NCBI RefSeq assembly: GCF_022662495.1
Contig: NZ_JAKPBU010000001.1
Coordinates: forward strand, 1,674,001 to 1,738,000
Length of the DNA: 64,000 nucleotides
Direction: 5' to 3'
Source: Lysobacter sp. M2-1
Lineage (GTDB): Bacteria; Pseudomonadota; Gammaproteobacteria; Xanthomonadales; Xanthomonadaceae
The notes below the pieces were generated by a model. The model saw only the letters and a program-made list of their open reading frames with translations, was not told the origin of the DNA and did no database searches. The position numbers and the translations under genes were made by a program. Below are positions 1-64,000 of the stretch, piece by piece. The stretch's first letter is position 1; every line of letters starts with the position of its first letter.

Positions 1-1
1 C

Positions 2-1504
2 GACATCGACGCTGGCGCACACGCGACCATCGTCTACCTGCTGCGCGTGGGCGCCGGCGTGCGCGCGGGCGTGCACGTCAACGAGGCGGTGGCCGTGGAC
101 GAGTCGGGCGATCCGGTCTCCAACGTCGCCACCGCGCAGGTCGCGCTCGACACCGATCCGCTGCTCGACGACAGCTTGATCTTCGGCACGGTGTTCGACG
201 ACCGCGACGGCGACGGCTGGCAGGATCGCGCCGACCTGGTCGACGTGCGCGTGCAGGGCGGCTTCGCGCCGGGCGCCTACATCGCCGGCTCGACCACGAT
301 CGACCGCGGCGACGGCCCGCAGCCGCTGGCCGACGCCAGCGCGCCGCTGCTGCACGGCGTCGACGTGGGCGCGATCTCCGCCCGCCAGTCCGAAGCCGAT
401 CCGGTGCAGGCGCATCGCATCACGCTCCGCCAGCGCCTGACCTCGGCCGAGTTCACCGACGACTTCGTGCTGACCAGCGCCCAGGGCGTCACCGTGCGCA
501 TGGATGCCGCAGGCAACACGAGGGTGGAGCGCGCAGGCGAAGCCGCCAAGGGCCTAACCGTGGCCGAGCCGACAGTGGAGCGCACGGTGTCCGCGGTGGA
601 GGGCGGCTTCGAGGTGGCCTATGTCATCTCGAACCAGGGTATCGACGAGCGCGGCATCCCCGGCGTGCGCATCGCCTCGGTGGAAGGCCTGCTGATCGAG
701 ACCGACCAGTACGGCCGCTACCACCTGGCCGACGTCTGGGGTGGCGACTGGGGCCACGGCCGCAACTTCATCCTCAAGGTCGATCCGGCCACGCTGCCTC
801 CGGGCACGGTGTTCACCACCGAGAACCCGCGCCTGCGTCGCGTGACCCCGGGCATCCCGGTGCGCTTCGACTTCGGCGTGCGGCTGCCGGTGCAGGTGCT
901 GGAAGGCGGCGAGCGCAAGGTGGAACTGGAGCTGGGCGAGGTGATCTTCGCCCCGGGCAGCGCCGAGGTGCGCGAAGCCTACCTGCCCGCGATTGAGCGG
1001 ATGGCCGAAAAGGTCGATGCGTACCGCGGCGGCGAAGTGGTGATCACCGCCGATGGCGACAGCGAAGCCCTAGCCTTCGCGCGTGCCGCGGCGGTGCGCG
1101 ACGCGCTCAAGACGCAAGTGGACGCACAGGCGCAGGCCAGGCTGAGCGTGGTCCTGCGCACCGAGGTGAACGACCCGCACAGCCTGGTCGCGGGCGTGGA
1201 CGCCGGCGGCGCATTGCTAGGCACGGTGCTGTTCGACACAGACAAATCGGACATCCGGCCCGAGTTCGAGGGTCTGCTCGACGCGGTCGCACAGCGGCTC
1301 GAAACGCTCGGTGGCGGCGTGGTGGCGATCGTCGGCCACACCGACGTGCGCGGCTCGCACGCCTACAACGCCGCGCTCGGCCTGCGCCGGGCCACCGCCG
1401 TGCAGCAGGCGCTGGTGCAGCGGCTCGGCCCGGAAGTGGCCGCCAAGGTGCGCGTCGAGGCAAGCAGCGATCCGACGGCCCCCGTCGCTACGGAACGCAA
1501 GTGA
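2..1504 (+). CDS. OmpA-family surface protein with SdrD B-like region (3' part, truncated by window)
   Basis: The reading frame is open from base 2, so the gene starts outside the window. The visible ~500 residues contain a carboxypeptidase-regulatory/SdrD B-like stretch around base 660-730 (GVRIASVEGLLIETDQYGRY), followed by two OmpA-like folds. The first, near base 920-1150, is degenerate. The second, base 1210-1470, has a clear peptidoglycan-binding signature (LFDTDKSDIRP, GHTDVRGSHAYN). The role inferred is an outer-membrane or periplasmic protein anchored to the cell wall. The stop codon lies just before the start of the next gene, which suggests one operon with the beta-barrel and DUF11 genes downstream. 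Confidence 0.85.
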   Translation, partial: DIDAGAHATIVYLLRVGAGVRAGVHVNEAVAVDESGDPVSNVATAQVALDTDPLLDDSLIFGTVFDDRDGDGWQDRADLVDVRVQGGFAPGAYIAGSTTIDRGDGPQPLADASAPLLHGVDVGAISARQSEADPVQAHRITLRQRLTSAEFTDDFVLTSAQGVTVRMDAAGNTRVERAGEAAKGLTVAEPTVERTVSAVEGGFEVAYVISNQGIDERGIPGVRIASVEGLLIETDQYGRYHLADVWGGDWGHGRNFILKVDPATLPPGTVFTTENPRLRRVTPGIPVRFDFGVRLPVQVLEGGERKVELELGEVIFAPGSAEVREAYLPAIERMAEKVDAYRGGEVVITADGDSEALAFARAAAVRDALKTQVDAQAQARLSVVLRTEVNDPHSLVAGVDAGGALLGTVLFDTDKSDIRPEFEGLLDAVAQRLETLGGGVVAIVGHTDVRGSHAYNAALGLRRATAVQQALVQRLGPEVAAKVRVEASSDPTAPVATERK

Positions 1505-1518
1505 GGGGGATCCGGATC

Positions 1519-4500
1519 ATGAAGATGAAACTGCTCGACACCACCCTGATCGGCATCCTGGCCGGCATGAGCGCCACCGCATCGGCGCAGGACGCCGCGC
1601 CGATGCAGAACACCACGCCAGCGCCGGCGGGTGCGCCGATCGAATGCGCAGGCGACGCCTGCAGCGACAGCAACGGCGAGCTGGTGTTCCGCGTGCGCAC
1701 GCGCAGCTACGACCAGCCGGCCACCACCGGCACCAGCGCGGGCTCGTCGTCACAGGCGCTGCAGCCGGACCGCCGCGTCTCGGTCGCGCTCGAACAGCCC
1801 GGCCGCGCGCAGGCCCAAGGCACGTTCTCGGCGCAGTTGCCGGGCGGCGGCGCGGTCTGGGCCACCGAGGACCCGGGCTTGGGCGCGCCGGAACTCACCA
1901 TCACCGCGCCGGCGATGGTCGCCTTCGACGGCGGCCGCATCGCCGAGCCGGTGCGCTTCTTCGTGCGCAGCAACTACGTGGCGTTCGTGAAGCGCTACGA
2001 GCTGAGCGTGTACCGCGGCAACGACGCAGACCTGATCGCGCCGGTCATGCAGCTTTCGCTGCCGGTGCAGGCCGCCGCGCAGGCAGAATGGGACGGCGCG
2101 CTGCCGGCCAGACTGCAGCTGCGCGACGGCGACGAGCTGGTGTACGTGCTGCGCGCCTACGACGACAAGGGCAACTTCGACGAGACTGCGCCGCGCAAGC
2201 TGCAGCTGGTACGCCCCGACGAGGTCGAGCGCGGCCGCATCCAACTGCGCGAGGGCGCCGAGCGCGCGCTCGGCACCGCGCTGAGCGCCGACCAGGCGCT
2301 GACCCGGCAACTGGTGGAAGACGCGTTCGCAGGCAACGGCCTGCGCCAGCAGAACATCCCGATCTACGGCTCGCGCGTGCGCGTGCAGGGCCGCAACCTG
2401 CCCGAAGGCTACGCGCTGCGCATCAACGGCGAGAACTACCCGGTCGACCTGGAACGCAAGTTCGTCGCCGAATACCTGATGCCCGTGGGCCGGCACCGGT
2501 TCGAGATCGGCCTGCAAGGCGCCCAAGGCACGCCGCCGATCACGCAAGCGCTCGACGTGGACGTCAGCGGCCGCTACTTCTTCGGCGTGGCGCTGGCCGA
2601 CATCACCGTGTACGAGAACAGCGCCAGCGGCACCGGCCAGTCGCTGGCACTGGCCGGGCGCGAGGACGACATCCTCAGCGACGGCCGCCTGGCCTTCTAC
2701 GGCAAGGCCAAGCTGGGCGGCAAATACCTGTTCACCGCCCAGGCGGATACGCAGAACCGTCCGCTCGAGGATCTGTTCGACGGCTTCACCTCGGCCGACC
2801 CGCAGGACGTGTTCCGCCGCCTCGATCCGGACCTGTATTACCCGACCTACGGCGACGACTCCAACGTCTGGCGCGATGTCGACACCATGGGCCGGTTCTA
2901 CGTGCGCGTGGATTGGGACAAGAACGAGGCCCTGTGGGGCAACTTCGCCACGGGCCTCACCGGCACCGAGTACGGCCAGTATGTGCGCTCGCTCTACGGC
3001 GCCGCGTTCAACTGGCGCTCGCGCATGGCCAACGCCTGGGGCGATCCGGCCACGCAACTGCGCGCGTTTGCATCCGAAGCGGAAACCGCGCCCGGGCACA
3101 GCGAGTTCCTCGGCACCGGCGGCAGCCTGTACTACCTGCGCCACACCGACCTCCTGCCCGGTTCCGACCGCGTGGTGCTGGAGGTGCGTGACCGCACCAC
3201 CGGCCGCGTCGAGCAGCGCGTGGAGCTGCTGCGCGGCGCCGACTACGAGATCGACGAACTGCAGGGCCGCGTGCTGCTGACCCGGCCGCTGGCCCAGGTC
3301 ACCCGCGAAAACATCCCGACCCTGACCCGCGACGCGCCGCTGGACGGTTTCGAGCAGCGCCTGATCGTCGACTACGAATGGCTGCCCAGCGACTTCAACG
3401 CCGACGAGGTCACCGCCGGTGTGCGCGGCAAGCACTGGTTCGGCGACCACCTCGGCGTCGGCCTGACCTACGTGGACGAGAACCGCGCGGGCGAGGACTA
3501 CACCCTGATGGGCGCCGACGTGACCCTGCAGGCCGGCAAGGGCACCTACCTCAAGCTCGAGCACAGCCGCACCGAGTCCACCGGCGCGCCGGTGTTCTTC
3601 TCCGACAACGGCGGCCTGAGCTTCACCCGCCTCAACCCGGAAGGCGTGCGCGAGGGCGAGGCCACCGCAGTCGAGGCGCGCGCCAACTTCGAGGAGCTGG
3701 GCTGGACCGCGCAGCCGTGGAGCGCCGGCGCGTGGTGGCGGCAGGTGGATGCCGGCTATTCGATCTCGCGCTTCGACACCGGCGCCGACATCGAAGAGTA
3801 CGGCGCCGAGGTGCTCGGCCAGTTCGGGCCGGACGTGGGCGTGTTCGCGCGCTACAGCCGCGCCGAGCGCGCGGGCGACGTGCTGACCCAGGCCCAGGCG
3901 AACGCCGAGTGGCGGATCGGCGACTTCGACGCGCTGGCCTTCGAGCTGCGCCGGGTCGAGGAGCAGCGCGCCGCGCTCGACGCCGCCGGCCTGCTTGGCG
4001 CCGCGCGCTACACCCATCGCTTCGGCACCGCGTTCGACCTGTACGGCACTGCCCAGCTCACGCTCGACGACGACGGCGGCCGCTACGCCGACAACGACGC
4101 CTTCTCCCTGGGCGGCCGCTACAACTTCGCCAACCTGTCCACGCTCGGCGCCGAGATGACCACCGGGGACCGCGGCGACGCGGCCCAGGTCAGCGGCGAA
4201 TGGCGGCGTTCGGCGCAGCACAGCTATTACGGCAGCTACACCTATTCCACCGACCGCAGCGACTACGACCCGCTATTCAACCCCAATGCGCAGAACGGCT
4301 GGACGCTGGGCCAGCGCTGGCGGCTGTCGAACCAGGTCAACCTGTTCAACGAGAGCCAGTTCCTGAAGAGCCGGCGCGAGAGCGGCCTGGCGCACACCTT
4401 CGGCATGGACTTCTACCCGGTGCAGGGCTGGAACGTCGGCTTCACCCTGAGCGAGGGCGATCTGACCAACGCCGGCGGCGGCGATGTCGACCGACGCGCG

Positions 4501-5208
4501 ATCAGCGTCAGCGGCGGTCACACCTCCAGCGACACCACCTGGCAGAGCAAGCTGGAGCTGCGCGAGGACACCGGCGCCGAACGCGTCACCCAGTGGGTGA
4601 GCACCAACCGGCTGACCCACAAGTTCGACGAGAGCTGGCGGATCGCCGCACGCCTGAACTACGCCGACACCCAGGACGACATCAACCCGGAGGCGAGCGC
4701 GAAGTTCATCGAGGGCAACTTCGGTTTCGCCTACCGGCCGTGGAACAGCACGCGCTGGGGCCTGTTCGGCCGCTACACCTACCTCTACGACCTGGCCACG
4801 CTGGGCCAGGTCGGCGGCGCGCAGGTCGACCAGAAGTCCCAGGTGCTGTCGTTCGAGGGCGTGTACCGCCACGACCGGCACTGGGAGTTCGCCGGCAAGC
4901 TGGCGCGGCGCGAGGGCGAGGTGCGCTTCGGCCGCGGCACAGGCGACTGGTTCGATTCGGCCACCACCTTCGCCGCGGCGCAGGTGCGCTACGAACTGGT
5001 GTACCGCTGGCACGCGATGGCCGAGTACCGCTGGCTGGACGTCGACGATGGCGGCACCCGCCAGGGCTGGCTGGTCGGCGTGGACCGCGACCTTGGCCGC
5101 AACTTCCGCGTCGGCGCCGGCTACAACTTCACCGACTTCAGCGACGACCTGACCGACTTCGACTACGACCACAAGGGTTGGTTCGTCAACTTCGTGGGGA
5201 GCTACTAA
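1519..5208 (+). CDS. large exported beta-barrel-like outer membrane protein
   Basis: A 1229-residue protein beginning with a signal peptide (MKMKLLDTTLIGILAGMSATASA). ATG 1519 is chosen because AGGGGGA at 1504-1510 sits at Shine-Dalgarno distance; an upstream GTG at 1501 overlaps the previous stop. The N-terminal third looks like beta-sandwich domains. The rest has alternating short aromatic strands (for example TWQSKLELRED, WRIAARLNYAD) and ends in a hydrophobic strand with a terminal aromatic (VNFVGSY), as beta-barrel outer membrane proteins do. No TonB box or plug was recognised. It is linked to the OmpA-type gene upstream and to the DUF11 gene downstream through a TAATG overlap or short gap. 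The exact family is uncertain; export or display of the neighbouring DUF11 protein is only an inference. Confidence 0.8.
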   Translation: MKMKLLDTTLIGILAGMSATASAQDAAPMQNTTPAPAGAPIECAGDACSDSNGELVFRVRTRSYDQPATTGTSAGSSSQALQPDRRVSVALEQPGRAQAQGTFSAQLPGGGAVWATEDPGLGAPELTITAPAMVAFDGGRIAEPVRFFVRSNYVAFVKRYELSVYRGNDADLIAPVMQLSLPVQAAAQAEWDGALPARLQLRDGDELVYVLRAYDDKGNFDETAPRKLQLVRPDEVERGRIQLREGAERALGTALSADQALTRQLVEDAFAGNGLRQQNIPIYGSRVRVQGRNLPEGYALRINGENYPVDLERKFVAEYLMPVGRHRFEIGLQGAQGTPPITQALDVDVSGRYFFGVALADITVYENSASGTGQSLALAGREDDILSDGRLAFYGKAKLGGKYLFTAQADTQNRPLEDLFDGFTSADPQDVFRRLDPDLYYPTYGDDSNVWRDVDTMGRFYVRVDWDKNEALWGNFATGLTGTEYGQYVRSLYGAAFNWRSRMANAWGDPATQLRAFASEAETAPGHSEFLGTGGSLYYLRHTDLLPGSDRVVLEVRDRTTGRVEQRVELLRGADYEIDELQGRVLLTRPLAQVTRENIPTLTRDAPLDGFEQRLIVDYEWLPSDFNADEVTAGVRGKHWFGDHLGVGLTYVDENRAGEDYTLMGADVTLQAGKGTYLKLEHSRTESTGAPVFFSDNGGLSFTRLNPEGVREGEATAVEARANFEELGWTAQPWSAGAWWRQVDAGYSISRFDTGADIEEYGAEVLGQFGPDVGVFARYSRAERAGDVLTQAQANAEWRIGDFDALAFELRRVEEQRAALDAAGLLGAARYTHRFGTAFDLYGTAQLTLDDDGGRYADNDAFSLGGRYNFANLSTLGAEMTTGDRGDAAQVSGEWRRSAQHSYYGSYTYSTDRSDYDPLFNPNAQNGWTLGQRWRLSNQVNLFNESQFLKSRRESGLAHTFGMDFYPVQGWNVGFTLSEGDLTNAGGGDVDRRAISVSGGHTSSDTTWQSKLELREDTGAERVTQWVSTNRLTHKFDESWRIAARLNYADTQDDINPEASAKFIEGNFGFAYRPWNSTRWGLFGRYTYLYDLATLGQVGGAQVDQKSQVLSFEGVYRHDRHWEFAGKLARREGEVRFGRGTGDWFDSATTFAAAQVRYELVYRWHAMAEYRWLDVDDGGTRQGWLVGVDRDLGRNFRVGAGYNFTDFSDDLTDFDYDHKGWFVNFVGSY

Positions 5209-5270
5209 TGGCCAGACAAGCCGGGAAACCACGCTTCGGCGCATACACGATCACCGCAGGGGCGGCAATC

Positions 5271-6791
5271 ATGGATTTCGCATCACGCCGGATCCGCCGA
5301 CGCGGCGGCAGCGCCGCCGGTTCCTTCCCCCGCGCCCTGCTGGCGTTGCTCCTGCTGCTGGGCGCGGTGCCCATGGCCTCAGCCAACGAATGCCGCCTTG
5401 CCGATCCGAACTCGAACGGCCTGTACGTCGGCACCATCTGCTGGTTCCAGTTTGGTGCGATCGATGAGGACCTGCCGAGCGGAACGAGCAATGCGCCGCT
5501 CGAGTTCGATCTGCCAGACGGCTCCAGGATCCAGCTCAATGTCAGCGTCAGCGGCGGTAGCGCTGCGAACCCGCGCCTGACAGTGCGCCAGGCGCCGACC
5601 TGGACGGGTTCGAACTTCAGCGGCAACTCCGGCTTCTACACCATCCTCACGCCGAACGCAGCGGCGCTGCATTCGCCGGACGGGCGCGGCAACAACGCCG
5701 TGCTGACGCTGGCCGACATCCGTCTGTACGCCCCGGACGGATCCGAGGTGACCGATCTGCCGTTCGAGATCGTGGTGGCCGACGCCGAGCGTCTGAACGC
5801 CAACCCCGAGTACCTGGACTTCGGCGTGGTCTCAGGCGGATCGCCCTGGAGCGTGCTGGAGTGGCTGGGTAACGCGCCGGCTTCGGCCGTGCAGCAGGGC
5901 ACGCCGGCCACGCTCGATCCAGGAGTGGCTTCCGCCTGCCTGGGCAGCTACGTCGACTGTCTTCGCTTCAAGGGCATGACCGCCGGCAGCGATGCCAATG
6001 CCGTGGTGCTGGCGTCACAGAAGGCGGTGGGCAGCGCGCAGCCGTTCACGGTGATGGGACAGATCCACTCCGCCGCCGGGCAAGGCATCGCGGTCGGCGT
6101 GCGCTGCTGCGCGATGCGCCTGCGCAAGGTGCTGCCTGAAGGCCGCGTCGACGCTTCGGACCAGTTCATCTATCGCATTGTCAACGTCGACGGCCTGACG
6201 GTCGCTTCTGGCACCACCAGCGGTGCGGCGACCGGCGCCTATCCGTACATCGGCACCATGGCGATGTCGGGCAATGCGCTGACCCTGGTCGAGGAGATGG
6301 CGCCCGGCAGCGCGTCGACGCTGGATTCCTACGCGCGGCGCGTCGTCTGCGTCAATACCGGTAGCGGACAGACCGTGCTCGACGACGAGTACGACCCCGC
6401 CTCGCCGCCGGTGCTGAATATTCTGGAGATGGGCGACGTGGTGGATTGCGATCTGATCAACACGCCGCTGCCGCAGACCGACCTGTCGATTGTGAAGACA
6501 GCCGATCCGGCGACGGTCCCGTCCGGCGGTCAGATCGTTTACACCCTGACGGTGGCCAACGCTGGTCCCGCGGCTGGGGACGGAGCGGTGCTGCGCGATC
6601 CCGCCGTGGCCGGGCTGGACTGCAGCGCCGGGCCGCTGACCTGCAGCGCCAGCGGTGGCGCGGTGTGTCCCGCGACGCCGACCGTGGTGGACTTGCAATC
6701 GTCTTCCGGCATAGCGATTCCCACCCTGCCAGCGGGCGGGCAGGCGAGCTTCGCATTGACCTGCACTGTGACCGCCAGCGGAACGCCGTGA
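5271..6791 (+). CDS. secreted CshA-type / DUF11 domain adhesin-like protein
   Basis: A protein of ~506 residues. ATG 5271 follows AGGGGCGG and gives a plausible signal peptide with an Arg-rich n-region and the core LLALLLLLGAVPMASA. An alternative ATG at 5208 overlaps the previous stop codon but would place the signal after ~50 residues. The mature N-terminus resembles the non-repetitive CshA adhesin domain (YVGTICWFQF, later VTDLPFEIVVADAE). The C-terminal ~100 residues form one DUF11 module (DLSIVKTADPATVPSGGQIV, ending FALTCTVTASGTP). Related proteins often carry several DUF11 repeats, so this is a short form. It is probably a surface or secreted partner of the two preceding proteins. Confidence 0.8.
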   Translation: MDFASRRIRRRGGSAAGSFPRALLALLLLLGAVPMASANECRLADPNSNGLYVGTICWFQFGAIDEDLPSGTSNAPLEFDLPDGSRIQLNVSVSGGSAANPRLTVRQAPTWTGSNFSGNSGFYTILTPNAAALHSPDGRGNNAVLTLADIRLYAPDGSEVTDLPFEIVVADAERLNANPEYLDFGVVSGGSPWSVLEWLGNAPASAVQQGTPATLDPGVASACLGSYVDCLRFKGMTAGSDANAVVLASQKAVGSAQPFTVMGQIHSAAGQGIAVGVRCCAMRLRKVLPEGRVDASDQFIYRIVNVDGLTVASGTTSGAATGAYPYIGTMAMSGNALTLVEEMAPGSASTLDSYARRVVCVNTGSGQTVLDDEYDPASPPVLNILEMGDVVDCDLINTPLPQTDLSIVKTADPATVPSGGQIVYTLTVANAGPAAGDGAVLRDPAVAGLDCSAGPLTCSASGGAVCPATPTVVDLQSSSGIAIPTLPAGGQASFALTCTVTASGTP

Positions 6792-6951
6792 GAGCGGGCG
6801 CGATGGCGGCCGTTGCAAGGAGACCGTTTTAAGATGCGCGCCGACGCCCGATCGACCGCATCATCTGCCGAACCTGCATCTGCATTGAACGATACGGCTT
6901 CACGCGCGGCGGGATCTGCGCGCATGGATCGGGTTCCCCGACGGGGTTGGG

Positions 6952-6957
6952 TATAAC
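6952..6957 (+). promoter_or_regulatory. possible -10 element upstream of dusA
   Basis: TATAAC lies 93 bases before the dusA start in the 259-bp gap after the DUF11 gene. No convincing -35 hexamer is seen at 16-18 bp. A small GC hairpin (CCCC-GAC-GGGG) immediately upstream has no T-run. Nothing else was recognised in this gap. Confidence 0.3.
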
Positions 6958-7050
6958 CTAGCGCCGTACCGGTCAGAATCCAGACACCACTGCTGCGATC
7001 GCTCATCGAGCGTGGCCGACGCCTGATGACCGCCTTTTAGGCCCTGTCGC

Positions 7051-8067
7051 ATGTTGGCATCCCTTCGAATGCGCGAGTTCTCGTTGCACGATACGTCTTT
7101 GCGGTTATCCGTCGCCCCGATGATGGACTGGACCGACAGTCACTGCCGCGTGTTCCACCGGCTGCTGGCTCCGCATGCGCGCCTGTACACGGAAATGGTG
7201 CACGCGAATGCGGTGATCCATGGCGACCGCACCAGATTGCTGGCGATGGATCCAATCGAACATCCGGTCGCGCTGCAGCTGGGCGGCAGCGAGCCGGCGC
7301 TCTTGGCGCAGGCCGCACGGATCGGGCAGGCGCACGGCTTCGACGAGATCAACCTCAACTGCGGCTGCCCCTCCGATCGCGTGCAGGCCGGCCGCTTCGG
7401 GGCTTGCCTGATGCGCGAACCGCAGCTCGTGGCCGACAGCGTGGCGGCGATGATCGCTGCGGTCTCGATACCCGTGACGGTCAAGTGCCGGCTCGGCGTC
7501 GACGACGACCACGACTTCGGCCGCTTCCTCGCTTTCGTCGATGCCGTCGCCGCCGCGGGTTGCGGCATGTTCGTGGTGCATGCGCGCAACGCATGGCTCA
7601 AGGGGCTCTCGCCGAAGGAGAACCGCGAGGTGCCACCGCTGCGCTACGACTGGGCATGGCGGCTCAAGCGCGAGCGTCCGCAGCTCCAGGTCGTGGTCAA
7701 TGGAGGCATCGCCGATGCGGCGGAAGCCGCTGCGCACCTGGCGCATGCCGACGGTGCCATGCTGGGGCGCGCGGCGTATCACGATCCCTATCTGCTGCAT
7801 CGGATCGATGTCGCCTGGTTTGGCGAAGCATTGCGTACGCGCGGCGAGCTGCTGCGCACGCTCCGGCCCTACGTGGAGGCGCACCTCGCGCGCGGCGTGC
7901 CGCTCAACCGCATGAGCCGCCACTGGCTGGGGCTGTTCGCGGGCGAGCGCGGCGGGCGCGCCTTCCGGCAGGTGCTCAGCGAAGGCGCGCACCGCCCGGG
8001 CGCGGGCTGGGCGCTGGTGGAGCAGGCGCTCGCCCTGACTGCATCCGGCGAGTGCGCCGCGGCATGA
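7051..8067 (+). CDS. dusA: tRNA-dihydrouridine(20/20a) synthase DusA
   Basis: An FMN-dependent enzyme that reduces uridine 20/20a in the D-loop of tRNA using NADPH. The 338-residue protein begins its TIM barrel with VAPMMDWTDSHCR. It carries the family motif NLNCGCPSDRVQAG (conserved Cys106 of GCP), FGACLM, and the KCRLGVDD phosphate/FMN region. Two in-frame ATGs (7051 and 7069) are possible; neither has a strong ribosome-binding site. The following pentein gene starts 11 bases after its stop and is probably co-transcribed. Confidence 0.95.
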   Translation: MLASLRMREFSLHDTSLRLSVAPMMDWTDSHCRVFHRLLAPHARLYTEMVHANAVIHGDRTRLLAMDPIEHPVALQLGGSEPALLAQAARIGQAHGFDEINLNCGCPSDRVQAGRFGACLMREPQLVADSVAAMIAAVSIPVTVKCRLGVDDDHDFGRFLAFVDAVAAAGCGMFVVHARNAWLKGLSPKENREVPPLRYDWAWRLKRERPQLQVVVNGGIADAAEAAAHLAHADGAMLGRAAYHDPYLLHRIDVAWFGEALRTRGELLRTLRPYVEAHLARGVPLNRMSRHWLGLFAGERGGRAFRQVLSEGAHRPGAGWALVEQALALTASGECAAA

Positions 8068-8077
8068 GCGCGCACAG

Positions 8078-8986
8078 ATGCTGACGCGCGATATCGATGC
8101 CTTCGTGAACCGTGCCCGTACCTTGCGCACGGACTTCGGATCGCCGACGGCCAGGGCCGCATTCCTGGTGGCGCCGGAAGGATTTGCGCTGGCGACGGAA
8201 TCGGCGCGCGACAATCGCTACATGGCCTCCGCCGCCGATTTCGAGCCGGCGCGTGCCATGGCGCAGCACCGACAGCTGCACCGTGCGCTTTCGGCCCAGC
8301 TCCCGGTCGTTGGATTCGCCGGTGATCCCGATGCGCCCGACGGGCTGTTTCCAAACAATGTGTTCGCCACCGCGCCCGGCAGGCTGATCGTTGGGCGGAT
8401 GCGGCACCCGGTGCGCCAGCGGGAGGCCGGGCGCGAGGACATCCGCGGCTTCTTCCAACAGGTGCTCGGCTACGAAACAGTGGACCTGTCGCGGCAGCCG
8501 CACACTTGCGAGCTGACCGGTGCGCTGGTCATCGACCGCCTGCGCGGCATCGGTTTCTGCGGTTTGTCGGAGCGCTGCGATGCCGAGGGCGCGGCGCTGA
8601 TGCACGCCGCGTTCGGCCTGCGTGCGACCCTGCTGTTCGACCTGGCGCCGGGCGAATACCACACCAACGTCGTGCTCGCGGTGCTGGCCGGTCGCGCGGC
8701 CCTGCTGAGCCCGGCGGGTTTCGCCGATCCGGCGGTTGCCGACGCGATCTGTGCGCTGTACGAGCATGGGCTGCGCGTTGGCCCAGCGGCCCACGCCGCA
8801 TTCGCCTGCAATGCGATCGCCCTGACTTCAGACGCGGCATGGATGAGTGAGGGCGCGGCGGGCGCGTTGGGCGAGGAGGTGGAGGCGGGGCTGGCGGACG
8901 CCGGCTTCGCGTTGCGCGCCGTGGCGCTGGACGCAATCGAGGCCGCGGGCGGCTCGCTCCGGTGTTGCGTCGCAGAAATCTTTTGA
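8078..8986 (+). CDS. arginine deiminase-related (pentein/CtlX-type) hydrolase
   Basis: A 302-residue protein of the guanidino-group-modifying (pentein) superfamily. It shows the substrate-loop motif DAPDGLFPNNVFAT, an acidic residue in CELTGALVIDR (Glu145), a candidate catalytic His in GEYHTNVV (His194), and a C-terminal Cys in GSLRCCVAEIF near the very end, the usual position of the pentein nucleophile. Relatives act on arginine, citrulline or dimethylarginine; the substrate here is not determined. Ten bases separate it from dusA, and a terminator follows ~120 bases downstream. Confidence 0.8.
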   Translation: MLTRDIDAFVNRARTLRTDFGSPTARAAFLVAPEGFALATESARDNRYMASAADFEPARAMAQHRQLHRALSAQLPVVGFAGDPDAPDGLFPNNVFATAPGRLIVGRMRHPVRQREAGREDIRGFFQQVLGYETVDLSRQPHTCELTGALVIDRLRGIGFCGLSERCDAEGAALMHAAFGLRATLLFDLAPGEYHTNVVLAVLAGRAALLSPAGFADPAVADAICALYEHGLRVGPAAHAAFACNAIALTSDAAWMSEGAAGALGEEVEAGLADAGFALRAVALDAIEAAGGSLRCCVAEIF

Positions 8987-9107
8987 AAACAACCGCTTGC
9001 CCGCTATAGGCAGGTCTTTGAATTGCTGCCGTTCAGCAAATTAAGGACGGATTCACTGCTTCCTTTCGACAATCCGCATCCACCTGGAGCCGGCTGCATG
9101 CTGGCCC

Positions 9108-9131
9108 GCAGGCCCAGGGGGCCTGCCTTTT
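9108..9131 (+). terminator. rho-independent terminator after the pentein hydrolase gene
   Basis: Perfect 7-bp stem GCAGGCC / GGCCTGC with loop CAGGG, followed by CTTTT. It separates the dusA operon from PepSY-phoPQ. This argues against translation starts of the PepSY gene upstream of ~9130. Confidence 0.65.
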
Positions 9132-9175
9132 GGCCCATGCTGTCGTCGTCTACTGTGGAAACACCGAGTTCTCCG

Positions 9176-9529
9176 ATGCCCCGTTCGCCTGCCCTGGTCC
9201 TCGTGCTGACCGCCCTGCTGATGCTGGGGATGGGCGCCGCGTGGGCGCAAGGTCGCGGCCGCGGCGGTCCACCGGCGCCGCAGTTTCCGCCGCAGCCGCA
9301 ACGCGACCGGCACGACACGCTTTCCGACAGCGTGCGCCGGGTCGAGCGGGATACGCGTGGGCAGGTGTTGAGTGCCGAACGCGTGCCGTTCGACGGCCGC
9401 GAAATGCACCGGGTCAAGGTCCTCGACGACCGGGGTCGCGTGCGCGTGTACATGGACGATCCCCAGCGGCGTCGCAGCGAAGAGCGACGCGCCGAACGGC
9501 GTCCGCCTACACGCGACGACGACGATTGA
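9176..9529 (+). CDS. PepSY-domain periplasmic protein upstream of phoPQ
   Basis: A protein of ~117 residues with an N-terminal signal peptide (LVLVLTALLMLGMGAAWA). A Gly/Pro/Arg-rich linker follows, then a PepSY-like module (LSDSVRRVERDTRGQVLSAE through RVRVYMDD) and a charged Arg/Asp tail. ATG 9176 is preferred because it directly precedes the signal peptide and lies after a terminator; the longer in-frame versions start inside or before that hairpin. PepSY proteins are often encoded next to PhoP/PhoQ-like systems and may modulate the sensor or bind a protease. That role is inference from context. Confidence 0.75.
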   Translation: MPRSPALVLVLTALLMLGMGAAWAQGRGRGGPPAPQFPPQPQRDRHDTLSDSVRRVERDTRGQVLSAERVPFDGREMHRVKVLDDRGRVRVYMDDPQRRRSEERRAERRPPTRDDDD

Positions 9530-9615
9530 GTCATCACGCTGTCGCAACGAGAAGCGTTTGACCGCTTCATCGCAATGCCCGTCGCGCTGAGGGCGGTCCA
9601 ATTCCGGAGAATCGT

Positions 9616-10302
9616 ATGCGAATCCTGCTGGTCGAAGACGAAGCGCCGTTGCGCGAGACCCTGGCCGCGCGCCTCAAGCGCGAAGGCTTCGCTGTGGATG
9701 CGGCGCAGGACGGCGAAGAAGGCCTGTACATGGGGCGCGAGGTTCCATTTGACGTGGGCATCATCGATCTGGGCCTGCCCAAGATGTCGGGCATGGAACT
9801 GATCAAGGCGCTGCGCGACGAGGGCAAGCAGTTTCCGGTTCTGATCCTGACCGCGCGGTCGAGTTGGCAGGACAAGGTCGACGGGCTCAAGCAGGGCGCG
9901 GACGACTATCTGGTCAAGCCTTTCCACGTCGAGGAACTGCTCGCGCGCATCAATGCGCTGGTGCGCCGCGCGGCGGGCTGGAGCAAGCCGACGCTTGAGT
10001 GCGGACCGGTGGTGCTGGATCTCGCCGCGCAGACGGTGAGCGTCAACGGCAGCAACGTCGACCTGACCAGCTACGAGTACAAGGTGCTCGAGTATCTGAT
10101 GATGCATGCCGGCGAACTAGTGTCGAAGGCCGACCTGACCGAGCACATCTACCAGCAGGATTTCGATCGCGACTCCAACGTGCTGGAGGTGTTCATCGGC
10201 CGCCTGCGCAAGAAGCTCGATCCGGAAAGCACGCTCAAGCCGATCGAGACCGTGCGCGGCCGTGGCTATCGTTTCGCCATCCCGCGCAGCAACGAAGGCT
10301 GA
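9616..10302 (+). CDS. phoP: PhoP-like OmpR-family response regulator
   Basis: A 228-residue two-domain regulator. The receiver domain (1-118) has acidic pocket VEDE, phospho-acceptor Asp51 in IIDLGLP, Thr in ILTARS and Lys in LVKPF. The OmpR/PhoB winged helix (130-222) ends in TVRGRGYRF. GGAG lies 7 bases before the ATG. The gene is followed by its cognate kinase after 36 bases. It is assigned PhoP because the protein and its kinase match the Xanthomonad PhoPQ pair, which responds to low divalent cations and envelope stress in related species; the signal here is not known. Confidence 0.9.
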   Translation: MRILLVEDEAPLRETLAARLKREGFAVDAAQDGEEGLYMGREVPFDVGIIDLGLPKMSGMELIKALRDEGKQFPVLILTARSSWQDKVDGLKQGADDYLVKPFHVEELLARINALVRRAAGWSKPTLECGPVVLDLAAQTVSVNGSNVDLTSYEYKVLEYLMMHAGELVSKADLTEHIYQQDFDRDSNVLEVFIGRLRKKLDPESTLKPIETVRGRGYRFAIPRSNEG

Positions 10303-10338
10303 TCCCGCGCGCATCGCCGTCCCGCGGGAATTGCATCC

Positions 10339-11754
10339 ATGATGAGCGCGCGCGCGCCTGGCTTCGGATGGCGGCCGCGCTCCCTGCAATCGCGCCAGCT
10401 GTGGGCCGCAAGCCTGGGGCTGGTGGCGTTTCTCGCCCTGACCGGCTATGCGCTGGATCGCGCCTTCATCGACGTTGCCGGCCATGGCCTTCGCGACCGG
10501 TTGAAGGGCTACGCGCTGGCCTATGCGCAGAGCATCGAGTTCGCACGCGACGGCAGTCTGATTCCGCCCGAACTCCCACCCGATGCGCGCTTCGACCGGC
10601 CCGGCGCCGGCTTGTACGCCGAAGTGGTGCTGCCCAGCGGGCGCTGGGTCTCCAATTCGGCGCAGGGTCCGACCCTGCCGCAGGGCGAGATGCTGGCGCC
10701 GCGCGAGGAACAGTTCAGCGAAGCGCTGCCGATCACGCGCAGCAACGGCATGAGCGGTGAGGTCTATCGCTATGGCATCGGGCTGGTGGATGCGACGCGC
10801 GGGGATGCGGCTGAATTCCCCTACACGATCTACGTGATGGAGGACGCCGGCAACCTGCCGCTGCAGGTGCAGATCTATCGCCAGGCCCTGTGGGGCTACC
10901 TCGGCATCGCGGCGGTGATCCTGCTGCTGCTGCAGGCATTGATCCTGCGCTGGAGCCTGCTGCCGCTGCGCCGCGTGGTGTCGGAACTGGCGCGCGTGCA
11001 GCGCGGGCAGGCCTATCGCATGAGCGAGCGCCACCCGCGCGAACTCGAGCCGCTCACCGAAAGCATCAACGCCCTGATCGAGAGCGAGCGCGAGCATCTG
11101 GACCGGCAGCGCAACACCCTGGCCGACCTGGCGCACAGTCTCAAGACTCCGTTGGCGGTCCTGCGCACGCGCCTGGACAGCGGTGCGAGCGAGGCCGAGC
11201 TGCGCGAGGACCTGGATACCCAGCTGCGGCGCATGAACGACATGGTCGGCTACCAGCTCAGCCGCGCCGCGTCGGGCGGGCACAAGCTGTTCGCTGCGCC
11301 GGTGGAAGTCGAGGGCCACGCCGAACAGATCGTGCAGGGGCTGGAAAAGATCCACGCCTCGCGCGGGGTGCTGTGCGAATTCGATGTCGACCCGGCCGCG
11401 CGTTTCCACGGCGAGCCCGGGGACCTGCAGGAATTGCTGGGTAACCTGCTGGAGAATGCGTTCAAGTGGGCCAGGTCACGGGTGCTGTTCACCGCGCGCA
11501 CCGGGCAGACCGCACCCAACCGCCGACCTGGCCTGCGCATCGTGGTCGAGGACGACGGTCCCGGCATTCCGCCCGAACGCATCGCACATGTATTGCAACG
11601 TGGCGTGCGCGGCGACGAGCGCGTGCAGGGCCATGGCATCGGCCTGGCGATCGTGCAGGACATCGTGCACGGCTATCGCGGCGAGCTGCACGTGGGCGCG
11701 TCGGAGGAACTGGGCGGCGCGCGCTTCGAAGTGGTCCTGCCGCCAGGGCTGTAG
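10339..11754 (+). CDS. phoQ: PhoQ-like sensor histidine kinase
   Basis: A 471-residue membrane kinase. It has TM1 at about residues 22-40, a periplasmic sensor of ~140 residues, TM2 at ~185-204, and a HAMP-like linker (LPLRRVVSELARVQRG). The H-box is LADLAHSLKTPLAVLR (His266), the N-box GNLLENAFKWAR, and the ATP-lid motifs are VEDDGPGIPPE and GHGIGLAIV. It autophosphorylates and transfers phosphate to the PhoP-like regulator just upstream. Its TAG stop codon forms the first bases of a palindromic repeat. Confidence 0.9.
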   Translation: MMSARAPGFGWRPRSLQSRQLWAASLGLVAFLALTGYALDRAFIDVAGHGLRDRLKGYALAYAQSIEFARDGSLIPPELPPDARFDRPGAGLYAEVVLPSGRWVSNSAQGPTLPQGEMLAPREEQFSEALPITRSNGMSGEVYRYGIGLVDATRGDAAEFPYTIYVMEDAGNLPLQVQIYRQALWGYLGIAAVILLLLQALILRWSLLPLRRVVSELARVQRGQAYRMSERHPRELEPLTESINALIESEREHLDRQRNTLADLAHSLKTPLAVLRTRLDSGASEAELREDLDTQLRRMNDMVGYQLSRAASGGHKLFAAPVEVEGHAEQIVQGLEKIHASRGVLCEFDVDPAARFHGEPGDLQELLGNLLENAFKWARSRVLFTARTGQTAPNRRPGLRIVVEDDGPGIPPERIAHVLQRGVRGDERVQGHGIGLAIVQDIVHGYRGELHVGASEELGGARFEVVLPPGL

Positions 11755-11819
11755 GGCGGGGCCGGGCCCGCCATCGTGGAATCCGGACACACCGAAGGCG
11801 GGCCTAGGCGCGCCCTGCG
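11752..11819. repeat. palindromic TAGGGCGGG-type intergenic repeat
   Basis: The left arm (11752-11772) is TAGGGCGGGGCCGGGCCCGCC. The right arm (11795-11819) reads roughly as its reverse complement. It fills the gap between the convergent phoQ and mtfA genes: the phoQ stop TAG is its first three bases, and the mtfA stop directly abuts its other end. Related elements occur at 26402 and 61315. Confidence 0.6.
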
Positions 11820-12572
11820 TCAGCCAAAGGGGGATGGTCCGTAAAAGCGCCGCAGATGCGTTGCGACCGAGGGCATCGTTTCGTGCAGCAGGGCCGGGTC
11901 GCTGAAGTGGTATTCGCTGCAGACCGCGAAGAATTCCTCAGGTGCCTCGGCCGCGTAAGCGTCGATGGCCGTTTCGCGCCCGCCGTCGACCTGGGCTGCG
12001 AAATCGTCATACGCGCTCTGGAAGTCGCGCGCCCATTCGCGCTGCCAGTCGCGCGGCAGCGGCGGGGTGCCATCGAGCAGACCGTCGAGCGCATCGAGCT
12101 TGTGCGCCATCTCGTGCACCGCCACGCAATAGCCGGCGTCGGGTTCTTCGAGATCGGCGCACACGTCCGCCCACGACAGCACCAGCGGACCCTGCTCCCA
12201 GGCCTCGCCGATGAGCTCGTCTTCCCATTCGTGCATCACTCCGGCGGCGTCGACATGGCTCCGGTGCGCACGAAAGGCGTCCGGATATACCAGGACCTGC
12301 GACCAGCCATGCAGGCCCTCCGCTCCGAACTCGAGCAGGGGCAGGCAACACAGCGCGGCGAGCAGCACGCGATCGCCGTCCGAAAGCGTGAGCCCGGCGA
12401 GCGGCGTGATCGCCTTGCGTTGCAGAAACGTCGCGCTCAGTACGCCCAGCCGTACGTCCCGCGCATTATCCAGTCGCGCGAGCCACGGCAGGCGGCGTTG
12501 TGTGTCGCGCCAGAGCTTCGGATCGATCGGTTCGGGGCGGCGCTGCAGAAAGCGCAGCAGCGATCGCGGCAT
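11820..12572 (-). CDS. mtfA: MtfA-family (M90) zinc metallopeptidase
   Basis: A 250-residue cytosolic protein matching MtfA throughout. The zinc site is HEMAHKLD (His153, Glu154, His157), preceded by VLSWADV. A downstream conserved segment (AAEAPEEFFAVCSEYHF) supplies the usual additional ligand. In E. coli MtfA binds the repressor Mlc and affects the PTS glucose gene; whether Mlc exists here is unknown. The gene converges with phoQ and follows a small exported-protein gene by 26 bases on the same strand. Confidence 0.9.
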   Translation of the reverse strand: MPRSLLRFLQRRPEPIDPKLWRDTQRRLPWLARLDNARDVRLGVLSATFLQRKAITPLAGLTLSDGDRVLLAALCCLPLLEFGAEGLHGWSQVLVYPDAFRAHRSHVDAAGVMHEWEDELIGEAWEQGPLVLSWADVCADLEEPDAGYCVAVHEMAHKLDALDGLLDGTPPLPRDWQREWARDFQSAYDDFAAQVDGGRETAIDAYAAEAPEEFFAVCSEYHFSDPALLHETMPSVATHLRRFYGPSPFG

Positions 12573-12598
12573 CCCAGGCAGACGCTAGCTGCGCGATG

Positions 12599-12880
12599 TC
12601 AGCGGAACATGCCCGGCAGCACGCTATGCCAGCGCGGCCGCGCCGCACTGTCGCCGCTGCTGCGTACCATCGGCATGGACTTGGTCTTTTCCCGGATAGG
12701 CTGGCGCTTGGAAGCAACCGGTGCCGGGGCTTCGGTCTCGATCGTCGCGTCGGGACAGGTGCCGCCTTCGCCGTTGGGCCCGTGCATGCGTCCATCGCGG
12801 GCGCTTGCGCCGACGGAGACTGTCAGCAACGCGCCGAGGAGCAGCGCACGTGCGGTCCGGGTACGGAAGAGGTCGGTCAT
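12599..12880 (-). CDS. small exported protein of unknown function
   Basis: A 93-residue protein. ATG at 12880 is chosen because it gives a compact signal peptide (ARALLLGALLTVSVGASA) followed by a polar Pro/Arg/Ser-rich mature part with one Cys. Longer in-frame starts add an unlikely Pro/Arg-rich N-terminus. No family was recognised. It is 26 bases upstream of mtfA on the same strand and divergent from birA, so co-transcription with mtfA is plausible. The 169-bp gap to birA shows nothing beyond a possible GATAAT -10 facing birA. Confidence 0.6.
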   Translation of the reverse strand: MTDLFRTRTARALLLGALLTVSVGASARDGRMHGPNGEGGTCPDATIETEAPAPVASKRQPIREKTKSMPMVRSSGDSAARPRWHSVLPGMFR

Positions 12881-13049
12881 GGCGGCGGCCCTGGTGGCTC
12901 GTCCAGCGGACGGGCGTCGTGAACTATAGCTTGGATGCGGCGGCGGCGCAGAAGGTTGCATGTTGCGGCGCAATAGCTACCGATCGGTCGAATTCCGGAT
13001 CGGCAAGCGAGCTGGCGGATAATCCGGTTTCCTTTCCCGGGCGGGCTGC

Positions 13050-14018
13050 ATGAACGAACACGACCTGCTGCAGCAGCTGATCGCAGGTCCGGCGTCGGGC
13101 GATGCGCTCGCCGGCCGCTTCGGAGTGACCCGGGCGGCCGTATGGAAGCGGGTGCAGAGCCTGCGCGAGGCCGGCGTTGCCATCTCCGCGGTCGCAGGGC
13201 GGGGTTATGCCCTCGCCCAGCCGCTGGACCTGCTCGATGTTCCCGGCATCCGCGCTGCGCTTTCCCCATCTGCTGCGGCGGCGCTGGCCCGGCTGGAAGT
13301 GGCGTGGTCGCTGGATTCGACCAATGCCGAGCTGCTGCGTCGCGAACCCCCGGCAGAGGGGGCGGAAGTGCTGTTGGCTGAGCGTCAGACCGCCGGCCGC
13401 GGACGTCGGGGTCGCATATGGTCATCGCCGCTCGCAGCAAACATCTACCTGTCGCTCTCGCGGCGCTACGCGGGCGGGCTCGCGCGGCTGGGTGGCCTGA
13501 GTCTGGCGTCCGGAGTGGCGGTGGCGGACGCACTCAATGCCCTGGGTGCCACCGATGTGCAATTGAAGTGGCCCAACGACATCGTCGCGGACGGGCGCAA
13601 GCTCGGCGGACTGCTGGTGGAAGGGAGCGGCGAACCGGCGGGAGTTGCCCGCGCCGTCGTTGGTCTGGGCCTCAACGTCTACATGCCGCCAGGGCGGGCG
13701 GGCGGCATCGACCAGCCGTGGACCGACCTGGCCAGCCTGCTCGGCGTCGTCCCACCACGCAGCGCCCTTGTCGCGCACCTGCTCGAGTACCTGTTGCCGG
13801 CCCTGGATCTGTTCGATCGCGAGGGGCTGGCGCCGTTCCTGCCGGGTTATGCCCGGCATGACGCGCTGTACGGGCGCACGGTGTCGGTGCTGGCAGGCGA
13901 CGGCAGCGCCCGGGCAGGCACCGCTCTGGGGGTGGCCGAAGACGGCGCCTTGCGCGTGGAGATGGAGGGCACGGAACGGCGCCTGCATTCGGGCGAAGTC
14001 AGCGTGCGTACCTCGTGA
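13050..14018 (+). CDS. birA: bifunctional biotin-[acetyl-CoA-carboxylase] ligase / biotin operon repressor
   Basis: A 322-residue protein. The N-terminal winged HTH (residues 1-60, FGVTRAAVWKRVQSLREAG) makes it the repressor-type BirA. The ligase core has the biotinoyl-AMP loop GRGRRG (116-121), KWPNDIV and a Lys-containing GGLLVEG, followed by the small C-terminal SH3-like cap. It transfers biotin to acetyl-CoA carboxylase BCCP. Its TGA overlaps the GTG start of coaX (GTGA), implying translational coupling. Confidence 0.95.
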   Translation: MNEHDLLQQLIAGPASGDALAGRFGVTRAAVWKRVQSLREAGVAISAVAGRGYALAQPLDLLDVPGIRAALSPSAAAALARLEVAWSLDSTNAELLRREPPAEGAEVLLAERQTAGRGRRGRIWSSPLAANIYLSLSRRYAGGLARLGGLSLASGVAVADALNALGATDVQLKWPNDIVADGRKLGGLLVEGSGEPAGVARAVVGLGLNVYMPPGRAGGIDQPWTDLASLLGVVPPRSALVAHLLEYLLPALDLFDREGLAPFLPGYARHDALYGRTVSVLAGDGSARAGTALGVAEDGALRVEMEGTERRLHSGEVSVRTS

Positions 14019-14758
14019 GGGTGCAGGTGACTGGCGAATGGCTGTTCGACCTGGGCAATACCCGGCTCAAGTTCGCGCCCGTGCTGTCAGGAGGCGAGAT
14101 CGGCGAGACCGTGGCGCTGGCGCATGTCGATGGCGATATCGCTGCACTTGCGCTCCCCCAGGGCGCAGTGGCGCATGTGGCCAGCGTGGCGTCGGCGGCG
14201 ACAACGGTCGGCTTGCTCGACGGGCTTGCCCGGCGTTTCGGGCGGATCCAGATCGCGCGGACCCAGGCGCACTGCGGGCCATTGCGCATCGCCTACGCCC
14301 AGCCGGCACGGCTCGGCGTCGATCGCTTCCTGGCGCTGTTGGCCGCCGCGCATAGCCGCAATGCGACGGGGGTGCTGCTGGTCGCCGTGGGCACTGCGCT
14401 CACCATCGACCTGCTGGACGCAGGAGGCCTGCATCGGGGTGGCCGTATCGCGCCTTCGCCGGCGCTGATGCGCGAGGCACTGCACGCCCGCGCGGCGCAG
14501 CTGCCGGCAACCGGCGGCCGGCTGGTCGAGTTCGCTGCCGATACCGACGATGCGCTGGCCTCCGGCTGCGAGGGCGCGGCGCTGGCGCTGGTCGAACGCA
14601 GTCTGGTCGAGGCGCGGCGCCTGGTCGGCGCAACCCCGGCGTTGTGGCTGCACGGCGGCGGCATGGCCGCGCTGCTGCAGCATCTGCCGCAGGCGATCCC
14701 GGTACCGGGTCTGGTGCTCGAAGGTCTGGCGCGATGGGCACGCATCGGGGTGACCTAG
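14015..14758 (+). CDS. coaX: type III pantothenate kinase
   Basis: A protein of ~247 residues that catalyses the first step of CoA biosynthesis and belongs to the ASKHA fold. Motifs are FDLGNTRLKFA (phosphate 1), PARLGVDRFLALLAA (substrate pocket) and VAVGTALTIDLLDAGG (phosphate 2). The GTG at 14015 overlaps the birA stop; a second GTG at 14027 would also keep the first motif. The birA-coaX-SPOR order is typical of gamma-proteobacteria. Its terminal codons overlap a candidate -10 element for the next gene. Confidence 0.93.
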   Translation: MRVQVTGEWLFDLGNTRLKFAPVLSGGEIGETVALAHVDGDIAALALPQGAVAHVASVASAATTVGLLDGLARRFGRIQIARTQAHCGPLRIAYAQPARLGVDRFLALLAAAHSRNATGVLLVAVGTALTIDLLDAGGLHRGGRIAPSPALMREALHARAAQLPATGGRLVEFAADTDDALASGCEGAALALVERSLVEARRLVGATPALWLHGGGMAALLQHLPQAIPVPGLVLEGLARWARIGVT

Positions 14759-14761
14759 AAT
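14756..14761 (+). promoter_or_regulatory. -10 element for a probably leaderless SPOR-protein mRNA
   Basis: TAGAAT ends seven bases before ATG 14769, so transcription would start at or next to the ATG. No Shine-Dalgarno sequence precedes the gene. Confidence 0.45.
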
Positions 14762-14768
14762 CGGCCGC

Positions 14769-15515
14769 ATGTTCGCGCGTGCGCTGATCGTATTGCTGGT
14801 GATCCTCAACCTGGGCGTGGCCGCCTGGTGGCTGCTGCGTGCCGATCCGCCTGCACCGGCACCGACGCCGCACCCCCGCGGCGTGCCTCGGCTGCAGCTA
14901 GTGTCGGAAACGGCCGCTGGAGCATCGGCCCAGGTTGCGGTTCCGCAGGCCGGCGAACCTCCGTTCACGCCAGCACCGCCGCCGGCAGGTCCAGCGCCGG
15001 ATGCGCCGGCACCGGCCATCGACGAAACCGGGCAGCCGCTGGCGACCGCTGCGCGGTGTTTCAGCTTCGGACCGTTCCCGGATGCGGCGACCGCCTCCGG
15101 GGCGCAGGCGAAGCTGCCGGAAGGCGCCCGCAGTGCACGCATCCGCAGCGAGACCCTCCGCCGCGGCGGTGCCTGGACCGTATTGATGCCGCCGCAACCC
15201 GATCGCGCCGCTGCGCAGGCGTTGGCCCAACGGATCGACGCGGCTGGCTTCAAGGACTATTACGTCATCGGCGAAGGCGCATCCATCAATGGCATCGCCC
15301 TTGGACGGTTCGGCGCGGAGGAAGCCGCCCGCCGCCATCAGGCCGCGCTGCAGGCTGCCGGTTTCCAGGCGCAGCTTCAGGCGCCGGCCAGCGCCGGCAG
15401 CGCCACGTGGCTGGACGTCGAAACCAGCCCGTCCTTCGACGCCGATGCGGCGCGCGCGATGATCGGCGCGACCCGGGCACAGACGCGCGCATGCACGGCC
15501 GCGACTGGGGCGTGA
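14769..15515 (+). CDS. membrane-anchored SPOR-domain protein
   Basis: A 248-residue protein with a single N-terminal membrane anchor (LIVLLVILNLGVAAWWLL), a Pro/Ala-rich linker to about residue 95, and a C-terminal part with SPOR-like repeats (FSFGPFPDAATA..., NGIALGRFGAEEAARRHQAA). SPOR domains bind denuded peptidoglycan at division sites. The position after birA-coaX is conserved in relatives. The function in this organism is not established. Confidence 0.75.
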   Translation: MFARALIVLLVILNLGVAAWWLLRADPPAPAPTPHPRGVPRLQLVSETAAGASAQVAVPQAGEPPFTPAPPPAGPAPDAPAPAIDETGQPLATAARCFSFGPFPDAATASGAQAKLPEGARSARIRSETLRRGGAWTVLMPPQPDRAAAQALAQRIDAAGFKDYYVIGEGASINGIALGRFGAEEAARRHQAALQAAGFQAQLQAPASAGSATWLDVETSPSFDADAARAMIGATRAQTRACTAATGA

Positions 15516-15574
15516 GCCCTGCTGGGATAGAATCGCGGGCATCCGCAGCGCCGCCCGGCGCCGTGCGGTTTAAC

Positions 15575-15650
15575 GCCGGCATAGCTCAGTTGGTAGAGCA
15601 ACCGCCTTGTAAGCGGTAGGTCGTCTGTTCGAGTCAGACTGTCGGCACCA
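15575..15650 (+). tRNA. tRNA-Thr (anticodon TGT)
   Basis: A 76-base cloverleaf including encoded CCA. The acceptor is GCCGGCA/TGTCGGC with one G-U pair, D-stem GCTC/GAGC, anticodon stem ACCGC/GCGGT with loop CTTGTAA (anticodon TGT at 15608-15610, reads ACA), and T-stem GTCTG/CAGAC with loop TTCGAGT. A TAGAAT box about 45 bases upstream could be its promoter. Confidence 0.97.
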
Positions 15651-15664
15651 TCCGGAGTCGCGTC

Positions 15665-16072
15665 TTGCTGCACATATCCGCGAAGCTGCGGGCTTTCGCA
15701 CTGTTGCTGGCCATTGCGCCCGCGGCGCTTGCCGGAACCCCGGTCACTCCGGGGGAACTGGCGTCGCTGCTCGCGCGCGGCCACGAGCAACGTCCGCTGG
15801 TGCTCGACGTGCGTACCCCCGAAGAGTACGCGGCCGGCCATGTTCCGGGCGCGATCCTGATTCCCCACGACCAGCTGGCGATGCGGCTCGATGCGCTCGG
15901 ACGCGATCGGCCGATCGTCGTCTATTGCCGGACCGGTCGCCGCTCCGGCCTCGCGGAAACGCTGCTGCGCCAGCATGGTCATGAGGTGAGCCAGCTGCAG
16001 GGGAGTTGGCAGGCGTGGCAGGCCGCGGGGCTCGAATTCCAGACCTCGCCGCAACAGGATGCCTCGCCATGA
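15665..16072 (+). CDS. exported rhodanese-like domain protein
   Basis: A protein of ~135 residues with an N-terminal signal-like segment (FALLLAIAPAALA) and one rhodanese domain: LVLDVRTPEEYAAGHVPGA, then active-site loop YCRTGRRSG with the catalytic Cys. It is probably a periplasmic sulfurtransferase. TTG 15665 is used because no ATG precedes the signal region. Its stop overlaps the arginase start (ATGA), so the two are likely translated together. Confidence 0.85.
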   Translation: MLHISAKLRAFALLLAIAPAALAGTPVTPGELASLLARGHEQRPLVLDVRTPEEYAAGHVPGAILIPHDQLAMRLDALGRDRPIVVYCRTGRRSGLAETLLRQHGHEVSQLQGSWQAWQAAGLEFQTSPQQDASP

Positions 16073-16989
16073 AGTCGTTTCCCCCGGTCTCGCTGATCGG
16101 CGCGCCGACCGATATCGGCGCCGGCCACCGGGGCGCCCTGATGGGCCCGGACGCCCTGCGGATTGCAGGCTTGGGCGAAGCGCTGACCGAGCGTGGCGTC
16201 GACGTGGCCGACCGCGGCAACCTGATCGGCCCGGGCAATCCCTGGGCGCCGCCGGTGAACGGCTATCGCCACCTGGAACAGGTCGTGGCCTGGAACCGGC
16301 TGGTCATGGACGCGGTCGGCGCCGAACTGCAGGCCAGCCGGCTGCCGATCCTGCTCGGCGGCGACCACTGCCTGGGCGTGGGTTCGATCACCGCCGTCGC
16401 GCGTCATTGCCGCGAAACCGGCAAGCAGCTGCGGGTGTTGTGGCTGGATGCGCATGCGGACTTCAACACCAGCCAGGTGACGCCTTCCGGCAACATCCAC
16501 GGCATGCCTGTGGCCTGCCTGTGCGGCATCGGGCCCGAGCCGCTGGTGCATCTGGGTGGAAACGCGCCCGCGATCCGTCCGGATCAGATCCGCCAGATCG
16601 GCATCCGCTCGGTGGACCTGGGCGAGAAGCGCCTGGTCAAGGAATACAACCTCGACATCTACGACATGCGCTACATCGACGAGGTCGGGATGAAGCGGGT
16701 GATGGAAGAGGCCTTGGATGGCGTGGATGCCGGCACCCACCTGCATGTCAGCTTCGACGTCGATTTCCTGGATCCGGCGATCGCCCCCGGCGTGGGCACC
16801 ACCGTGCCAGGTGGCCCCAACTATCGCGAGGCCCAGCTGGTCATGGAAATGATCGCCGACTGCGGACGCATGGGCTCCCTGGATATCGTCGAACTCAACC
16901 CGATGCTGGACAATCGCAACGAGACCGCGCGGGTCGCCGTCGACCTGGTCGAAAGCCTGTTCGGCAAGTCGACCCTGATGCGGGATTGA
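16069..16989 (+). CDS. rocF: arginase
   Basis: A 306-residue ureohydrolase that converts L-arginine to ornithine and urea. All manganese motifs are present: GGDHCLG, WLDAHADFNT and SFDVDFLDP, followed by a conserved Glu in IVELNPMLDN. The length fits arginase better than agmatinase, and the SGNIHGMP substrate loop is arginase-like. ATG 16069 overlaps the rhodanese stop. With the cyanophycin genes further along, an arginine-degrading enzyme in the same genome region is functionally consistent. Confidence 0.92.
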   Translation: MKSFPPVSLIGAPTDIGAGHRGALMGPDALRIAGLGEALTERGVDVADRGNLIGPGNPWAPPVNGYRHLEQVVAWNRLVMDAVGAELQASRLPILLGGDHCLGVGSITAVARHCRETGKQLRVLWLDAHADFNTSQVTPSGNIHGMPVACLCGIGPEPLVHLGGNAPAIRPDQIRQIGIRSVDLGEKRLVKEYNLDIYDMRYIDEVGMKRVMEEALDGVDAGTHLHVSFDVDFLDPAIAPGVGTTVPGGPNYREAQLVMEMIADCGRMGSLDIVELNPMLDNRNETARVAVDLVESLFGKSTLMRD

Positions 16990-17031
16990 GCGTCACCTTT
17001 CGAATCGCCATCAACAAACCGGAGACTCAAG

Positions 17032-17187
17032 ATGAAGCGTGTACTGGCCATGGCCCTGCTGCTGGCGTTCGCCGGCGCCGTGCTCGGGGGATGCAATACC
17101 ACCGAAGGATTCGGGAAGGATCTGAAGAAGGTCGGCGAGAAGGTGGAAGGCGCCGCCGAGGAAACCGGCGGAACCGATCCGCGCTGA
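17032..17187 (+). CDS. entericidin-like small lipoprotein (copy 1)
   Basis: A 51-residue protein. It has a lipoprotein signal peptide with lipobox VLGGC (Cys21) followed by the entericidin A/B pattern CNTTEGFGKDLKKVGEKVEG and a short acidic tail. GGAGA precedes the ATG at suitable distance. EcnA/EcnB-type lipoproteins are membrane-active in E. coli. A second copy follows 183 bases later. The gap between them holds no other gene that I can support. Confidence 0.85.
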   Translation: MKRVLAMALLLAFAGAVLGGCNTTEGFGKDLKKVGEKVEGAAEETGGTDPR

Positions 17188-17370
17188 CCGCTTCGGCATC
17201 CTGCGCAAGCCTTCTGTGTCCTGAACACTGGTGCGCGGTTCATCGCGGGCTCGGCAAGGTCCGGGCAGGATCGGGTGCGCAGCGTGGGCGCATCCACGTA
17301 GGCTTCACGCTGCAGTGCGGTTCCATAAGCTGCGTGCCGACCCGGCCCGACCAACGATGAGGATTATTCC

Positions 17371-17523
17371 ATGAAGCGTTTGACTGCCCTGCTGCTGTTG
17401 GCCCTGTTTTCCGCCGGCACCCTGACCGCCTGCAACACCGTGAAAGGTGCTGGCCAGGACGTACAGAAAGTCGGCGAAGAGGTCGAAGATGCCGCCGAGG
17501 ACACTGGCGCAACCGACGACTGA
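17371..17523 (+). CDS. entericidin-like small lipoprotein (copy 2)
   Basis: A 50-residue lipoprotein with lipobox LTAC (Cys21) followed by the classic EcnB-like motif CNTVKGAGQDVQKVGEEVED. It is about half identical to copy 1 by eye, with the same length and spacing of signal and amphipathic helix, so the pair arose by tandem duplication. GAGGA sits upstream of the ATG. A strong terminator lies 75 bases downstream. A toxin/antidote role as in E. coli is not demonstrated. Confidence 0.88.
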   Translation: MKRLTALLLLALFSAGTLTACNTVKGAGQDVQKVGEEVEDAAEDTGATDD

Positions 17524-17598
17524 GCCATCGCTGGACGGCGCTCGTCGCCTCGCGCGCCGCGCCGAAGGGCTTCCGTCAGGAAGCCCGCAAAGTGAATC

Positions 17599-17633
17599 GC
17601 AGAACGGGTCGCCTAGGCGACCCGTTCTGCTTT
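17599..17633 (+). terminator. rho-independent terminator after the entericidin pair
   Basis: Perfect 32-base palindrome, 15-bp stem from GCAGAACGGGTCGCC with a TA centre, followed by TTT. Confidence 0.75.
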
Positions 17634-17751
17634 GGGCGTTGCGTAATGCATGGCATCGGGATTGCAACGACTTCTTGACCGTGATTGAAGGTGGTCGCTG
17701 CCATGCTCGCGTAGCGGCATTCCCTGCCGCGTAAGTAGTCGAGGTAAACGC

Positions 17752-17952
17752 ATGAACAAGGACATCATTTCCGGCAAGTGGACCCAGATCAAAGGTCAGG
17801 CGCAGCAGAAGTGGGGAAAACTGACCGACGACGTGTTCGACGTGGCCGAGGGCGACAGCAAGTATCTGGCCGGCAAGCTGCAGGAGCAGTACGGATGGGA
17901 CCGCGACCGCGCCGAGCGCGAGGTCCGCGATTTCGAAAATACGCTGCAGTAG
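17752..17952 (+). CDS. CsbD-family stress protein
   Basis: A 66-residue protein typical of Csb[37 protein letters not shown], then [27 protein letters not shown] gives a good ribosome-binding site. Members are small, abundant general-stress proteins of unknown biochemical role. The gene is monocistronic between two terminators. Confidence 0.93.
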
Positions 17953-17996
17953 CGGTCTGAAACGATGCGGGCCAGCGCCCGTACCCGCTAAAGAGG

Positions 17997-18024
17997 AAGG
18001 GCCGGCTTGCGCCGGCCCTTCGCT
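17997..18024 (+). terminator. rho-independent terminator after csbD
   Basis: 10-bp stem AAGGGCCGGC / GCCGGCCCTT, loop TTGC, then CGCTTT. It could also serve the convergent gene at 18091. Confidence 0.7.
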
Positions 18025-18090
18025 TTCCGCCTTCCCTGGCGGCCCTGCCTGGCCCTCGTCCGCCCGGCGTGGGTCGTCGCATCGAATCGG

Positions 18091-18906
18091 TTACCAGCCG
18101 GGAGGGTCAGCGACGAATCCATGGGGGAAGGCGCGCGGCTCGTCGCCGCGGCCGTAGCGCCAGTCGTAGCGCGGCATGACGCCCATGGCGGCCAGCACCT
18201 CGCCAGCGTCATAGCGCAGTTGTGTGACCTGGGCCGGGCGCGAGGACGCGCGCACGAAGTCGGTTCGACTGATCGGCGCCCATTCACGCGCGCCATGACC
18301 GGTGCCGATGCGCTGCTCGGCGATCGCATCATGGGCAGCGCCCGCCGCCGCCGACTCGCGGGCCGCCGATGGCGTGTGTGCGGATTTGGAGTGCGCACCA
18401 TCGCGTTCGCGCTCGCCGCGCGCAACGGGTGGCCCCGGCATGGGATAGGGCAGGTAACGCTGGCGCTCGCGGAACACCGCGATCCCGATCACGCCTACGT
18501 CGTCCGGGCGACCGGTGCGCGCCGCATAGCTGTCGGGCAGGTCGGTGAAATAGAACTGGGCCACGTCGTCGAGTGATTTGCGCCAGCCGGTGATCTCGGC
18601 GCTCTCCCAGGGGGAAAGCACGTAGCCGGCCTGCGAGGGCGAGGCCGTTTCGCCGGTGACCGCGTTGACCCCGTCCACCGACAGCACCACCAGTACCCGT
18701 TCACCGGTCTGGTTGCGCAGGCGCACGGCGTAGCGATGGCCCGGCTCGCCGGGCACGTAGGTCCGGCCGCGATGGTCGTATTCGGGCAGTTGCTGGCCGC
18801 TGTCGCGGTCGATGAGGTCGATGTCGACCAGCGAGCCGGCCTGCAGCGGCAGGCACGCCGCGGCCGATGCCAGCGCAGCCGAGAGCAGGAGCAGATTGCG
18901 GAACAT
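18091..18906 (-). CDS. exported protein of unknown function
   Basis: A 271-residue protein with a signal peptide (NLLLLSAALASAAACLPLQA) and strong GAGGAG ribosome-binding site. Residues ~45-150 form a compact beta-rich region (GHRYAVRLRNQTGERVLVVL, YVLSPWESAEITGWRKSL) that looks like a conserved domain of xanthomonad exported proteins. The C-terminal ~120 residues are low-complexity, Ala/Arg/Gly-rich, with MPRYDWRYGRGDEPRAFPHG near the end. No enzyme motif was found. It is divergent from trpS. Confidence 0.75.
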   Translation of the reverse strand: MFRNLLLLSAALASAAACLPLQAGSLVDIDLIDRDSGQQLPEYDHRGRTYVPGEPGHRYAVRLRNQTGERVLVVLSVDGVNAVTGETASPSQAGYVLSPWESAEITGWRKSLDDVAQFYFTDLPDSYAARTGRPDDVGVIGIAVFRERQRYLPYPMPGPPVARGERERDGAHSKSAHTPSAARESAAAGAAHDAIAEQRIGTGHGAREWAPISRTDFVRASSRPAQVTQLRYDAGEVLAAMGVMPRYDWRYGRGDEPRAFPHGFVADPPGW

Positions 18907-19043
18907 GGGCGTTCTCCTCGATGGGCGAGGGAAGGAACGGGCGGTACCGGAGAGTGGGGTTGATCGATCGGCCGCGGTTGGGCATGGCCGGGAGCGGCGG
19001 ACGGGCCCTGTACCATTACCGCCCCGCTCATCTGCGCATCTCC

Positions 19044-20384
19044 ATGGCTTCCGGCAACACCCGCATCCTCACCGGCATCACCACGTCCGGCACGCCGCAC
19101 CTGGGCAATTACGTCGGCGCGATCCGGCCGGCGATTGCGGCCGCCAACGCCGCCGGCGTGGAAAGCTTCTATTTCCTCGCCGACTACCACGCCCTGATCA
19201 AGGTCCAGGACCCGGCGCGGATCCAGCGTTCGACCCTGGAGATCGCTGCGGCGTGGCTGGCCTGCGGCCTGGATCCCCAGCAGGTGTGGTTCTACCGCCA
19301 GTCGGACATCCCCGAGATCAGCGAACTGACTTGGCTATTGACCTGCGTGGCCGGCAAGGGGCTGCTCAACCGCGCGCATGCGTACAAGGCGGCGGTGGAC
19401 CGCAACCGCGCCGAGGCGCTGGACGACGATGCTGGCGTAACCGCCGGGTTGTTCATGTACCCGGTACTGATGGCCGCCGACATCCTGCTGTTCAACGCGC
19501 ACCGGGTACCGGTCGGCCGCGACCAGGTGCAGCACATCGAGATGGCGCGCGACATCGGTCAGCGCTTCAACCACCTCTATGGCGGACCGGCCGGGAAGGA
19601 GTATTTCACCCTGCCCGAGGCGGTGATCGAGGAAAGCGTGGCCACGCTGCCGGGCCTGGACGGCCGCAAGATGTCCAAGAGCTACGACAACACCATTCCG
19701 CTGTTCGCCCCTCGCGAGCAGCTGCGCAAGCTGATCTTCTCCATCGTCACCGATTCGCGCTCCCCGGGTGAGGCCAAGGACACCGAAGGCTCGGCCCTGT
19801 TCGAGATCTACCAGGCCTTCGCCTCGGCAGACGAAACCGTCGCCATGCGCCGCGCCTATGCCGAGGGCATCGCCTGGGCAGACGCCAAGCAGCAACTGTT
19901 CGAACGCATCGACGCCGAACTGGCGCCGCTGCGCGAACGCTACGAGGCCCTGATTGGCAGACCCGCGGACATCGAAGCGGTGCTGCGCGATGGCGCGCGG
20001 CGGCTGCGTGAACGCCATGCCACGCACTTCCTCGCCCGGCTGCGGCACGCGGTCGGGTTACGCGATCTCGGCATGCAGGAAGCACGGGTGGGCAAGGCGG
20101 AGAAAACCGGAACGATGCCCGTGTTCAAGCAGTACCGTGAGGCGGACGGCAAGTTCTACTTCAAGCTGTCCGTCGGCGAGCGTGTGCTGCTGCAGAGCGT
20201 AGGGTTCGAATCGCCGCGGGACGCCGGACAGAAGATCGCGGCACTGCGTGGTGCCGGTTTCGACGGCGCCGATACGGAGCTGTCGTTGGCCGGCGACGCC
20301 GCGGCTTCGGAGGTGCGCGCAGCGCTGGATGCGCTGGATGCGGCGGACGCCGCGAAGGCGGCGGCGAAAGCAGACGGCGCATGA
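19044..20384 (+). CDS. trpS: tryptophanyl-tRNA synthetase with YegP-like C-terminal extension
   Basis: Class I synthetase charging tRNA-Trp, 446 residues against ~334 for E. coli TrpS. Catalytic signatures are TSGTPHLGNYVG (HIGH equivalent, residues 14-25) and KMSKS (209-213). Residues ~335-446 are extra. Part of this (about 357-410, MPVFKQYREADGKFYFKLSV and LQSVGFESPRDAGQKIAALR) resembles a DUF1508/YegP repeat by eye, followed by an Ala/Asp-rich tail. ATG 19044 begins the conserved N-terminus. The stop overlaps the start of a small membrane protein (ATGA). Confidence 0.93.
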   Translation: MASGNTRILTGITTSGTPHLGNYVGAIRPAIAAANAAGVESFYFLADYHALIKVQDPARIQRSTLEIAAAWLACGLDPQQVWFYRQSDIPEISELTWLLTCVAGKGLLNRAHAYKAAVDRNRAEALDDDAGVTAGLFMYPVLMAADILLFNAHRVPVGRDQVQHIEMARDIGQRFNHLYGGPAGKEYFTLPEAVIEESVATLPGLDGRKMSKSYDNTIPLFAPREQLRKLIFSIVTDSRSPGEAKDTEGSALFEIYQAFASADETVAMRRAYAEGIAWADAKQQLFERIDAELAPLRERYEALIGRPADIEAVLRDGARRLRERHATHFLARLRHAVGLRDLGMQEARVGKAEKTGTMPVFKQYREADGKFYFKLSVGERVLLQSVGFESPRDAGQKIAALRGAGFDGADTELSLAGDAAASEVRAALDALDAADAAKAAAKADGA

Positions 20385-20719
20385 GTCCGCTGGTCGAGGT
20401 CAACCTGGCGCTGATCCTGTTCCTGCCCTGGTTCCTGATCCTTGGCGCTTTGTTCTGGCTGTTTCCGCGGCAGCCGCGTGGCGCGACGCGACGCGGGTTC
20501 GATCTGACCGCGCTGCTGGGCGCGGCCATCGCCTTCGTGCTGTCGGTGCAGTGGGCGCATGCCAGCGCCGACCCCGGTTACGGACGCATGTGGAAGCAGG
20601 TCTTCGCCACGTCGGTAGGGTACGGCGTGTTCCTGGCGGTGCTGGGGCTTGCGTTCTGGCTGCGCGGCCGCTGGTTGCGGCGGCGGCAGGTGAAATCGCA
20701 GGCATCTGAATCCGCCTGA
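20381..20719 (+). CDS. small inner-membrane protein
   Basis: A 112-residue protein with three predicted membrane segments (LALILFLPWFLILGALFWLF; LTALLGAAIAFVLSVQW; VFLAVLGLAFWL) and a basic C-terminus. The start codon overlaps the trpS stop, so it is probably translated from the trpS mRNA. No family was identified. Confidence 0.75.
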   Translation: MSPLVEVNLALILFLPWFLILGALFWLFPRQPRGATRRGFDLTALLGAAIAFVLSVQWAHASADPGYGRMWKQVFATSVGYGVFLAVLGLAFWLRGRWLRRRQVKSQASESA

Positions 20720-20813
20720 CGGTGGGGCATGCGGGCTTGCGGGGCGATTGGCGGGACGAGCCGCTCATCGGGCATGAACTGAACGAGACTTGCGCGACCG
20801 GCTGTGCGCGAGG

Positions 20814-21707
20814 TCAGTGCTCGTCCTCATCGGACGTGGCTTCCGCAGCGTCGCGGTAGATCTGGTATTCGGCGCGGTCCAGTTCGAAATTCTGCAGCGC
20901 GAACACCGCCGCGGCCCTTTCCTCGCGCCCGCTCTGCGGATTGTTCGCGATGTCGAGCAACGCATCCTTGATCCGGTCTGAGCGGGTGGCGCTGGAGGTC
21001 ACACCGGCGATCGCCGCCTCGCGCACCTGCGGCTCGGGATCGAGCAGGGCGCGCTGCAGGATGTCCTCGACACCTGCGCTCTTGTCCCACTGCGCCGATT
21101 GCAGCACGGCGGTGGCGCGTACGCCGGGATCGGCGTGATGCCGCAGGCGTTCGAGCTGTCCGAGCATGGGCGCGACGTCCTCGCTGGCGAGCGGGGTGGG
21201 CGCGAGCAGCTCCACCAGGGTCTTGAGCAGCGCCGGATCCTGCTCCTGCCCCATCTGCCGGAGCAGCAGTGCGCGCACCGGTGCCTCCTCCACCGAATAG
21301 GCGGAGAGCAGGGCAAGTCCGTCGCGGCGCGTGGACGGATCCGGGCTGCCCGCCAGCTCCAGCGCGAATCGCTGCACGTCCTGGTTGGCGACGCCCTGCA
21401 GGATGGCGAGCAAGGCACCCTTGCGGTCCGGCTCGGATTCGCCGCGGTAGCGGGCGAGCAGTTGCTGCAGGTAGACCGGATCGGCGGAAGCGCGCGCAAC
21501 CTGCCTGCCGAGGTCTTCGTCCGCCGGGACCGTGGGGCCGGCACCGCGCCTGCTGGGGATCGACCCGCGCTGCGCTGTCGCAGCATCGGACTGCGCTGGA
21601 CGCTCCCGAGCGTCGTGGTCCGTCCGTTGCCGGCCCAGTTGGTAGCCGATCGTGCCCGAGAGCGCGACGGCTACCAGCAGGCTGGCCAGGAAGTGCGGTC
21701 TGGTCAT
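20814..21707 (-). CDS. HEAT-like repeat protein with N-terminal membrane anchor
   Basis: A 297-residue protein. One N-terminal hydrophobic segment (FLASLLVAVALSGTIGYQLG) is followed by a charged linker and then ~220 residues of alpha-helical repeats resembling HEAT/armadillo units (DPGVRATAVLQSAQW, DPEPQVREAAIAGVTS). It ends in an acidic tail. The start at 21707 is chosen because the anchor follows at once. It is probably a periplasmic or membrane scaffold. It lies 55 bases downstream of the M23 peptidase gene and may be co-transcribed. Confidence 0.75.
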   Translation of the reverse strand: MTRPHFLASLLVAVALSGTIGYQLGRQRTDHDARERPAQSDAATAQRGSIPSRRGAGPTVPADEDLGRQVARASADPVYLQQLLARYRGESEPDRKGALLAILQGVANQDVQRFALELAGSPDPSTRRDGLALLSAYSVEEAPVRALLLRQMGQEQDPALLKTLVELLAPTPLASEDVAPMLGQLERLRHHADPGVRATAVLQSAQWDKSAGVEDILQRALLDPEPQVREAAIAGVTSSATRSDRIKDALLDIANNPQSGREERAAAVFALQNFELDRAEYQIYRDAAEATSDEDEH

Positions 21708-21762
21708 GGCCGACAGGATGCGCCAGGCGGGCACCTCCGGCAGGAAGGTGCCCTCCCGAAGG

Positions 21763-22536
21763 TCAGCAGTTGGGTGCGACGCGGCCATCGGTGCCCGTGT
21801 AGGTATAGGCGTCGGGAATGTAGCGGCCGCTGCCGATCCGGTTCCACAGATTGCTGGTGCCGTAGGTCCCGGTGATGGATTGGCCCGCGATCTGGCAATA
21901 GATCGTGACCTGGGTGCCATCGGCCAGGCTGCCGACGACGGAATAGCTGGTGCTCGGTCCGCTGCGCACGTTGAGGTTCGCGCCGCTGGTATTGACCGTG
22001 CCGGTCGCAGTGCCGCTGCCGCAGTTGGCGCTGGTGTAGTTGCGGGTGCCGTAGTAGTAGACGGTCGAGCCGTTGAACTTCGGCCAGACCGGCGATCCGT
22101 TGTAGCGCTGTTCGAAATGCAGATGCGGTCCGGTCGAACCGCCGGTACTGCCGACCGTGCCGATCTGGCGTCCGCGTGCGACGGACTGGCCCACGGAGAC
22201 CGAGAACGAGTTGAGATGGGCGTAGTAGCTGGTCCAGCCGCCGCCATGGTTGATCACCACGTACTTGCCGTAACTGGTGCTGCCCAGGTTCCTCACGGTG
22301 GACACCGTGCCGGCCGCGGAGGCGACCACCGGATCGCCGTAATCGTCGGTGCGGTTGAAGTCGATCGATCGCACGGGGCTGTGGTTGCTGCGGGTCTGTC
22401 CGGACCAGACCTGACCGCAGGGGAACGGCAGCTGGAACGCCGGTGCAGCCAGCGCTGGCGCACTGGAGACGCTGCTCGCGGCGGCGACGACGCCCGCCAG
22501 GAAGGCGGCTGGAGTGATTCGGAACGCAGTGGTCAT
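21763..22536 (-). CDS. secreted M23 metallopeptidase with C-terminal SH3 domain
   Basis: A protein of ~257 residues with a signal peptide and a beta-lytic/lysostaphin-type catalytic domain. Zinc ligands are visible in HSPVRSIDFN (H...D) and HLHFE (HxH), with GDPVVASAAGTVSTV between. A bacterial SH3 module (ANLNVRSGPSTSYSVVGSL) and a terminal Cys segment follow. It is likely to cleave peptide cross-bridges in cell walls, of itself or of prey. Start 22536 is preferred over 22551 because GGGGAG lies seven bases upstream. It is divergent from the M28 peptidase. Confidence 0.9.
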   Translation of the reverse strand: MTTAFRITPAAFLAGVVAAASSVSSAPALAAPAFQLPFPCGQVWSGQTRSNHSPVRSIDFNRTDDYGDPVVASAAGTVSTVRNLGSTSYGKYVVINHGGGWTSYYAHLNSFSVSVGQSVARGRQIGTVGSTGGSTGPHLHFEQRYNGSPVWPKFNGSTVYYYGTRNYTSANCGSGTATGTVNTSGANLNVRSGPSTSYSVVGSLADGTQVTIYCQIAGQSITGTYGTSNLWNRIGSGRYIPDAYTYTGTDGRVAPNC

Positions 22537-22636
22537 CTTCGGACTCCCCATTTTCGTTGGTGTTCGGGCGTCCCCTGTCGCGACCCGTGCGCGGTGCGCA
22601 GGCCCAGTCTAGGCAGCCGTTGCACGGCACTGCACT

Positions 22637-22650
22637 TAGGGGTAACCCTA
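22637..22650. promoter_or_regulatory. palindrome TAGGG-GTAA-CCCTA between divergent peptidase genes
   Basis: A perfect 5-bp inverted repeat with 4-base spacer in the 170-bp region between the M23 and M28 genes, 57 bases before the M28 ATG. It is a candidate operator for shared control; no regulator is encoded adjacent. Confidence 0.35.
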
Positions 22651-22706
22651 TGCGCTTCGGCCAACGCGGCGTTTGCCCTGGTTGCGGCCTTCGACAGCGG
22701 AAACCA

Positions 22707-24350
22707 ATGAAACGACTCATACCCGGCGCGCTTTGCGCGCTTTGCGTTGCCGCCGCCGTCGCGGCCGCCGCGCCCGACCAGGGCATCGACGCCGATGCGC
22801 TGTCGCGCCACGTGCGCATCCTGGCTTCGGACGAATTCGAGGGTCGCGCGCCGGCCACGCCGGGCGAGGAAAAGACGGTCGCCTACCTGATCGACGCACT
22901 CACCAGAGCCGGAGTGCAGCCCGGCGGTGAAAACGGCGAATGGGTGCAGCCGGTGCCGCTGGTGCGGGCGCAGGTCGATGGGCCGGTCACCGCGCGATTG
23001 ACGGTCGGCGGCGAGAGCCAGGCGCTGGTCAACGGCGACGACGTGGTGCTGCAGACGCTGCAGCCGGTGCAACAGGTCGAGGTGGAACGCGCGCCGCTGG
23101 TGTTCGTCGGCTATGGCGTGGACGCGCCCGAACGCGGCTGGGACGATTACAAGGGCGTCGACCTGCGCGACAAGGTGGCGGTGGTGCTGGTCAACGACCC
23201 CGACTTCGAAAGCGGTGCAGGCGATTTCGACGGCCGCGGCATGACCTACTACGGCCGCTGGACCTACAAGTACGAGGAGCTGGCGCGCAAGGGCGCACTG
23301 GGCGTGCTGATCGTGCACGAGACCGCGCCCGCCGCCTATGGATGGGCGACGGTGCGCGCGTCCGGGCTGTCGCCGGTGTTCGACATCGAACGCAGCGATG
23401 CGCAGCGCCACCACACCCATCTGCGCGGCTGGATGCAGCGCGATCTGGCGGTCTCGCTGTTCAAGCGCGTGGGCCTGGATTTCGACGCGGAGAAAACCAA
23501 GGCGCAGCGCCGCGACTTCAAGCCGCTGCCGCTGGGCGATGCGAGCTTGTCGGCGCGCTTCGCGGTCAAACGCGAGCGGGTGGTAAGCCGCAACGTGATC
23601 GGCAAGCTGGAAGGCGCGAAGTACCCGCAGGAGAGCGTGATCTACTCGGCGCACTGGGACGCGTTCGGCGTCGGCGAGCCGGACGCGCAGGGCGACCGCA
23701 TCCGCCACGGCGCGATCGACAACGCCACCGGCGTCGCTTCGGTGCTGGAACTGGCGCGCGCGCTGGCCGCCGGTCCGCGTCCGCAGCGCAGCGTGCTGTT
23801 CATCGCCTTCTCCGCCGAGGAAAAAGGGCTGCTCGGCGCCACGCACTACGCCGCGCACCCGCTGATGTCGCTGGAAACCACCGCGGCGGTGATCAACATG
23901 GAAATGTTCAGCGCCAACGGGCCGATGCGCGACATCGCCTCGTGGGGCAATGGCCGGGTGTCGCTGGAGGGCGACCTGGAGCGCGTCGCGAAGGCGCACG
24001 GGCGTGCCTACCTGCACGATCCCAGCCCCGAATCGGGTTTCTTCTACCGCGCCGACCACTTCCCCTTCGCCCGCGCCGGCGTGCCGGCGATCACGGCCGG
24101 CGCAGGCGAAGACCTGGTCGACGGCGGCACCAGCAAGGGCAAGGCGCTGATCAAGGAATACTTCGCCGATTGCTACCACCAGCCCTGCGACCGCTGGACG
24201 CAGGCCTGGAACGCCGAAGGCCACGCCCAGGACACGCGGCTGCTGCTCGCACTGGGCAAGGAAATCGCCAACGGCCACGCATGGCCGCAGTGGCAGGCAG
24301 GTTCCGAGTTCAAGGCCGCGCGCGACGCCAGCGCGCGGGCGCGCGAGTAA
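22707..24350 (+). CDS. secreted M28 family zinc aminopeptidase
   Basis: A 547-residue protein with signal peptide (LIPGALCALCVAAAVAAAAP), a protease-associated insert (~130-250) and an M28 catalytic domain. Metal-site motifs are SAHWDAFGVG, IDNATGVASVLELAR, AFSAEEKGLLG, INMEMF and the late His in DCYHQPCDRW. ATG 22707 begins the signal peptide; longer in-frame starts have no secretion signal at the end. It probably degrades peptides outside the cytoplasm, complementing the POT transporter further downstream. Confidence 0.92.
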   Translation: MKRLIPGALCALCVAAAVAAAAPDQGIDADALSRHVRILASDEFEGRAPATPGEEKTVAYLIDALTRAGVQPGGENGEWVQPVPLVRAQVDGPVTARLTVGGESQALVNGDDVVLQTLQPVQQVEVERAPLVFVGYGVDAPERGWDDYKGVDLRDKVAVVLVNDPDFESGAGDFDGRGMTYYGRWTYKYEELARKGALGVLIVHETAPAAYGWATVRASGLSPVFDIERSDAQRHHTHLRGWMQRDLAVSLFKRVGLDFDAEKTKAQRRDFKPLPLGDASLSARFAVKRERVVSRNVIGKLEGAKYPQESVIYSAHWDAFGVGEPDAQGDRIRHGAIDNATGVASVLELARALAAGPRPQRSVLFIAFSAEEKGLLGATHYAAHPLMSLETTAAVINMEMFSANGPMRDIASWGNGRVSLEGDLERVAKAHGRAYLHDPSPESGFFYRADHFPFARAGVPAITAGAGEDLVDGGTSKGKALIKEYFADCYHQPCDRWTQAWNAEGHAQDTRLLLALGKEIANGHAWPQWQAGSEFKAARDASARARE

Positions 24351-24371
24351 ACCAGCGCGTTGCGGCGCCGA

Positions 24372-24761
24372 TCAGTCGTTCCAGACGTTCGGTGCGCCGC
24401 CCTTTTCCGGGTGCTTCATCCGGACCACGCAGAAGCGCTGGCCGGTCGGCGCTTCCATCACCCACCAGCGCTTGACGAAGCCGATCTTCTTCGCGCCCAG
24501 CCGCTCGAGCCGGTCGGCTTCGGCGTCGATGTCGTCGGCTTCGATATCAAGATGCACGCGCGAGGGATGCGCGACTTTCTGCACCTCGATGTGCAGATCG
24601 CCTGGGGTATCGCCGAACATCTGGTACTGCGCGGTCTCGTCGCCCGCGTCGCGGTCGGCGATGCTGCAGCCCAGCGCGCGGCTCCAGAAATCGGCGGCGG
24701 CGTCCAGGTCGTCGGTGTTGCAGTCGATGATGAAACCGGCAAGACGGCTGCGATGGGTCAT
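24372..24761 (-). CDS. VOC (glyoxalase/bleomycin-resistance) superfamily protein
   Basis: A 129-residue single VOC unit: FIIDCNTDDLDAAADFWSRALG at the start, HLDIEADDIDAEADRLERLG in the second half, and PTGQRFCVV as the last strand. GGAG lies six bases before ATG 24761; upstream in-frame codons fall in a repeat. It may follow the 2-oxoacid dehydrogenase operon transcript, although a repeat pair separates it from the E2 gene. The substrate is unknown. Confidence 0.85.
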   Translation of the reverse strand: MTHRSRLAGFIIDCNTDDLDAAADFWSRALGCSIADRDAGDETAQYQMFGDTPGDLHIEVQKVAHPSRVHLDIEADDIDAEADRLERLGAKKIGFVKRWWVMEAPTGQRFCVVRMKHPEKGGAPNVWND

Positions 24762-24791
24762 GGTGATCTCCGGGGAGGCGCTGGCATCCAT

Positions 24792-24934
24792 TGTAGGAGC
24801 GCACCTGGGTGCGACCGCGGCTGCGATCAATGCCTCCGAACCGAATCCGTGTCCAAGCCCGCTGCGGCGGCGCGGGATGCGTCGCAACGGGGAAGGTACT
24901 CGCGGCGCGGTCGCGCCAAAGTGGCGCTCCTACA
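24792..24934. repeat. REP-like inverted repeat pair
   Basis: The left arm at 24792-24819 begins TGTAGGAGCGCACCTGGGTG. The right arm at 24906-24934 is the inverse (…AAAGTGGCGCTCCTACA), both ending in a shared GCGACCGCG core. The two copies face each other across ~86 bases. The element fills the gap between the VOC gene and the E2 gene, and its right edge touches the E2 stop region. It resembles the GTAGGAGCG-type repeats common in xanthomonads and pseudomonads. Confidence 0.75.
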
Positions 24935-26390
24935 TCGGCAATGCTAGATCGTCCAGCATCGCCTTGAGGAAGCGCGCAGCCTCGCCACCGGTGCAGGCGC
25001 GGTGGTCGAAGGTCAGCGACAGCGGGATCACGCGATGCGATTCGAAGCCGCCGATCACCGGAGTCATCTGGTGGCGGCCACGGCCGGCGGCGACGATCGC
25101 CACGCAAGGCGGCACCACGATCGGCGTCGCGTAGCGGCCGGCGAACATGCCGAAATTCGACAGCGAAATCGTGTAGCCGCTGAGTTCGCTGGCAGGGATG
25201 CTGCGATCCCCGACCTGCGCGCGCAGGCGATTCACCGCTTCGCGCACGCCGCGTGCGTCGAGCACGTCGGCATTGCGCAACGCCGGCACGAACAGGCCGT
25301 CGTCGGTGTCCACCGCAATGCCGATGTCGACGTGTGGGTGCAAGGTGCGGGTGAGTTTGTCGCCGTCGAACCAGGCGTTCAGCGCCGGCACCGCCTTGCA
25401 CGCGGCGACGATCGCACGCACCAGGCGCACGGTGACGTCGTTGCCGGGTGCCCATGCGTGGATGTCGGCGTCGTCGCTGAGCGTGGTGGCCACCACCTTG
25501 GCGTGCGCGTCGGCCATCACCCTGGCCATGTTGCGGCGCACGCCCTTGAGCTGCTCGGGCTGGCCGCTGACCGAGACGCCGGGCGGTTGCGTGCGCATCG
25601 GCTTGCCGCTGGCGGACAGCGCGGTGCGTTCGCGTTCGCTTTCCCTTCTCCCTCCGGGAGAAGGCGCCCGCAGGGCGGATGAGGGTTCGGATGAGGATGC
25701 AGCAGCACGATGCTCCGCACCCTCACCCCCGGCCACTCTCCCGGTGGGAGAGGGAAGCAGGGCGCTGGCTTCGCCCGAAGCGGCGCGCTTCACATCATCC
25801 ATCGTCACCACGCCGTCGCTGCCGCTGCCGCGCACCCGGGCGATGTCGACGCCCAACTTGCGCGCGGTCGCACGGACCGCGGGCATGGCCTTCACACCGC
25901 CCACTGCGACCGCGGCCTCGCTGCGCACCGCATCGGACGACTGCATCGCGCCCACCACGGTACCGCTGTCGCTGCGCTCGGTTTCGGCCTGCGCCTTCGG
26001 CGCGGGCTGACCGGTCTGCACGATTTCCCCGCCTTCGTCGGACGCGACCACCCGGTCGCCGTCGTCCGGCGCGGGCGTACCGGCACCATGCGATGGACCA
26101 TGGTGATGGCCGGTGTCCTGGCCCTCGGCACGCTGCGGCTGCTTGGGGTCGATTTCGAATTCGGCCAGCATCGCGCCGGTGACGATCACGTCCCCCGGAC
26201 CGCCGGCCAGCTTGAGCACCTTGCCCGAGACCGGCGAAGGCACCTCGACCACGGCCTTGGCGGTCTCCATCGACACCAGGTTCTCGTCCAGCCGGATCGT
26301 GTCGCCCTCCTTGACGAACCATTCGACGATGGTGGCGTCGGGCAGGCCTTCGCCGAGGTCGGGAAGCTTGAAGGTCTTCTTGTCGGCCAT
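24930..26390 (-). CDS. 2-oxoacid dehydrogenase E2 (dihydrolipoamide acyltransferase)
   Basis: A 486-residue E2 with one lipoyl domain (1-80; lipoyl Lys45 in METAKAVVEV), a long linker, a peripheral-subunit-binding domain (~168-203, AVRATARKLGVDIARVRGSG) and the acyltransferase domain (~278-486). The usual HxxxDG active-site motif reads HRACTGG (His463, Thr instead of Asp at 467). Residues ~212-250 are encoded by a palindromic repeat. It works with the E1alpha/E1beta encoded upstream; no E3 is present here. Branched-chain or pyruvate specificity cannot be decided from sequence. Confidence 0.9.
   Translation of the reverse strand: MADKKTFKLPDLGEGLPDATIVEWFVKEGDTIRLDENLVSMETAKAVVEVPSPVSGKVLKLAGGPGDVIVTGAMLAEFEIDPKQPQRAEGQDTGHHHGPSHGAGTPAPDDGDRVVASDEGGEIVQTGQPAPKAQAETERSDSGTVVGAMQSSDAVRSEAAVAVGGVKAMPAVRATARKLGVDIARVRGSGSDGVVTMDDVKRAASGEASALLPSPTGRVAGGEGAEHRAAASSSEPSSALRAPSPGGRRESERERTALSASGKPMRTQPPGVSVSGQPEQLKGVRRNMARVMADAHAKVVATTLSDDADIHAWAPGNDVTVRLVRAIVAACKAVPALNAWFDGDKLTRTLHPHVDIGIAVDTDDGLFVPALRNADVLDARGVREAVNRLRAQVGDRSIPASELSGYTISLSNFGMFAGRYATPIVVPPCVAIVAAGRGRHQMTPVIGGFESHRVIPLSLTFDHRACTGGEAARFLKAMLDDLALPM
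25641..25756. repeat. palindromic repeat pair inside the E2 coding sequence
   Basis: Two inverted copies of a CTCTCCC-nnn-GGGAGAG element occur here. The left one is CTTCTCCC-TCC-GGGAGAAG (25645-25663) and the right one CTCTCCC-GGT-GGGAGAG (25736-25752), each followed inward by a G-rich tail ending GAGGGT. The gene stays open through it. The same family flanks the DUF559 relic at 39.5-39.9 kb. Confidence 0.75.
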
Positions 26391-26401
26391 GTGGGTCTTC
26401 C

Positions 26402-26464
26402 GTAGGGCGGGTTTTGACCCGTCGTTTCAAGGTTAGGCAAAGGCGGGTCAAGACCCGGCCTACG
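26402..26464. repeat. palindromic TAGGGCGGG-type intergenic repeat
   Basis: The left arm is GTAGGGCGGGTTTTGACCCG (26402-26421). The right arm at 26444-26464 is its near-perfect reverse complement. It occupies the gap between the SH3-protein stop and the E2 start inside the operon. Confidence 0.7.
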
Positions 26465-26815
26465 TCAATCGTCGAGCAATTCGAGTTTGCGCGCCGGGAC
26501 CCATCCGCTGTCGCCGCGTGCATTTTCCACCCACCACCATCCGGCGATTTCGCGATGCAGGGTCAGCACCTCGTCGTGATCGACATCCAGTTCCCTGGTG
26601 TCGTAATCCTGCAAGGCGCTGGCCTGGCCGCGCTCGGCGTCGAACAGGGCCGAGGGGACCCAGCCGCCCAGGCCGCTGGCGAGCGCGGTCCAGACGAATT
26701 CCGGCCATTCGGTGTCGCGGTCGCCCAGGGTCACGCGGTCGCCGGCCTGCACCTGGATCGCAGCGCGCTCGGGTGCGCGGTGCTGCTCGATCACGCGGGC
26801 GCGCCTCAGATCCAT
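26465..26815 (-). CDS. small protein with two variant SH3 domains
   Basis: A 116-residue protein. Residues ~15-50 (VQAGDRVTLGDRDTEWPEFV, GLGGWVPSALF) and ~62-112 (YDTRELDVDHDEVLTLHREI, GDSGWVPARKLELL) each read as a variant SH3 module. ATG 26815 overlaps the stop of the cupin gene by ten bases. It sits between E1beta and E2 in a 2-oxoacid dehydrogenase operon; a role with that complex is only suggested by position. Confidence 0.75.
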   Translation of the reverse strand: MDLRRARVIEQHRAPERAAIQVQAGDRVTLGDRDTEWPEFVWTALASGLGGWVPSALFDAERGQASALQDYDTRELDVDHDEVLTLHREIAGWWWVENARGDSGWVPARKLELLDD

Positions 26816-27186
26816 ACGTCGTCGGACGCGGTCATCGCGCCGCCCGCATCGCCGGTGTCGACCGTGCCGCGCGGCTCGATCGGCAGCACATGGCACTCGG
26901 TTTGCGCATGCGGCCGGTGCTCGACGCCGCGCGGTTCGAGCCGCATCCCGCCGGCGCCCAGGGTACGCGTCGCGTCGCGGAATTCGATGTGCAGTTCACC
27001 CGACTGCACCAGGAATGCCTTGTCGGTGTCGTCGTGCCTGTGCCGGACGAAGTCGCCCTGGATCTTCACCAGCTTGAACATGCGATTCAACGGAATGCCA
27101 TCGTTGAGTTTCGCGACCACGCGTGGCGACCACGGCGCGTCGATGCGCGCGAGCTGCTCGGCGAAATTGATGGCGGCCGGCATCAT
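26806..27186 (-). CDS. cupin-domain protein
   Basis: A 126-residue single-cupin protein. Motif 1 is HRHDDTDKAFLVQSGELHIE with two His candidates for metal binding; motif 2 contains GMRLEPRGVEHRPHAQ. It starts seven bases after the E1beta stop, so it is part of the same operon. Function unknown: cupins may be metal enzymes or ligand sensors. Confidence 0.82.
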   Translation of the reverse strand: MMPAAINFAEQLARIDAPWSPRVVAKLNDGIPLNRMFKLVKIQGDFVRHRHDDTDKAFLVQSGELHIEFRDATRTLGAGGMRLEPRGVEHRPHAQTECHVLPIEPRGTVDTGDAGGAMTASDDVWI

Positions 27187-27193
27187 GCGTGCG

Positions 27194-28222
27194 TCACCCC
27201 GCAGCCATCGCCCGCTTCGCCGCCGCGACGATCTTGTCCACGCTCGGCAGGTACTTCATTTCCAGGCGGAACAGCGGGATGTGGGTGTCGTAGCCGGTCA
27301 CACGCTCGACCGGCGCGACCAGGTCGTACATCGATTCCTCGGCCAGGCGCGCGGCGATCTCGGCGCCGAAGCCGGCCGTCTTGGGTGCTTCGTGCACGAT
27401 CACGCAGCGCCCGGTCTTGCTCACCGATTCGGCGATGGTGGCGAAATCGAGCGGCTTGAGCGTGGCCACGTCGATCACCTCGGCGCTGATGCCGTCCTTC
27501 GCCAGGGCTTCGGCCGCTTCCAGGGTTTCCTTGACTTGCGCGCCCCAGGTCACCAGGGTCACGTCGCTGCCATCGCGCAGCACATAGCACACGTCCAGCG
27601 GCAGGGCTTCGCCGTCGTCCGGCACCAGTTCCTTGTATTGCCGGTAGATGCGCTTGGGTTCGTAGAAGATCACCGGGTCCGGATCGCGGATCGCCGCCAG
27701 CAGCAGGCCGTAGGCGCGCGCGGGCGAGGAGGGCAGCACCACGCGCAGGCCGGGGACATTGGTGAAGATCGACTCGTTCGCCTCGGAGTGGTGCTCCGGT
27801 GCGCGGATGCCGCCGCCCCAGGGCACGCGCAGCACCATCGGGCAAGTCAGGCGGCCGCGGGTGCGGTAACGCAGGCGCGCGGCGTGGCAGACGATGTGAT
27901 CGATCATCGGATAGACGAAGCCGTCGAACTGCGCTTCGGCGACCGGCCGCATGCCCATCGCGGCCATGCCCACGGTCAACCCGGCAATGGTGGTCTCGTC
28001 CAGCGGCGTATCGAGCACGCGCTCGGGTCCGAACACCTGCTGCAGGCCGGCGGTGGCGCGGAACACGCCGCCATTGACGCCGACATCCTCGCCCAGCACC
28101 ACGACCGAGGCGTCCTTGCGCATCTCGTAGGCCAGCGCCTGGGTGATGGCTTCGATCAGGGTGATGGCGGCAGCGGTCACGGGCTGACCTGCGGTCTTCG
28201 TTGCGGCGGCTTGCTTGTTCAT
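27194..28222 (-). CDS. 2-oxoacid dehydrogenase E1 component, beta subunit
   Basis: A 342-residue transketolase-like subunit: GEDVGVNGGVFRAT near residue 45, LDTPLDETTIAGLTVGMAAM, and PEHHSEANESIF. The C-terminal transketolase_C half includes VTWGAQVKETLEAAE. It pairs with E1alpha to decarboxylate a 2-oxoacid and acylate the E2 lipoyl group. Start 28222 overlaps the E1alpha stop (ATGA); a longer in-frame region upstream is only the antisense-like continuation inside E1alpha. Confidence 0.93.
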   Translation of the reverse strand: MNKQAAATKTAGQPVTAAAITLIEAITQALAYEMRKDASVVVLGEDVGVNGGVFRATAGLQQVFGPERVLDTPLDETTIAGLTVGMAAMGMRPVAEAQFDGFVYPMIDHIVCHAARLRYRTRGRLTCPMVLRVPWGGGIRAPEHHSEANESIFTNVPGLRVVLPSSPARAYGLLLAAIRDPDPVIFYEPKRIYRQYKELVPDDGEALPLDVCYVLRDGSDVTLVTWGAQVKETLEAAEALAKDGISAEVIDVATLKPLDFATIAESVSKTGRCVIVHEAPKTAGFGAEIAARLAEESMYDLVAPVERVTGYDTHIPLFRLEMKYLPSVDKIVAAAKRAMAAG

Positions 28223-29304
28223 GCGCGTGGCCCCCGAGCGGCGCGGTCCAGCGCGATCGCGGAGGCGCGCTGCGCCAGCAGATCCGGTGGCGGATCGCCG
28301 TAGAGATAGTCGAACATCGCCTCGACCGGCTGCGCCTTGCTTTCCAGGTAGGCGTTGATCTCCTCGTCGACGCGCCGGCCGCAGTCTTCGATCCACGCCT
28401 TTTCCTGCGCGTCGTCCCACAGCTTCTGCCCGCCGAGCCAGGTGCGCAGGCGTGGAATCGGGTCGCGCGCCCATGCGGCCTTCACTTCTTCCTCGCCGCG
28501 ATAGCGGCGCGCATCGTCGGCGGTGGTGTGGTCGTGCAGCCGATAGGTCATGAATTCGATCACGCTGCCGCCGTGGCCGCTGCGCGCGCGATCCATCGCG
28601 CGGCGCATGCCTTCGAGTACCGCGATCAGGTCGTTGCCGTCGACCTGCAGGCAGTGCAGGCCGCCGGCGATGCCCTTCTGCGCCAGCGTCTTGGCGCCGG
28701 TCTGCGCCTTGCGCGGCACCGAGATCGCCCAGCCGTTGTTGATGATGCATTGCACGAACGGCAGGGTGTAGGCGCCGGCCGAGTTGATCGCCGCATAGGT
28801 GTCGGTCTTGGACGAACCGCCGTCGCCGCACGCCGTCACCGCCACCCGCGGTTCGCCGCGCAACTTGAACGCCAGCGCTGCGCCGGCCGCGTGCAGGCAC
28901 TGGGTCGCGATCGGCACGCACCAGGGGAAGTCGTGTCTGGGCACGGCGAAGTCGCTGCCGCGCTCGTCGCCGCCCCAATACATCAGCACCTCGCGCGGGC
29001 GCACGCCGCGCATGAACTGCGCGCCGTACTCGCGGTAGCTGGGGGCGAACACGTCTTCCGGGCGGGTCGAGGCGCCAATGCCGACATGGGTGGCCTCATG
29101 TCCCAGGCAGGAGGCGTAGGTGCCGAGCTTGCCGGTACGCTGCAATGCGATCGCCTTGCTGTCGAAAGTGCGCACGAACAGCATCTGCTTGAACAGCGGC
29201 AGCAAGGTCTTGGCGTCGAGACCTTCGGGCAAGGCCTGCACCGGCCTGCCTTCCTGGTCCAGATACTGCAGATATTCGATTTCGAAGCTTGCGGCGATGG
29301 TCAT
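28219..29304 (-). CDS. 2-oxoacid dehydrogenase E1 component, alpha subunit
   Basis: A 361-residue thiamine-diphosphate subunit. The TPP motif is ACGDGGSS (160-165) ... INNGWAIS (NN at 189-190), and the phosphorylation-loop region is MTYRLHDHTTADDARRYRG. The start at 29304 gives a compact N-terminus; longer frames run into non-coding sequence. It is the first gene of the operon E1alpha-E1beta-cupin-SH3-E2. Pairing as separate alpha and beta chains favours a branched-chain or acetoin/pyruvate-type complex rather than the single-chain E1 of AceE. Confidence 0.93.
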   Translation of the reverse strand: MTIAASFEIEYLQYLDQEGRPVQALPEGLDAKTLLPLFKQMLFVRTFDSKAIALQRTGKLGTYASCLGHEATHVGIGASTRPEDVFAPSYREYGAQFMRGVRPREVLMYWGGDERGSDFAVPRHDFPWCVPIATQCLHAAGAALAFKLRGEPRVAVTACGDGGSSKTDTYAAINSAGAYTLPFVQCIINNGWAISVPRKAQTGAKTLAQKGIAGGLHCLQVDGNDLIAVLEGMRRAMDRARSGHGGSVIEFMTYRLHDHTTADDARRYRGEEEVKAAWARDPIPRLRTWLGGQKLWDDAQEKAWIEDCGRRVDEEINAYLESKAQPVEAMFDYLYGDPPPDLLAQRASAIALDRAARGPRA

Positions 29305-29425
29305 GCGGGCCCTGCATCGCAGTCGGTACGCGCCGATGATACCCGCAGCCGCCCGCGCGACCGTTGCGCAATGCCGCAAGCGCAGAACGCGGCCCGAAGG
29401 CCGCGTCCGTGTGGCAACCTGCGCC

Positions 29426-32400
29426 CTAGGGCACGCCGACGATGCGGTTGGTATAGGTGTCCGTATTGTCGCTGCCGTCCGGATCCTCGCCCAGCGCATC
29501 CACTTCCGCGGCGAGACTGAACGAGCCAGTGGCGTCGGGGCGTGCCGGGATCGCGATGTCGAACCGCAGGCGCTGCGCGGTCCCGACCGCGAGCGAGCCG
29601 GTCGACGTGCAGCGCGCGGCGAAGCTGTCGCCGTCGCCGTCGAGCGTGCACTGCCAGCCCGCGGGTGCCGCAATCGAGACGTTCGCCGATGGCGCATCGC
29701 CACTCAGCAGCAGCACAGGTTGCCAAGCGACATCCGGGCCGGCGTTGCGAATGGTGGTGGCGAACGACGCGGTGCGGCCGTAATGCAGCTTCTTGCCCGG
29801 ACCCGCGAGCGAAACAGACAGGTCGGCGAGCGCGTCCACTGCGATGCCGGCGTCGTCGTGGTTGTTGACGCTGTCCGGGTCGTAGCTTTCGGCATCGACC
29901 GACGCGGCCAGCGTGACGGTGCTTCCGATGGCATCGACCGGCGCAGTCGCCTGCAGAGCGAACGTCGCTTCGGCTTGAACACCCAGGGAAGTGCCGGCAC
30001 ACGCCACGACGGTGGTTCCGTTGGTGATGCCCGGCGCATCGCAGGACCAGCCCGCGGGCGCGGTGACGACTACGTCCTCCAGCACGGCATCGAACGCGAA
30101 GCCCACCCCCGGATAGGACGCCTGCGAACCACCGTGGTTGTGCACGGCCACCTGCCACTGCATCGCATCACCCGCGCGCACCGACGCCTGCGCCGCGGCC
30201 ACGTCGACCGACAGATCGGCGCTGGCGATGCTGAAGTAGGCGATGGCCGGATCGTGGTCGGCCAGGCGCGAAGCGCTGTCCGGATTGCTGCGATTGGTCT
30301 CCGGGAAGTCCGCGTTGATGCGCGCGTGGTCGAGCGCATACGCACCCACCGCTGCGCCCAGCGCCTGGTTGATCAGGATGTGGTCGAGCGACTGCGCATT
30401 GCCATCGAACTCGAACGAATAGCGCTGGTCCTCCGGCTCCAGCACGTACAGGTTGAGCAGGTCCGGATCGACCAGGTCGACGCCGTCGCCGGTCACTGCG
30501 GTGGCTGCGTCGGCGGATGGCAGGCCGGTCACGGTGCCCATCGCATCGGTCAGCCCATCGTTGAACTCGAAGGCGTTGAAGTCGCCGGCCACCGCGATGT
30601 TGCGCTCCGGATCGGCTGCCTGCATCGCCTGCAGCTGCGCGGCGAGATAGTCGGCCTGGCGCTGGCGTTTGGCGCGCACGCGTTCGCCGCCGGCCGTATC
30701 GTCGTCGGCGCCATTGAGCGAGCGCTGGTGCACCACCACCGCGGTCAGCGGCACCGCGCGGCCATCGGCGTAATGGATCACGGCGTCGAGCTGCAGCGGC
30801 GGGCGGTCGTTGAGCAGGCTCACCGCGCCCGACGGCTCGGTCCAGGTAACGTCCTTGCCCAGCTGGACGACCTGGTCCACCTGCACGCGCGCAACGCCGG
30901 GACGCACCACGCCGGTCTTCACCAGGAAGCCCACGTCGATGCCGCCCACGTCGTTGCCCTCCTCCAGGTAGGCGACGTAGGCCGGATCGGGCTGGCCCGC
31001 GGCGATCGCATCGGCATTGATCTTCGCGGCCAGCGCCTGCAGCGTGGCCAGGTTCTCCATCTCCACCACGCCCACGATGTCGGGCGCATGCAGGAAGTCG
31101 CGGATTCCCAGTGATGCCTTGTGCAGGCGCGTGGCGAAGGCGGCCGGCGTCAGCACGGCTTCATCCACGGCGGGATCGTTCACCGTGTCGAAGAAGCGCT
31201 CCAGGTTGTAGCTGGCGAACGTGAACTCATCCGGCGTCGGCGCGCGCGCGGCCGAAGGGGCGGGACCCTGTGTGATTGTCGTCGCCACCGTGGGATCCTG
31301 GTGCACGCTGTAACGGCGGAAGCCGTAGTCCAGCGGGCCGACGTAATTGGTAAGCGTGGCGCCCACGGCGAGTTCGTAACGCTGGCCGCCGAGCGCGTCG
31401 GTGTCGCTGAACAGCAGTTCGGGATTGAAGTCCCAGCGCGGGATCGGCGGGATGCTGCCGCCGCCCGGTGCCGGATCGGGCGCCTGGATGCCCGGCTCGC
31501 GGAACGGCCGCGGCGTGCCGGTGACCACCAGGTTGAGCTGACCGTTGCTGCTGCCGGTGGCATTGGCTTCGCTCACGTTGCCCGCGGTGGCCGCGACCAC
31601 GGTGAAGCTGGCCGCGGTGACGCGCATGCCCTCCACGCGCTCGAGTTGGTCGAGCGGCCCGGATGGGCTCGGGAAATCGGGCGTCAGCACGACCGGCGTC
31701 GGCAGCGCGTTGCCTGCGCTCACGAAAGTCACGGTGGGGCTGCCGATCTCGGTCAGGTTGAGCTGGCCGGGATCCGCTGGTGGAAGGAACTCGATCACCG
31801 TGCCCTGCACGATGACGGCATTGCCGATTTGCGCGGCGGTCGGCGGCGCGCTGCCGGTGAAGACGAACACGCCTTCGGAGGTTGCAGGATCGGCATCGGC
31901 TTCGGCATCGGGCGTCTGTACGAAGAAGCCGTTGCTGCGACGACCGGTCACGATGCCGCGCGTGGCGACCTGCTGACCCACCAGCGGCGAGGTGTCCGTC
32001 GTGCCCTGGATCGCGTGGATGGCGACGGTGGCGATGTCGTCGTTGGCGATGGTGCCGGTGGCGTGCGCCCTTGCGACCGTTGCGCCGGTGGCACCGGTGA
32101 TGTCGACGAAGAAGGTCTCGTTGTCCTCGGTGACGTCGTCGCCGAGCACGACCACGCCGATGGTGACCGAGGTTGCGCCCTCGGCAATGATCGCGGTGTC
32201 CGCTTCGGCGGTGTAGTCGGAACCCGCCGTGGCGGTGCCGTCCCCGGTGGCATAGGTCACCACCACGCCGCCGCTGCCGGCCGGCCGGTTGAGCGAGAGG
32301 GTGAACAGGAATTCGGTGCTGCTGCCCGCGCCGCCTTCCGAGGCGGTGGCGTCGCCGATGGACAGCGCCGGTTCGCCGCTGCCGCCGCAGGGATTGAGCG

Positions 32401-33025
32401 GGCTTGCGGTGTTGCGTGGGGCCGGGGCAACGGCGGCGAAGTCCACGCCGTTGTGGTCGCTGTCGGTGCAGCCGGCTTGTGCGCGCACCGCTGCCGTGCT
32501 GTTGCTCAGCGCCGGCGCGGGCGAGGCGCCTTCGAAGTAGTTGGCGCCGCCGAACCCGACCAGGTCCAGGATCCGCGCGCTCTGTTCGGCCGAGCAGGGC
32601 GTACTGCCGCCGTTGCAACCCAGGCTGGTCGTGCCCTCGGCCAGCGCCACCTTGCCGGCGCTGCCGGACATGTTGATGGTGCCGCTGGCATCGGTCGCGG
32701 GCAGCGGTTCGCCGACGCTGCCGCTGGCAAGCCCGACCAGGTAATACTGCCCTGGCTGCAGGGCGACGTCCGGAAGCGCGACCAGCAATCCGGAATTGGC
32801 GCCGAAGTTGCCGGTGCCCGTCGCGCTGGTGTACTGCAGCGATTTGCCCGCCAGCGGGATCGCCTGGTCGCCGCGGTTGAACAATTCGACGAAGTCGCGG
32901 TTGTAGGGCGCCCCGGTGTTGCCGCCGCCGCCATAGACCTGGCTGATGGCGAGCTGCGCATGTGCGGATGCCGCGGCGCAGGACAGGACGAAGGCCAGCG
33001 CAAGCCGGCGTGCAAGTCGATTCAT
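29426..33025 (-). CDS. ExeM/NucH-type extracellular nuclease with LTD, Calx-beta and DUF11-like domains
   Basis: A 1199-residue secreted protein. It has a signal peptide, a lamin-tail (LTD) domain (~25-130, [20 protein letters not shown]), and a Calx-beta repeat (~240-345, [20 protein letters not shown]). An OB-like region follows, then an endonuclease/exonuclease/phosphatase domain (~600-930: [52 protein letters not shown]). Two DUF11-like modules end the protein. Start 33025 follows GAGGGG at nine bases. Relatives degrade extracellular DNA. It is divergent from kynA. Confidence 0.92.
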
Positions 33026-33131
33026 TCGAAGCATCCCCTCGTGGAAGACGGGCAGCTGCCTGCGCCCGCCGGACGCGGGATTCTGCCCGAGCCGGATTGC
33101 CGTTGCATGACTGCGCCCCACGCAGCTGCGG

Positions 33132-33137
33132 TACCCT
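33132..33137 (+). promoter_or_regulatory. -10 element for a probably leaderless kynA mRNA
   Basis: TACCCT ends seven bases before the kynA ATG. No Shine-Dalgarno sequence is present between them, and no clear -35 is seen. Confidence 0.4.
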
Positions 33138-33144
33138 GATCGCC

Positions 33145-34044
33145 ATGAGCATCGACCAGAACGAACGCCCGCTCGAGGCCGGCATCCACACCGATCTGTC
33201 CGGGCGGATGACCTATGCCGGCTACCTGCGGCTGGACCGGTTGCTGGCGGCGCAGCAGCCGCTGTCGGACCCGCCGCACCACGACGAGATGCTGTTCATC
33301 GTCCAGCACCAGGTTTCGGAGCTGTGGCTGAAACTGCTGATGCACGAGCTGTCGGCGGCCATCGGTCACCTGCACAACGACCGCGTGTGGCAGTTCGGCA
33401 AGGTCACGGCGCGCTGCAAGCGCGTGCTCGAACAGCTCACCGCGCAGTGGTCGGTGCTGGAAACGCTCACGCCCTCGGAATACATGGAGTTCCGGCACAT
33501 CCTGGGTCCGTCCTCCGGGTTCCAGTCGCTGCAGTACCGCAGCGTGGAATTCTTGATGGGCAACAAGAACGCCAACATGCTGCGGGTGTTCGCGCACGAT
33601 CCCGAAGGCCAGCAGGCGCTGCGCGAGAAACTCGAGGCGCCAAGCCTGTACGACGAGTTCCTGCGTTACCTCGCCCGCTGGGGCCATGCGGTGCCGGACC
33701 GCCACCTGCAGCGCGACTGGTCGAAGCCGCATGTGCTCGATCCGGAGCTGGTGCGGGTGTTCGAGCGCATCTACGAGGACACCAACCGCTACTGGCGCGA
33801 GTACGCGCTGTGCGAGGACCTGGTCGATCTGGAAACCCAGTTCCAGCTGTGGCGCTTCCGGCACATGCGCACGGTGATGCGGATCATCGGCTTCAAGCGC
33901 GGCACCGGCGGTTCCTCGGGCGTCGGCTTCCTCAAGCAGGCGCTGGAACTGACCTTCTTCCCCGAACTGTTCGAAGTGCGCACGAGCATCGGCCCCGACG
34001 ACGGGTACGGCGGCGCGCCGGCGCAGCGCGACGCCGGCGCGTGA
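33145..34044 (+). CDS. kynA: tryptophan 2,3-dioxygenase
   Basis: A 299-residue haem enzyme that opens the indole ring of L-tryptophan to N-formylkynurenine. Recognised by [16 protein letters not shown], the substrate region [18 protein letters not shown], and the proximal haem His in [14 protein letters not shown], then [11 protein letters not shown] near the C-terminus. Start 33145 matches the family N-terminus. The stop overlaps the GTG start of a Nudix gene. No other kynurenine-pathway gene is adjacent, so it may act with genes elsewhere. Confidence 0.95.
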
Positions 34045-34487
34045 ACCCAACCGCGTTCGCGCACGATTGCGCGGGCGCGTTGCTGGTGCGTGGCGACGAG
34101 GTTCTGCTCGGAAGGCGCAGTGCGGCCCGTACCTGGCTGCCGGGCGCGTGGGACGTGTTCGGCGGGCATATCGAAGCTGGCGAAACGCCCGATGGCGCGC
34201 TGCGCAGGGAGTTGCTCGAGGAACTGGGGGTGCATGCCGTCGCCATGCGCGAACTCGGGCTGTTGGAGGCACAGGACGGCGGCTGGCGCTTGCGCCTGTT
34301 CGCCGTGGATGCGTGGGAGGGCGAGCCGGCCAACCGGCAGCCGGAGGAACATGTCCAGCTGCGCTGGATGCAGCGCCAGGACGCGTGCGCACGCCTGGCG
34401 CCCGCGCATCCGGGCTTCGCCGCGATGATCGATGCGGCATTGGCTGGGGCTCCGCCGCATGGCGGAGGAAGTGCGGCGACGGCATGA
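34041..34487 (+). CDS. Nudix hydrolase
   Basis: A 148-residue protein with a complete Nudix box ([20 protein letters not shown] then ELGV), preceded by [16 protein letters not shown] as in MutT-like enzymes. The GTG start overlaps the kynA TGA (GTGA), so it is translationally coupled. It hydrolyses a nucleoside diphosphate linked to another moiety; the substrate is unknown. Confidence 0.88.
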
Positions 34488-34564
34488 AGACCCGCCCGTA
34501 GCTGAAATCGATCGGGTGCCCAGGCGTAGATGCGCTGCGTGGGGCGCGCTATTCCACAGCGCTC

Positions 34565-34581
34565 GTGTTGCGCTGCAACAC
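34565..34581. promoter_or_regulatory. palindrome upstream of the POT transporter gene
   Basis: Perfect inverted repeat GTGTTGC-GCT-GCAACAC in the 193-bp gap before the transporter gene. It may be an operator or hairpin; no T-run follows. Nothing else was recognised in this gap apart from a GGGGGAT ribosome-binding site. Confidence 0.35.
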
Positions 34582-34680
34582 CCGTGACGGTTTGACGCAC
34601 CGCGTCGCCGCGGGCCATTCTCGCGCGTCCCCGCGCCGCGGGCACTGTTTCCTGAACACGATCACGGGGGATCCTGCCGC

Positions 34681-36213
34681 ATGAGTTCCACCACCAACGT
34701 CGAACCCTCCGGTCCGGGCATGCACGCACCACCGGGCGGCACCCAGCCGCCTGCCTTCGCCACCGTCCTGGGCCATCCGCGTCCGTTGTGGATGCTGTTC
34801 ATGACCGAGTTCTGGGAACGCTTCGCGTTCTACGGGATCCGCTGGGCGCTGGTGCTGTACATCGTGGCCGAGTTCCATGCCGGCTCAGGCACCGGAGAGG
34901 CGCCCGCCAACAGCATCTACGGCGCCTACCTGGCGCTGGTGTACGCGGCGGCGATCTTCGGCGGCTATGTCGCCGACAAGGTGATCGGTTACCAGCGCTC
35001 GATCCTGCTCGGCGCAGTGATCATGGCGGCGGGATTGTTCATGATCGCGATGCCCAGCGAGGAGATCTTCAAGCTCGGCCTGGCCACCATCATCGCCGGC
35101 AACGGTCTGTTCAAGCCGAACATCTCGACCATGGTCGGCAAGCTCTACACTACGGCCGACCCGCGCCGCGATTCGGGCTTCACCATCTTCTACATGGGCA
35201 TCAACCTCGGCGCGATGCTGTCGCCGATCCTCACCGGCTGGCTGGCCGCCCGCGTGTTCGGGACCGAGGCGATGCCCGACTACAAGGTGGTGTTCATCAC
35301 CGCCGGCATCGGCATGCTGATCAGCTTGCTCTGGTTCTGGTTCGGACGCCGGCAGCTGGAGGGCATCGGCCGGCCGATGGCGGGAGACGAGAACAAGCTG
35401 CGCGTGCTGTACACGCTCATCGGGGCGCTGCTCGCGATCCCGGCGATCTACTTCCTGTTGACCATCGATGCGGGCACGCTCAACTGGTGGGTGCTGACGC
35501 CGATGTTCGTCGCGCTGTGCGTGCTGATCATGGCCGAGGGCATCCGCGAGGGCGCGGTGCAGCGCGATCGTGCGCTGGCGATGCTGATCATCTTCGTGTT
35601 CAACATCCTGTTCTGGATGTTCTTCGAGCAGGCCGGCAGCTCGTTCAACTTCCTGGCCGAAAAGATCGTGGATCGCGATTTCGGCGGCTGGATCTTCCCG
35701 GTCGGCTGGTTCCAGTCGGTCAACTCGCTGGCGATCATCACCGTCGCGCCGGTGCTGGCGTGGCTGTGGATCCGCATGGGCAGTGCCAATCCGTCGATCC
35801 CGCGCAAGTTCGGCCTGGGGCTGATCTTCAACGGGCTGGCCTTCCTGCTGCTGATGTTCGCGCTGTCGAGCCTGGTCGACGACTTCGGCAAGATCCCGTT
35901 CTGGACGCTGTTCATGGTCTACGTGATTCAGTCGGTCGGCGAGCTGTGCCTGTCTCCGATCGGCCTGTCGATGGTGACCAAGCTGGCGCCGCTCAAGCTG
36001 GTCGGATTCGGCATGGGCGGGTGGTTCCTGTCCACCGGGATCGGCAACAACCTTTCGGGCATCTTCGCCAGCAGCGTCAGCGGCGAAACCGGGATGACGG
36101 TGGCCTCGGCCCATGCCGGCTACACCTTCGGGTTCTGGCTGCTGATGGGCGCGGGCGTGCTGCTGTTCCTGATCGCGCCACTGATCCAGCGATTGATGCA
36201 CGGCGTGAAGTAG
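34681..36213 (+). CDS. POT/PTR-family proton-dependent oligopeptide transporter
   Basis: A 510-residue inner-membrane protein with 12-14 hydrophobic segments. POT signatures are EFWERFAFYGIRW (ExxERFxY proton/substrate motif on TM1), the PTR2 motif GNGLFKPNISTMVGKLY, and FFEQAGSSFNFLAE on TM7. It imports di- and tripeptides with protons. GGGGGAT precedes the ATG. It is monocistronic, ended by a terminator at 36235. It fits physiologically with the secreted M23 and M28 peptidases. Confidence 0.94.
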   Translation: MSSTTNVEPSGPGMHAPPGGTQPPAFATVLGHPRPLWMLFMTEFWERFAFYGIRWALVLYIVAEFHAGSGTGEAPANSIYGAYLALVYAAAIFGGYVADKVIGYQRSILLGAVIMAAGLFMIAMPSEEIFKLGLATIIAGNGLFKPNISTMVGKLYTTADPRRDSGFTIFYMGINLGAMLSPILTGWLAARVFGTEAMPDYKVVFITAGIGMLISLLWFWFGRRQLEGIGRPMAGDENKLRVLYTLIGALLAIPAIYFLLTIDAGTLNWWVLTPMFVALCVLIMAEGIREGAVQRDRALAMLIIFVFNILFWMFFEQAGSSFNFLAEKIVDRDFGGWIFPVGWFQSVNSLAIITVAPVLAWLWIRMGSANPSIPRKFGLGLIFNGLAFLLLMFALSSLVDDFGKIPFWTLFMVYVIQSVGELCLSPIGLSMVTKLAPLKLVGFGMGGWFLSTGIGNNLSGIFASSVSGETGMTVASAHAGYTFGFWLLMGAGVLLFLIAPLIQRLMHGVK

Positions 36214-36234
36214 GCATCGATCCGATGCGCCGGA

Positions 36235-36266
36235 AACGGCGGCCTGACGGCCGCCGTTTTCGTTTG
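36235..36266 (+). terminator. rho-independent terminator after the POT transporter
   Basis: 10-bp stem AACGGCGGCC / GGCCGCCGTT with loop TGAC, followed by TTCGTTT. Confidence 0.8.
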
Positions 36267-36311
36267 AGCCACCACGACGCTTTCGCCAACCCGGCCCGCA
36301 GGAGCCCGAGC

Positions 36312-37673
36312 ATGAACCGTCGCGATTTTCTGATCACCGCGTCTGCCGCAGGTATCGGTGCCGCCCTCCCGTGGAGCCAGGCCCGGTCAGCGCGTGGCGA
36401 GCGTCTGCGCCTTGCCATGATCGGGACCGGGATGCGCGGGCAGTCGCAGCTCGGTCCACTGCTGAGCCGCGACGATGTCGACCTGGTGGCCATCTGCGAC
36501 ACCCAGCAGGTCATGATCGATCGCGCGCTGGCCATCATCGAGTCGGCCGGCAGGCCGAAGCCGCAGGTGCATGGCAGCGACGGCGACGTCAACGCGTGGA
36601 AACGCGTGCTCGACCACAAGGGCCTGGACGGCGTGCTGATCGTGACGCCGTGGGAGTGGCATGCGCCGATGGCCATCGCGGCGATGGAAGCGAAGATCCC
36701 GGTCGGCTGCGAGGTCGTCGCCGGCGTCACCCTGGCCGACCACTGGGACGTGCTGCGCACCCAGCTGCGCACCGGCACCCCCTACATGCTGATGGAAAAC
36801 GTCTGCTATCGCCGCGACGTGATGGCCGTGCTGCAGATGGTGCGCGCCGGCTTGTTCGGCGAGCTCGTGCACCTGCAGGCCGGTTACCAGCACGACCTGC
36901 GCGCGGTGAAGTTCAACTCCGGCGATCCCGACCAGCCTTACGGCAGCGGCGTGGAGTTCGGGCCCGGTGCGTTCTCCGAAGCCCAATGGCGCACTCAGCA
37001 TTCGATCGAGCGCAACGGCGAGCTGTATCCCAGCCACGGCATCGGCCCGGTTGCGATGTACGCCAACATCCATCGCGGCAACCGCTTCACCCATCTCAAC
37101 GCCTTCTCCACCAAGGCGCGTGGGTTGCACGACTACATCGTCAAGCATCCCAAGGGAGGACCGCAGCACCCGAATGCAAAGCTCGGTTTCAAGCTGGGCG
37201 ACGTGGTCACCACCACGCTGCGCTGCGAAAACGGCGAAACCATCCTGCTGCAGCACGACACTTCATTGCCGCGCCCGTATTCGCTGGGCTTCCGCGTGCA
37301 GGGCACCGAAGGGCTGTGGATGGACCTCAACCAGTCGATCCATGTCGAAGGTCGCAGCGAGGCGCACAAATGGGAGAACGCGCAGCAGTACTACGACCAG
37401 TACGACCACCCGCTGTGGAGGAAGTACGCCGACCAGGCCGCCGGCGCCGGCCACGGCGGCATGGACTGGTTCGTGATCCACGCCTTCGTGGAGGCGCTCA
37501 AGGCCGGCGACCCGATGCCAATCGACATCTACGACGCGGTCGCGTGGAGCGCAATCACGCCGCTGTCCGAGCAGTCGATCGCCGAGGGCTACCGAACGCT
37601 GGAGTTCCCCGACTTCACCGAAGGCAAATGGAAGGACCGCAAGCCGATCTTTGCCTTTGACGACCGCTATTGA
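36312..37673 (+). CDS. Tat-exported Gfo/Idh/MocA (GH109-like) NAD-dependent glycosidase
   Basis: A 453-residue protein. The N-terminus MNRRDFLITASAAGIGAALP is a Tat signal. The Rossmann fold follows (LRLAMIGTGMRGQ), then the oxidoreductase C-terminal domain. The segments YQHDLRAVKFN, ELYPSHGIGPVAMY and YDAVAWSAITPLSEQSI match glycoside hydrolase family 109 (alpha-N-acetylgalactosaminidase type using tightly bound NAD). AGGAG lies eight bases before ATG. The substrate is not proven; related Gfo/Idh proteins include plain dehydrogenases. Confidence 0.82.
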   Translation: MNRRDFLITASAAGIGAALPWSQARSARGERLRLAMIGTGMRGQSQLGPLLSRDDVDLVAICDTQQVMIDRALAIIESAGRPKPQVHGSDGDVNAWKRVLDHKGLDGVLIVTPWEWHAPMAIAAMEAKIPVGCEVVAGVTLADHWDVLRTQLRTGTPYMLMENVCYRRDVMAVLQMVRAGLFGELVHLQAGYQHDLRAVKFNSGDPDQPYGSGVEFGPGAFSEAQWRTQHSIERNGELYPSHGIGPVAMYANIHRGNRFTHLNAFSTKARGLHDYIVKHPKGGPQHPNAKLGFKLGDVVTTTLRCENGETILLQHDTSLPRPYSLGFRVQGTEGLWMDLNQSIHVEGRSEAHKWENAQQYYDQYDHPLWRKYADQAAGAGHGGMDWFVIHAFVEALKAGDPMPIDIYDAVAWSAITPLSEQSIAEGYRTLEFPDFTEGKWKDRKPIFAFDDRY

Positions 37674-37674
37674 G

Positions 37675-37742
37675 TAGGTCGGGGTTACGCCCCCGACGCG
37701 CGCGGTCCGGACAGCCGGCGTCGGCGCGGTAGCGCCGACCTA
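37675..37742. repeat. palindromic TAGGTCGG-type intergenic repeat
   Basis: The left arm begins TAGGTCGGGGTTACGCCCCC (37675-37697). The right arm at 37720-37742 is a near reverse complement. It fills the space between the convergent GH109-like and marR genes, and its right end supplies the marR TAG stop codon. Confidence 0.7.
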
Positions 37743-38294
37743 GGCCGCATCGCCCTTCGTCGCCGACAGCCGCGCGTCGGCCATCGCCATCGCCGCGAGC
37801 CCGGCTTCGGCGCGGATCTCGTCGGCGTCCAGGCGGTCCAGCAGGCGATAGAGCAGGGCGCGGTCGGCCTCGTCGAAGCCCTCCAGCAGGCGAGCCTCGA
37901 ACGCCAGCGCGGTGGGGGCGACCGCGTCGTAGATCCGGTAGCCGCCCTCGCTCAGGGTCAGGACCGAGCGGCGGCGGTCGTCGCCGTGGGTTTCGCGGTC
38001 CAGCCGACCGGCGGCGATCAGCCTGGCCACCGCGCGGCTCACCGCGACCTTGTCCATCGCCGTGCGGTCGGCGACCTCGTTCGCCGACAGGCCCGGAAAG
38101 CGGCCCAACACCGCGATCACCCGCCATTCGGTAATGCTCAGGCCGAAGCGGTCGCCATAGATCCCCGAGATCGCATGGCTGATGCGGTTGGAGAGCACCG
38201 ACAGGCGATAGGGCAAAAACCGCTCGAGCGCGAGCACGGCGTGATCCGGGCCGCGGGGAGGAGAATCGGAAGCGGGCGCATTCGAGGCCGTCAT
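37740..38294 (-). CDS. MarR-family transcriptional regulator
   Basis: A 184-residue winged-helix regulator: ISGIYGDRFGLSITEWRVIA, LSANEVADRTAMDKVAVSRA (recognition helix region), and the wing DRETHGDDRRRSVLTLSEGG. It is divergent from hppD, and a palindrome overlapping the hppD promoter lies 16-29 bases upstream of its own start. It is therefore likely to control tyrosine/homogentisate catabolism and itself; the ligand may be an aromatic intermediate. The SD AGGAG is upstream of ATG 38294. Confidence 0.9.
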   Translation of the reverse strand: MTASNAPASDSPPRGPDHAVLALERFLPYRLSVLSNRISHAISGIYGDRFGLSITEWRVIAVLGRFPGLSANEVADRTAMDKVAVSRAVARLIAAGRLDRETHGDDRRRSVLTLSEGGYRIYDAVAPTALAFEARLLEGFDEADRALLYRLLDRLDADEIRAEAGLAAMAMADARLSATKGDAA

Positions 38295-38308
38295 GCTGGA
38301 TCAACTCC

Positions 38309-38337
38309 TTGCAACTGGTTGCACATGAAACTATAAA
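38309..38337 (+). promoter_or_regulatory. hppD promoter with overlapping MarR-type operator
   Basis: -35 TTGCAA (38309-38314) and -10 TATAAA (38332-38337) are separated by 17 bases. The palindrome TGCAAC-TG-GTTGCA (38310-38323) overlaps the -35 box, as expected for a repressor site. Confidence 0.65.
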
Positions 38338-38422
38338 GTAGAATGGGCGATGGCCCGGCGGATCCGTCCGCACGTAAGGCCGCATCGCCCGCCAGGCAAC
38401 ACCGTAGCAGCAGGAGACCGTC

Positions 38423-39529
38423 ATGAGCGCGCAACCCCGGACCGCCACCCCCAACCTGGGCATGCAGGTCACCACCTTCGAGAACCCGATGGGCATCGAC
38501 GGGTTCGAATTCGTCGAGTTCGCCGCACCCGAAGGCCAGGGCGAGGCGATGCACGATTATTTCCGGCGCATGGGCTTCAGCGCCGTCCTGCGCCACAGGA
38601 CGCGCCCGATCACCGTATACCGCCAGGGCGGAGTGAACTTCCTGCTCAACGAGGATCCGGACTCGTTCGCGGGCGATTTCGCCAAGGCGCATGGGCCGAG
38701 CGCCTGCGGCTTCGCGATCCGCTTCACCAAACCGGCCAGCGAGGTGTACGACATGGTGCTGGCGAACGGTGGCGAAGCGCCGGCGGGTCGGGTCGATACC
38801 AAGGCGGTCGACGCCCCGGTGGTCAACGGCATCGGCGACTGCATGCTCTACCTGGTCGACCGCTACGGCGACCGGGGATCGATGTACGAGGACTACCTGC
38901 CAGTGCAGGGTGCGGAATTGCATCCGCAGGGATTCGGCCTGACCTTCATCGACCACCTCACCCACAACCTGTACTTCGGCAACATGCAGAAGTGGTCGGA
39001 CTACTACGAGAAGCTGTTCAACTTCCGCGAGATCCGCTACTTCGACATCAAGGGCGCCAAGACCGGCCTGGTCTCCAAGGCGATGACCGCGCCCGACGGC
39101 ATCGTCCGCATCCCGCTGAACGAGTCGAGCGACCCGAAGAGCCAGATCAACGAATACCTCGACGCCTACAAGGGCGAGGGCATCCAGCACATCGCGCTGT
39201 TCACCGACGACATCTACGCCACGGTGGAGAAGATGCGCGAGCAGGGCATCGCCTTCCTCGACACGCCGGATGCGTATTTCGAGGTGATCGACCAGCGCGT
39301 GCCCGATCACGGCGAGGACGTGGCGCGTCTGGCCCGGAACAAGATCCTGATCGACGCCGACCCGGAGACCAAGCAGCGCAAGCTGCTGCAGATCTTCACC
39401 CAGAACGCGTTCGGCCCGATCTTTTTCGAGATCATCCAGCGCAAGGGCAACGAGGGCTTCGGCGAAGGCAACTTCCAGGCGCTGTTCGAGAGCATCGAAC
39501 GCGACCAGATCAAGCGCGGCGTGCTGTAG
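38423..39529 (+). CDS. hppD: 4-hydroxyphenylpyruvate dioxygenase
   Basis: A 368-residue Fe(II) enzyme that converts 4-hydroxyphenylpyruvate to homogentisate. It consists of two VOC-like halves. Iron ligands are His178 (FIDHLTHNLY), His256 (GIQHIALFTDD) and Glu336 (PIFFEIIQRKG); the C-terminal helix region NFQALFESIERDQI is typical. It is followed by hmgA, the next pathway enzyme, after a 345-bp repeat-bounded insertion. Confidence 0.96.
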   Translation: MSAQPRTATPNLGMQVTTFENPMGIDGFEFVEFAAPEGQGEAMHDYFRRMGFSAVLRHRTRPITVYRQGGVNFLLNEDPDSFAGDFAKAHGPSACGFAIRFTKPASEVYDMVLANGGEAPAGRVDTKAVDAPVVNGIGDCMLYLVDRYGDRGSMYEDYLPVQGAELHPQGFGLTFIDHLTHNLYFGNMQKWSDYYEKLFNFREIRYFDIKGAKTGLVSKAMTAPDGIVRIPLNESSDPKSQINEYLDAYKGEGIQHIALFTDDIYATVEKMREQGIAFLDTPDAYFEVIDQRVPDHGEDVARLARNKILIDADPETKQRKLLQIFTQNAFGPIFFEIIQRKGNEGFGEGNFQALFESIERDQIKRGVL

Positions 39530-39538
39530 GGTTTCTGG

Positions 39539-39573
39539 CCCCTCTCCCCTCGGGAGAGGGGCGGGGGAGAGGG
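39539..39573. repeat. 35-bp terminal inverted repeat, left copy
   Basis: CCCCTCTCCCCTCGGGAGAG plus a 15-base G-rich tail ending in GGAGAGGG. About 30 of 35 bases match the inverted copy at 39824-39858. Nine bases after the hppD stop. Confidence 0.75.
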
Positions 39574-39581
39574 TGCGGTAA

Positions 39582-39878
39582 GTGACGATCATCAAGCCGC
39601 CGCTGCCAACTCGTGCGCTGGCAAATGCACGCGACTTGCGACATGAGTCGACCGGTGCTGAGCGCAATCTTTGGCAGCATCTTCGGGCCGGGCGACTGGA
39701 TGGCAGGAAGTTCCGACGACAGCACCCTATGGGCTGGCGTGTCCTTCGCTTCTGGGATCATGATGCACTGGCACGTACTGAAGCCGTTTTCGACGCGATC
39801 TGGAAGGTCGTCGCTGCGCCGAACCCTCTCCCCAACCCCTCTCCCGTCGGAAGAGGGGCTTTAGAGCCGAGTCCATGA
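39582..39878 (+). pseudogene. internally deleted DUF559 (endonuclease-like) gene remnant
   Basis: The 98-residue frame begins (GTG 39582) like a DUF559 protein: NARDLRHESTGAERNLWQHL, RLDGRKFRRQHPMG. It then jumps straight to the C-terminal element [20 protein letters not shown]. The usual central part with the DFxC...ELDGxxH catalytic core, roughly 40 residues, is missing. The frame is still open, but the product should be inactive. It is bracketed by 35-bp inverted repeats, and its last bases overlap the hmgA start (ATGA). Confidence 0.75.
39824..39858. repeat. 35-bp terminal inverted repeat, right copy
   Basis: Inverted copy of 39539-39573. It ends 16 bases before the hmgA ATG, so it forms the leader of hmgA. 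Confidence 0.75.
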
Positions 39879-41254
39879 ACATCGTCACCGAAGACAACGT
39901 CATCCACATGCCGCAGCGCGACGCGCGCGGCGCCCACACCAGCTACATGAGCGGCTTCGGCAACGAGTTCGCTACCGAAGCGTTACCGGGCACGCTGCCG
40001 CAAGGGCAGAACTCGCCGCAGCGGGTGGCCCACGGGCTGTATGCCGAGCAGCTGTCCGGCACCGCCTTCACTGCACCGCGCAGCGAGAACCGGCGCAGCT
40101 GGCTGTACCGGATCCGGCCTGCAGCGATGCACGGCACCTTCGTGCCCTATGCGGACGAGCACACATCGGGAACGCCCGCAGCGCATCGCGCTTTCCACAA
40201 CGATTTCGGCGATGGTCCGGTCACGCCCGACCAGCTGCGCTGGGATCCGTTGCCGGTACCCGAGACGCGGGTCGATTTCATCGATGGTCTGTACACGATG
40301 GCCGGCAACGGTTCGCCCGCCGGTCAGCAGGGTGTGGGCATCCATCTGTATGCCGCCAGTCGCTCGATGGACGGGCGCTACTTTTACGATGCCGATGGCG
40401 AACTGCTGATCGTCCCGCAGCAGGGCCGGCTGCGTATCGCCACCGAGCTGGGCGTGCTGGATGTCGAACCCCAGGAAATCGCGGTGATTCCGCGCGGCAT
40501 CCGCTTCCGGGTCGAACTGCCCGACGGACCCTCGAGCGGCTACGTGTGCGAAAACTTCGGCGCCCTGATGCGGCTGCCGCAGCTGGGGCCGATCGGAAGC
40601 AACGGCCTGGCCAATCCGCGCGATTTCCTGACCCCGCATGCCGCATACGAGGATCTCGAAGGCGACTTCGAGCTCATCGCCAAGTTCCAGGGCCACCTGT
40701 GGCGCACGACCATCGACCATTCGCCGCTGGACGTGGTCGGCTGGCATGGCAACTACGCTCCGTACAAATACGACCTGCGCAGCTTCAATACCATCGGCTC
40801 GATCAGCTTCGACCATCCGGACCCGTCGATCTTCACCGTGCTGACCTCACCCAGCGATACGCCCGGCACCGCCAACCTGGACTTCGCCATCTTTCCGCCG
40901 CGCTGGCTGGTGGCGCAGCACAGCTTCCGCCCGCCGTGGTTCCACCGCAACGTGGCCAGCGAATTCATGGGCATCGTGCACGGCGTGTACGACGCCAAGG
41001 CCGAAGGCTTCGCCCCCGGCGGCTGCTCGCTGCACAACTGCATGAGCGGGCACGGCCCGGATGCGCAGACCTTCGACAAGGCCAGCCACGCCGACCTGTC
41101 GCAGCCGGATGTCATCCGCGACACGATGGCCTTCATGTTCGAGACGCGCGGTGCGCTCCGGCCCACGCAGCAGGCGCTCGATGCGGCGCACCGGCAGCGC
41201 GACTACCAGGCGTGCTGGGCGGGCTTGCAGAAGCGGTTCGTTGCGCCGGAGTGA
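39875..41254 (+). CDS. hmgA: homogentisate 1,2-dioxygenase
   Basis: A 459-residue Fe(II) enzyme that opens homogentisate to maleylacetoacetate. Recognised by [20 protein letters not shown] and [14 protein letters not shown] at the N-terminus, with [20 protein letters not shown] (iron-ligand region) and [15 protein letters not shown] in the C-terminal half. It follows hppD, separated by the DUF559 relic. Expression presumably depends on read-through from the hppD promoter; no new promoter was recognised. Confidence 0.96.
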
Positions 41255-41329
41255 AGGACCCGACCCGCGTTCGCGAAGGATTCACCGCACTCGCTTAGGC
41301 TGCAGGCTCCGCAGGAACACGGAGTCGAC

Positions 41330-41998
41330 ATGTCACGCACCTTCCTGATGCTCGCACTGGTGGCTTCGCTCGCCGCCTGCACCGCCGAGCGCGCACCCGT
41401 CGCCGCCGAACCGCAGCCGGCGCCGGTAACCGACCAGCCGGCGGAAGACGTGCCCCCGGCCACCGCGCCGGCAGCGATGCAGATCGAGCCGGAAACCGCG
41501 ACCGATGGCGTGGCGCAGAACAGTGGTCCGGATGGCGACCGGGACCTGGCGCGTTTCGACGGCTATGGCGATGTCCGCTTTGGTATCGCGGCCGCCGATA
41601 TGGAGCGGGCCTGGGGCGGGCGACTGGCGACCCTCGGCAAGGAGGGCAACGAGAGCTGCTATTTCATGACCCCGACCTGGGTGGAGATGCCTGCCGAGTT
41701 CAATTTCATGATCGGCGACGGCAGGTTCGCGCGCTACGGCACCGAGAGCGACAGGTTCACCGCGCCCGGCGGCGGCAGGGTCGGCATGACCAAGGGCGAG
41801 ATCGCGAAGCGCTATGACGGGCGCATCGAGGAACGGCCGCACAAATACACCGATGGGCAGTACCTGCGCATCACCGATCCGGCCGGCGGCAAGGGTGTGC
41901 TGGTCTTCGAGACGGACGGCAAGGCCGATGCCGCGGCCGTAACCGAATGGCGCGTGGGCCTTGCCCCCGAGGTCGATTACGTCGAAGGGTGTTCCTGA
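41330..41998 (+). CDS. lipoprotein of unknown function
   Basis: A 222-residue protein with a lipoprotein signal peptide (lipobox LAAC, Cys17), then a Pro/Ala-rich linker to residue ~70. A compact C-terminal domain (DVRFGIAAADMERAWGGRLA, GMTKGEIAKRYDGRIEERPH) suggests an envelope-associated fold. Two later Cys residues may pair. No family could be named with confidence. Confidence 0.8.
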   Translation: MSRTFLMLALVASLAACTAERAPVAAEPQPAPVTDQPAEDVPPATAPAAMQIEPETATDGVAQNSGPDGDRDLARFDGYGDVRFGIAAADMERAWGGRLATLGKEGNESCYFMTPTWVEMPAEFNFMIGDGRFARYGTESDRFTAPGGGRVGMTKGEIAKRYDGRIEERPHKYTDGQYLRITDPAGGKGVLVFETDGKADAAAVTEWRVGLAPEVDYVEGCS

Positions 41999-42050
41999 GA
42001 CAAGTGTGTTCTGAAGCAGGGAGTCTCGCCGGCGGGCTGATGTCGCCGCC

Positions 42051-42056
42051 TATACT
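42051..42056 (+). promoter_or_regulatory. -10 element for a probably leaderless nhaA mRNA
   Basis: TATACT ends six bases before the nhaA ATG; no ribosome-binding site is visible. The same arrangement (TAnACT-GCGGCG-ATG) precedes the DnaJ-like gene at 48224. Confidence 0.5.
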
Positions 42057-42062
42057 GCGGCG

Positions 42063-43292
42063 ATGACCTCCGATCCCGGCATCCTCGAGCGTGCCAAGCA
42101 CGGACTGTCGGAATTCTTCCGGCTCGAGTCCGCCGGCGGCATCCTGCTGATCGCCGCCGCCGCGCTGGCGCTGGTATGCGCGAACTCGCCGCTGGAGGAG
42201 TTCTACGACGGGTTCCGCGAGCTTCCCGTCGCGGTGGTGATCGGCGAGCTGCAGATCGCCAAGCCGCTGCTGCTGTGGATCAACGACGGGCTGATGGCCA
42301 TCTTTTTCCTGCTGGTCGCGCTGGAGATCAAGCGCGAGGCGCTGAGCGGTCAGCTGTCCAGCCGCGACCAGCTGGCGCTGCCGCTGCTGTGCGCGGTCGC
42401 CGGCGTCGCGGTACCTGCCGCGATCTTCTGGTGGATCAACCGCGACGATCCGGTAGCGATGCAGGGCTGGGCGATTCCGGCGGCCACCGACATCGCCTTC
42501 GCCCTCGGCATCCTGTCGCTGCTCGGCCCGCGCGTGCCGATCGGAATGAAGCTGCTGTTGTCGACGATCGCAGTGGTCGACGACCTGGCCGCGATCGTCA
42601 TCATCGCGGTGTTCTACACCAGCGGGATGTCGATGGCCGCGCTGGCCTGGGCCGGGGCCGCGATCGCCCTCATGTTCGTGCTCAACCGGCGCGGGGTCCG
42701 GGCGCTCACGCCCTACCTGCTGCTCGGCATCGTGGTCTGGGTGTGCGTGCTGAAGTCGGGCGTGCATGCCACCCTCGCCGGCGTCGTCACCGGGCTGATG
42801 ATTCCGCACTACGACCGGCGCAATGCCATCGACGACGCCTCCGAGTATTCGCCGCTGGAGACCCTGGAGCATGCGCTGCATCCCTGGGTCGCGTACCTGA
42901 TCCTGCCAGTGTTCGCGTTCGCCAACGCCGGACTCGCGCTGGGCGGATTCGCGCCACGGGACGTGCTGGCGCCGGTGCCGTTGGGCATCGCGCTGGGACT
43001 GGTCCTGGGCAAGCCGGCGGGCGTGGTCGGCGCTGCGATGCTCGCGCGTGCCTTGGGCATCGCGCGGTACCCGGACGGCATGGACTGGCGCGCCATGATC
43101 GGGCTCGGCCTGCTGTGCGGGATCGGTTTCACCATGAGCCTGTTCATTGCCTCGCTGGCCTTCGCCGACGACGGCGACCTGTTCCAGGCCTCGGTACTCG
43201 GCGTGCTGTGCGCGTCGGTGATCGCCGCCGTCGCCGGTTACGCGTGGCTGCGGGCGACGCTGCGCGAGGGAACGGCGCAGGACGCGGGTTAA
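42063..43292 (+). CDS. nhaA: Na+/H+ antiporter NhaA
   Basis: A 409-residue inner-membrane antiporter. It shows FFRLESAGGILLIAAAALAL near the start, NDGLMAIFFLLVALEIKREA, the pH/ion-site region AIPAATDIAFALGILSLLG (paired Asp TD...), STIAVVDDLAAIVIIA with the essential Asp-Asp pair, and GLLCGIGFTMSLFIASLAF at the end. It exchanges internal Na+ for protons. It is directly followed by nhaD. Confidence 0.95.
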   Translation: MTSDPGILERAKHGLSEFFRLESAGGILLIAAAALALVCANSPLEEFYDGFRELPVAVVIGELQIAKPLLLWINDGLMAIFFLLVALEIKREALSGQLSSRDQLALPLLCAVAGVAVPAAIFWWINRDDPVAMQGWAIPAATDIAFALGILSLLGPRVPIGMKLLLSTIAVVDDLAAIVIIAVFYTSGMSMAALAWAGAAIALMFVLNRRGVRALTPYLLLGIVVWVCVLKSGVHATLAGVVTGLMIPHYDRRNAIDDASEYSPLETLEHALHPWVAYLILPVFAFANAGLALGGFAPRDVLAPVPLGIALGLVLGKPAGVVGAAMLARALGIARYPDGMDWRAMIGLGLLCGIGFTMSLFIASLAFADDGDLFQASVLGVLCASVIAAVAGYAWLRATLREGTAQDAG

Positions 43293-43323
43293 ACTCGCGG
43301 CAGTTCCGTTCGAGCTTGTGCCG

Positions 43324-44751
43324 ATGCCCTCATTGCCGCGTATGCCGCAACGCGCAGCGATCATCGTCCTGTTGCTGCTGACCCCGGCCCTCGCCCTCGC
43401 GGCAACGCCGGGTGCCGTCGATCTGACTGCGCATTGGGCCGGTTACGCCGCGATGGCGGTTTTCGCCCTGGCCTACGTGTTCGTGGTCGCCGAGGAGTTC
43501 ACCGGGCTGCGCAAGTCGCAGCCGGTGATGCTGGCCGCCGGTGCGATCTGGGCGCTGCTGGCGATCGCCGCGACGGGTCTTGGGCATGGCGAAAGCGTGC
43601 ACGAGGCCGTGCGCGAGTACCTGCTCGAGTTCGGCGAACTGCTGCTGTTCCTGCTCGCCGCGATGACCTATGTCAATGCGATGAGCGAACGCAATCTGTT
43701 CGAGGCCCTGCGCCTGCAGCTGCTAAGGCGTGGTTTCGGCTACCGCCAGCTGTTCTGGATCACGGGCACGCTGGCGTTCTTCCTTTCGCCGATCATCGAC
43801 AACCTCACCACCGCGCTGGTGATGTGCGCCGTGGTGCTCGCGGTCGGCCGCGACAGTCCCAAGTTCGTGGCGCTGGCGTGCATCAATATCGTCGTGGCGG
43901 CGAACGCCGGGGGCGCTTTCAGCCCGTTTGGCGATATCACCACGCTCATGGTGTGGCAGCGGGGCATCGTCGGCTTCTGGACCTTCTTCGCGCTGTTCCT
44001 TCCGTCGCTGGTCAACTGGCTGGTGCCGGCGGCGCTGATGCACTTCGCGCTGCCTGGCGGGCAGCCGCCCGCAAGCCAGGGCAGCGTCCGACTCAAGCGC
44101 GGGGCGTGGGTCATCGTCGGTTTGTTCGTGGTCACCATTTTCCTGGCCGTGTCGTTCCACAACTTCCTGCACCTGCAGCCGTTCATGGGCATGATGACCG
44201 GGCTGGCGCTGCTCAAGCTCTATGGCTGGCACCTGACCCGGGTCGCGCGCGGCCTCCAGGCGGACGAGTTCGCGCGTGAGGGTGCGCCGGGCGACGTGGA
44301 TGCCTTCGACAGTTACGAGCAGGTGGCGCGCGCGGAGTGGGACACGCTGCTGTTCTTCTTCGGCGTGATCATGTGCGTGGGCGCGCTCGGTTACTGCGGC
44401 TACCTGGCGCTGGCCTCGCAATGGTTCTACGGCGATCTGGGACCGACCAAGGCGAACATCCTCGTCGGTCTGGCATCTTCGATCCTGGACAATATCCCGA
44501 TGATGGTTGCGGTGCTGCAGATGCAACCGCAGATGGACACCGGGCAGTGGCTGCTGGTCACGCTCACGGCCGGCGTGGGCGGCAGCCTACTCTCGATCGG
44601 TTCGGCTGCCGGCGTCGCGCTGATGGGGCAGGCGCACGGCCAGTACACATTCTTCAGCCACCTGCGCTGGACCTGGGCGATCGCCCTGGGCTACGCGGCC
44701 AGCATCGCGGTGCATCTGCTGCTGAACGCGCGTTATTTCACGGGAAGCTAG
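43324..44751 (+). CDS. nhaD: NhaD-type Na+/H+ antiporter
   Basis: A protein of ~475 residues with a cleavable-looking N-terminal hydrophobic segment (IIVLLLLTPALALA) and about 12 further membrane spans. The features are ion-transporter superfamily motifs FFLSPIIDNLTTALVMCAVV and ANILVGLASSILDNIPMMVA (inverted repeat helices), and FSPFGDITTLMVWQ. ATG 43324 is used; a GTG six bases upstream is equally possible. A second Na+ extrusion system adjacent to nhaA. Confidence 0.9.
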   Translation: MPSLPRMPQRAAIIVLLLLTPALALAATPGAVDLTAHWAGYAAMAVFALAYVFVVAEEFTGLRKSQPVMLAAGAIWALLAIAATGLGHGESVHEAVREYLLEFGELLLFLLAAMTYVNAMSERNLFEALRLQLLRRGFGYRQLFWITGTLAFFLSPIIDNLTTALVMCAVVLAVGRDSPKFVALACINIVVAANAGGAFSPFGDITTLMVWQRGIVGFWTFFALFLPSLVNWLVPAALMHFALPGGQPPASQGSVRLKRGAWVIVGLFVVTIFLAVSFHNFLHLQPFMGMMTGLALLKLYGWHLTRVARGLQADEFAREGAPGDVDAFDSYEQVARAEWDTLLFFFGVIMCVGALGYCGYLALASQWFYGDLGPTKANILVGLASSILDNIPMMVAVLQMQPQMDTGQWLLVTLTAGVGGSLLSIGSAAGVALMGQAHGQYTFFSHLRWTWAIALGYAASIAVHLLLNARYFTGS

Positions 44752-44755
44752 ACCG

Positions 44756-45616
44756 GTGCGGCACGCCCTGGTATTCGGCGCAAGCGGCCAGATCGGCCGG
44801 CCGCTGCTCGACCTGCTGCAGGCCGCCGGTTGGCGGGTCACCGCGCTCAGCCGCGAGTCGCGCAGCGACGAGCCCGGTCTGCATTGGCTGCAGGGAGAAT
44901 TCGCGCAGCTGCCCGCGTTGCCACGCGGCGTGGACGCGATCTTCAGCTGCGGTCCGCTGGATTCGTTCTCGCACTGGTACGCGAAGGCCGCGCCGGACGC
45001 TGGGCGCGTGGTCGCCTTCAGTTCCACCAGCGCCGACGTCAAGGCGGAGTCGGCCGATGTGGACGAACGCGATGTGGCGCTGCGCCTGCGGATGGCCGAG
45101 GCGCGCATCCTCGACAGCGCCCGCACACGCGATGCAGGCGCGACCCTGCTGCGTCCCACGCTGGTGTACGGCGCGGGGCGCGACCGCACGCTGGCCCGCA
45201 TTGCCGGGCTGGCGCAGCGATGGGGGCGATTCGTGCTGCCGCGCAGGGCCAACGGGCTGCGCCAGCCGGTGCACGTCGACGATCTCGCCGATGCTGCCTT
45301 CCGTGCCAGTGCGACGCCCGCAACCGCGGGCAACACCTACGCGCTGCCCGGGGGCGAGACGTTGCCCTATCGCGAAATGGTGACAAGGGTGCTGGCGACG
45401 CTGCGGCCGCCGCCGCCGCTGATCGAATTGCCCGCGCCGCTGTTCGCGCTGGCCCTGAAAACGGCCCAGTCGCGCGGCATCGCCACCGGCCTGGGGCAGG
45501 CCGCGGTGGACCGCATGCGCAGCGACCTGGTGTTCGACATCGAGCCGGCGCGCCGCGACTTTGGCTACGCACCGCGACCGTTCCATCCGCAGCGCGGCAT
45601 GTTCGAATCGCGCTGA
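44756..45616 (+). CDS. NAD(P)-dependent epimerase/dehydratase-like protein
   Basis: A 286-residue Rossmann protein of the extended/atypical SDR type. The GTG start is followed at once by the dinucleotide motif LVFGASGQIGRPLL. Later: VVAFSSTSADVKAESADVDE, LLRPTLVYGAGRDRTLARIA and QPVHVDDLADAAF. The catalytic YxxxK Tyr is not obvious. GTG 44756 lies four bases after the nhaD stop. Substrate unknown. Confidence 0.8.
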   Translation: MRHALVFGASGQIGRPLLDLLQAAGWRVTALSRESRSDEPGLHWLQGEFAQLPALPRGVDAIFSCGPLDSFSHWYAKAAPDAGRVVAFSSTSADVKAESADVDERDVALRLRMAEARILDSARTRDAGATLLRPTLVYGAGRDRTLARIAGLAQRWGRFVLPRRANGLRQPVHVDDLADAAFRASATPATAGNTYALPGGETLPYREMVTRVLATLRPPPPLIELPAPLFALALKTAQSRGIATGLGQAAVDRMRSDLVFDIEPARRDFGYAPRPFHPQRGMFESR

Positions 45617-45643
45617 CGCGCGCGCATTCCTACAGGCACGTCC

Positions 45644-46558
45644 CTACAGATCGGTTGCAGGTACCGCGGTGCGCGATCTGGCCAACGCCCGCAGCGCGAT
45701 CACCAGCACTCCGCCCAGCACCATCGCGCCGCCGAGCCAGAGCCGCGGACCCGGTCGGTCGCCCCAGAACGTGATGCCCAGACCCACTGCGAGCATGGGC
45801 GAGAGCAGCAGCCACGGCGTCACCTGCGCCACCGGATGCCGCTGCACCAGCACGTAGTACAGACCGTGCCCCAGCAGCGACGCGACGTACGCGGCGAAGG
45901 CCGCGCCGAACCAGGCTACCCAGCTGGCATCGGCCAGCGCGGCAAAGCCGCCAGGCTCCCACCATGCGCTTATCGCCAGCAGCGGCAGCAGGCTGATCAG
46001 CGCCATCCATCCCTGCTGGCTGCGCACGTCGATGCCGCGCAGCGGTTTCATCAGCACCGTGCCAACCGCCAGGAACATCGCAGCGCCGAGCATCAACAGC
46101 AGGGATGCCGGTCGGTCGAGCACCAGCGGATCGAACCCCAGCACCAGCACACCGGCGAAGCTCAGCGCGATCGCCGCGCCGGTACGCCAGCCGAAGCGCT
46201 CGCCCAGCCACCACCACGCCAGCACCGTGGTCATCGGCACGTAGCTCTGCATCACGATCGCGGGCGAGGATAAGTCGCCTGCTAGCTTCAGCGCGGTGAA
46301 GCTGAGGCCGAAATGAAGCACGCCCACGCACAGGCATACCGCGAGCAGCCGCGGCCATTGCCCGGGTGGCGGGCGGCGCACGAACGGGAGCAGCGGCACG
46401 GCCAGCAATGCGAACCGCAGCGCGGTGAACAGGAAAGGCGGCAGCTCGCGCAGCGCGAGCGCCGAAGTCAGGATGTTCACCGACCAGGCCACGACGATCA
46501 GCAGCACCAGCACGATGTCGCGCGGAGGCAGGGCGTGCGCGCGCACCGGTGCGTTCAA
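45644..46558 (-). CDS. EamA/DMT-family transporter
   Basis: A 304-residue inner-membrane protein with ten hydrophobic segments arranged as two EamA repeats (VLVLLIVVAWSVNILTSALA ...; LLLMLGAAMFLAVGTVLMKP ...). It resembles RhaT/YdcZ-like metabolite exporters. It is monocistronic, convergent with the epimerase gene. Substrate unknown. Confidence 0.88.
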   Translation of the reverse strand: MNAPVRAHALPPRDIVLVLLIVVAWSVNILTSALALRELPPFLFTALRFALLAVPLLPFVRRPPPGQWPRLLAVCLCVGVLHFGLSFTALKLAGDLSSPAIVMQSYVPMTTVLAWWWLGERFGWRTGAAIALSFAGVLVLGFDPLVLDRPASLLLMLGAAMFLAVGTVLMKPLRGIDVRSQQGWMALISLLPLLAISAWWEPGGFAALADASWVAWFGAAFAAYVASLLGHGLYYVLVQRHPVAQVTPWLLLSPMLAVGLGITFWGDRPGPRLWLGGAMVLGGVLVIALRALARSRTAVPATDL

Positions 46559-46601
46559 ACGGGCCGGCGCCGGCTCACCACGGTGTGTTCACACCGCGGA
46601 C

Positions 46602-47096
46602 TCACCAAGTCAGGCCAAGCCGCCGATAGGCCTTGGCCAGGATCCAGGCCGGACCGATCAGCAGATAGCGCAGGTCGGTGAAGAAGCTTGGACGCTTGCC
46701 CTCGAACAGCTTGCTGTGGCCCACGAACTGCGCGATCCAAGCCAGCACGAACACGCCCGCGGCCGCCACGAGCAGGCCCTGCGTGCCCAAGACCAGGTGC
46801 AGCCAGCGTGTGAGCCAAGCCAGCGCCACGAACACCAGCAGCATGCCGAAGCCCAGCCGGCGTGATGCGCGGAAATAGAACATCCACGCGGCGAACATCG
46901 CCAGCGCGGCCCAGAACCCCGGCAGGAACCACGTGCCGGGCACCGGAATGCACCACAACAGCGCGATCACGCTCCACAGGATCGCAGGCACGGCGAAGAC
47001 GTGAATCCACTGGTTGGTGTCGTTGCGATGGTCACCGGAATAACTGGCGAACCAGCGATCGATCGGGCGGTCGGTCGCATCGGATTGCATGTTCAT
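46602..47096 (-). CDS. Mpo1-like (DUF962) membrane protein
   Basis: A 164-residue protein with four membrane segments. Family markers are YSGDHRNDTNQWIHVFAVPA (His-rich, possible iron site) and IAQFVGHSKLFEGKRPSFF. Yeast Mpo1 is an Fe(II)-dependent 2-hydroxy fatty acid dioxygenase in the same family, so a lipid-oxidising role is plausible but unproven. Start 47096 (MNMQ) or 47090 (MQSD) both fit. The 167-bp gap to purC holds nothing I recognise. Confidence 0.85.
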   Translation of the reverse strand: MNMQSDATDRPIDRWFASYSGDHRNDTNQWIHVFAVPAILWSVIALLWCIPVPGTWFLPGFWAALAMFAAWMFYFRASRRLGFGMLLVFVALAWLTRWLHLVLGTQGLLVAAAGVFVLAWIAQFVGHSKLFEGKRPSFFTDLRYLLIGPAWILAKAYRRLGLTW

Positions 47097-47263
47097 CGCG
47101 GCGCTCCGCTGAAGGGCCGACGCCAGCATAGCGCCTGCGCCAGTGCTCTCATGCGCGAAGGCGGGCCGTGAGAAGCACTGGGTGTCAGGGACCGGCGAGC
47201 GAGTGCAGTCCGCCGCTCCGGCGGCCCGAAAGCAGTCGCGTCGGGAAAGGCTGCGCGGCGCAG

Positions 47264-48160
47264 TCAATCGACCGAGATGCCCGCCAGGCGTTCCAGCGCC
47301 TCGGCGTACTTGGCCCGGGTGCGTTCGATCACCTCGGGCGGCAGGCGTGGACCCGGCCACCGCTTGTCCCAGTCCAGCGTCTCCAGGTAATCGCGCACGA
47401 ACTGCTTGTCGTAGCTGGGCGGACTGGTGCCGACCTGATACTGGTCCGCGGGCCAGTAGCGTGAGGAGTCCGGCGTGAGCATCTCGTCCATCACGTACAG
47501 GCGCCCATGCGCATCGGTACCGAATTCGAATTTGGTGTCGGCCAGCAGGATGCCGCGCCCGGCCGCGTAGTCACGGGCGAAGGCGTACAGCCGCAGGGTG
47601 GCGTCGCGCACTTGTTCGGCCAGCTCTGCGCCGACCTTGCGGACCATGGTGTCGAAGTCGATGTTCTCGTCGTGATCGCCCACCGCCGCCTTGGTGGATG
47701 GAGTGAAGATCGCGTGCGGCAGCTGTTCGGCCTGGCGCAGGCCGTCGGGCAGGGCGATGCCGCTGACCCGGCCGGTGCGCTGGTAGTCCTTCCAGCCGCT
47801 GCCGATGAGATAGCCGCGGGCGATGGCTTCCACCGGCACCGGCTTGAGCTTGCGGGTTACCACCGAGCGCTGCGCATACAGGGCCGGGTCGACGCCAGCT
47901 GGCAGCACCGAGGCCACGTCGATGCCGGTGAGGTGGTTGGGCATCAGATGCGCGGTTTTGCCGAACCAGAAGTTGCTGATCTGGCACAGCATTTCCCCCT
48001 TGCCGGGAATCGGATCGGGCAGCACCACGTCGAACGCGCTCAGGCGGTCGGTGGCGACCATCAAGAGCAGATCGTTGCCCAGGTCGAACACGTCGCGCAC
48101 CTTGCCGCGGTGGCGCAGGGTCAGTGCGGGAAGGTCGGCTTCGAGCAGGGTGGTCGCCAC
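47264..48160 (-). CDS. purC: phosphoribosylaminoimidazole-succinocarboxamide synthase
   Basis: A 298-residue SAICAR synthase of purine biosynthesis. Motifs are [49 protein letters not shown], and [20 protein letters not shown] 48160 is taken as start because it gives the family N-terminus ([13 protein letters not shown]), and no in-frame ATG lies nearby. It is divergent from the DnaJ-like gene. A TACACT box on the minus strand at 48192-48197 could be its -10. Confidence 0.95.
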
Positions 48161-48211
48161 GTGCGCGGGGTCATCGGTCGCGGGGCGTCGTAGTGTACGC
48201 CGCCGCGCCTG

Positions 48212-48217
48212 TAAACT
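48212..48217 (+). promoter_or_regulatory. -10 element for a probably leaderless DnaJ-like mRNA
   Basis: TAAACT ends six bases before ATG 48224 (spacer GCGGCG), matching the nhaA arrangement. No ribosome-binding site. Confidence 0.5.
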
Positions 48218-48223
48218 GCGGCG

Positions 48224-48565
48224 ATGGAACGATGGTATGGCAAGCTGCTCGGGGTGATCGCTGGCGCGCTGCTGCTGCGCGGCAACCCGCTGTTCGGCGG
48301 GCTCGTGGGCCTGATCGTGGGCCACGCCTTCGACGCCGATTGGTTCCGCAGCCCGCGCGACAACCCCTACCGCGTGCTCGGCCTGGATGCCGAGGCCAAC
48401 CAGGCGGAAATCGACCTGGCCTACCGGCGCCTGATGAGCCAGTACCACCCGGACCGCTTCGCCGGCGCCGCGCCGGAACTGCGGCGCCAGGCGGAGACCA
48501 AGGCGCGCGCCATCAATTCGGCCTACGACCGCATCCAGCAGCTGCGCAAGCGCAAGGACTCCTGA
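48224..48565 (+). CDS. membrane-anchored DnaJ-domain protein
   Basis: A 113-residue protein. A short N-terminal hydrophobic, Gly-rich segment ([20 protein letters not shown]) is followed by a J-domain ([23 protein letters not shown] tripeptide in SQYHPDRF). It resembles a shortened DjlA: membrane segment plus J-domain without the central TerB-like part. It should stimulate DnaK at the membrane. The rpe gene follows after four bases. Confidence 0.85.
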
Positions 48566-48569
48566 GCCC

Positions 48570-49241
48570 ATGCAACCGACCGTGATCGCCCCTTCCATCC
48601 TGTCGGCGGACTTCGCCAGGCTGGGTGAGGAAGTCGACGCCGTGCTCGCCGCGGGCGCGGACTGGGTGCACTTCGACGTGATGGACAACCATTACGTGCC
48701 CAACCTGACCATCGGGCCGCTGGTGTGCGAAGCGCTGCGCAAGCACGGCGTGACCGCGCCGATCGACGTGCACCTGATGGTGGAGCCGGTGGACCGGATC
48801 GTGCCGGACTTCGCAAAGGCCGGTGCCACGGTGATCAGTTTCCATCCCGAGGCCAGCCGCCACGTGCACCGCACCGTCCAGCTGATCAGGTCCGAAGGCT
48901 GCCAGGCCGGCCTGGTGCTCAATCCGGCCACGCCGGTCGAGGTGCTGAACTACGTGCTCGAGGAACTGGACCTGGTGCTGCTGATGTCGGTCAATCCCGG
49001 CTTCGGCGGCCAGGCGTTCATCCCGTCGGCGCTGGACAAGCTCCGCGCCGTGCGCGCCAGGATCGACAGCTGCGGCAAGCCCATCCGTCTGGAGATCGAT
49101 GGCGGGGTCAAGCCCGACAACATCGCGCAGATCGCCGCGGCGGGCGCAGACACCTTCGTCGCCGGTTCGGCGATCTTCGGCCATCCCGACTATGCGGACG
49201 TGGTCAGGCGGATGAAGGCTGCGGTTGCGGCGGTGCGCTAG
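48570..49241 (+). CDS. rpe: ribulose-phosphate 3-epimerase
   Basis: A 223-residue TIM barrel of the pentose phosphate pathway. Motifs are [33 protein letters not shown] (metal His/Asp), [24 protein letters not shown] and [14 protein letters not shown] 48570 begins the conserved N-terminus. In many gamma-proteobacteria rpe sits just upstream of trpE, as here, with a lipid-kinase gene and a repeat region between. Confidence 0.95.
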
Positions 49242-49265
49242 CTTCAGCGCGCACGGGAGGCGCGA

Positions 49266-49291
49266 AAAAGCCGATGCCTTGCGGCATCGGC
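49266..49291 (-). terminator. minus-strand rho-independent terminator
   Basis: 9-bp stem GCCGATGCC / GGCATCGGC with a 4-base loop. On the minus strand it is followed by CTTTTTC (plus strand 49265-49270). It faces no annotated minus-strand gene, so a transcript from the repeat region upstream is implied. Confidence 0.6.
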
Positions 49292-49332
49292 TCGGTGAAG
49301 ATGGAGACATCCTGTCTCCGCGTTTCGTCCTT

Positions 49333-49557
49333 GGCTATGACCTTTCACGCTACGCCGGGATTGTGACGGGCTAGCGACAGCGGCTGGTCCGTCGCGCGCT
49401 GCGGCGCGTTGTCACTTTCAGGCGCTTGCGATGCCAACGCGGCGCGGCTATGACCTTCAACACTACGCCGGAATTGTGACGTGTAGGCGACAGCGGCTGG
49501 TTCATTGCGCGCTGCGGCGCGTTGTATTCCGCGGCACTTGCCTTGCCAGCGCGGCGC
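49333..49557. repeat. tandem 113-bp direct repeat (two copies)
   Basis: Copy 1 is at 49333-49445 and copy 2 at 49446-49557. Blocks shared exactly include GGCTATGACCTT (near), CTACGCCGG, ATTGTGACG, CGACAGCGGCTGGT and GCGCGCTGCGGCGCGTTGT. Differences are concentrated between these blocks, suggesting constraint on the conserved parts. Confidence 0.85.
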
Positions 49558-49603
49558 GAATAGGCAGGCGTACGCGTTCACCTGCGCGCACGCGCCGCTG
49601 CGC

Positions 49604-49609
49604 TAGCCT
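49604..49609 (+). promoter_or_regulatory. -10 element for a probably leaderless lipid-kinase mRNA
   Basis: TAGCCT ends six bases before ATG 49616; no ribosome-binding site is visible. Confidence 0.4.
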
Positions 49610-49615
49610 GCGCGC

Positions 49616-50554
49616 ATGGGCGACTCCCCGAAGCGCTGGCGCCTGATCCTCAACGGCAAGTCGGCAGGCGACGAGCCACTGCGCGCCGCGGTGGCCGCGA
49701 TGCGTGCACGCGCCATCGCGCTGAGCGTGCGGGTGACCTGGGAAGCCGGCGACGCCGAACGCTACGTGGCCGAAGCGATCGCTGACGGCATCGACACCGT
49801 TATCGCAGCCGGAGGCGACGGGACGCTCAGCGCAGTGGCCACTGCGCTCGCGCACCGCGACGAGGGCGCCGATGCGCTGCCCACGCTCGGCCTGGTGCCG
49901 ATGGGCACGGCCAACGACTTCGCCGATGCCGCGCAGATCCCCGAACCCGTCGCCGATGCGTTCGATCTGATCCAATCCCAACCTGCGCGACCGATCGACC
50001 TGCTCAAGCTGGTGGCCAATGGTTCCGTGCACTGGGCCGCCAACCTGGCCAGCGGAGGCTTCGGAACCCAGGTCACGGTGGACACGCCCGATGGCATGAA
50101 GAAGCTGCTTGGCGGCCTGGCCTACCTGGTGACCGGCATGTCGAAGCTCGGGCGGATCGAGCCGCTGCGGGCGCGGATCCATGGGCCCGGGTTCGAATGG
50201 GAAGGCGGGTTCATCGCGCTGGGCGTGGGCAACGGCCGGCAGGCGGGCGGCGGGCAGGCGCTGTGCCCGGATGCGCGGATCGACGACGGGCTGCTGGACG
50301 TGACGATCGTGCCCGAGCTCGAAGGCGAGGTGGCGGCGACGCTCGCCACCATGTTGACCGACGGCAGGCACGCCGCTTTGGATCGCATCGCCACCCGTCG
50401 TCAGCTGTCGTGGCTGGAAATCGACGCGGTGGAACCGATCGTGCTCAACCTGGATGGCGAACCGGTGGAATCGGGCCATTTCCGCATCGACTGCGTGCCC
50501 GGACGCGTGCGCATGCATCTGCCGCCGGACTGCCCACTGCTTCTAAATCGATAG
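49616..50554 (+). CDS. yegS: YegS/DAGK-family lipid kinase
   Basis: A 312-residue protein of the diacylglycerol-kinase catalytic family. The nucleotide motif is [11 protein letters not shown] (GGDGT at 66-70), followed by [14 protein letters not shown] and [12 protein letters not shown]. The C-terminal beta domain includes [11 protein letters not shown]. YegS-like proteins phosphorylate lipids such as phosphatidylglycerol in vitro. It lies between rpe and the trp genes, upstream of a candidate leader. Confidence 0.88.
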
Positions 50555-50615
50555 TCAAACCCCGGCGGATGCGGCCCACGGCGCTTCGTGGCTACAACCA
50601 CAGAGGTGGATTGGG

Positions 50616-50621
50616 TACATT
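50616..50621 (+). promoter_or_regulatory. -10 element before the candidate trp leader ORF
   Basis: TACATT ends seven bases before ATG 50629, so the leader would be translated from a leaderless message. A clear -35 was not found. Confidence 0.35.
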
Positions 50622-50628
50622 AGCTTGC

Positions 50629-50802
50629 ATGACGCACCAGGCGACCCCGCATTCCCTCAGGGCCGGCACCGGCTGGCGATGGTGGCCGCACGCCGCTGTT
50701 GCCAAACCGAAGGCGCATTCCGCCTGCCCGTCCCCGAAGGAAAACCAGCGTCATGTCGCACGTCCCGCTCACCCAAGCGCAGTTCCAGCAGCTCGCCGCT
50801 GA
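50629..50802 (+). CDS. trpL: candidate tryptophan-rich leader peptide (trpL-like) overlapping trpE
   Basis: A 57-codon frame: MTHQATPHSLRAGTG, then Trp-Arg-Trp-Trp (TGG CGA TGG TGG at 50674-50685), PHAAVAKPK and so on. It terminates at TGA 50800-50802, about 47 bases inside trpE in another frame. Three Trp codons in four, 70 bases before trpE, are what a Trp-sensing leader would show. No terminator with a T-run was found, so control could be at translation rather than transcription. It may also be chance. Confidence 0.5.
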   Translation: MTHQATPHSLRAGTGWRWWPHAAVAKPKAHSACPSPKENQRHVARPAHPSAVPAARR

Positions 50803-52255
50803 CGGCCACACGCTGATCCCGGTGGTGCGCGAGGTCCTGTCGGATCTCGACACGCCGCTGTCGGTCTACCTCAAGCTGGCCGACGGCCCGTATACCTACC
50901 TGTTCGAGTCGGTCGAGGGCGGCGAGCGCTTCGGCCGCTATTCGATCATCGGCCTGCCCGCGCGGCGGGTGTTTTCATTCCGAGGTCATACCCTGGAAAC
51001 CAGCGAACTCGGCGAGGTGGTCGAACGCAGGGAAGTGGCCGATCCATTCGCCGAAGTCGAGCGCCTGCGCGCGGCGCATGCGGTTCCGCGGATCGAGGGC
51101 CTGCCGGGATTCACCGGGGGGCTGGTCGGCTGGTTCGGCTTCGAGTGCATCGAATACATCGAGCGGCGGCTCGCCGATGGCGGCAAACCGGACGAGCTGG
51201 GCACGCCCGACATCCTGTTGATGCTCAGCGACGAGCTGGCGGTGTTCGACAACCTCAAGGGCAGGCTGTACCTGATCGTGCACGCCGATCCGCGCGAACC
51301 GCAGGCCTACGCGCGCGCCGCGCGCCGGCTCGACGCGCTGACCCACCGCCTGCGCCATGCCGGCGCGGGCTATCCGGAAACGCTGGTGCCCGAAGCGATC
51401 GACGAGGCCGACTTCCGCTCATCCTTCACCCGCGAGCAGTACCACGAGGTGGTGCGCAAGGCCCAGGACTACATCCGCGCCGGCGACATCTTCCAGGTGG
51501 TGCCGTCGCAGCGCCTGAGCGTGCCGTTCCAGGCGCGCCCGGTGGACGTGTACCGCGCGCTGCGTGCGCTCAATCCCTCGCCCTACATGTATTTCATCGA
51601 CACCGGATCGACCCAGGTGGTCGGCTCGTCGCCGGAAATCCTGGCCCGGCTGCAGTACAACGCGAACGGCGAGGGCGTCGTGACCGTGCGTCCGATCGCC
51701 GGCACGCGTCCGCGCGGCGCCACGCCCGAACTGGACAGCGCGCTGGAGGCCGAACTGCTCGCGGACCCCAAGGAGCGCGCCGAGCACCTGATGCTGATCG
51801 ATCTGGGTCGCAACGACGTGGGCCGGATAGCCGAGCAGGGCAGCGTGGAGGTGGGCGAGCAGTTCGTGATCGAGCGCTACAGCCACGTCATGCACATCGT
51901 GAGCGAGGTGACGGGGCGCCTGAAAGCCGGGCTGACCTACGCCGACGTGCTGCGCGCGACATTTCCCGCCGGGACCGTCAGCGGTGCGCCGAAGATCCGC
52001 GCGCTGGAGATCATCCGCGAGCTCGAACCGGTCAAGCGCAACGTGTATTCCGGCGCCGTCGGCTACATCGGCTGGCACGGCGACGCCGACACCGCCATCG
52101 CCATCCGCACCGCGGTCATCCAGGACGGGCGCCTCTACGTCCAGGCCGGCGGCGGCGTGGTCCACGACTCCGACCCGCAGGCGGAGTGGGAAGAGACCAT
52201 GAACAAGGGCCGCGCCCTGTTCCGTGCGGTGGCCGAAGCGGCGAGGGGTCTGTGA
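50753..52255 (+). CDS. trpE: anthranilate synthase component I
   Basis: A 500-residue chorismate-using enzyme, the first step of tryptophan synthesis. The feedback Trp-binding region is near the N-terminus ([18 protein letters not shown]). The catalytic domain has [55 protein letters not shown] and [16 protein letters not shown] lies ten bases before ATG 50753. The stop overlaps the trpG start (TGATG). Confidence 0.97.
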
Positions 52256-52833
52256 TGCTGCTGATGATCGACAACTACGACAGTTTCACCTGGAACCTCG
52301 TCCAGTACCTGCAGGCGCTCGGCGCCGAGGTCAAGGTGGTGCGCAATGACGAACTGTCGCTGGAGGCGATCGACGCGCTGGCGCCGGAACGCATCGTGAT
52401 CTCGCCAGGGCCCTGTACGCCCAACGAGGCGGGCGTCTCGGTGGGGGTGATCGAATCGCTCGGCGCACGGGTTCCGATCCTCGGCGTCTGCCTGGGACAT
52501 CAGAGCATCGGCCAGGCCTATGGCGGCGACGTGGTGCGCGCCGGCCGGATCATGCACGGCAAGACCTCGCGTATCCACCACCAGGGCAAGGGTGTGTTTG
52601 CGGGGCTGCCCGATCGCTACGAGGCCACGCGCTACCACTCGCTGGTGGTCGACAAGGCCACGTTGCCGGCATGCCTGGAAATGACGGCATGGACCGAGAA
52701 CGACGACGGATCGGTCGAGGAAATCATGGGCCTGCGCCATCGCGTGTATCCGGTCCAGGGTGTGCAGTTCCATCCCGAATCGATCCTGACCGAGCATGGA
52801 CATGCGTTGCTGAAGAATTTCCTCGACGGATGA
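52255..52833 (+). CDS. trpG: anthranilate synthase component II (glutamine amidotransferase)
   Basis: A 192-residue class I glutamine amidotransferase. It shows [26 protein letters not shown], the nucleophile Cys79 in [10 protein letters not shown], and the triad His/Glu in [13 protein letters not shown]. It supplies ammonia to TrpE. ATG 52255 overlaps the trpE stop, and its own stop overlaps an in-frame upstream ATG of trpD. Confidence 0.96.
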
Positions 52834-52853
52834 CGGCCCTACGGACCCACGCC

Positions 52854-53894
52854 ATGCCCATGACCCCGCAAGAAGCCCTGCAGCGCACCATCGAGCATCG
52901 CGAGATCTTCCACGACGAGATGGTGGACCTGATGCGCCAGGTCATGCGCGGCGAGGTCTCGCCGGTGATGACCGCGGCGATCCTGACCGGTCTGCGGGTG
53001 AAGAAGGAGACCGTGGGCGAAATCGCCGGCGCGGCCCAGGTGATGCGCGAACTGGCCCTGCCGGTTGTCGTGGCCGACCGCCGACATCTGGTCGATATCG
53101 TCGGCACCGGCGGCGACGGCGCGCACAGCTTCAATATCTCCACCGCATCGATGTTCGTGGCCGCCGCCGCGGGCGCGCGCGTGGCCAAGCACGGCAACCG
53201 CAGCGTGTCGTCCAAGTCGGGCAGCGCGGACGTGCTCGAGGCGCTCGGTGCGGACATCGAGCTCGCGCCTGCACGGGTCGCGCGGTGCATCGACGCCTGC
53301 GGCATCGGTTTCATGTTCGCGCCCCTGCATCACCCTGCGATGAAGGTGGTCGCGCCGGTCCGCCGCGAGATGGGCGTACGCACGCTGTTCAACATCCTCG
53401 GTCCGCTGACCAATCCCGCCAGCGCGCCGAGCGTGCTCATGGGCGTGTTCCATCCGGACCTGGTCGGTATCCAGGTGCGCGTGCTGCAGAGACTCGGCGT
53501 CGAACGCGCGCTAGTGGTCTGGGGCCGCGACGGCATGGACGAGATCTCGCTCGGCGCCGCTACCCTGGTCGGCGAACTGCGCGACGGCGCGGTGCGCGAG
53601 TACGAGATCCACCCCGAGGACTTCGGCATCGCCATGGCCGCCAGCCGCAACTTCCGGGTGGAAGACGCAGCGCAGTCGAAGGCGATGCTGCTCGGAGTGC
53701 TGGACAACGAGCCGGGTCTGGCGCGCGACATCGTGACCCTGAACGCAGGCGCCGCCCTGTACGTGGCCGGCGTGGCGGAGTCGATCGATACCGGCATTGG
53801 CCTTGCGCGCGATGCCATCGGCTCCGGCGCCGCGCGCGCGCGCCTGGACGCCTTCGTCGCGGCCACGCGCCGCGCCGCGGACGAGCGTGCATGA
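52854..53894 (+). CDS. trpD: anthranilate phosphoribosyltransferase
   Basis: A 346-residue enzyme that joins anthranilate to PRPP. Motifs are [20 protein letters not shown] (PRPP site), [40 protein letters not shown] and [14 protein letters not shown] 52854 ([12 protein letters not shown]) matches the family N-terminus; ATG 52830, overlapping the trpG stop, would add eight residues. The trpC gene that would be expected next is 5.9 kb away, beyond the cyanophycin genes. Confidence 0.96.
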
Positions 53895-54058
53895 ATCCGT
53901 GAGGGCACGCGGCGAGGCACGAACGCGGAGCAGGTGCCGGCACGAGCATTTGCAGGTGCGGAGCCCGAGCCGGGTGCGGCTGCGGCCGACCCCAGGAACA
54001 GCCGGAGCCCGTGCTATGTTGCCCCGCCTGTCTCATCGAAAGCGGGGTTTGCGGCTGC

Positions 54059-54901
54059 ATGTGTCCTAGCAGGGTCGCCGAAGGCGAGGAACGGGGCTGG
54101 ATCATTCCCATCGGCGGTGCGGAGGACAAGGAGAGCAGGCGCCGCATCCTGAAGCGTTTCGTGCAGCTGTGCGGGGGCCGCGATGCGCGCATCGTCGTCA
54201 TTCCGACCGCCAGTCGCCTGGCCGACACCGGCACGCGTTACGAGGAACTGTTCGCGCGGCTGGAAGCCGGCAGCGCGCGTTCGATCGATTTCCAGGTGCG
54301 CGAGGACGGCGAGCGCGAGGAATATCTGCGCGCGCTCGAGGACGCCACCGGTGTGTTCTTCACCGGCGGCAACCAGCTGCGCATTTCCACGATCGTCGGC
54401 GGCACCTCGGCGGCCAAGCTGATCCGCGCGCGCAATGCCAGTGGCGTGCACGTGGCCGGCACCAGCGCCGGTGCCAGCATCCTCAGCGAGCACATGATCG
54501 CGTTCGGCAAGGAAGGCAGCTCGCCGCGGGCGGGCAGCGTGCGCCTCGCGCCGGGGCTGGGGTTGACCAACCGTTTCATCATCGACCAGCACTTCCGCCA
54601 GCGCGACCGGCTGGGCCGGCTGACCGCGGCGCTGGCGTTCAATCCGTTCGCCATCGGCATCGGCCTGGACGAGGACACCGCGGCCTTCATCGGCCCGGAC
54701 AACACGATGGAAGTGGAGGGCAGCGGCGGGATCACCGTGGTGGACGCCAGCGGCCTGCAGTTTTCCTCCATGGCCGAGGTACGCCAGACCGAGGCGGTCT
54801 GCCTGCTCGGCCTGACCGTGCACATCCTCACGGCCGGCGCTACGTATAACCTGCATACCCGCCAGGCATCGCCCGGCAGGCTCCTGACCGAAAAGAGCTG
54901 A
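54059..54901 (+). CDS. cphB: cyanophycinase
   Basis: A 280-residue serine-type exopeptidase (S51 family) that releases beta-Asp-Arg dipeptides from cyanophycin. Motifs are GWIIPIGGAEDKES at the start, FFTGGNQLRIS, the nucleophile elbow AGTSAGASIL (Ser136), and IIDQHFRQRDRLGRL. No signal peptide, so it is intracellular. ATG 54059 is chosen; the longer GTG 54011 version adds an unlikely Cys-rich N-terminus. cphA follows after 11 bases. Confidence 0.93.
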   Translation: MCPSRVAEGEERGWIIPIGGAEDKESRRRILKRFVQLCGGRDARIVVIPTASRLADTGTRYEELFARLEAGSARSIDFQVREDGEREEYLRALEDATGVFFTGGNQLRISTIVGGTSAAKLIRARNASGVHVAGTSAGASILSEHMIAFGKEGSSPRAGSVRLAPGLGLTNRFIIDQHFRQRDRLGRLTAALAFNPFAIGIGLDEDTAAFIGPDNTMEVEGSGGITVVDASGLQFSSMAEVRQTEAVCLLGLTVHILTAGATYNLHTRQASPGRLLTEKS

Positions 54902-54912
54902 GCGAGGGCTCG

Positions 54913-57708
54913 ATGCGCATCCTCAACCGCAACGTCTACGTCGGGCCTTCGCAGTACGCGCACTTTCCGGTGATCCGGATCGAGCTCGACCTGGGCGTGC
55001 TGGAGGACTGGCCCACCGCGAAGCTCGGCAACGATTTCATCGACGGCCTGGTGGCGGCGCTGCCGGGCCTCGCCGAGCACGGCTGCTCGTATCGCGAACC
55101 GGGCGGCTTCATCCGCCGCATGCGCGAGGGCGAAGGCACCTGGCTCGGGCATGTGATGGAACACGTGGCGCTGGAGCTGCAGAACGTCGCCGGCGAGGAC
55201 GTGACCTTCGGCAAGACCCGCAGTCTCTCCGACGACCGGCCGGGCGTCTATTCGGTGGTCTACGAATATGCGCAGAAGGAGGAGGGCATCGCCGCCGGTG
55301 AGCTGGCGATCAAGCTGATCGATTCGCTGCTGCCGGCGCAGCTGCGCGATTCCGGTGCGCCGGGCGAGGACTGGAACTGGGATGCGGCGCGCGACGACTT
55401 CATCCGCTATGCGCAGCGCCGCGCGCTGGGTCCGTCGACCGCTTCGCTGGTGCGCGCCGCCGAAGAGCGCGGCATCCCGTGGCTTCGGCTGAACGAGCAG
55501 TCGCTGGTGCAGTTCGGCCACGGCAAGTACCAGCAGCGCATCCAGGCCACGGTCACCGGCAAGACCCCGCACATCGCGGTGGAACTGGCCAGCGACAAGG
55601 AGGAGACCAACAAGATCCTGGCCTCGCTGGGGCTGCCGGTGCCGCGCCAGGAGCTGGTGGCCAGCCAGAGCGATGCGCTCAAGGCCGCACGCAAGCTCGG
55701 CGGCCCGGTCGTGCTCAAGCCCTACAACGGCAACCACGGACGCGGCATCACGATCAACATCAGCGGCGACGACGAGATCCGCGACGCGTTCAACGCCGCG
55801 CGCGAGCATTCGCGTTCGGTGATCGTGGAAACCTTCCAGCCAGGCGACGACCATCGCCTGCTGGTGGTCAACGGCGAACTGATCGCGGCGACCCGGCGCA
55901 CGCCCGGGCACGTCGTCGGCGACGGCAGCCACACGATCGCCGAGCTGGTCGAAGCCGTGAACCAGGATCCCCGCCGCGGCGTCGGCCACGAGAAGGTGCT
56001 CACCCGCCTGGAACTCGACGCACAGGCGAAGCTGATGATGGAGCGGGCCGGCTATAACGCCGACTCGGTCCCGGCCGATGGCGAGGTCGTCTACCTGCGC
56101 TCCACCGCCAACCTGTCCACCGGCGGCACCGCCACCGACGTCACCGACGTCATCCATCCGGACAACCGCGACATGGCGGTGCGAGCGGTACGCGCGATCG
56201 GCCTGGACGTGGGCGGCGTGGACTTCATCACGCCCAACATCGCCGAGAGCTACAAGGACATCGGCGGCGCGATCTGCGAGGTCAACGCCGCGCCCGGATT
56301 TCGCATGCACGTGGCGCCCAGCGAAGGCACGCCGCGCGACGCGGCGGGCCCGGTGATCGACATGCTGTTCCCGCCCGGCACCCCGTCGCGGGTGCCGATC
56401 GCGGCGGTGACTGGCACCAACGGCAAGACCACCACGGCGCGCATGCTCGCGCACATCGCGAAGATGGCCGGCTACGCGCCGGGGCTGACGACCACGGACG
56501 GTGTCTACATCGACGGCCAGCGCACCGTGGCGGGCGACATGACCGGGCCGGTGTCGGCGCGCATGGTGCTGCGCGATCCGCACGTCGACCTGGCGGTGCT
56601 CGAGACCGCGCGCGGCGGACTGGTGCGGGCCGGCATGGGCGTGCCCGAGGTGGACGTGGGCGCGGTGCTCAACGTGCAGTCCGACCACCTGGGCCTCAAG
56701 GGCATCGACACCCTGGAACAACTGGCCGAGATCAAGCGCATCGTGGTCGAGATCGCGCGCGAATGCGCGGTGCTCAACGCCGACGACGACAACGTGCTGA
56801 AGATGTCCGGCTACACCGATGCCAAGGTCATCTGCTACGTGACGATGAATCCGTCGCATGCGCTGGTGCGCGAGCACATCCGCGCCGGCGGCCGTGCCTG
56901 TGCGCTCGAGGCCGGGGTCAACGGGCACATGATCACCCTATACGACAAGGGCAGCCACATCCCGCTGATGTGGACCCACCTGGTCCCGGCCACGCTCGAG
57001 GGACGCGCCACCCACAACGTGCAGAACGCGATGGTCGCCGCGGCGATGGCCTTTTCGCTCGGGATCAAGCTCGATGCGATCCGCCAAGGCCTGCGCACCT
57101 TCGATTCCAGCTTCTTCCAGGCGCCGGGGAGGATGAACGTGTTCGCCGAGCACCCGTTCAAGGTGGTCATGGACTACGGCCACAACGCGCACGCGGTGGA
57201 GATGATGGCCGGGCTGGTGCAGCGGCTCGACGTCACCGGGCGCAGGATCGTGGTCCTGGCCGGGCCCGGCGACCGCCGCGACGAGGATCTGCGCGCGATC
57301 GCGGCGGCGGCCGCGGGCAAGTTCGACCATTACATCGCGCGCCGCGACGACTCGCTGCGCGGGCGCGACGGCGACGAAGTCCCGCGGATCATCGCCCAGG
57401 CCCTGCGGGACGCGGACGTGTCCGGCGAGGCGATCAGCATCATTCCCGACGAACAGCAGGCGATCGATGCGGCGCTGCGCATGGGCCTGCCGGGCGATCT
57501 GATCCTGGTGTTCGCCGATGCGCTGGCGCGGTCGTGGAAGCAGATCATCAAGTTCAAGTCCGACGGCAGCAGCCCGCGCCCATCGCCGGGCGCCGCCGGG
57601 CCCCAGCCGATGCCGCAATCCAGCGCCGACGAGGCCGTGGTCGCCGCCATGCAGGGCGTGGTCCGCGACGAGCGCGGCCTGCGCTTCGAGCGCGAAACCG
57701 ACGACTAG
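54913..57708 (+). CDS. cphA: cyanophycin synthetase
   Basis: A 931-residue, three-domain ligase that builds the poly-aspartate/arginine polymer cyanophycin. The N domain is ~1-165. The ATP-grasp G domain (~220-490) has VVLKPYNGNHGRGITINI and ICEVNAAPGFRMH. The Mur-ligase M domain (~495-880) has P-loop VTGTNGKTTTARM (501-506), [13 protein letters not shown] and MDYGHNAHAVEMM. The length and both active sites look intact. GAGGG precedes the ATG. The TAG stop lies in the left arm of a foldback repeat. Confidence 0.96.
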   Translation: MRILNRNVYVGPSQYAHFPVIRIELDLGVLEDWPTAKLGNDFIDGLVAALPGLAEHGCSYREPGGFIRRMREGEGTWLGHVMEHVALELQNVAGEDVTFGKTRSLSDDRPGVYSVVYEYAQKEEGIAAGELAIKLIDSLLPAQLRDSGAPGEDWNWDAARDDFIRYAQRRALGPSTASLVRAAEERGIPWLRLNEQSLVQFGHGKYQQRIQATVTGKTPHIAVELASDKEETNKILASLGLPVPRQELVASQSDALKAARKLGGPVVLKPYNGNHGRGITINISGDDEIRDAFNAAREHSRSVIVETFQPGDDHRLLVVNGELIAATRRTPGHVVGDGSHTIAELVEAVNQDPRRGVGHEKVLTRLELDAQAKLMMERAGYNADSVPADGEVVYLRSTANLSTGGTATDVTDVIHPDNRDMAVRAVRAIGLDVGGVDFITPNIAESYKDIGGAICEVNAAPGFRMHVAPSEGTPRDAAGPVIDMLFPPGTPSRVPIAAVTGTNGKTTTARMLAHIAKMAGYAPGLTTTDGVYIDGQRTVAGDMTGPVSARMVLRDPHVDLAVLETARGGLVRAGMGVPEVDVGAVLNVQSDHLGLKGIDTLEQLAEIKRIVVEIARECAVLNADDDNVLKMSGYTDAKVICYVTMNPSHALVREHIRAGGRACALEAGVNGHMITLYDKGSHIPLMWTHLVPATLEGRATHNVQNAMVAAAMAFSLGIKLDAIRQGLRTFDSSFFQAPGRMNVFAEHPFKVVMDYGHNAHAVEMMAGLVQRLDVTGRRIVVLAGPGDRRDEDLRAIAAAAAGKFDHYIARRDDSLRGRDGDEVPRIIAQALRDADVSGEAISIIPDEQQAIDAALRMGLPGDLILVFADALARSWKQIIKFKSDGSSPRPSPGAAGPQPMPQSSADEAVVAAMQGVVRDERGLRFERETDD

Positions 57709-57973
57709 GGCTTGTCATCCCATGCGAAGCAGATCGCGTTGCTTTTCAATGGCCGCAAGATGGTGTTGCGCGGCGCAGTGTCTAGCTGGCCGCCAGGTCA
57801 AGCAGTGCGTCGCCGCATGACGGCCATCGAAAAGCAACCCAATGAGCCGGCCCTGACGCCGCGCAATGCAGCGTCATCGCTCGGTTGCGTATCGACATAC
57901 GCGCCCTCGCTCTTCCTTGCCTTGCACGGCCTCAGGACCGGCGCGACCCACTCCGCATGGGACGACTAGCCCT
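57707..57973. repeat. nested foldback element between cphA and the Mur-ligase gene
   Basis: The outer arms are AGGGCTTGTCATCCCATGCG (57707-57726) and CGCATGGGACGACTAGCCCT (57954-57973), with two mismatches. The inner arms are GTTGCTTTTCAATGGCCG (57738-57755) and CGGCCATCGAAAAGCAAC (57821-57838), with one mismatch. It overlaps the cphA stop and ends one base before the next ATG. It is the only content of this 266-bp gap. Confidence 0.75.
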
Positions 57974-57974
57974 G

Positions 57975-59765
57975 ATGCCCGAACCATTCGTGGATTCGCG
58001 CCGGCTGACCGGCTGCAACCTGTATTTCGACGCGACCGGTGCGGCGCTGGAGACCGCGCCCGGCCTGGCCTTCGACGATGCGACGTTGGCCCGATGGGCG
58101 GACAACATCGCCGCCGCGCGGGATACGCTCGGGTGGCCGGCAGGCGAGGTGCATGTGCGGCGTCACCGGAGCGGAGCCTCGCTGGCCTTCGCCGCGCCGT
58201 TCGACCAGCTGTACGCGGCCACCGAAGTCGCCGAATGGGCCTGGTACGACGCGCTCGGACTGCAGGCCACCGAGCCGGTCGTCGATGACGAGGGTGCCTC
58301 ACGCTCGCATGCGGCGACCTTCCCCCGCGACGAGGCCCTGCGGCGGCTGCAGGGGCTCGCGGCCGGCGAAGCCAGGCCGGCGCTGGTGGCGCTGCGGGCA
58401 CAGGCCACCGCGCGCGGGCTGCCGTTCCTGGCCGACGACGATGTCGTGTCCATCGGTGCGGGCACGGGCGCTCGCAGCTGGCCGATCCAGGCGTTGCCCG
58501 TGGTCGACGATGTCCCATGGTCGCAGCTGCATGCGATCCCGGCGGCGCTGGTCACCGGCTCCAACGGCAAGACCACCACCGTGCGCCTGCTCGCCGCGAT
58601 CCTGCGCGCGCACGGCCTGCACACCGCGCACAGCTGCACCGAGGGCGTGTACTTCGACAACGCGCTGATCGAGGGCGGCGACTTCTCCGGACCCGGCGGC
58701 GCGCGCACCGCACTGCGCCACGCTGAAGCCCAGGCGGCGGTGCTGGAAACCGCGCGCGGCGGCATCCTGCGGCGCGGGCTGGCGCTGTGCGACGCGGACG
58801 TGGCTGTGGTCACCAATATCAGCGCCGATCATTTCGGCGAATACGGCGTGCACGATCTCGGTGACCTGGCCGCGGCCAAGCTCGTGGTCGCGCGCGCGAT
58901 CGGGTCGGACGGATTGCTGGTGCTCAATGCCGATGATCCGATCCTGCTTCGCCAGTCCGCGATGCTGGCTTGCGCGATCGGATGGTTCGCTGCGGATTAC
59001 GACCTTCCGCTGCTTGCGGCGCATCGCGCGCGCGGCGGCGCGACCTGCGGGGTGCGGGCAGGGGAGCTCTGGCTCTCTGGCGCCCACGATGGGGCGACGC
59101 TCGGCGCCGTCGCCGCCATGCCGCTGACGCTGGAAGGTCGCGCCGCCTACAACATCGGCAACATCGCCGCGGCAGCGCTGGCCGCGTCGGCCATGGACGT
59201 GCCTGCGCAAACCATCGTCGGGGTCCTGGCCGGGTTCGGCGCCTCGCCGGACGACAATCCGGGTCGCTTGCAGGCCTGGCGGTTCGGACAGGCCCGGGTG
59301 GTGGTCGACTACGCGCACAACCCAGACGGACTGCGCGGCCTGCTGCACGCGATCGGCGCGGATGCCCGGCAGGGACGCATGGGCGTGATGCTCGGCCATG
59401 CCGGCAACCGCGAGGACGACGATCTGCGCGCGGTGGCCACCACGGTCGCCGGCTACCGGCCCGAGCGGGTGATCCTGAAGGACATCGCCGGCTACGAGCG
59501 CGGCCGCCAGCCGGGCGAGATCGCCGCGATCATGCGCCAGGCGCTGCGCGAAGCCGGCCTCGCCGACGAGCGCATCCAGACCCATCTCGATGAAGTCGCC
59601 GCTGCGCGCCTGCTGCTGCAGGACATGCGCGATGGCGACCTGGTGGTGTTGCCGATCCACGAGACCGCGGCCCGCGACGCGGTGGTCGCGGCGCTGGATG
59701 CCATGCGTGCGCGACAATGGCGTCCGGGAGATCCGCTGCCGGAGCGGAACGGAACCAGCGCATGA
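57975..59765 (+). CDS. CphA-like Mur ligase lacking the ATP-grasp domain
   Basis: A 596-residue protein. Residues ~193-580 are a Mur-ligase unit closely resembling the CphA M domain: [72 protein letters not shown]. Residues ~1-130 form a separate N-terminal region ([20 protein letters not shown]). Residues ~137-175 ([20 protein letters not shown]) echo the CphA sequence just before its ATP-grasp domain. The ATP-grasp domain itself is absent. Its stop overlaps the trpC start (ATGA). It is probably involved in cyanophycin or a related peptide; the reaction is unknown. Confidence 0.85.
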
Positions 59766-60571
59766 GCGACATCCTGCAGCGGATCCTGCAGCGCAAACGA
59801 GAGGAAGTGGAGCAGCGGCGGGGCGAGGTCCCGCAGGCGGAATTGCAGGCGCGTGCGCGCGCCGCAGCGCCGGCGCGCGGCTTCGCCGATGCCATGCGCG
59901 CGAAGCTCGCGCGTGGTCGCCCCGCGGTCATCGCCGAGATCAAGAAGGCCAGTCCGTCGCGTGGCGTGATCCGCCCGGACTTCGACCCGGCTGCGATCGC
60001 CCGCAGCTACCAGGCCGGCGGCGCGGCCTGCCTGTCGGTGCTGACCGACGTGGACTTTTTCCAGGGCAGCGACCAGCACCTGCAGGCGGCCCGCGCCGCC
60101 TGTTCGCTGCCGGTACTGCGCAAGGATTTCGTGATCGATCCCTACCAGGTGTTCGAGGCACGCGCGCTGGGGGCCGATTGCGTCCTGCTGATCGTCGCCG
60201 CGCTGGAGGACGCCCAGATGCAGGCGCTGGCAGGCCAGGCGATGCAGCTGGGCATGGACGTACTGATCGAGGCGCACGATGCCGACGAACTGGAGCGTGC
60301 GTTGGCGGTCGACACGGAGGCCGGACGGGCGCCGTTGCTGGGCGTCAACAACCGCGACCTGCGTTCGTTCGAGGTGTCGCTGGACACCACCCTGGCGCTG
60401 CGCGCGCGCGTGCCCGGCGATCGGCTGCTGGTCACCGAAAGCGGCATCGCCACCTCCGGGGACGTCGCGCGCATGCGCGGCGCCGGCGTGGACGCGTTCC
60501 TGGTCGGCGAAACGTTCATGCGGGCGCCCGATCCGGGCGCCGCGCTGGCCGAGCTGTTCGCCACCCCATGA
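59762..60571 (+). CDS. trpC: indole-3-glycerol phosphate synthase
   Basis: A 269-residue TIM-barrel enzyme. Motifs are [69 protein letters not shown] and [12 protein letters not shown]. It converts CdRP to indole-3-glycerol phosphate. ATG 59762 overlaps the stop of the Mur-ligase gene, and its stop overlaps the start of the HAD gene, so all three are probably one transcript. Confidence 0.96.
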
Positions 60572-61317
60572 GCGCGCGCTTTCCTTCCGCCGAGCCTGGC
60601 GCGCCGCTGGTGGTGTTCGACTTCGACCACACACTGTACGACGGCGATTCGGGCGGGCATCTGTTCCGCTGGTTGGTCGAACGCGCCTGGTGGCGGCGCC
60701 TGCTTGCGCTGCTGGTCGCTCCAGTCGCCGGACCGATGATCGCCTGGCTGCCGACCCGGCGGGCGGGCATCTCGACCTTCGTCTGGGTCGGGACCGTCGG
60801 CCTGCACCGCCGCCGCGACCTGGACGCGCTGATCGACCGTTACGTCGCCGGGCATGTCGACGAGATCCGCTCGCGGCTGCTGCCGGTCGCGTTGGAGGTG
60901 CTGCACCGCCACCGCAGCGCGGGCGACCTGGTGGTGATCGCCACCGGCGCGCCGCCGGAGCTCGCGCGCGCGATCCTGGCCTTCGTCGCGCACGAGGATG
61001 TGCCGGTGATCGGCACGCTCGTCGGGCCGAAATTCGGTGCGGTCGGCGCCAAGCGCCATTGCCACCATCGGGAGAAGGTGCGGATGCTGTGCGAGCGGGG
61101 CTACGTGGACATCGCGATCGCCTATTCGGACAGCCGCGCGGACCTGCCGTTGTTGCAGGCGGCGCGGCGTCCGGTGGTGGTCAATCCGAAGGAGGACGCG
61201 GTTGCGGCGTTCCGGCGCGACCTGCCGCCGGGCACGCCGATCCTCAACTGGGGCTGCGAAGGGCGTGCGGGCGAGGTGGTGTCGTCGGGCGTGGGAGTCC
61301 TGTCGGAGCCCACCTAG
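60568..61317 (+). CDS. HAD-superfamily phosphatase (SerB-like, IB type)
   Basis: A 249-residue protein. HAD motif I is [20 protein letters not shown] (DxDxT), motif [15 protein letters not shown], the conserved Lys in [12 protein letters not shown], and motif [16 protein letters not shown]. The alpha-helical cap after motif I is typical of SerB/PGP-type IB enzymes. It is coupled to trpC by an ATGA overlap. Substrate unknown. The TAG stop is the first codon of a palindromic repeat. Confidence 0.88.
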
Positions 61318-61369
61318 GGCGGGTCTTGACCCGCCGTCGCGGTCTCGCGATGTCCGAACCCGCCCTACG
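61315..61369. repeat. palindromic TAGGGCGGG-type intergenic repeat
   Basis: The left arm begins TAGGGCGGGTCTTGACCCGC (61315-61335). The right arm GAACCCGCCCTACG (61356-61369) is inverted. It lies between the convergent HAD and GNAT genes and supplies a TAG stop to both (61315-61317 plus, 61365-61367 minus). Confidence 0.75.
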
Positions 61370-61832
61370 CGTCGCCGAGCCGCTTGATGAAACGCAAGGT
61401 CCCGTCGCTGTAGCCGCAGGCCTTGTAGAACGCGTGCGCATCGGCGCGCTGCGAACCGCTGGTGAGTTCGATCCGGGCCGCGCCGCCGGCCCGTGCGCGG
61501 CGTTCGGCCTCGCGCAGCAGCTGGCGGCCCAGGCCGCGGCCCTGCGCCTCGGGCGTGACCACCAGTGCAGTGACGCGGCAGGTATAGGTGCCCAGGGGAA
61601 GGTAATACATGAAGTCGAGCGCGATCAGGCCCGAGACCACGCCGCCCAGGCGCGCAACCACCAGCACCTGGCGGTCGTTGTCGATGATCGAGGAGATGCG
61701 CTCGAGCGCCTCGCTGCGCTCGCATGGGTAGCCGAGTTCGGTCAGCAACCCGGCCACGTCGTCCGCATCCATGAGCGAGGCGCTGCGCAGATCCGCGTCC
61801 ACCTCCTCATGCGCGGCGCGGCGGACGGTCAT
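61365..61832 (-). CDS. GNAT-family N-acetyltransferase
   Basis: A 155-residue protein with GNAT fold. The acetyl-CoA motif is VTALVVTPEAQGRGLGRQLL (QGRGLG), followed by LTSGSQRADAHAFYKACGYS. Start 61832 overlaps the clp stop (ATGA), so it is the second gene of a clp operon. Substrate unknown. Confidence 0.9.
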   Translation of the reverse strand: MTVRRAAHEEVDADLRSASLMDADDVAGLLTELGYPCERSEALERISSIIDNDRQVLVVARLGGVVSGLIALDFMYYLPLGTYTCRVTALVVTPEAQGRGLGRQLLREAERRARAGGAARIELTSGSQRADAHAFYKACGYSDGTLRFIKRLGDA

Positions 61833-62518
61833 CGTGTGCCGTACAGCACGACCGTCTTGCCGCGGGCATGCAGCTTGCCGTCGACCTGGAGCTTCTTCAG
61901 CACGCGGCCGGCCATCTCGCGCGAGCAGCCGACCAGCCGCGCCAGCTCCTGCCGCGAGACCCGCAGCTGCGTGCCCTGGGGATGGCTCATCGCCTCCGGC
62001 TCGCGCGCCAGGTCGTGCAGGGTGCGCACGATGCGGTCGGTGACGTCGAGGAAGGCCAGGCGCCCGGCCTTGCGGCTGGTGTCGAGCAGGCGGCGCGAGA
62101 GCTGGGTGCCGATCGCATAGAGCAGCTTGGGCGCGTCCGCGGCCAGCGGGCCGTCGAAGAGCTGGTACACGCGCTCGTAGCTGATCTCGGCCAGCTCGCA
62201 GGGCACGCGGGTGCGCAGGATCACCTCGCGCGCCTCGGATTCGATGAACAGGCCCATCTCACCCACGAACTGGCCGCCGCCGAAATAGCCCAGGATCAGT
62301 TCGCGATCGTTGTCCTCTTCGGTGAGGATCGCGACTGAGCCGCTGATCACGTAATAGAGCGTGCCGGCCGGATCGCCCGGACGGAACACATCGGTACGGC
62401 CCGGATAGCGCCGGCGATGGCACTGTGCGAGGAAACGCTCGATCGTGGCTGCATCGGGTGCCAGCGGGCTCGTGGGGCGCCTGCTGCCGATCAGGAGGTT
62501 CAGGGGGGATGGATTCAT
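61829..62518 (-). CDS. clp: CRP-like global regulator Clp
   Basis: A 229-residue regulator of the CRP/FNR family, matching Xanthomonas Clp in length. The cyclic-nucleotide fold has [20 protein letters not shown], then a dimerisation helix. The HTH is [20 protein letters not shown] with [12 protein letters not shown]. Clp controls secreted enzymes, exopolysaccharide and virulence in Xanthomonas and responds to cyclic di-GMP there. ATG 62518 (MNPSPLN) is preferred over the longer 62545 frame. Divergent from speD, as in Xanthomonas. Confidence 0.93.
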
Positions 62519-62612
62519 ATCGGCGCGGAACGGAGCAAGTCGCAAGAGTAGGCGGTTGCGCCGGTCACGGCAATCGATACACGCCGGTCCGGTCCTGTCT
62601 GCGCGTTCGCCC

Positions 62613-62618
62613 TATAAT
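62613..62618 (+). promoter_or_regulatory. speD -10 element
   Basis: Consensus TATAAT 33 bases before the speD GTG. No good -35 is visible at 16-18 bp. It lies in the clp/speD divergent region. Confidence 0.55.
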
Positions 62619-62651
62619 CCCGCCCCTCGCCGTACCCCGGGATTTGCCGCT

Positions 62652-63443
62652 GTGGTCAAACCGCTGCCGCGCCTGAAGCTGCAGGGCTTCAACAACCTCA
62701 CCAAGTCGCTGTCGTTCAACATCTACGACGTGTGCTACGCGGCCTCCGAGGACGAGCGCCGGCGCTACATCGAGTACATCGACGAGGAATACAACGCCGA
62801 CCGCCTGACCCAGATCCTCACCGACGTTGCGGAGATCATCGGCGCCAACATCCTCAACATCGCCCGCCAGGACTACGACCCGCAGGGCGCCTCGGTGACG
62901 ATCCTGATCTCCGAACAACCGGTCATCGACAAGGCCGATGCCAAGGGGGTGATTTCCGACGCCGTGGTGGCGCACCTGGACAAGTCGCACATCACCGTGC
63001 ACACCTACCCGGAAACCCATCCGGACAACGGCATCGCCACCTTCCGCGCCGATATCGACGTGTCCACCTGCGGCGTGATCTCGCCGCTGAAGGCCCTGAA
63101 CTACCTGATCGAGAGCCTCGAGTCGGACATCGTGGTGATGGACTACCGCGTGCGCGGCTTCACCCGGGACATCAAGGGCCGCAAGCACTACATCGACCAC
63201 AAGATCAATTCGATCCAGGACTACCTGGCCAAGAACATCAAGTCGCGCTACGAAATGCTCGACGTCAACGTCTACCAGGAAAACCTGTTCCACACCAAGA
63301 TGCACCTGAAGGACTTCGACCTGGACAACTACCTGTTCGAAGAGAAGGCCAAGAACCTGTCCTTCAAGGAGCGGATGAAGATCGAGGCGCGGCTGCGGCG
63401 CGAGATCGAAGAGCTGTACCAGGGGCGCAACCTGGTCGAATAG
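62652..63443 (+). CDS. speD: S-adenosylmethionine decarboxylase proenzyme
   Basis: A 263-residue pyruvoyl enzyme of the E. coli SpeD class, for spermidine synthesis. The self-cleavage serine is Ser112 in [12 protein letters not shown], at the same position as in E. coli. Further family signatures are [20 protein letters not shown] and [23 protein letters not shown] 62652 is the start that gives the conserved N-terminus ([18 protein letters not shown]); upstream in-frame codons belong to the promoter region. Confidence 0.96.
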
Positions 63444-63464
63444 GCCTGCTCGAATAGGCATTTC

Positions 63465-63508
63465 CCGGGCTCGCGCCCGGAAAACCCCAAAGTTTGCTGC
63501 GCAAACTT
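63465..63508. terminator. two stacked hairpins between speD and coq7 (probably bidirectional terminator)
   Basis: Hairpin 1 is CCGGGC-TCGC-GCCCGG (63465-63480), flanked by TTT on the left and AAAA on the right, so its T-run serves the minus strand. Hairpin 2 is AAGTTTGC-TGC-GCAAACTT (63490-63508). They separate the convergent speD and coq7 genes. Confidence 0.55.
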
Positions 63509-63616
63509 CGGGCCCCGCCGCGCGCTGCCACACCCCCATTCGCGCCAGCGGCGCGAATCGCCCCCTGACTCAGGGGACTGGTGTCGGGACGACGGATGGG
63601 ATGCGCGGGTACCACA

Positions 63617-64000
63617 TCAGATCCGGTACGCGACCGTCTTCATTAGCTTCGAGGCCGCCGCCATCAGCGAGGGCACCGGTTGCGGCAGGACCCGGGCGCC
63701 GGCTTGCTCGGCGTTGTCGGCGTGGCGGGCCTCGTCGGCCTTCATCTGTTGCAGGATCGCGCGGCTGCGCAGGTCGGCTTCGGGCAGGGTCTGCAGGTGC
63801 TCGGCCAGGTGTGCCTCGACCTGGCGCTCGGTCTCGACCACGAAACCCAGGTTCCAGCCGTCGCCGCGCAGGCCGGCGAGCACGCCGATGGCGTAGCTGC
63901 CTGCATACCAGACCGGATTGAGCAGGCTGGGCCGGCTGCCGAGCTCGTCCAGACGCTCTGCGCACCAGGCCAGGTGGTCGGTTTCCTCGGCGGCGGCGGC
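63617..64000 (-). CDS. coq7: 2-polyprenyl-3-methyl-6-methoxy-1,4-benzoquinone monooxygenase Coq7 (5' end outside window)
   Basis: The frame is open to the window edge. The visible 127 C-terminal residues contain the di-iron motifs [16 protein letters not shown] and [16 protein letters not shown] (ExxH), and [14 protein letters not shown] between them. It catalyses the last hydroxylation of ubiquinone synthesis. The position next to speD and clp is as in Xanthomonas. Confidence 0.93.

Follow-up and report, generated by a model that had tools for sequence, protein, structure and literature searches.

Genes for DUF559 proteins are paired with specific inverted repeats in bacteria from several phyla. 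These repeats also occur away from the genes, as dispersed solo and doublet copies, and units of a gene and its repeats are found in various stages of decay. We found no link between DUF559 and such repeats in the open-licence PMC literature that we searched. One decayed unit lies in the window, by which we mean the whole stretch of 64,000 nucleotides from Lysobacter sp. M2-1 that was analyzed. We consider it probable, though some way from certain, that the window holds a dead copy of a REP-like unit whose Vsr-type nuclease acts on its own repeat and spreads it.

A DUF559 relic between hppD and hmgA

The relic and its surroundings are listed in Table 1. The open reading frame matches the Pfam family DUF559 (PF04480) in two stretches with a score of 57.9 bits (E = 1e-15), which is above the gathering cut-off of 20.6 bits. 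When compared to a profile built from relatives (177 rows, of which one, L158, is misframed by a 5-nt offset), amino acids 14-51 of the relic correspond to positions 3-40 and amino acids 51-76 correspond to positions 80-105. Positions 41-79 are absent in frame, and these include D44, E55, D57, H61, D66, and R69. The first five of these residues (in the numbering of L013, the orthologue from Lysobacter spongiae) are each kept in 174-176 of the 177 rows, and all are deleted in the window copy. To judge from the Vsr fold, they are probably the active site. In a DNA alignment with four intact orthologues, the relic has a single central deletion and retains both ends of the gene and both repeats. 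Its C-terminus reads through the right repeat, and its stop codon overlaps the start codon of hmgA (ATGA, 39875-39878). Overall, Pfam, the profile, and the DNA alignment agree with an earlier note on this DNA, which had described a DUF559 relic that kept both ends and lost its catalytic core, and the window gene is the dead remnant of a small DUF559 nuclease gene. It is the only DUF559 match in the whole genome. The deletion left the frame open, and via the ATGA overlap this frame could couple translation of the relic to that of hmgA.

Table 1. Features at the hppD-hmgA site of the window (positions are those of the window).
Feature	Position	Strand	Basis
hppD, 4-hydroxyphenylpyruvate dioxygenase, left neighbor	38423..39529	+	ORF; Pfam Glyoxalase_5 HPPD N-terminal 186 bits
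Left repeat: hairpin CCCCTCTCCC-loop-GGGAGAGGGG and G-rich tail, triplex-motif architecture	39538..39578	+	inverted-repeat search
Relaxed triplex motif, left arm	39540..39573	+	
DUF559 relic ORF, 98 amino acids, GTG start, in-frame internal deletion	39582..39878	+	ORF list, Pfam, profile, DNA alignment
Surviving N-terminal part of the relic, profile positions 3-40	39621..39734	+	profile of relatives
Surviving C-terminal part of the relic, profile positions 80-105; deletion junction near left end	39732..39809	+	profile, DNA alignment
Right repeat, inverted copy of the left	39819..39859	-	inverted-repeat and motif searches
Relaxed triplex motif, right arm	39824..39857	-	
hmgA, homogentisate 1,2-dioxygenase, right neighbor	39875..41254	+	ORF; Pfam HgmA_N and HgmA_C

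The two arms are inverted and 85% complementary. They had been reported as 35-bp repeats and are slightly longer, at 41 nt. Within each arm, a hairpin precedes a G-rich tail, which the earlier note does not mention. If up to three mismatches are allowed, the arm motif has two matches in the window, both at the relic, and none in 100 shuffles of the window. (The reversed arm pattern was unusable as a control because it reads nearly identically backwards.) The whole genome has four sites, one of them with three mismatches, and two of the four flank the relic. The genome thus has few of these repeats, they are tied to DUF559, and they are not spread through the genome independently of it. In DNA folding, the left arm has a z score of -2.11, and its pyrimidine arm can pair with either purine run; the right arm also folds as a hairpin, with an energy that is not better than chance (z = -1.19).

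Elsewhere in the same genome, at C10:31175 (about 1490-1640 of L004), there is a gene-less inverted repeat pair whose inner letters resemble the window unit. It is flanked by what are, by eye, two 2-oxoacid dehydrogenase complex genes, and it is likely a stripped copy. Also, an inverted repeat doublet at 25640-25770 of the window combines a GGATGAGGG-type arm (by eye) with a triplex-motif arm. This doublet is inside a lipoyl acyltransferase gene (24930-26390, - strand), whose frame continues through it; the encoded residues are part of the linker that joins the E3-binding domain to the catalytic domain.

We found hmgA in 192 of the 198 family genomes that we searched, and in 7 of the 30 best loci a DUF559 match of full length lies immediately upstream of hmgA. 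DUF559 lies between hppD and hmgA at 17 of 90 family loci and at one locus (L212) from another family of the order. Intact orthologues occupy this site in several genera, all of them in the orientation of their neighbors, as judged by gene order and spacing. We used FastTree to place the relic among 176 proteins (177 rows, without L158; there are few columns and many forks are open), and it groups with 17 of the 18 same-site copies in a clade whose local support is 96. On this tree, just 3 changes of the site label suffice, versus 17.4 in shuffles. The best identity of the relic is 65%, to L062. (The protein alignments omit L188 and L200, which have stops in the gene.) The earlier note had proposed that a mobile cassette entered the tyrosine-degradation operon and decayed. 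The unit is indeed repeat-bounded and decayed, but a fresh insertion in this genome is ruled out because orthologues occupy the same site and the relic falls in their clade. Instead, DUF559 at hppD-hmgA appears to behave as a vertically inherited, long-term resident and not as a jumper.

To compare spacers between hppD and hmgA, we combined the 30 best hmgA loci, 30 loci from genus g28, and the same-site loci except L074, which ends before hppD (17 of 18); this gives 77 loci with one duplicate. Among the 76 distinct spacers, a set that is enriched for filled sites by the choice of loci, the repeat motif is present in 25 of the 25 with DUF559 and in 6 of the 51 without the gene (Fisher p = 9e-15). 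The six are decayed or stripped forms: the window relic, another remnant (L110), a repeat pair with the gene absent (L113), a right-hand arm that adjoins a repeat of another type (L350), one single repeat (L097), and one hairpin by itself (L363). Two further lone hairpins (L357 and L367) fall under the motif threshold. In genus g28, a match through the DUF559 gene was listed in only 2 of 52 genomes (G254 and G801). Clean empty sites, which the earlier note had suggested looking for, do exist among the relatives, and they are too diverged to read any target duplication. The hppD-hmgA site thus occurs in full, broken, stripped, and empty forms. The full-length copies are under purifying selection: their median dN/dS is 0.15, with a maximum of 0.25 (11 sequences, 34 of 55 pairs usable).

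Pairing of DUF559 genes with inverted repeats

DUF559 is present in 223 of 395 family genomes and in 145 of 398 Pseudomonadota genomes. In our flank test, the 250 nt to the left of a gene are compared with the reverse complement of the 250 nt to its right, and a score of at least 20 is a pass. Inverted flanks were found at 74 of 90 family loci (the 30 best loci and the next 60, with one contig-start match, G067:C20, omitted) versus 1 of 1115 shifted windows of the same loci; other controls passed in 371 of 2000 cases (mispaired flanks) and in 22 of 90 (direct orientation). For the Pseudomonadota, inverted flanks were found at 48 of 89 loci from 88 genomes, versus 2 of 863 shifted windows, 133 of 2000 mispaired flanks, and 29 of 89 loci in direct orientation. 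Matches in direct orientation are partly due to palindromic hairpins and repeat arrays. The third set comprises 80 named loci, of which 78 have flanks on both sides and 53 passed; with L308 removed (it has a run of N), this becomes 52 of 77, versus 0 of 365 shifted controls. The named loci that passed include records of metagenome bins that are named as Chloroflexi, Nitrospirae, Melainabacteria, and Omnitrophota. Overall, intact DUF559 genes elsewhere are bounded by the same kind of repeat, a C/G-rich hairpin with a tail, in all three sets, and the guess of an overlooked repeat-associated class was the strongest part of the earlier note.

By the flank test, no paired repeat was found at 16 of 90 family loci, 41 of 89 Pseudomonadota loci, and 25 of 77 named loci; the sets were ranked by DUF559 match, so weak or decayed copies are under-represented. 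For 69 family units, the median length is 451 bp (range 399-689). Among seven named copies, three (from A. lipoferum, S. meliloti, and Sphingomonas) have paired ends and four (E. coli KE47, A. brasilense, Sinorhizobium K101, and N. gonorrhoeae) do not by this test. The S. meliloti copy (L447, on pSymB of strain Ak57) is between inverted 114-nt doublets. A 2-kb query from this locus has matches in 150 plasmid records, mostly from Sinorhizobium and Rhizobium, many of them via the repeat alone and others via a neighboring IS. Within S. meliloti, a single plasmid record reaches 80% coverage of this query, and we found no within-species empty site there.

Each DUF559 gene usually has its own repeat type, with matching ends. 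In 12 genomes with two or three paralogues, a gene's own ends have a median score of 29.0 (27 genes), versus 10.5 across paralogues (36 comparisons). Weak own pairs (under 20) occur in 6 of the 27 genes, two of which, L057 and L089, score higher against the arm of a paralogue (26.0 and 21.0), and the paralogues of G205 and of G040 have a common repeat type.

We counted exact patterns of three repeat types (T1, T2, and T4) in 72 genomes, of which 51 have DUF559, 20 have no match to it, and one is the genome of the window itself. The 51 were chosen from genomes that had supplied the repeat types, so genus confounds the comparison of gene presence with repeat number. T1 was found in 43 of the 51 genomes with DUF559, in 1 of the 20 without (G044, 3 copies), and once in the window's genome; its maximum is 142 exact copies in one genome (G164). 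T2 was found in 15 of 51 and 0 of 20, and T4 was found in 20 of 51, in 1 of 20 (G035, 10 copies), and once in the window's genome. The repeats in G035 and G044 may be orphans after gene loss.

The association also holds if we begin with the repeats. Among the matches listed, we opened five repeat pairs with the spacing of a unit (386-445 nt, start to start), and all five hold DUF559, including four that were not previously known to. Four of these genes are full length and one (L326) is frameshifted near its start. L326, at about 959980 of G031:C1, lies between intact T2 ends, and its frameshift could be early decay or an assembly error.

Gene-less repeat doublets were found in both orientations. 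Seven opened loci from G094 (L337-L343) are similar gene-less pairs with a common interior; these units, of about 104-130 nt between T4 arms, have possibly multiplied recently. Solo palindromes without the tail, which might be empty targets, occur at 1-3 sites each in 19 of the 72 genomes, and this rarity weakens the idea that homing into such sites is the main route of spread. At L432, head-to-tail copies of a repeat unit lie beside a DUF559 gene and resemble a BIME array. One site of genus g28, L330, has accumulated DUF559 together with repeats and tandem arrays.

Triplex-motif layout of the repeats

Holder 2015 described an intrastrand triplex motif, formerly known as BoxC or PIT, that consists of a pyrimidine arm, a purine arm, and a second purine tail, and that occurs 3610 times in 262 proteobacterial genomes (PMC4666352). 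In the portion of that article available to us, no mobility-providing activities are reported around the motifs, the data do not support a stable triplex in vivo, and the terms DUF, endonuclease, and ycjD are absent from the main text (PMC4666352). The strict pattern, TM_ECO, is CCCTCNCCC N3-6 GGGNGAGGG N3 GGGNGAGGG with one mismatch allowed (PMC4666352). The relaxed pattern has a first loop of 2-10 nt, a second loop of 2-5 nt, and two mismatches.

The strict motif occurs within 300 nt of DUF559 at 17 of 90 family loci, 28 of 89 Pseudomonadota loci, and 25 of 79 named loci. In the three sets, its density per kb within 300 nt of DUF559 versus beyond 400 nt is 0.336 versus 0.0084, 0.899 versus 0.019, and 0.951 versus 0.031. 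For the relaxed motif, the corresponding densities are 1.53 versus 0.029, 1.80 versus 0.048, and 2.49 versus 0.074. The strict pattern, with its one mismatch, has no match in the window, whose arms fit the relaxed pattern only.

In 222 DUF559 arms from relatives, the tail fits the purine arm better as a mirror than directly in 140 cases, equally well in 75, and worse in 7 (for the 62 distinct arms: 40, 21, and 1). In this scoring, either A or T could stand opposite A, following the purine-motif triplex. Because the tail mirrors the purine arm across repeat types, what seems to be conserved is the layout and not the letters: the types differ in sequence and share a layout that is predicted to be triplex-capable. 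The DUF559-associated repeats are more than terminal repeats: they belong to a class that is known yet orphan, and they are dispersed as REP-like units. Like TM_ECO (BoxC, PIT), they combine a pyrimidine arm with a purine arm and a purine tail, and they are intergenic and dispersed and form inverted doublets (PMC4666352, in the portion available). Unlike TM_ECO, the window copies need a 4-nt second loop, and in other DUF559 repeat types this place is taken by a second hairpin or the letters differ. More broadly, we see the case as evenly balanced for the proposal that the BoxC/PIT/TM repeats and their relatives are the ends and the gene-less offspring of DUF559 units, which would be mobile and REP-like, and whose homing-type nucleases of the Vsr fold would each recognize a mirror-symmetric, triplex-capable repeat of their own type.

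The ycjD gene of E. coli K-12 is a DUF559 gene with two motifs on its 3' side (which differ from the relaxed pattern at 3 and 5 positions) and none on its other side within the stretch read. An 81-nt stretch adjoining the DUF559 copy of E. coli KE47 has matches in 5347 of the 5426 E. coli genomes, with a median of 14 matches per genome, and at least 80% of the ycjD region is covered in 3333 of the 5426. A clean within-species empty site was sought in E. coli and rejected: in the three ycjD-less chromosomes that we opened, the eefRABCD efflux operon (described in the part of PMC12817139 available to us) is there instead. Comparing L452-L454 to L451, ycjD and its repeats lie where eefRABCD lies in other lineages, with a deletion or replacement junction beside triplex repeats. 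In N. gonorrhoeae (L449), an array of triplex motifs on alternating strands, with a period of about 281 nt, is downstream of DUF559.

The nuclease and its proposed role in spreading the repeats

A structural model of the orthologue from Lysobacter spongiae (pLDDT 85.7, pTM 0.79) has as its nearest folds NGO0050 (PDB 3hrl, Z = 15.8), I-Bth0305I (PDB 3r3p, Z = 12.4), and Vsr (Z = 10.2). There are also matches to FASTKD4 and to chains of the mitochondrial ribosome (Z = 8.7-10.1); matches below Z = 8 were disregarded. In addition, our profile finds I-Bth0305I in PDB with E = 4.6e-5. The DUF559 protein is predicted to have the fold of Vsr and of the EDxHD homing endonuclease I-Bth0305I (reviewed in PMC3943268). 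It shares with I-Bth0305I the catalytic fold and a detectable sequence similarity, but the DUF559 units have no intron and are bounded by repeats, and the 126 residues that were modeled include no extra DNA-binding domain. NGO0050, E. coli YcjD, and Caulobacter VsrA belong to the same Pfam family by annotation or match, but we found no tie between these proteins and repeats in the open-licence PMC literature. According to the part of the VsrA report available to us, VsrA is required for the SOS response of scmA mutants, which lack the methyltransferase (PMC12907096). This result points to DNA damage by at least one DUF559 member; the authors' reading is mismatch repair that is tied to the methyltransferase (PMC12907096).

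In the reading that we prefer, a unit of about 450 bp consists of a gene, which encodes an EDxHD-type nuclease with the Vsr fold, and of two inverted flanking copies of the gene's own repeat; each copy is a pyrimidine/purine hairpin with a tail that mirrors the purine arm. The nuclease would recognize its cognate repeat as a duplex, hairpin, or triplex and cut there. Repair or copying across the break might then spread the repeats and, occasionally, the whole unit, much as RAYT transposases are thought to act on REPs or as homing endonucleases home. In the Lysobacter lineage, the nuclease would have lost its active site, leaving the genome with one DUF559 relic and few repeats. This reading is supported because the flanks are inverted, the ends match, repeats alone led us to genes, and gene and repeats co-occur at hppD-hmgA; and also because of the relic's clade, the purifying selection, the fold, the high copy numbers of the repeats, the gene-less doublets, and VsrA. 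It is weakened by the unpaired loci, the matches in direct orientation, the residency at one site, the VsrA authors' own interpretation, the repeats in G035 and G044, and the rarity of tail-less palindromes.

Some of these facts could instead mean that DUF559 is a host nuclease of a Vsr-like repair or restriction type, with repeats that are kept as targets or marks and that protect, regulate, or are processed; units would be inherited and lost, and none would be mobile. The long residence at hppD-hmgA, the dN/dS of 0.15, the Vsr fold, and the VsrA work (PMC12907096, in the part available) are as expected for such a nuclease. Many dispersed solo and doublet repeat copies, different repeat types among the paralogues of one genome, and patchy presence at single sites within a genus are not, and we think that this explanation is unlikely.

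DUF559 might also be mere cargo, in units that are moved by their repeat ends by another enzyme acting in trans. The gene-less doublets in similar copies, as seen with MITEs, would fit this, and we know of no nuclease of Vsr-type fold that is a complete transposase alone. We considered RAYT: RAYT-type genes (PF01797) are present in 37 of 48 genomes. We examined the flanks of 30 RAYT loci, of which 24 are from DUF559-bearing genomes and one is from the window's own genome (one locus, L215, was measured off its gene). None of the 30 resembles the DUF559 arm (the best score is 14.5), and ten have arms with the GTAGGAG head of GTAG REPs. The RAYT loci of the family have other ends, and a role for RAYT as the mover of the DUF559 repeats is unsupported. 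Against a passenger, we also count that all five opened pairs, which were picked by their spacing among the matches listed, held DUF559 and that each DUF559 gene usually has its own repeat type. Overall, we consider the cargo explanation to be quite improbable.

Finally, it is close to refuted that repeats and DUF559 merely gather in the same unstable intergenic DNA with no functional link, as the L330 site of genus g28 might suggest, given that the ends are paired, inverted, and type-matched, that controls in the same loci are near zero, and that all five opened pairs held the gene.

The preferred reading, of a nuclease that spreads its own repeat, resembles the REPtron. Both have a single gene between two inverted hairpin repeats, repeat types that are specific to the gene, and many dispersed solo and doublet copies (Nunvar 2010, PMC2817692; Di Nocera 2013, PMC3733652; both in the parts available). 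In contrast, the enzyme of the DUF559 system is a Vsr-fold nuclease and not an HUH tyrosine transposase, its repeats are of another class, and both systems exist side by side in one family. If this is true, then the DUF559 units would achieve the REP/RAYT arrangement a second time, with an unrelated enzyme.

Triplex-type repeats became known in E. coli in the 1990s, and by 2015 they had been described from hundreds of genomes; no function is assigned to them in the portion of PMC4666352 available to us. DUF559 is a common nuclease family. Our results suggest that DUF559 nucleases are the missing partner of this widespread family of orphan repeats. The pairing gives both a testable role, and it bears on what spreads the repeats, on what the nuclease recognizes, and on whether non-B DNA structure may be a recognition signal in the cell.
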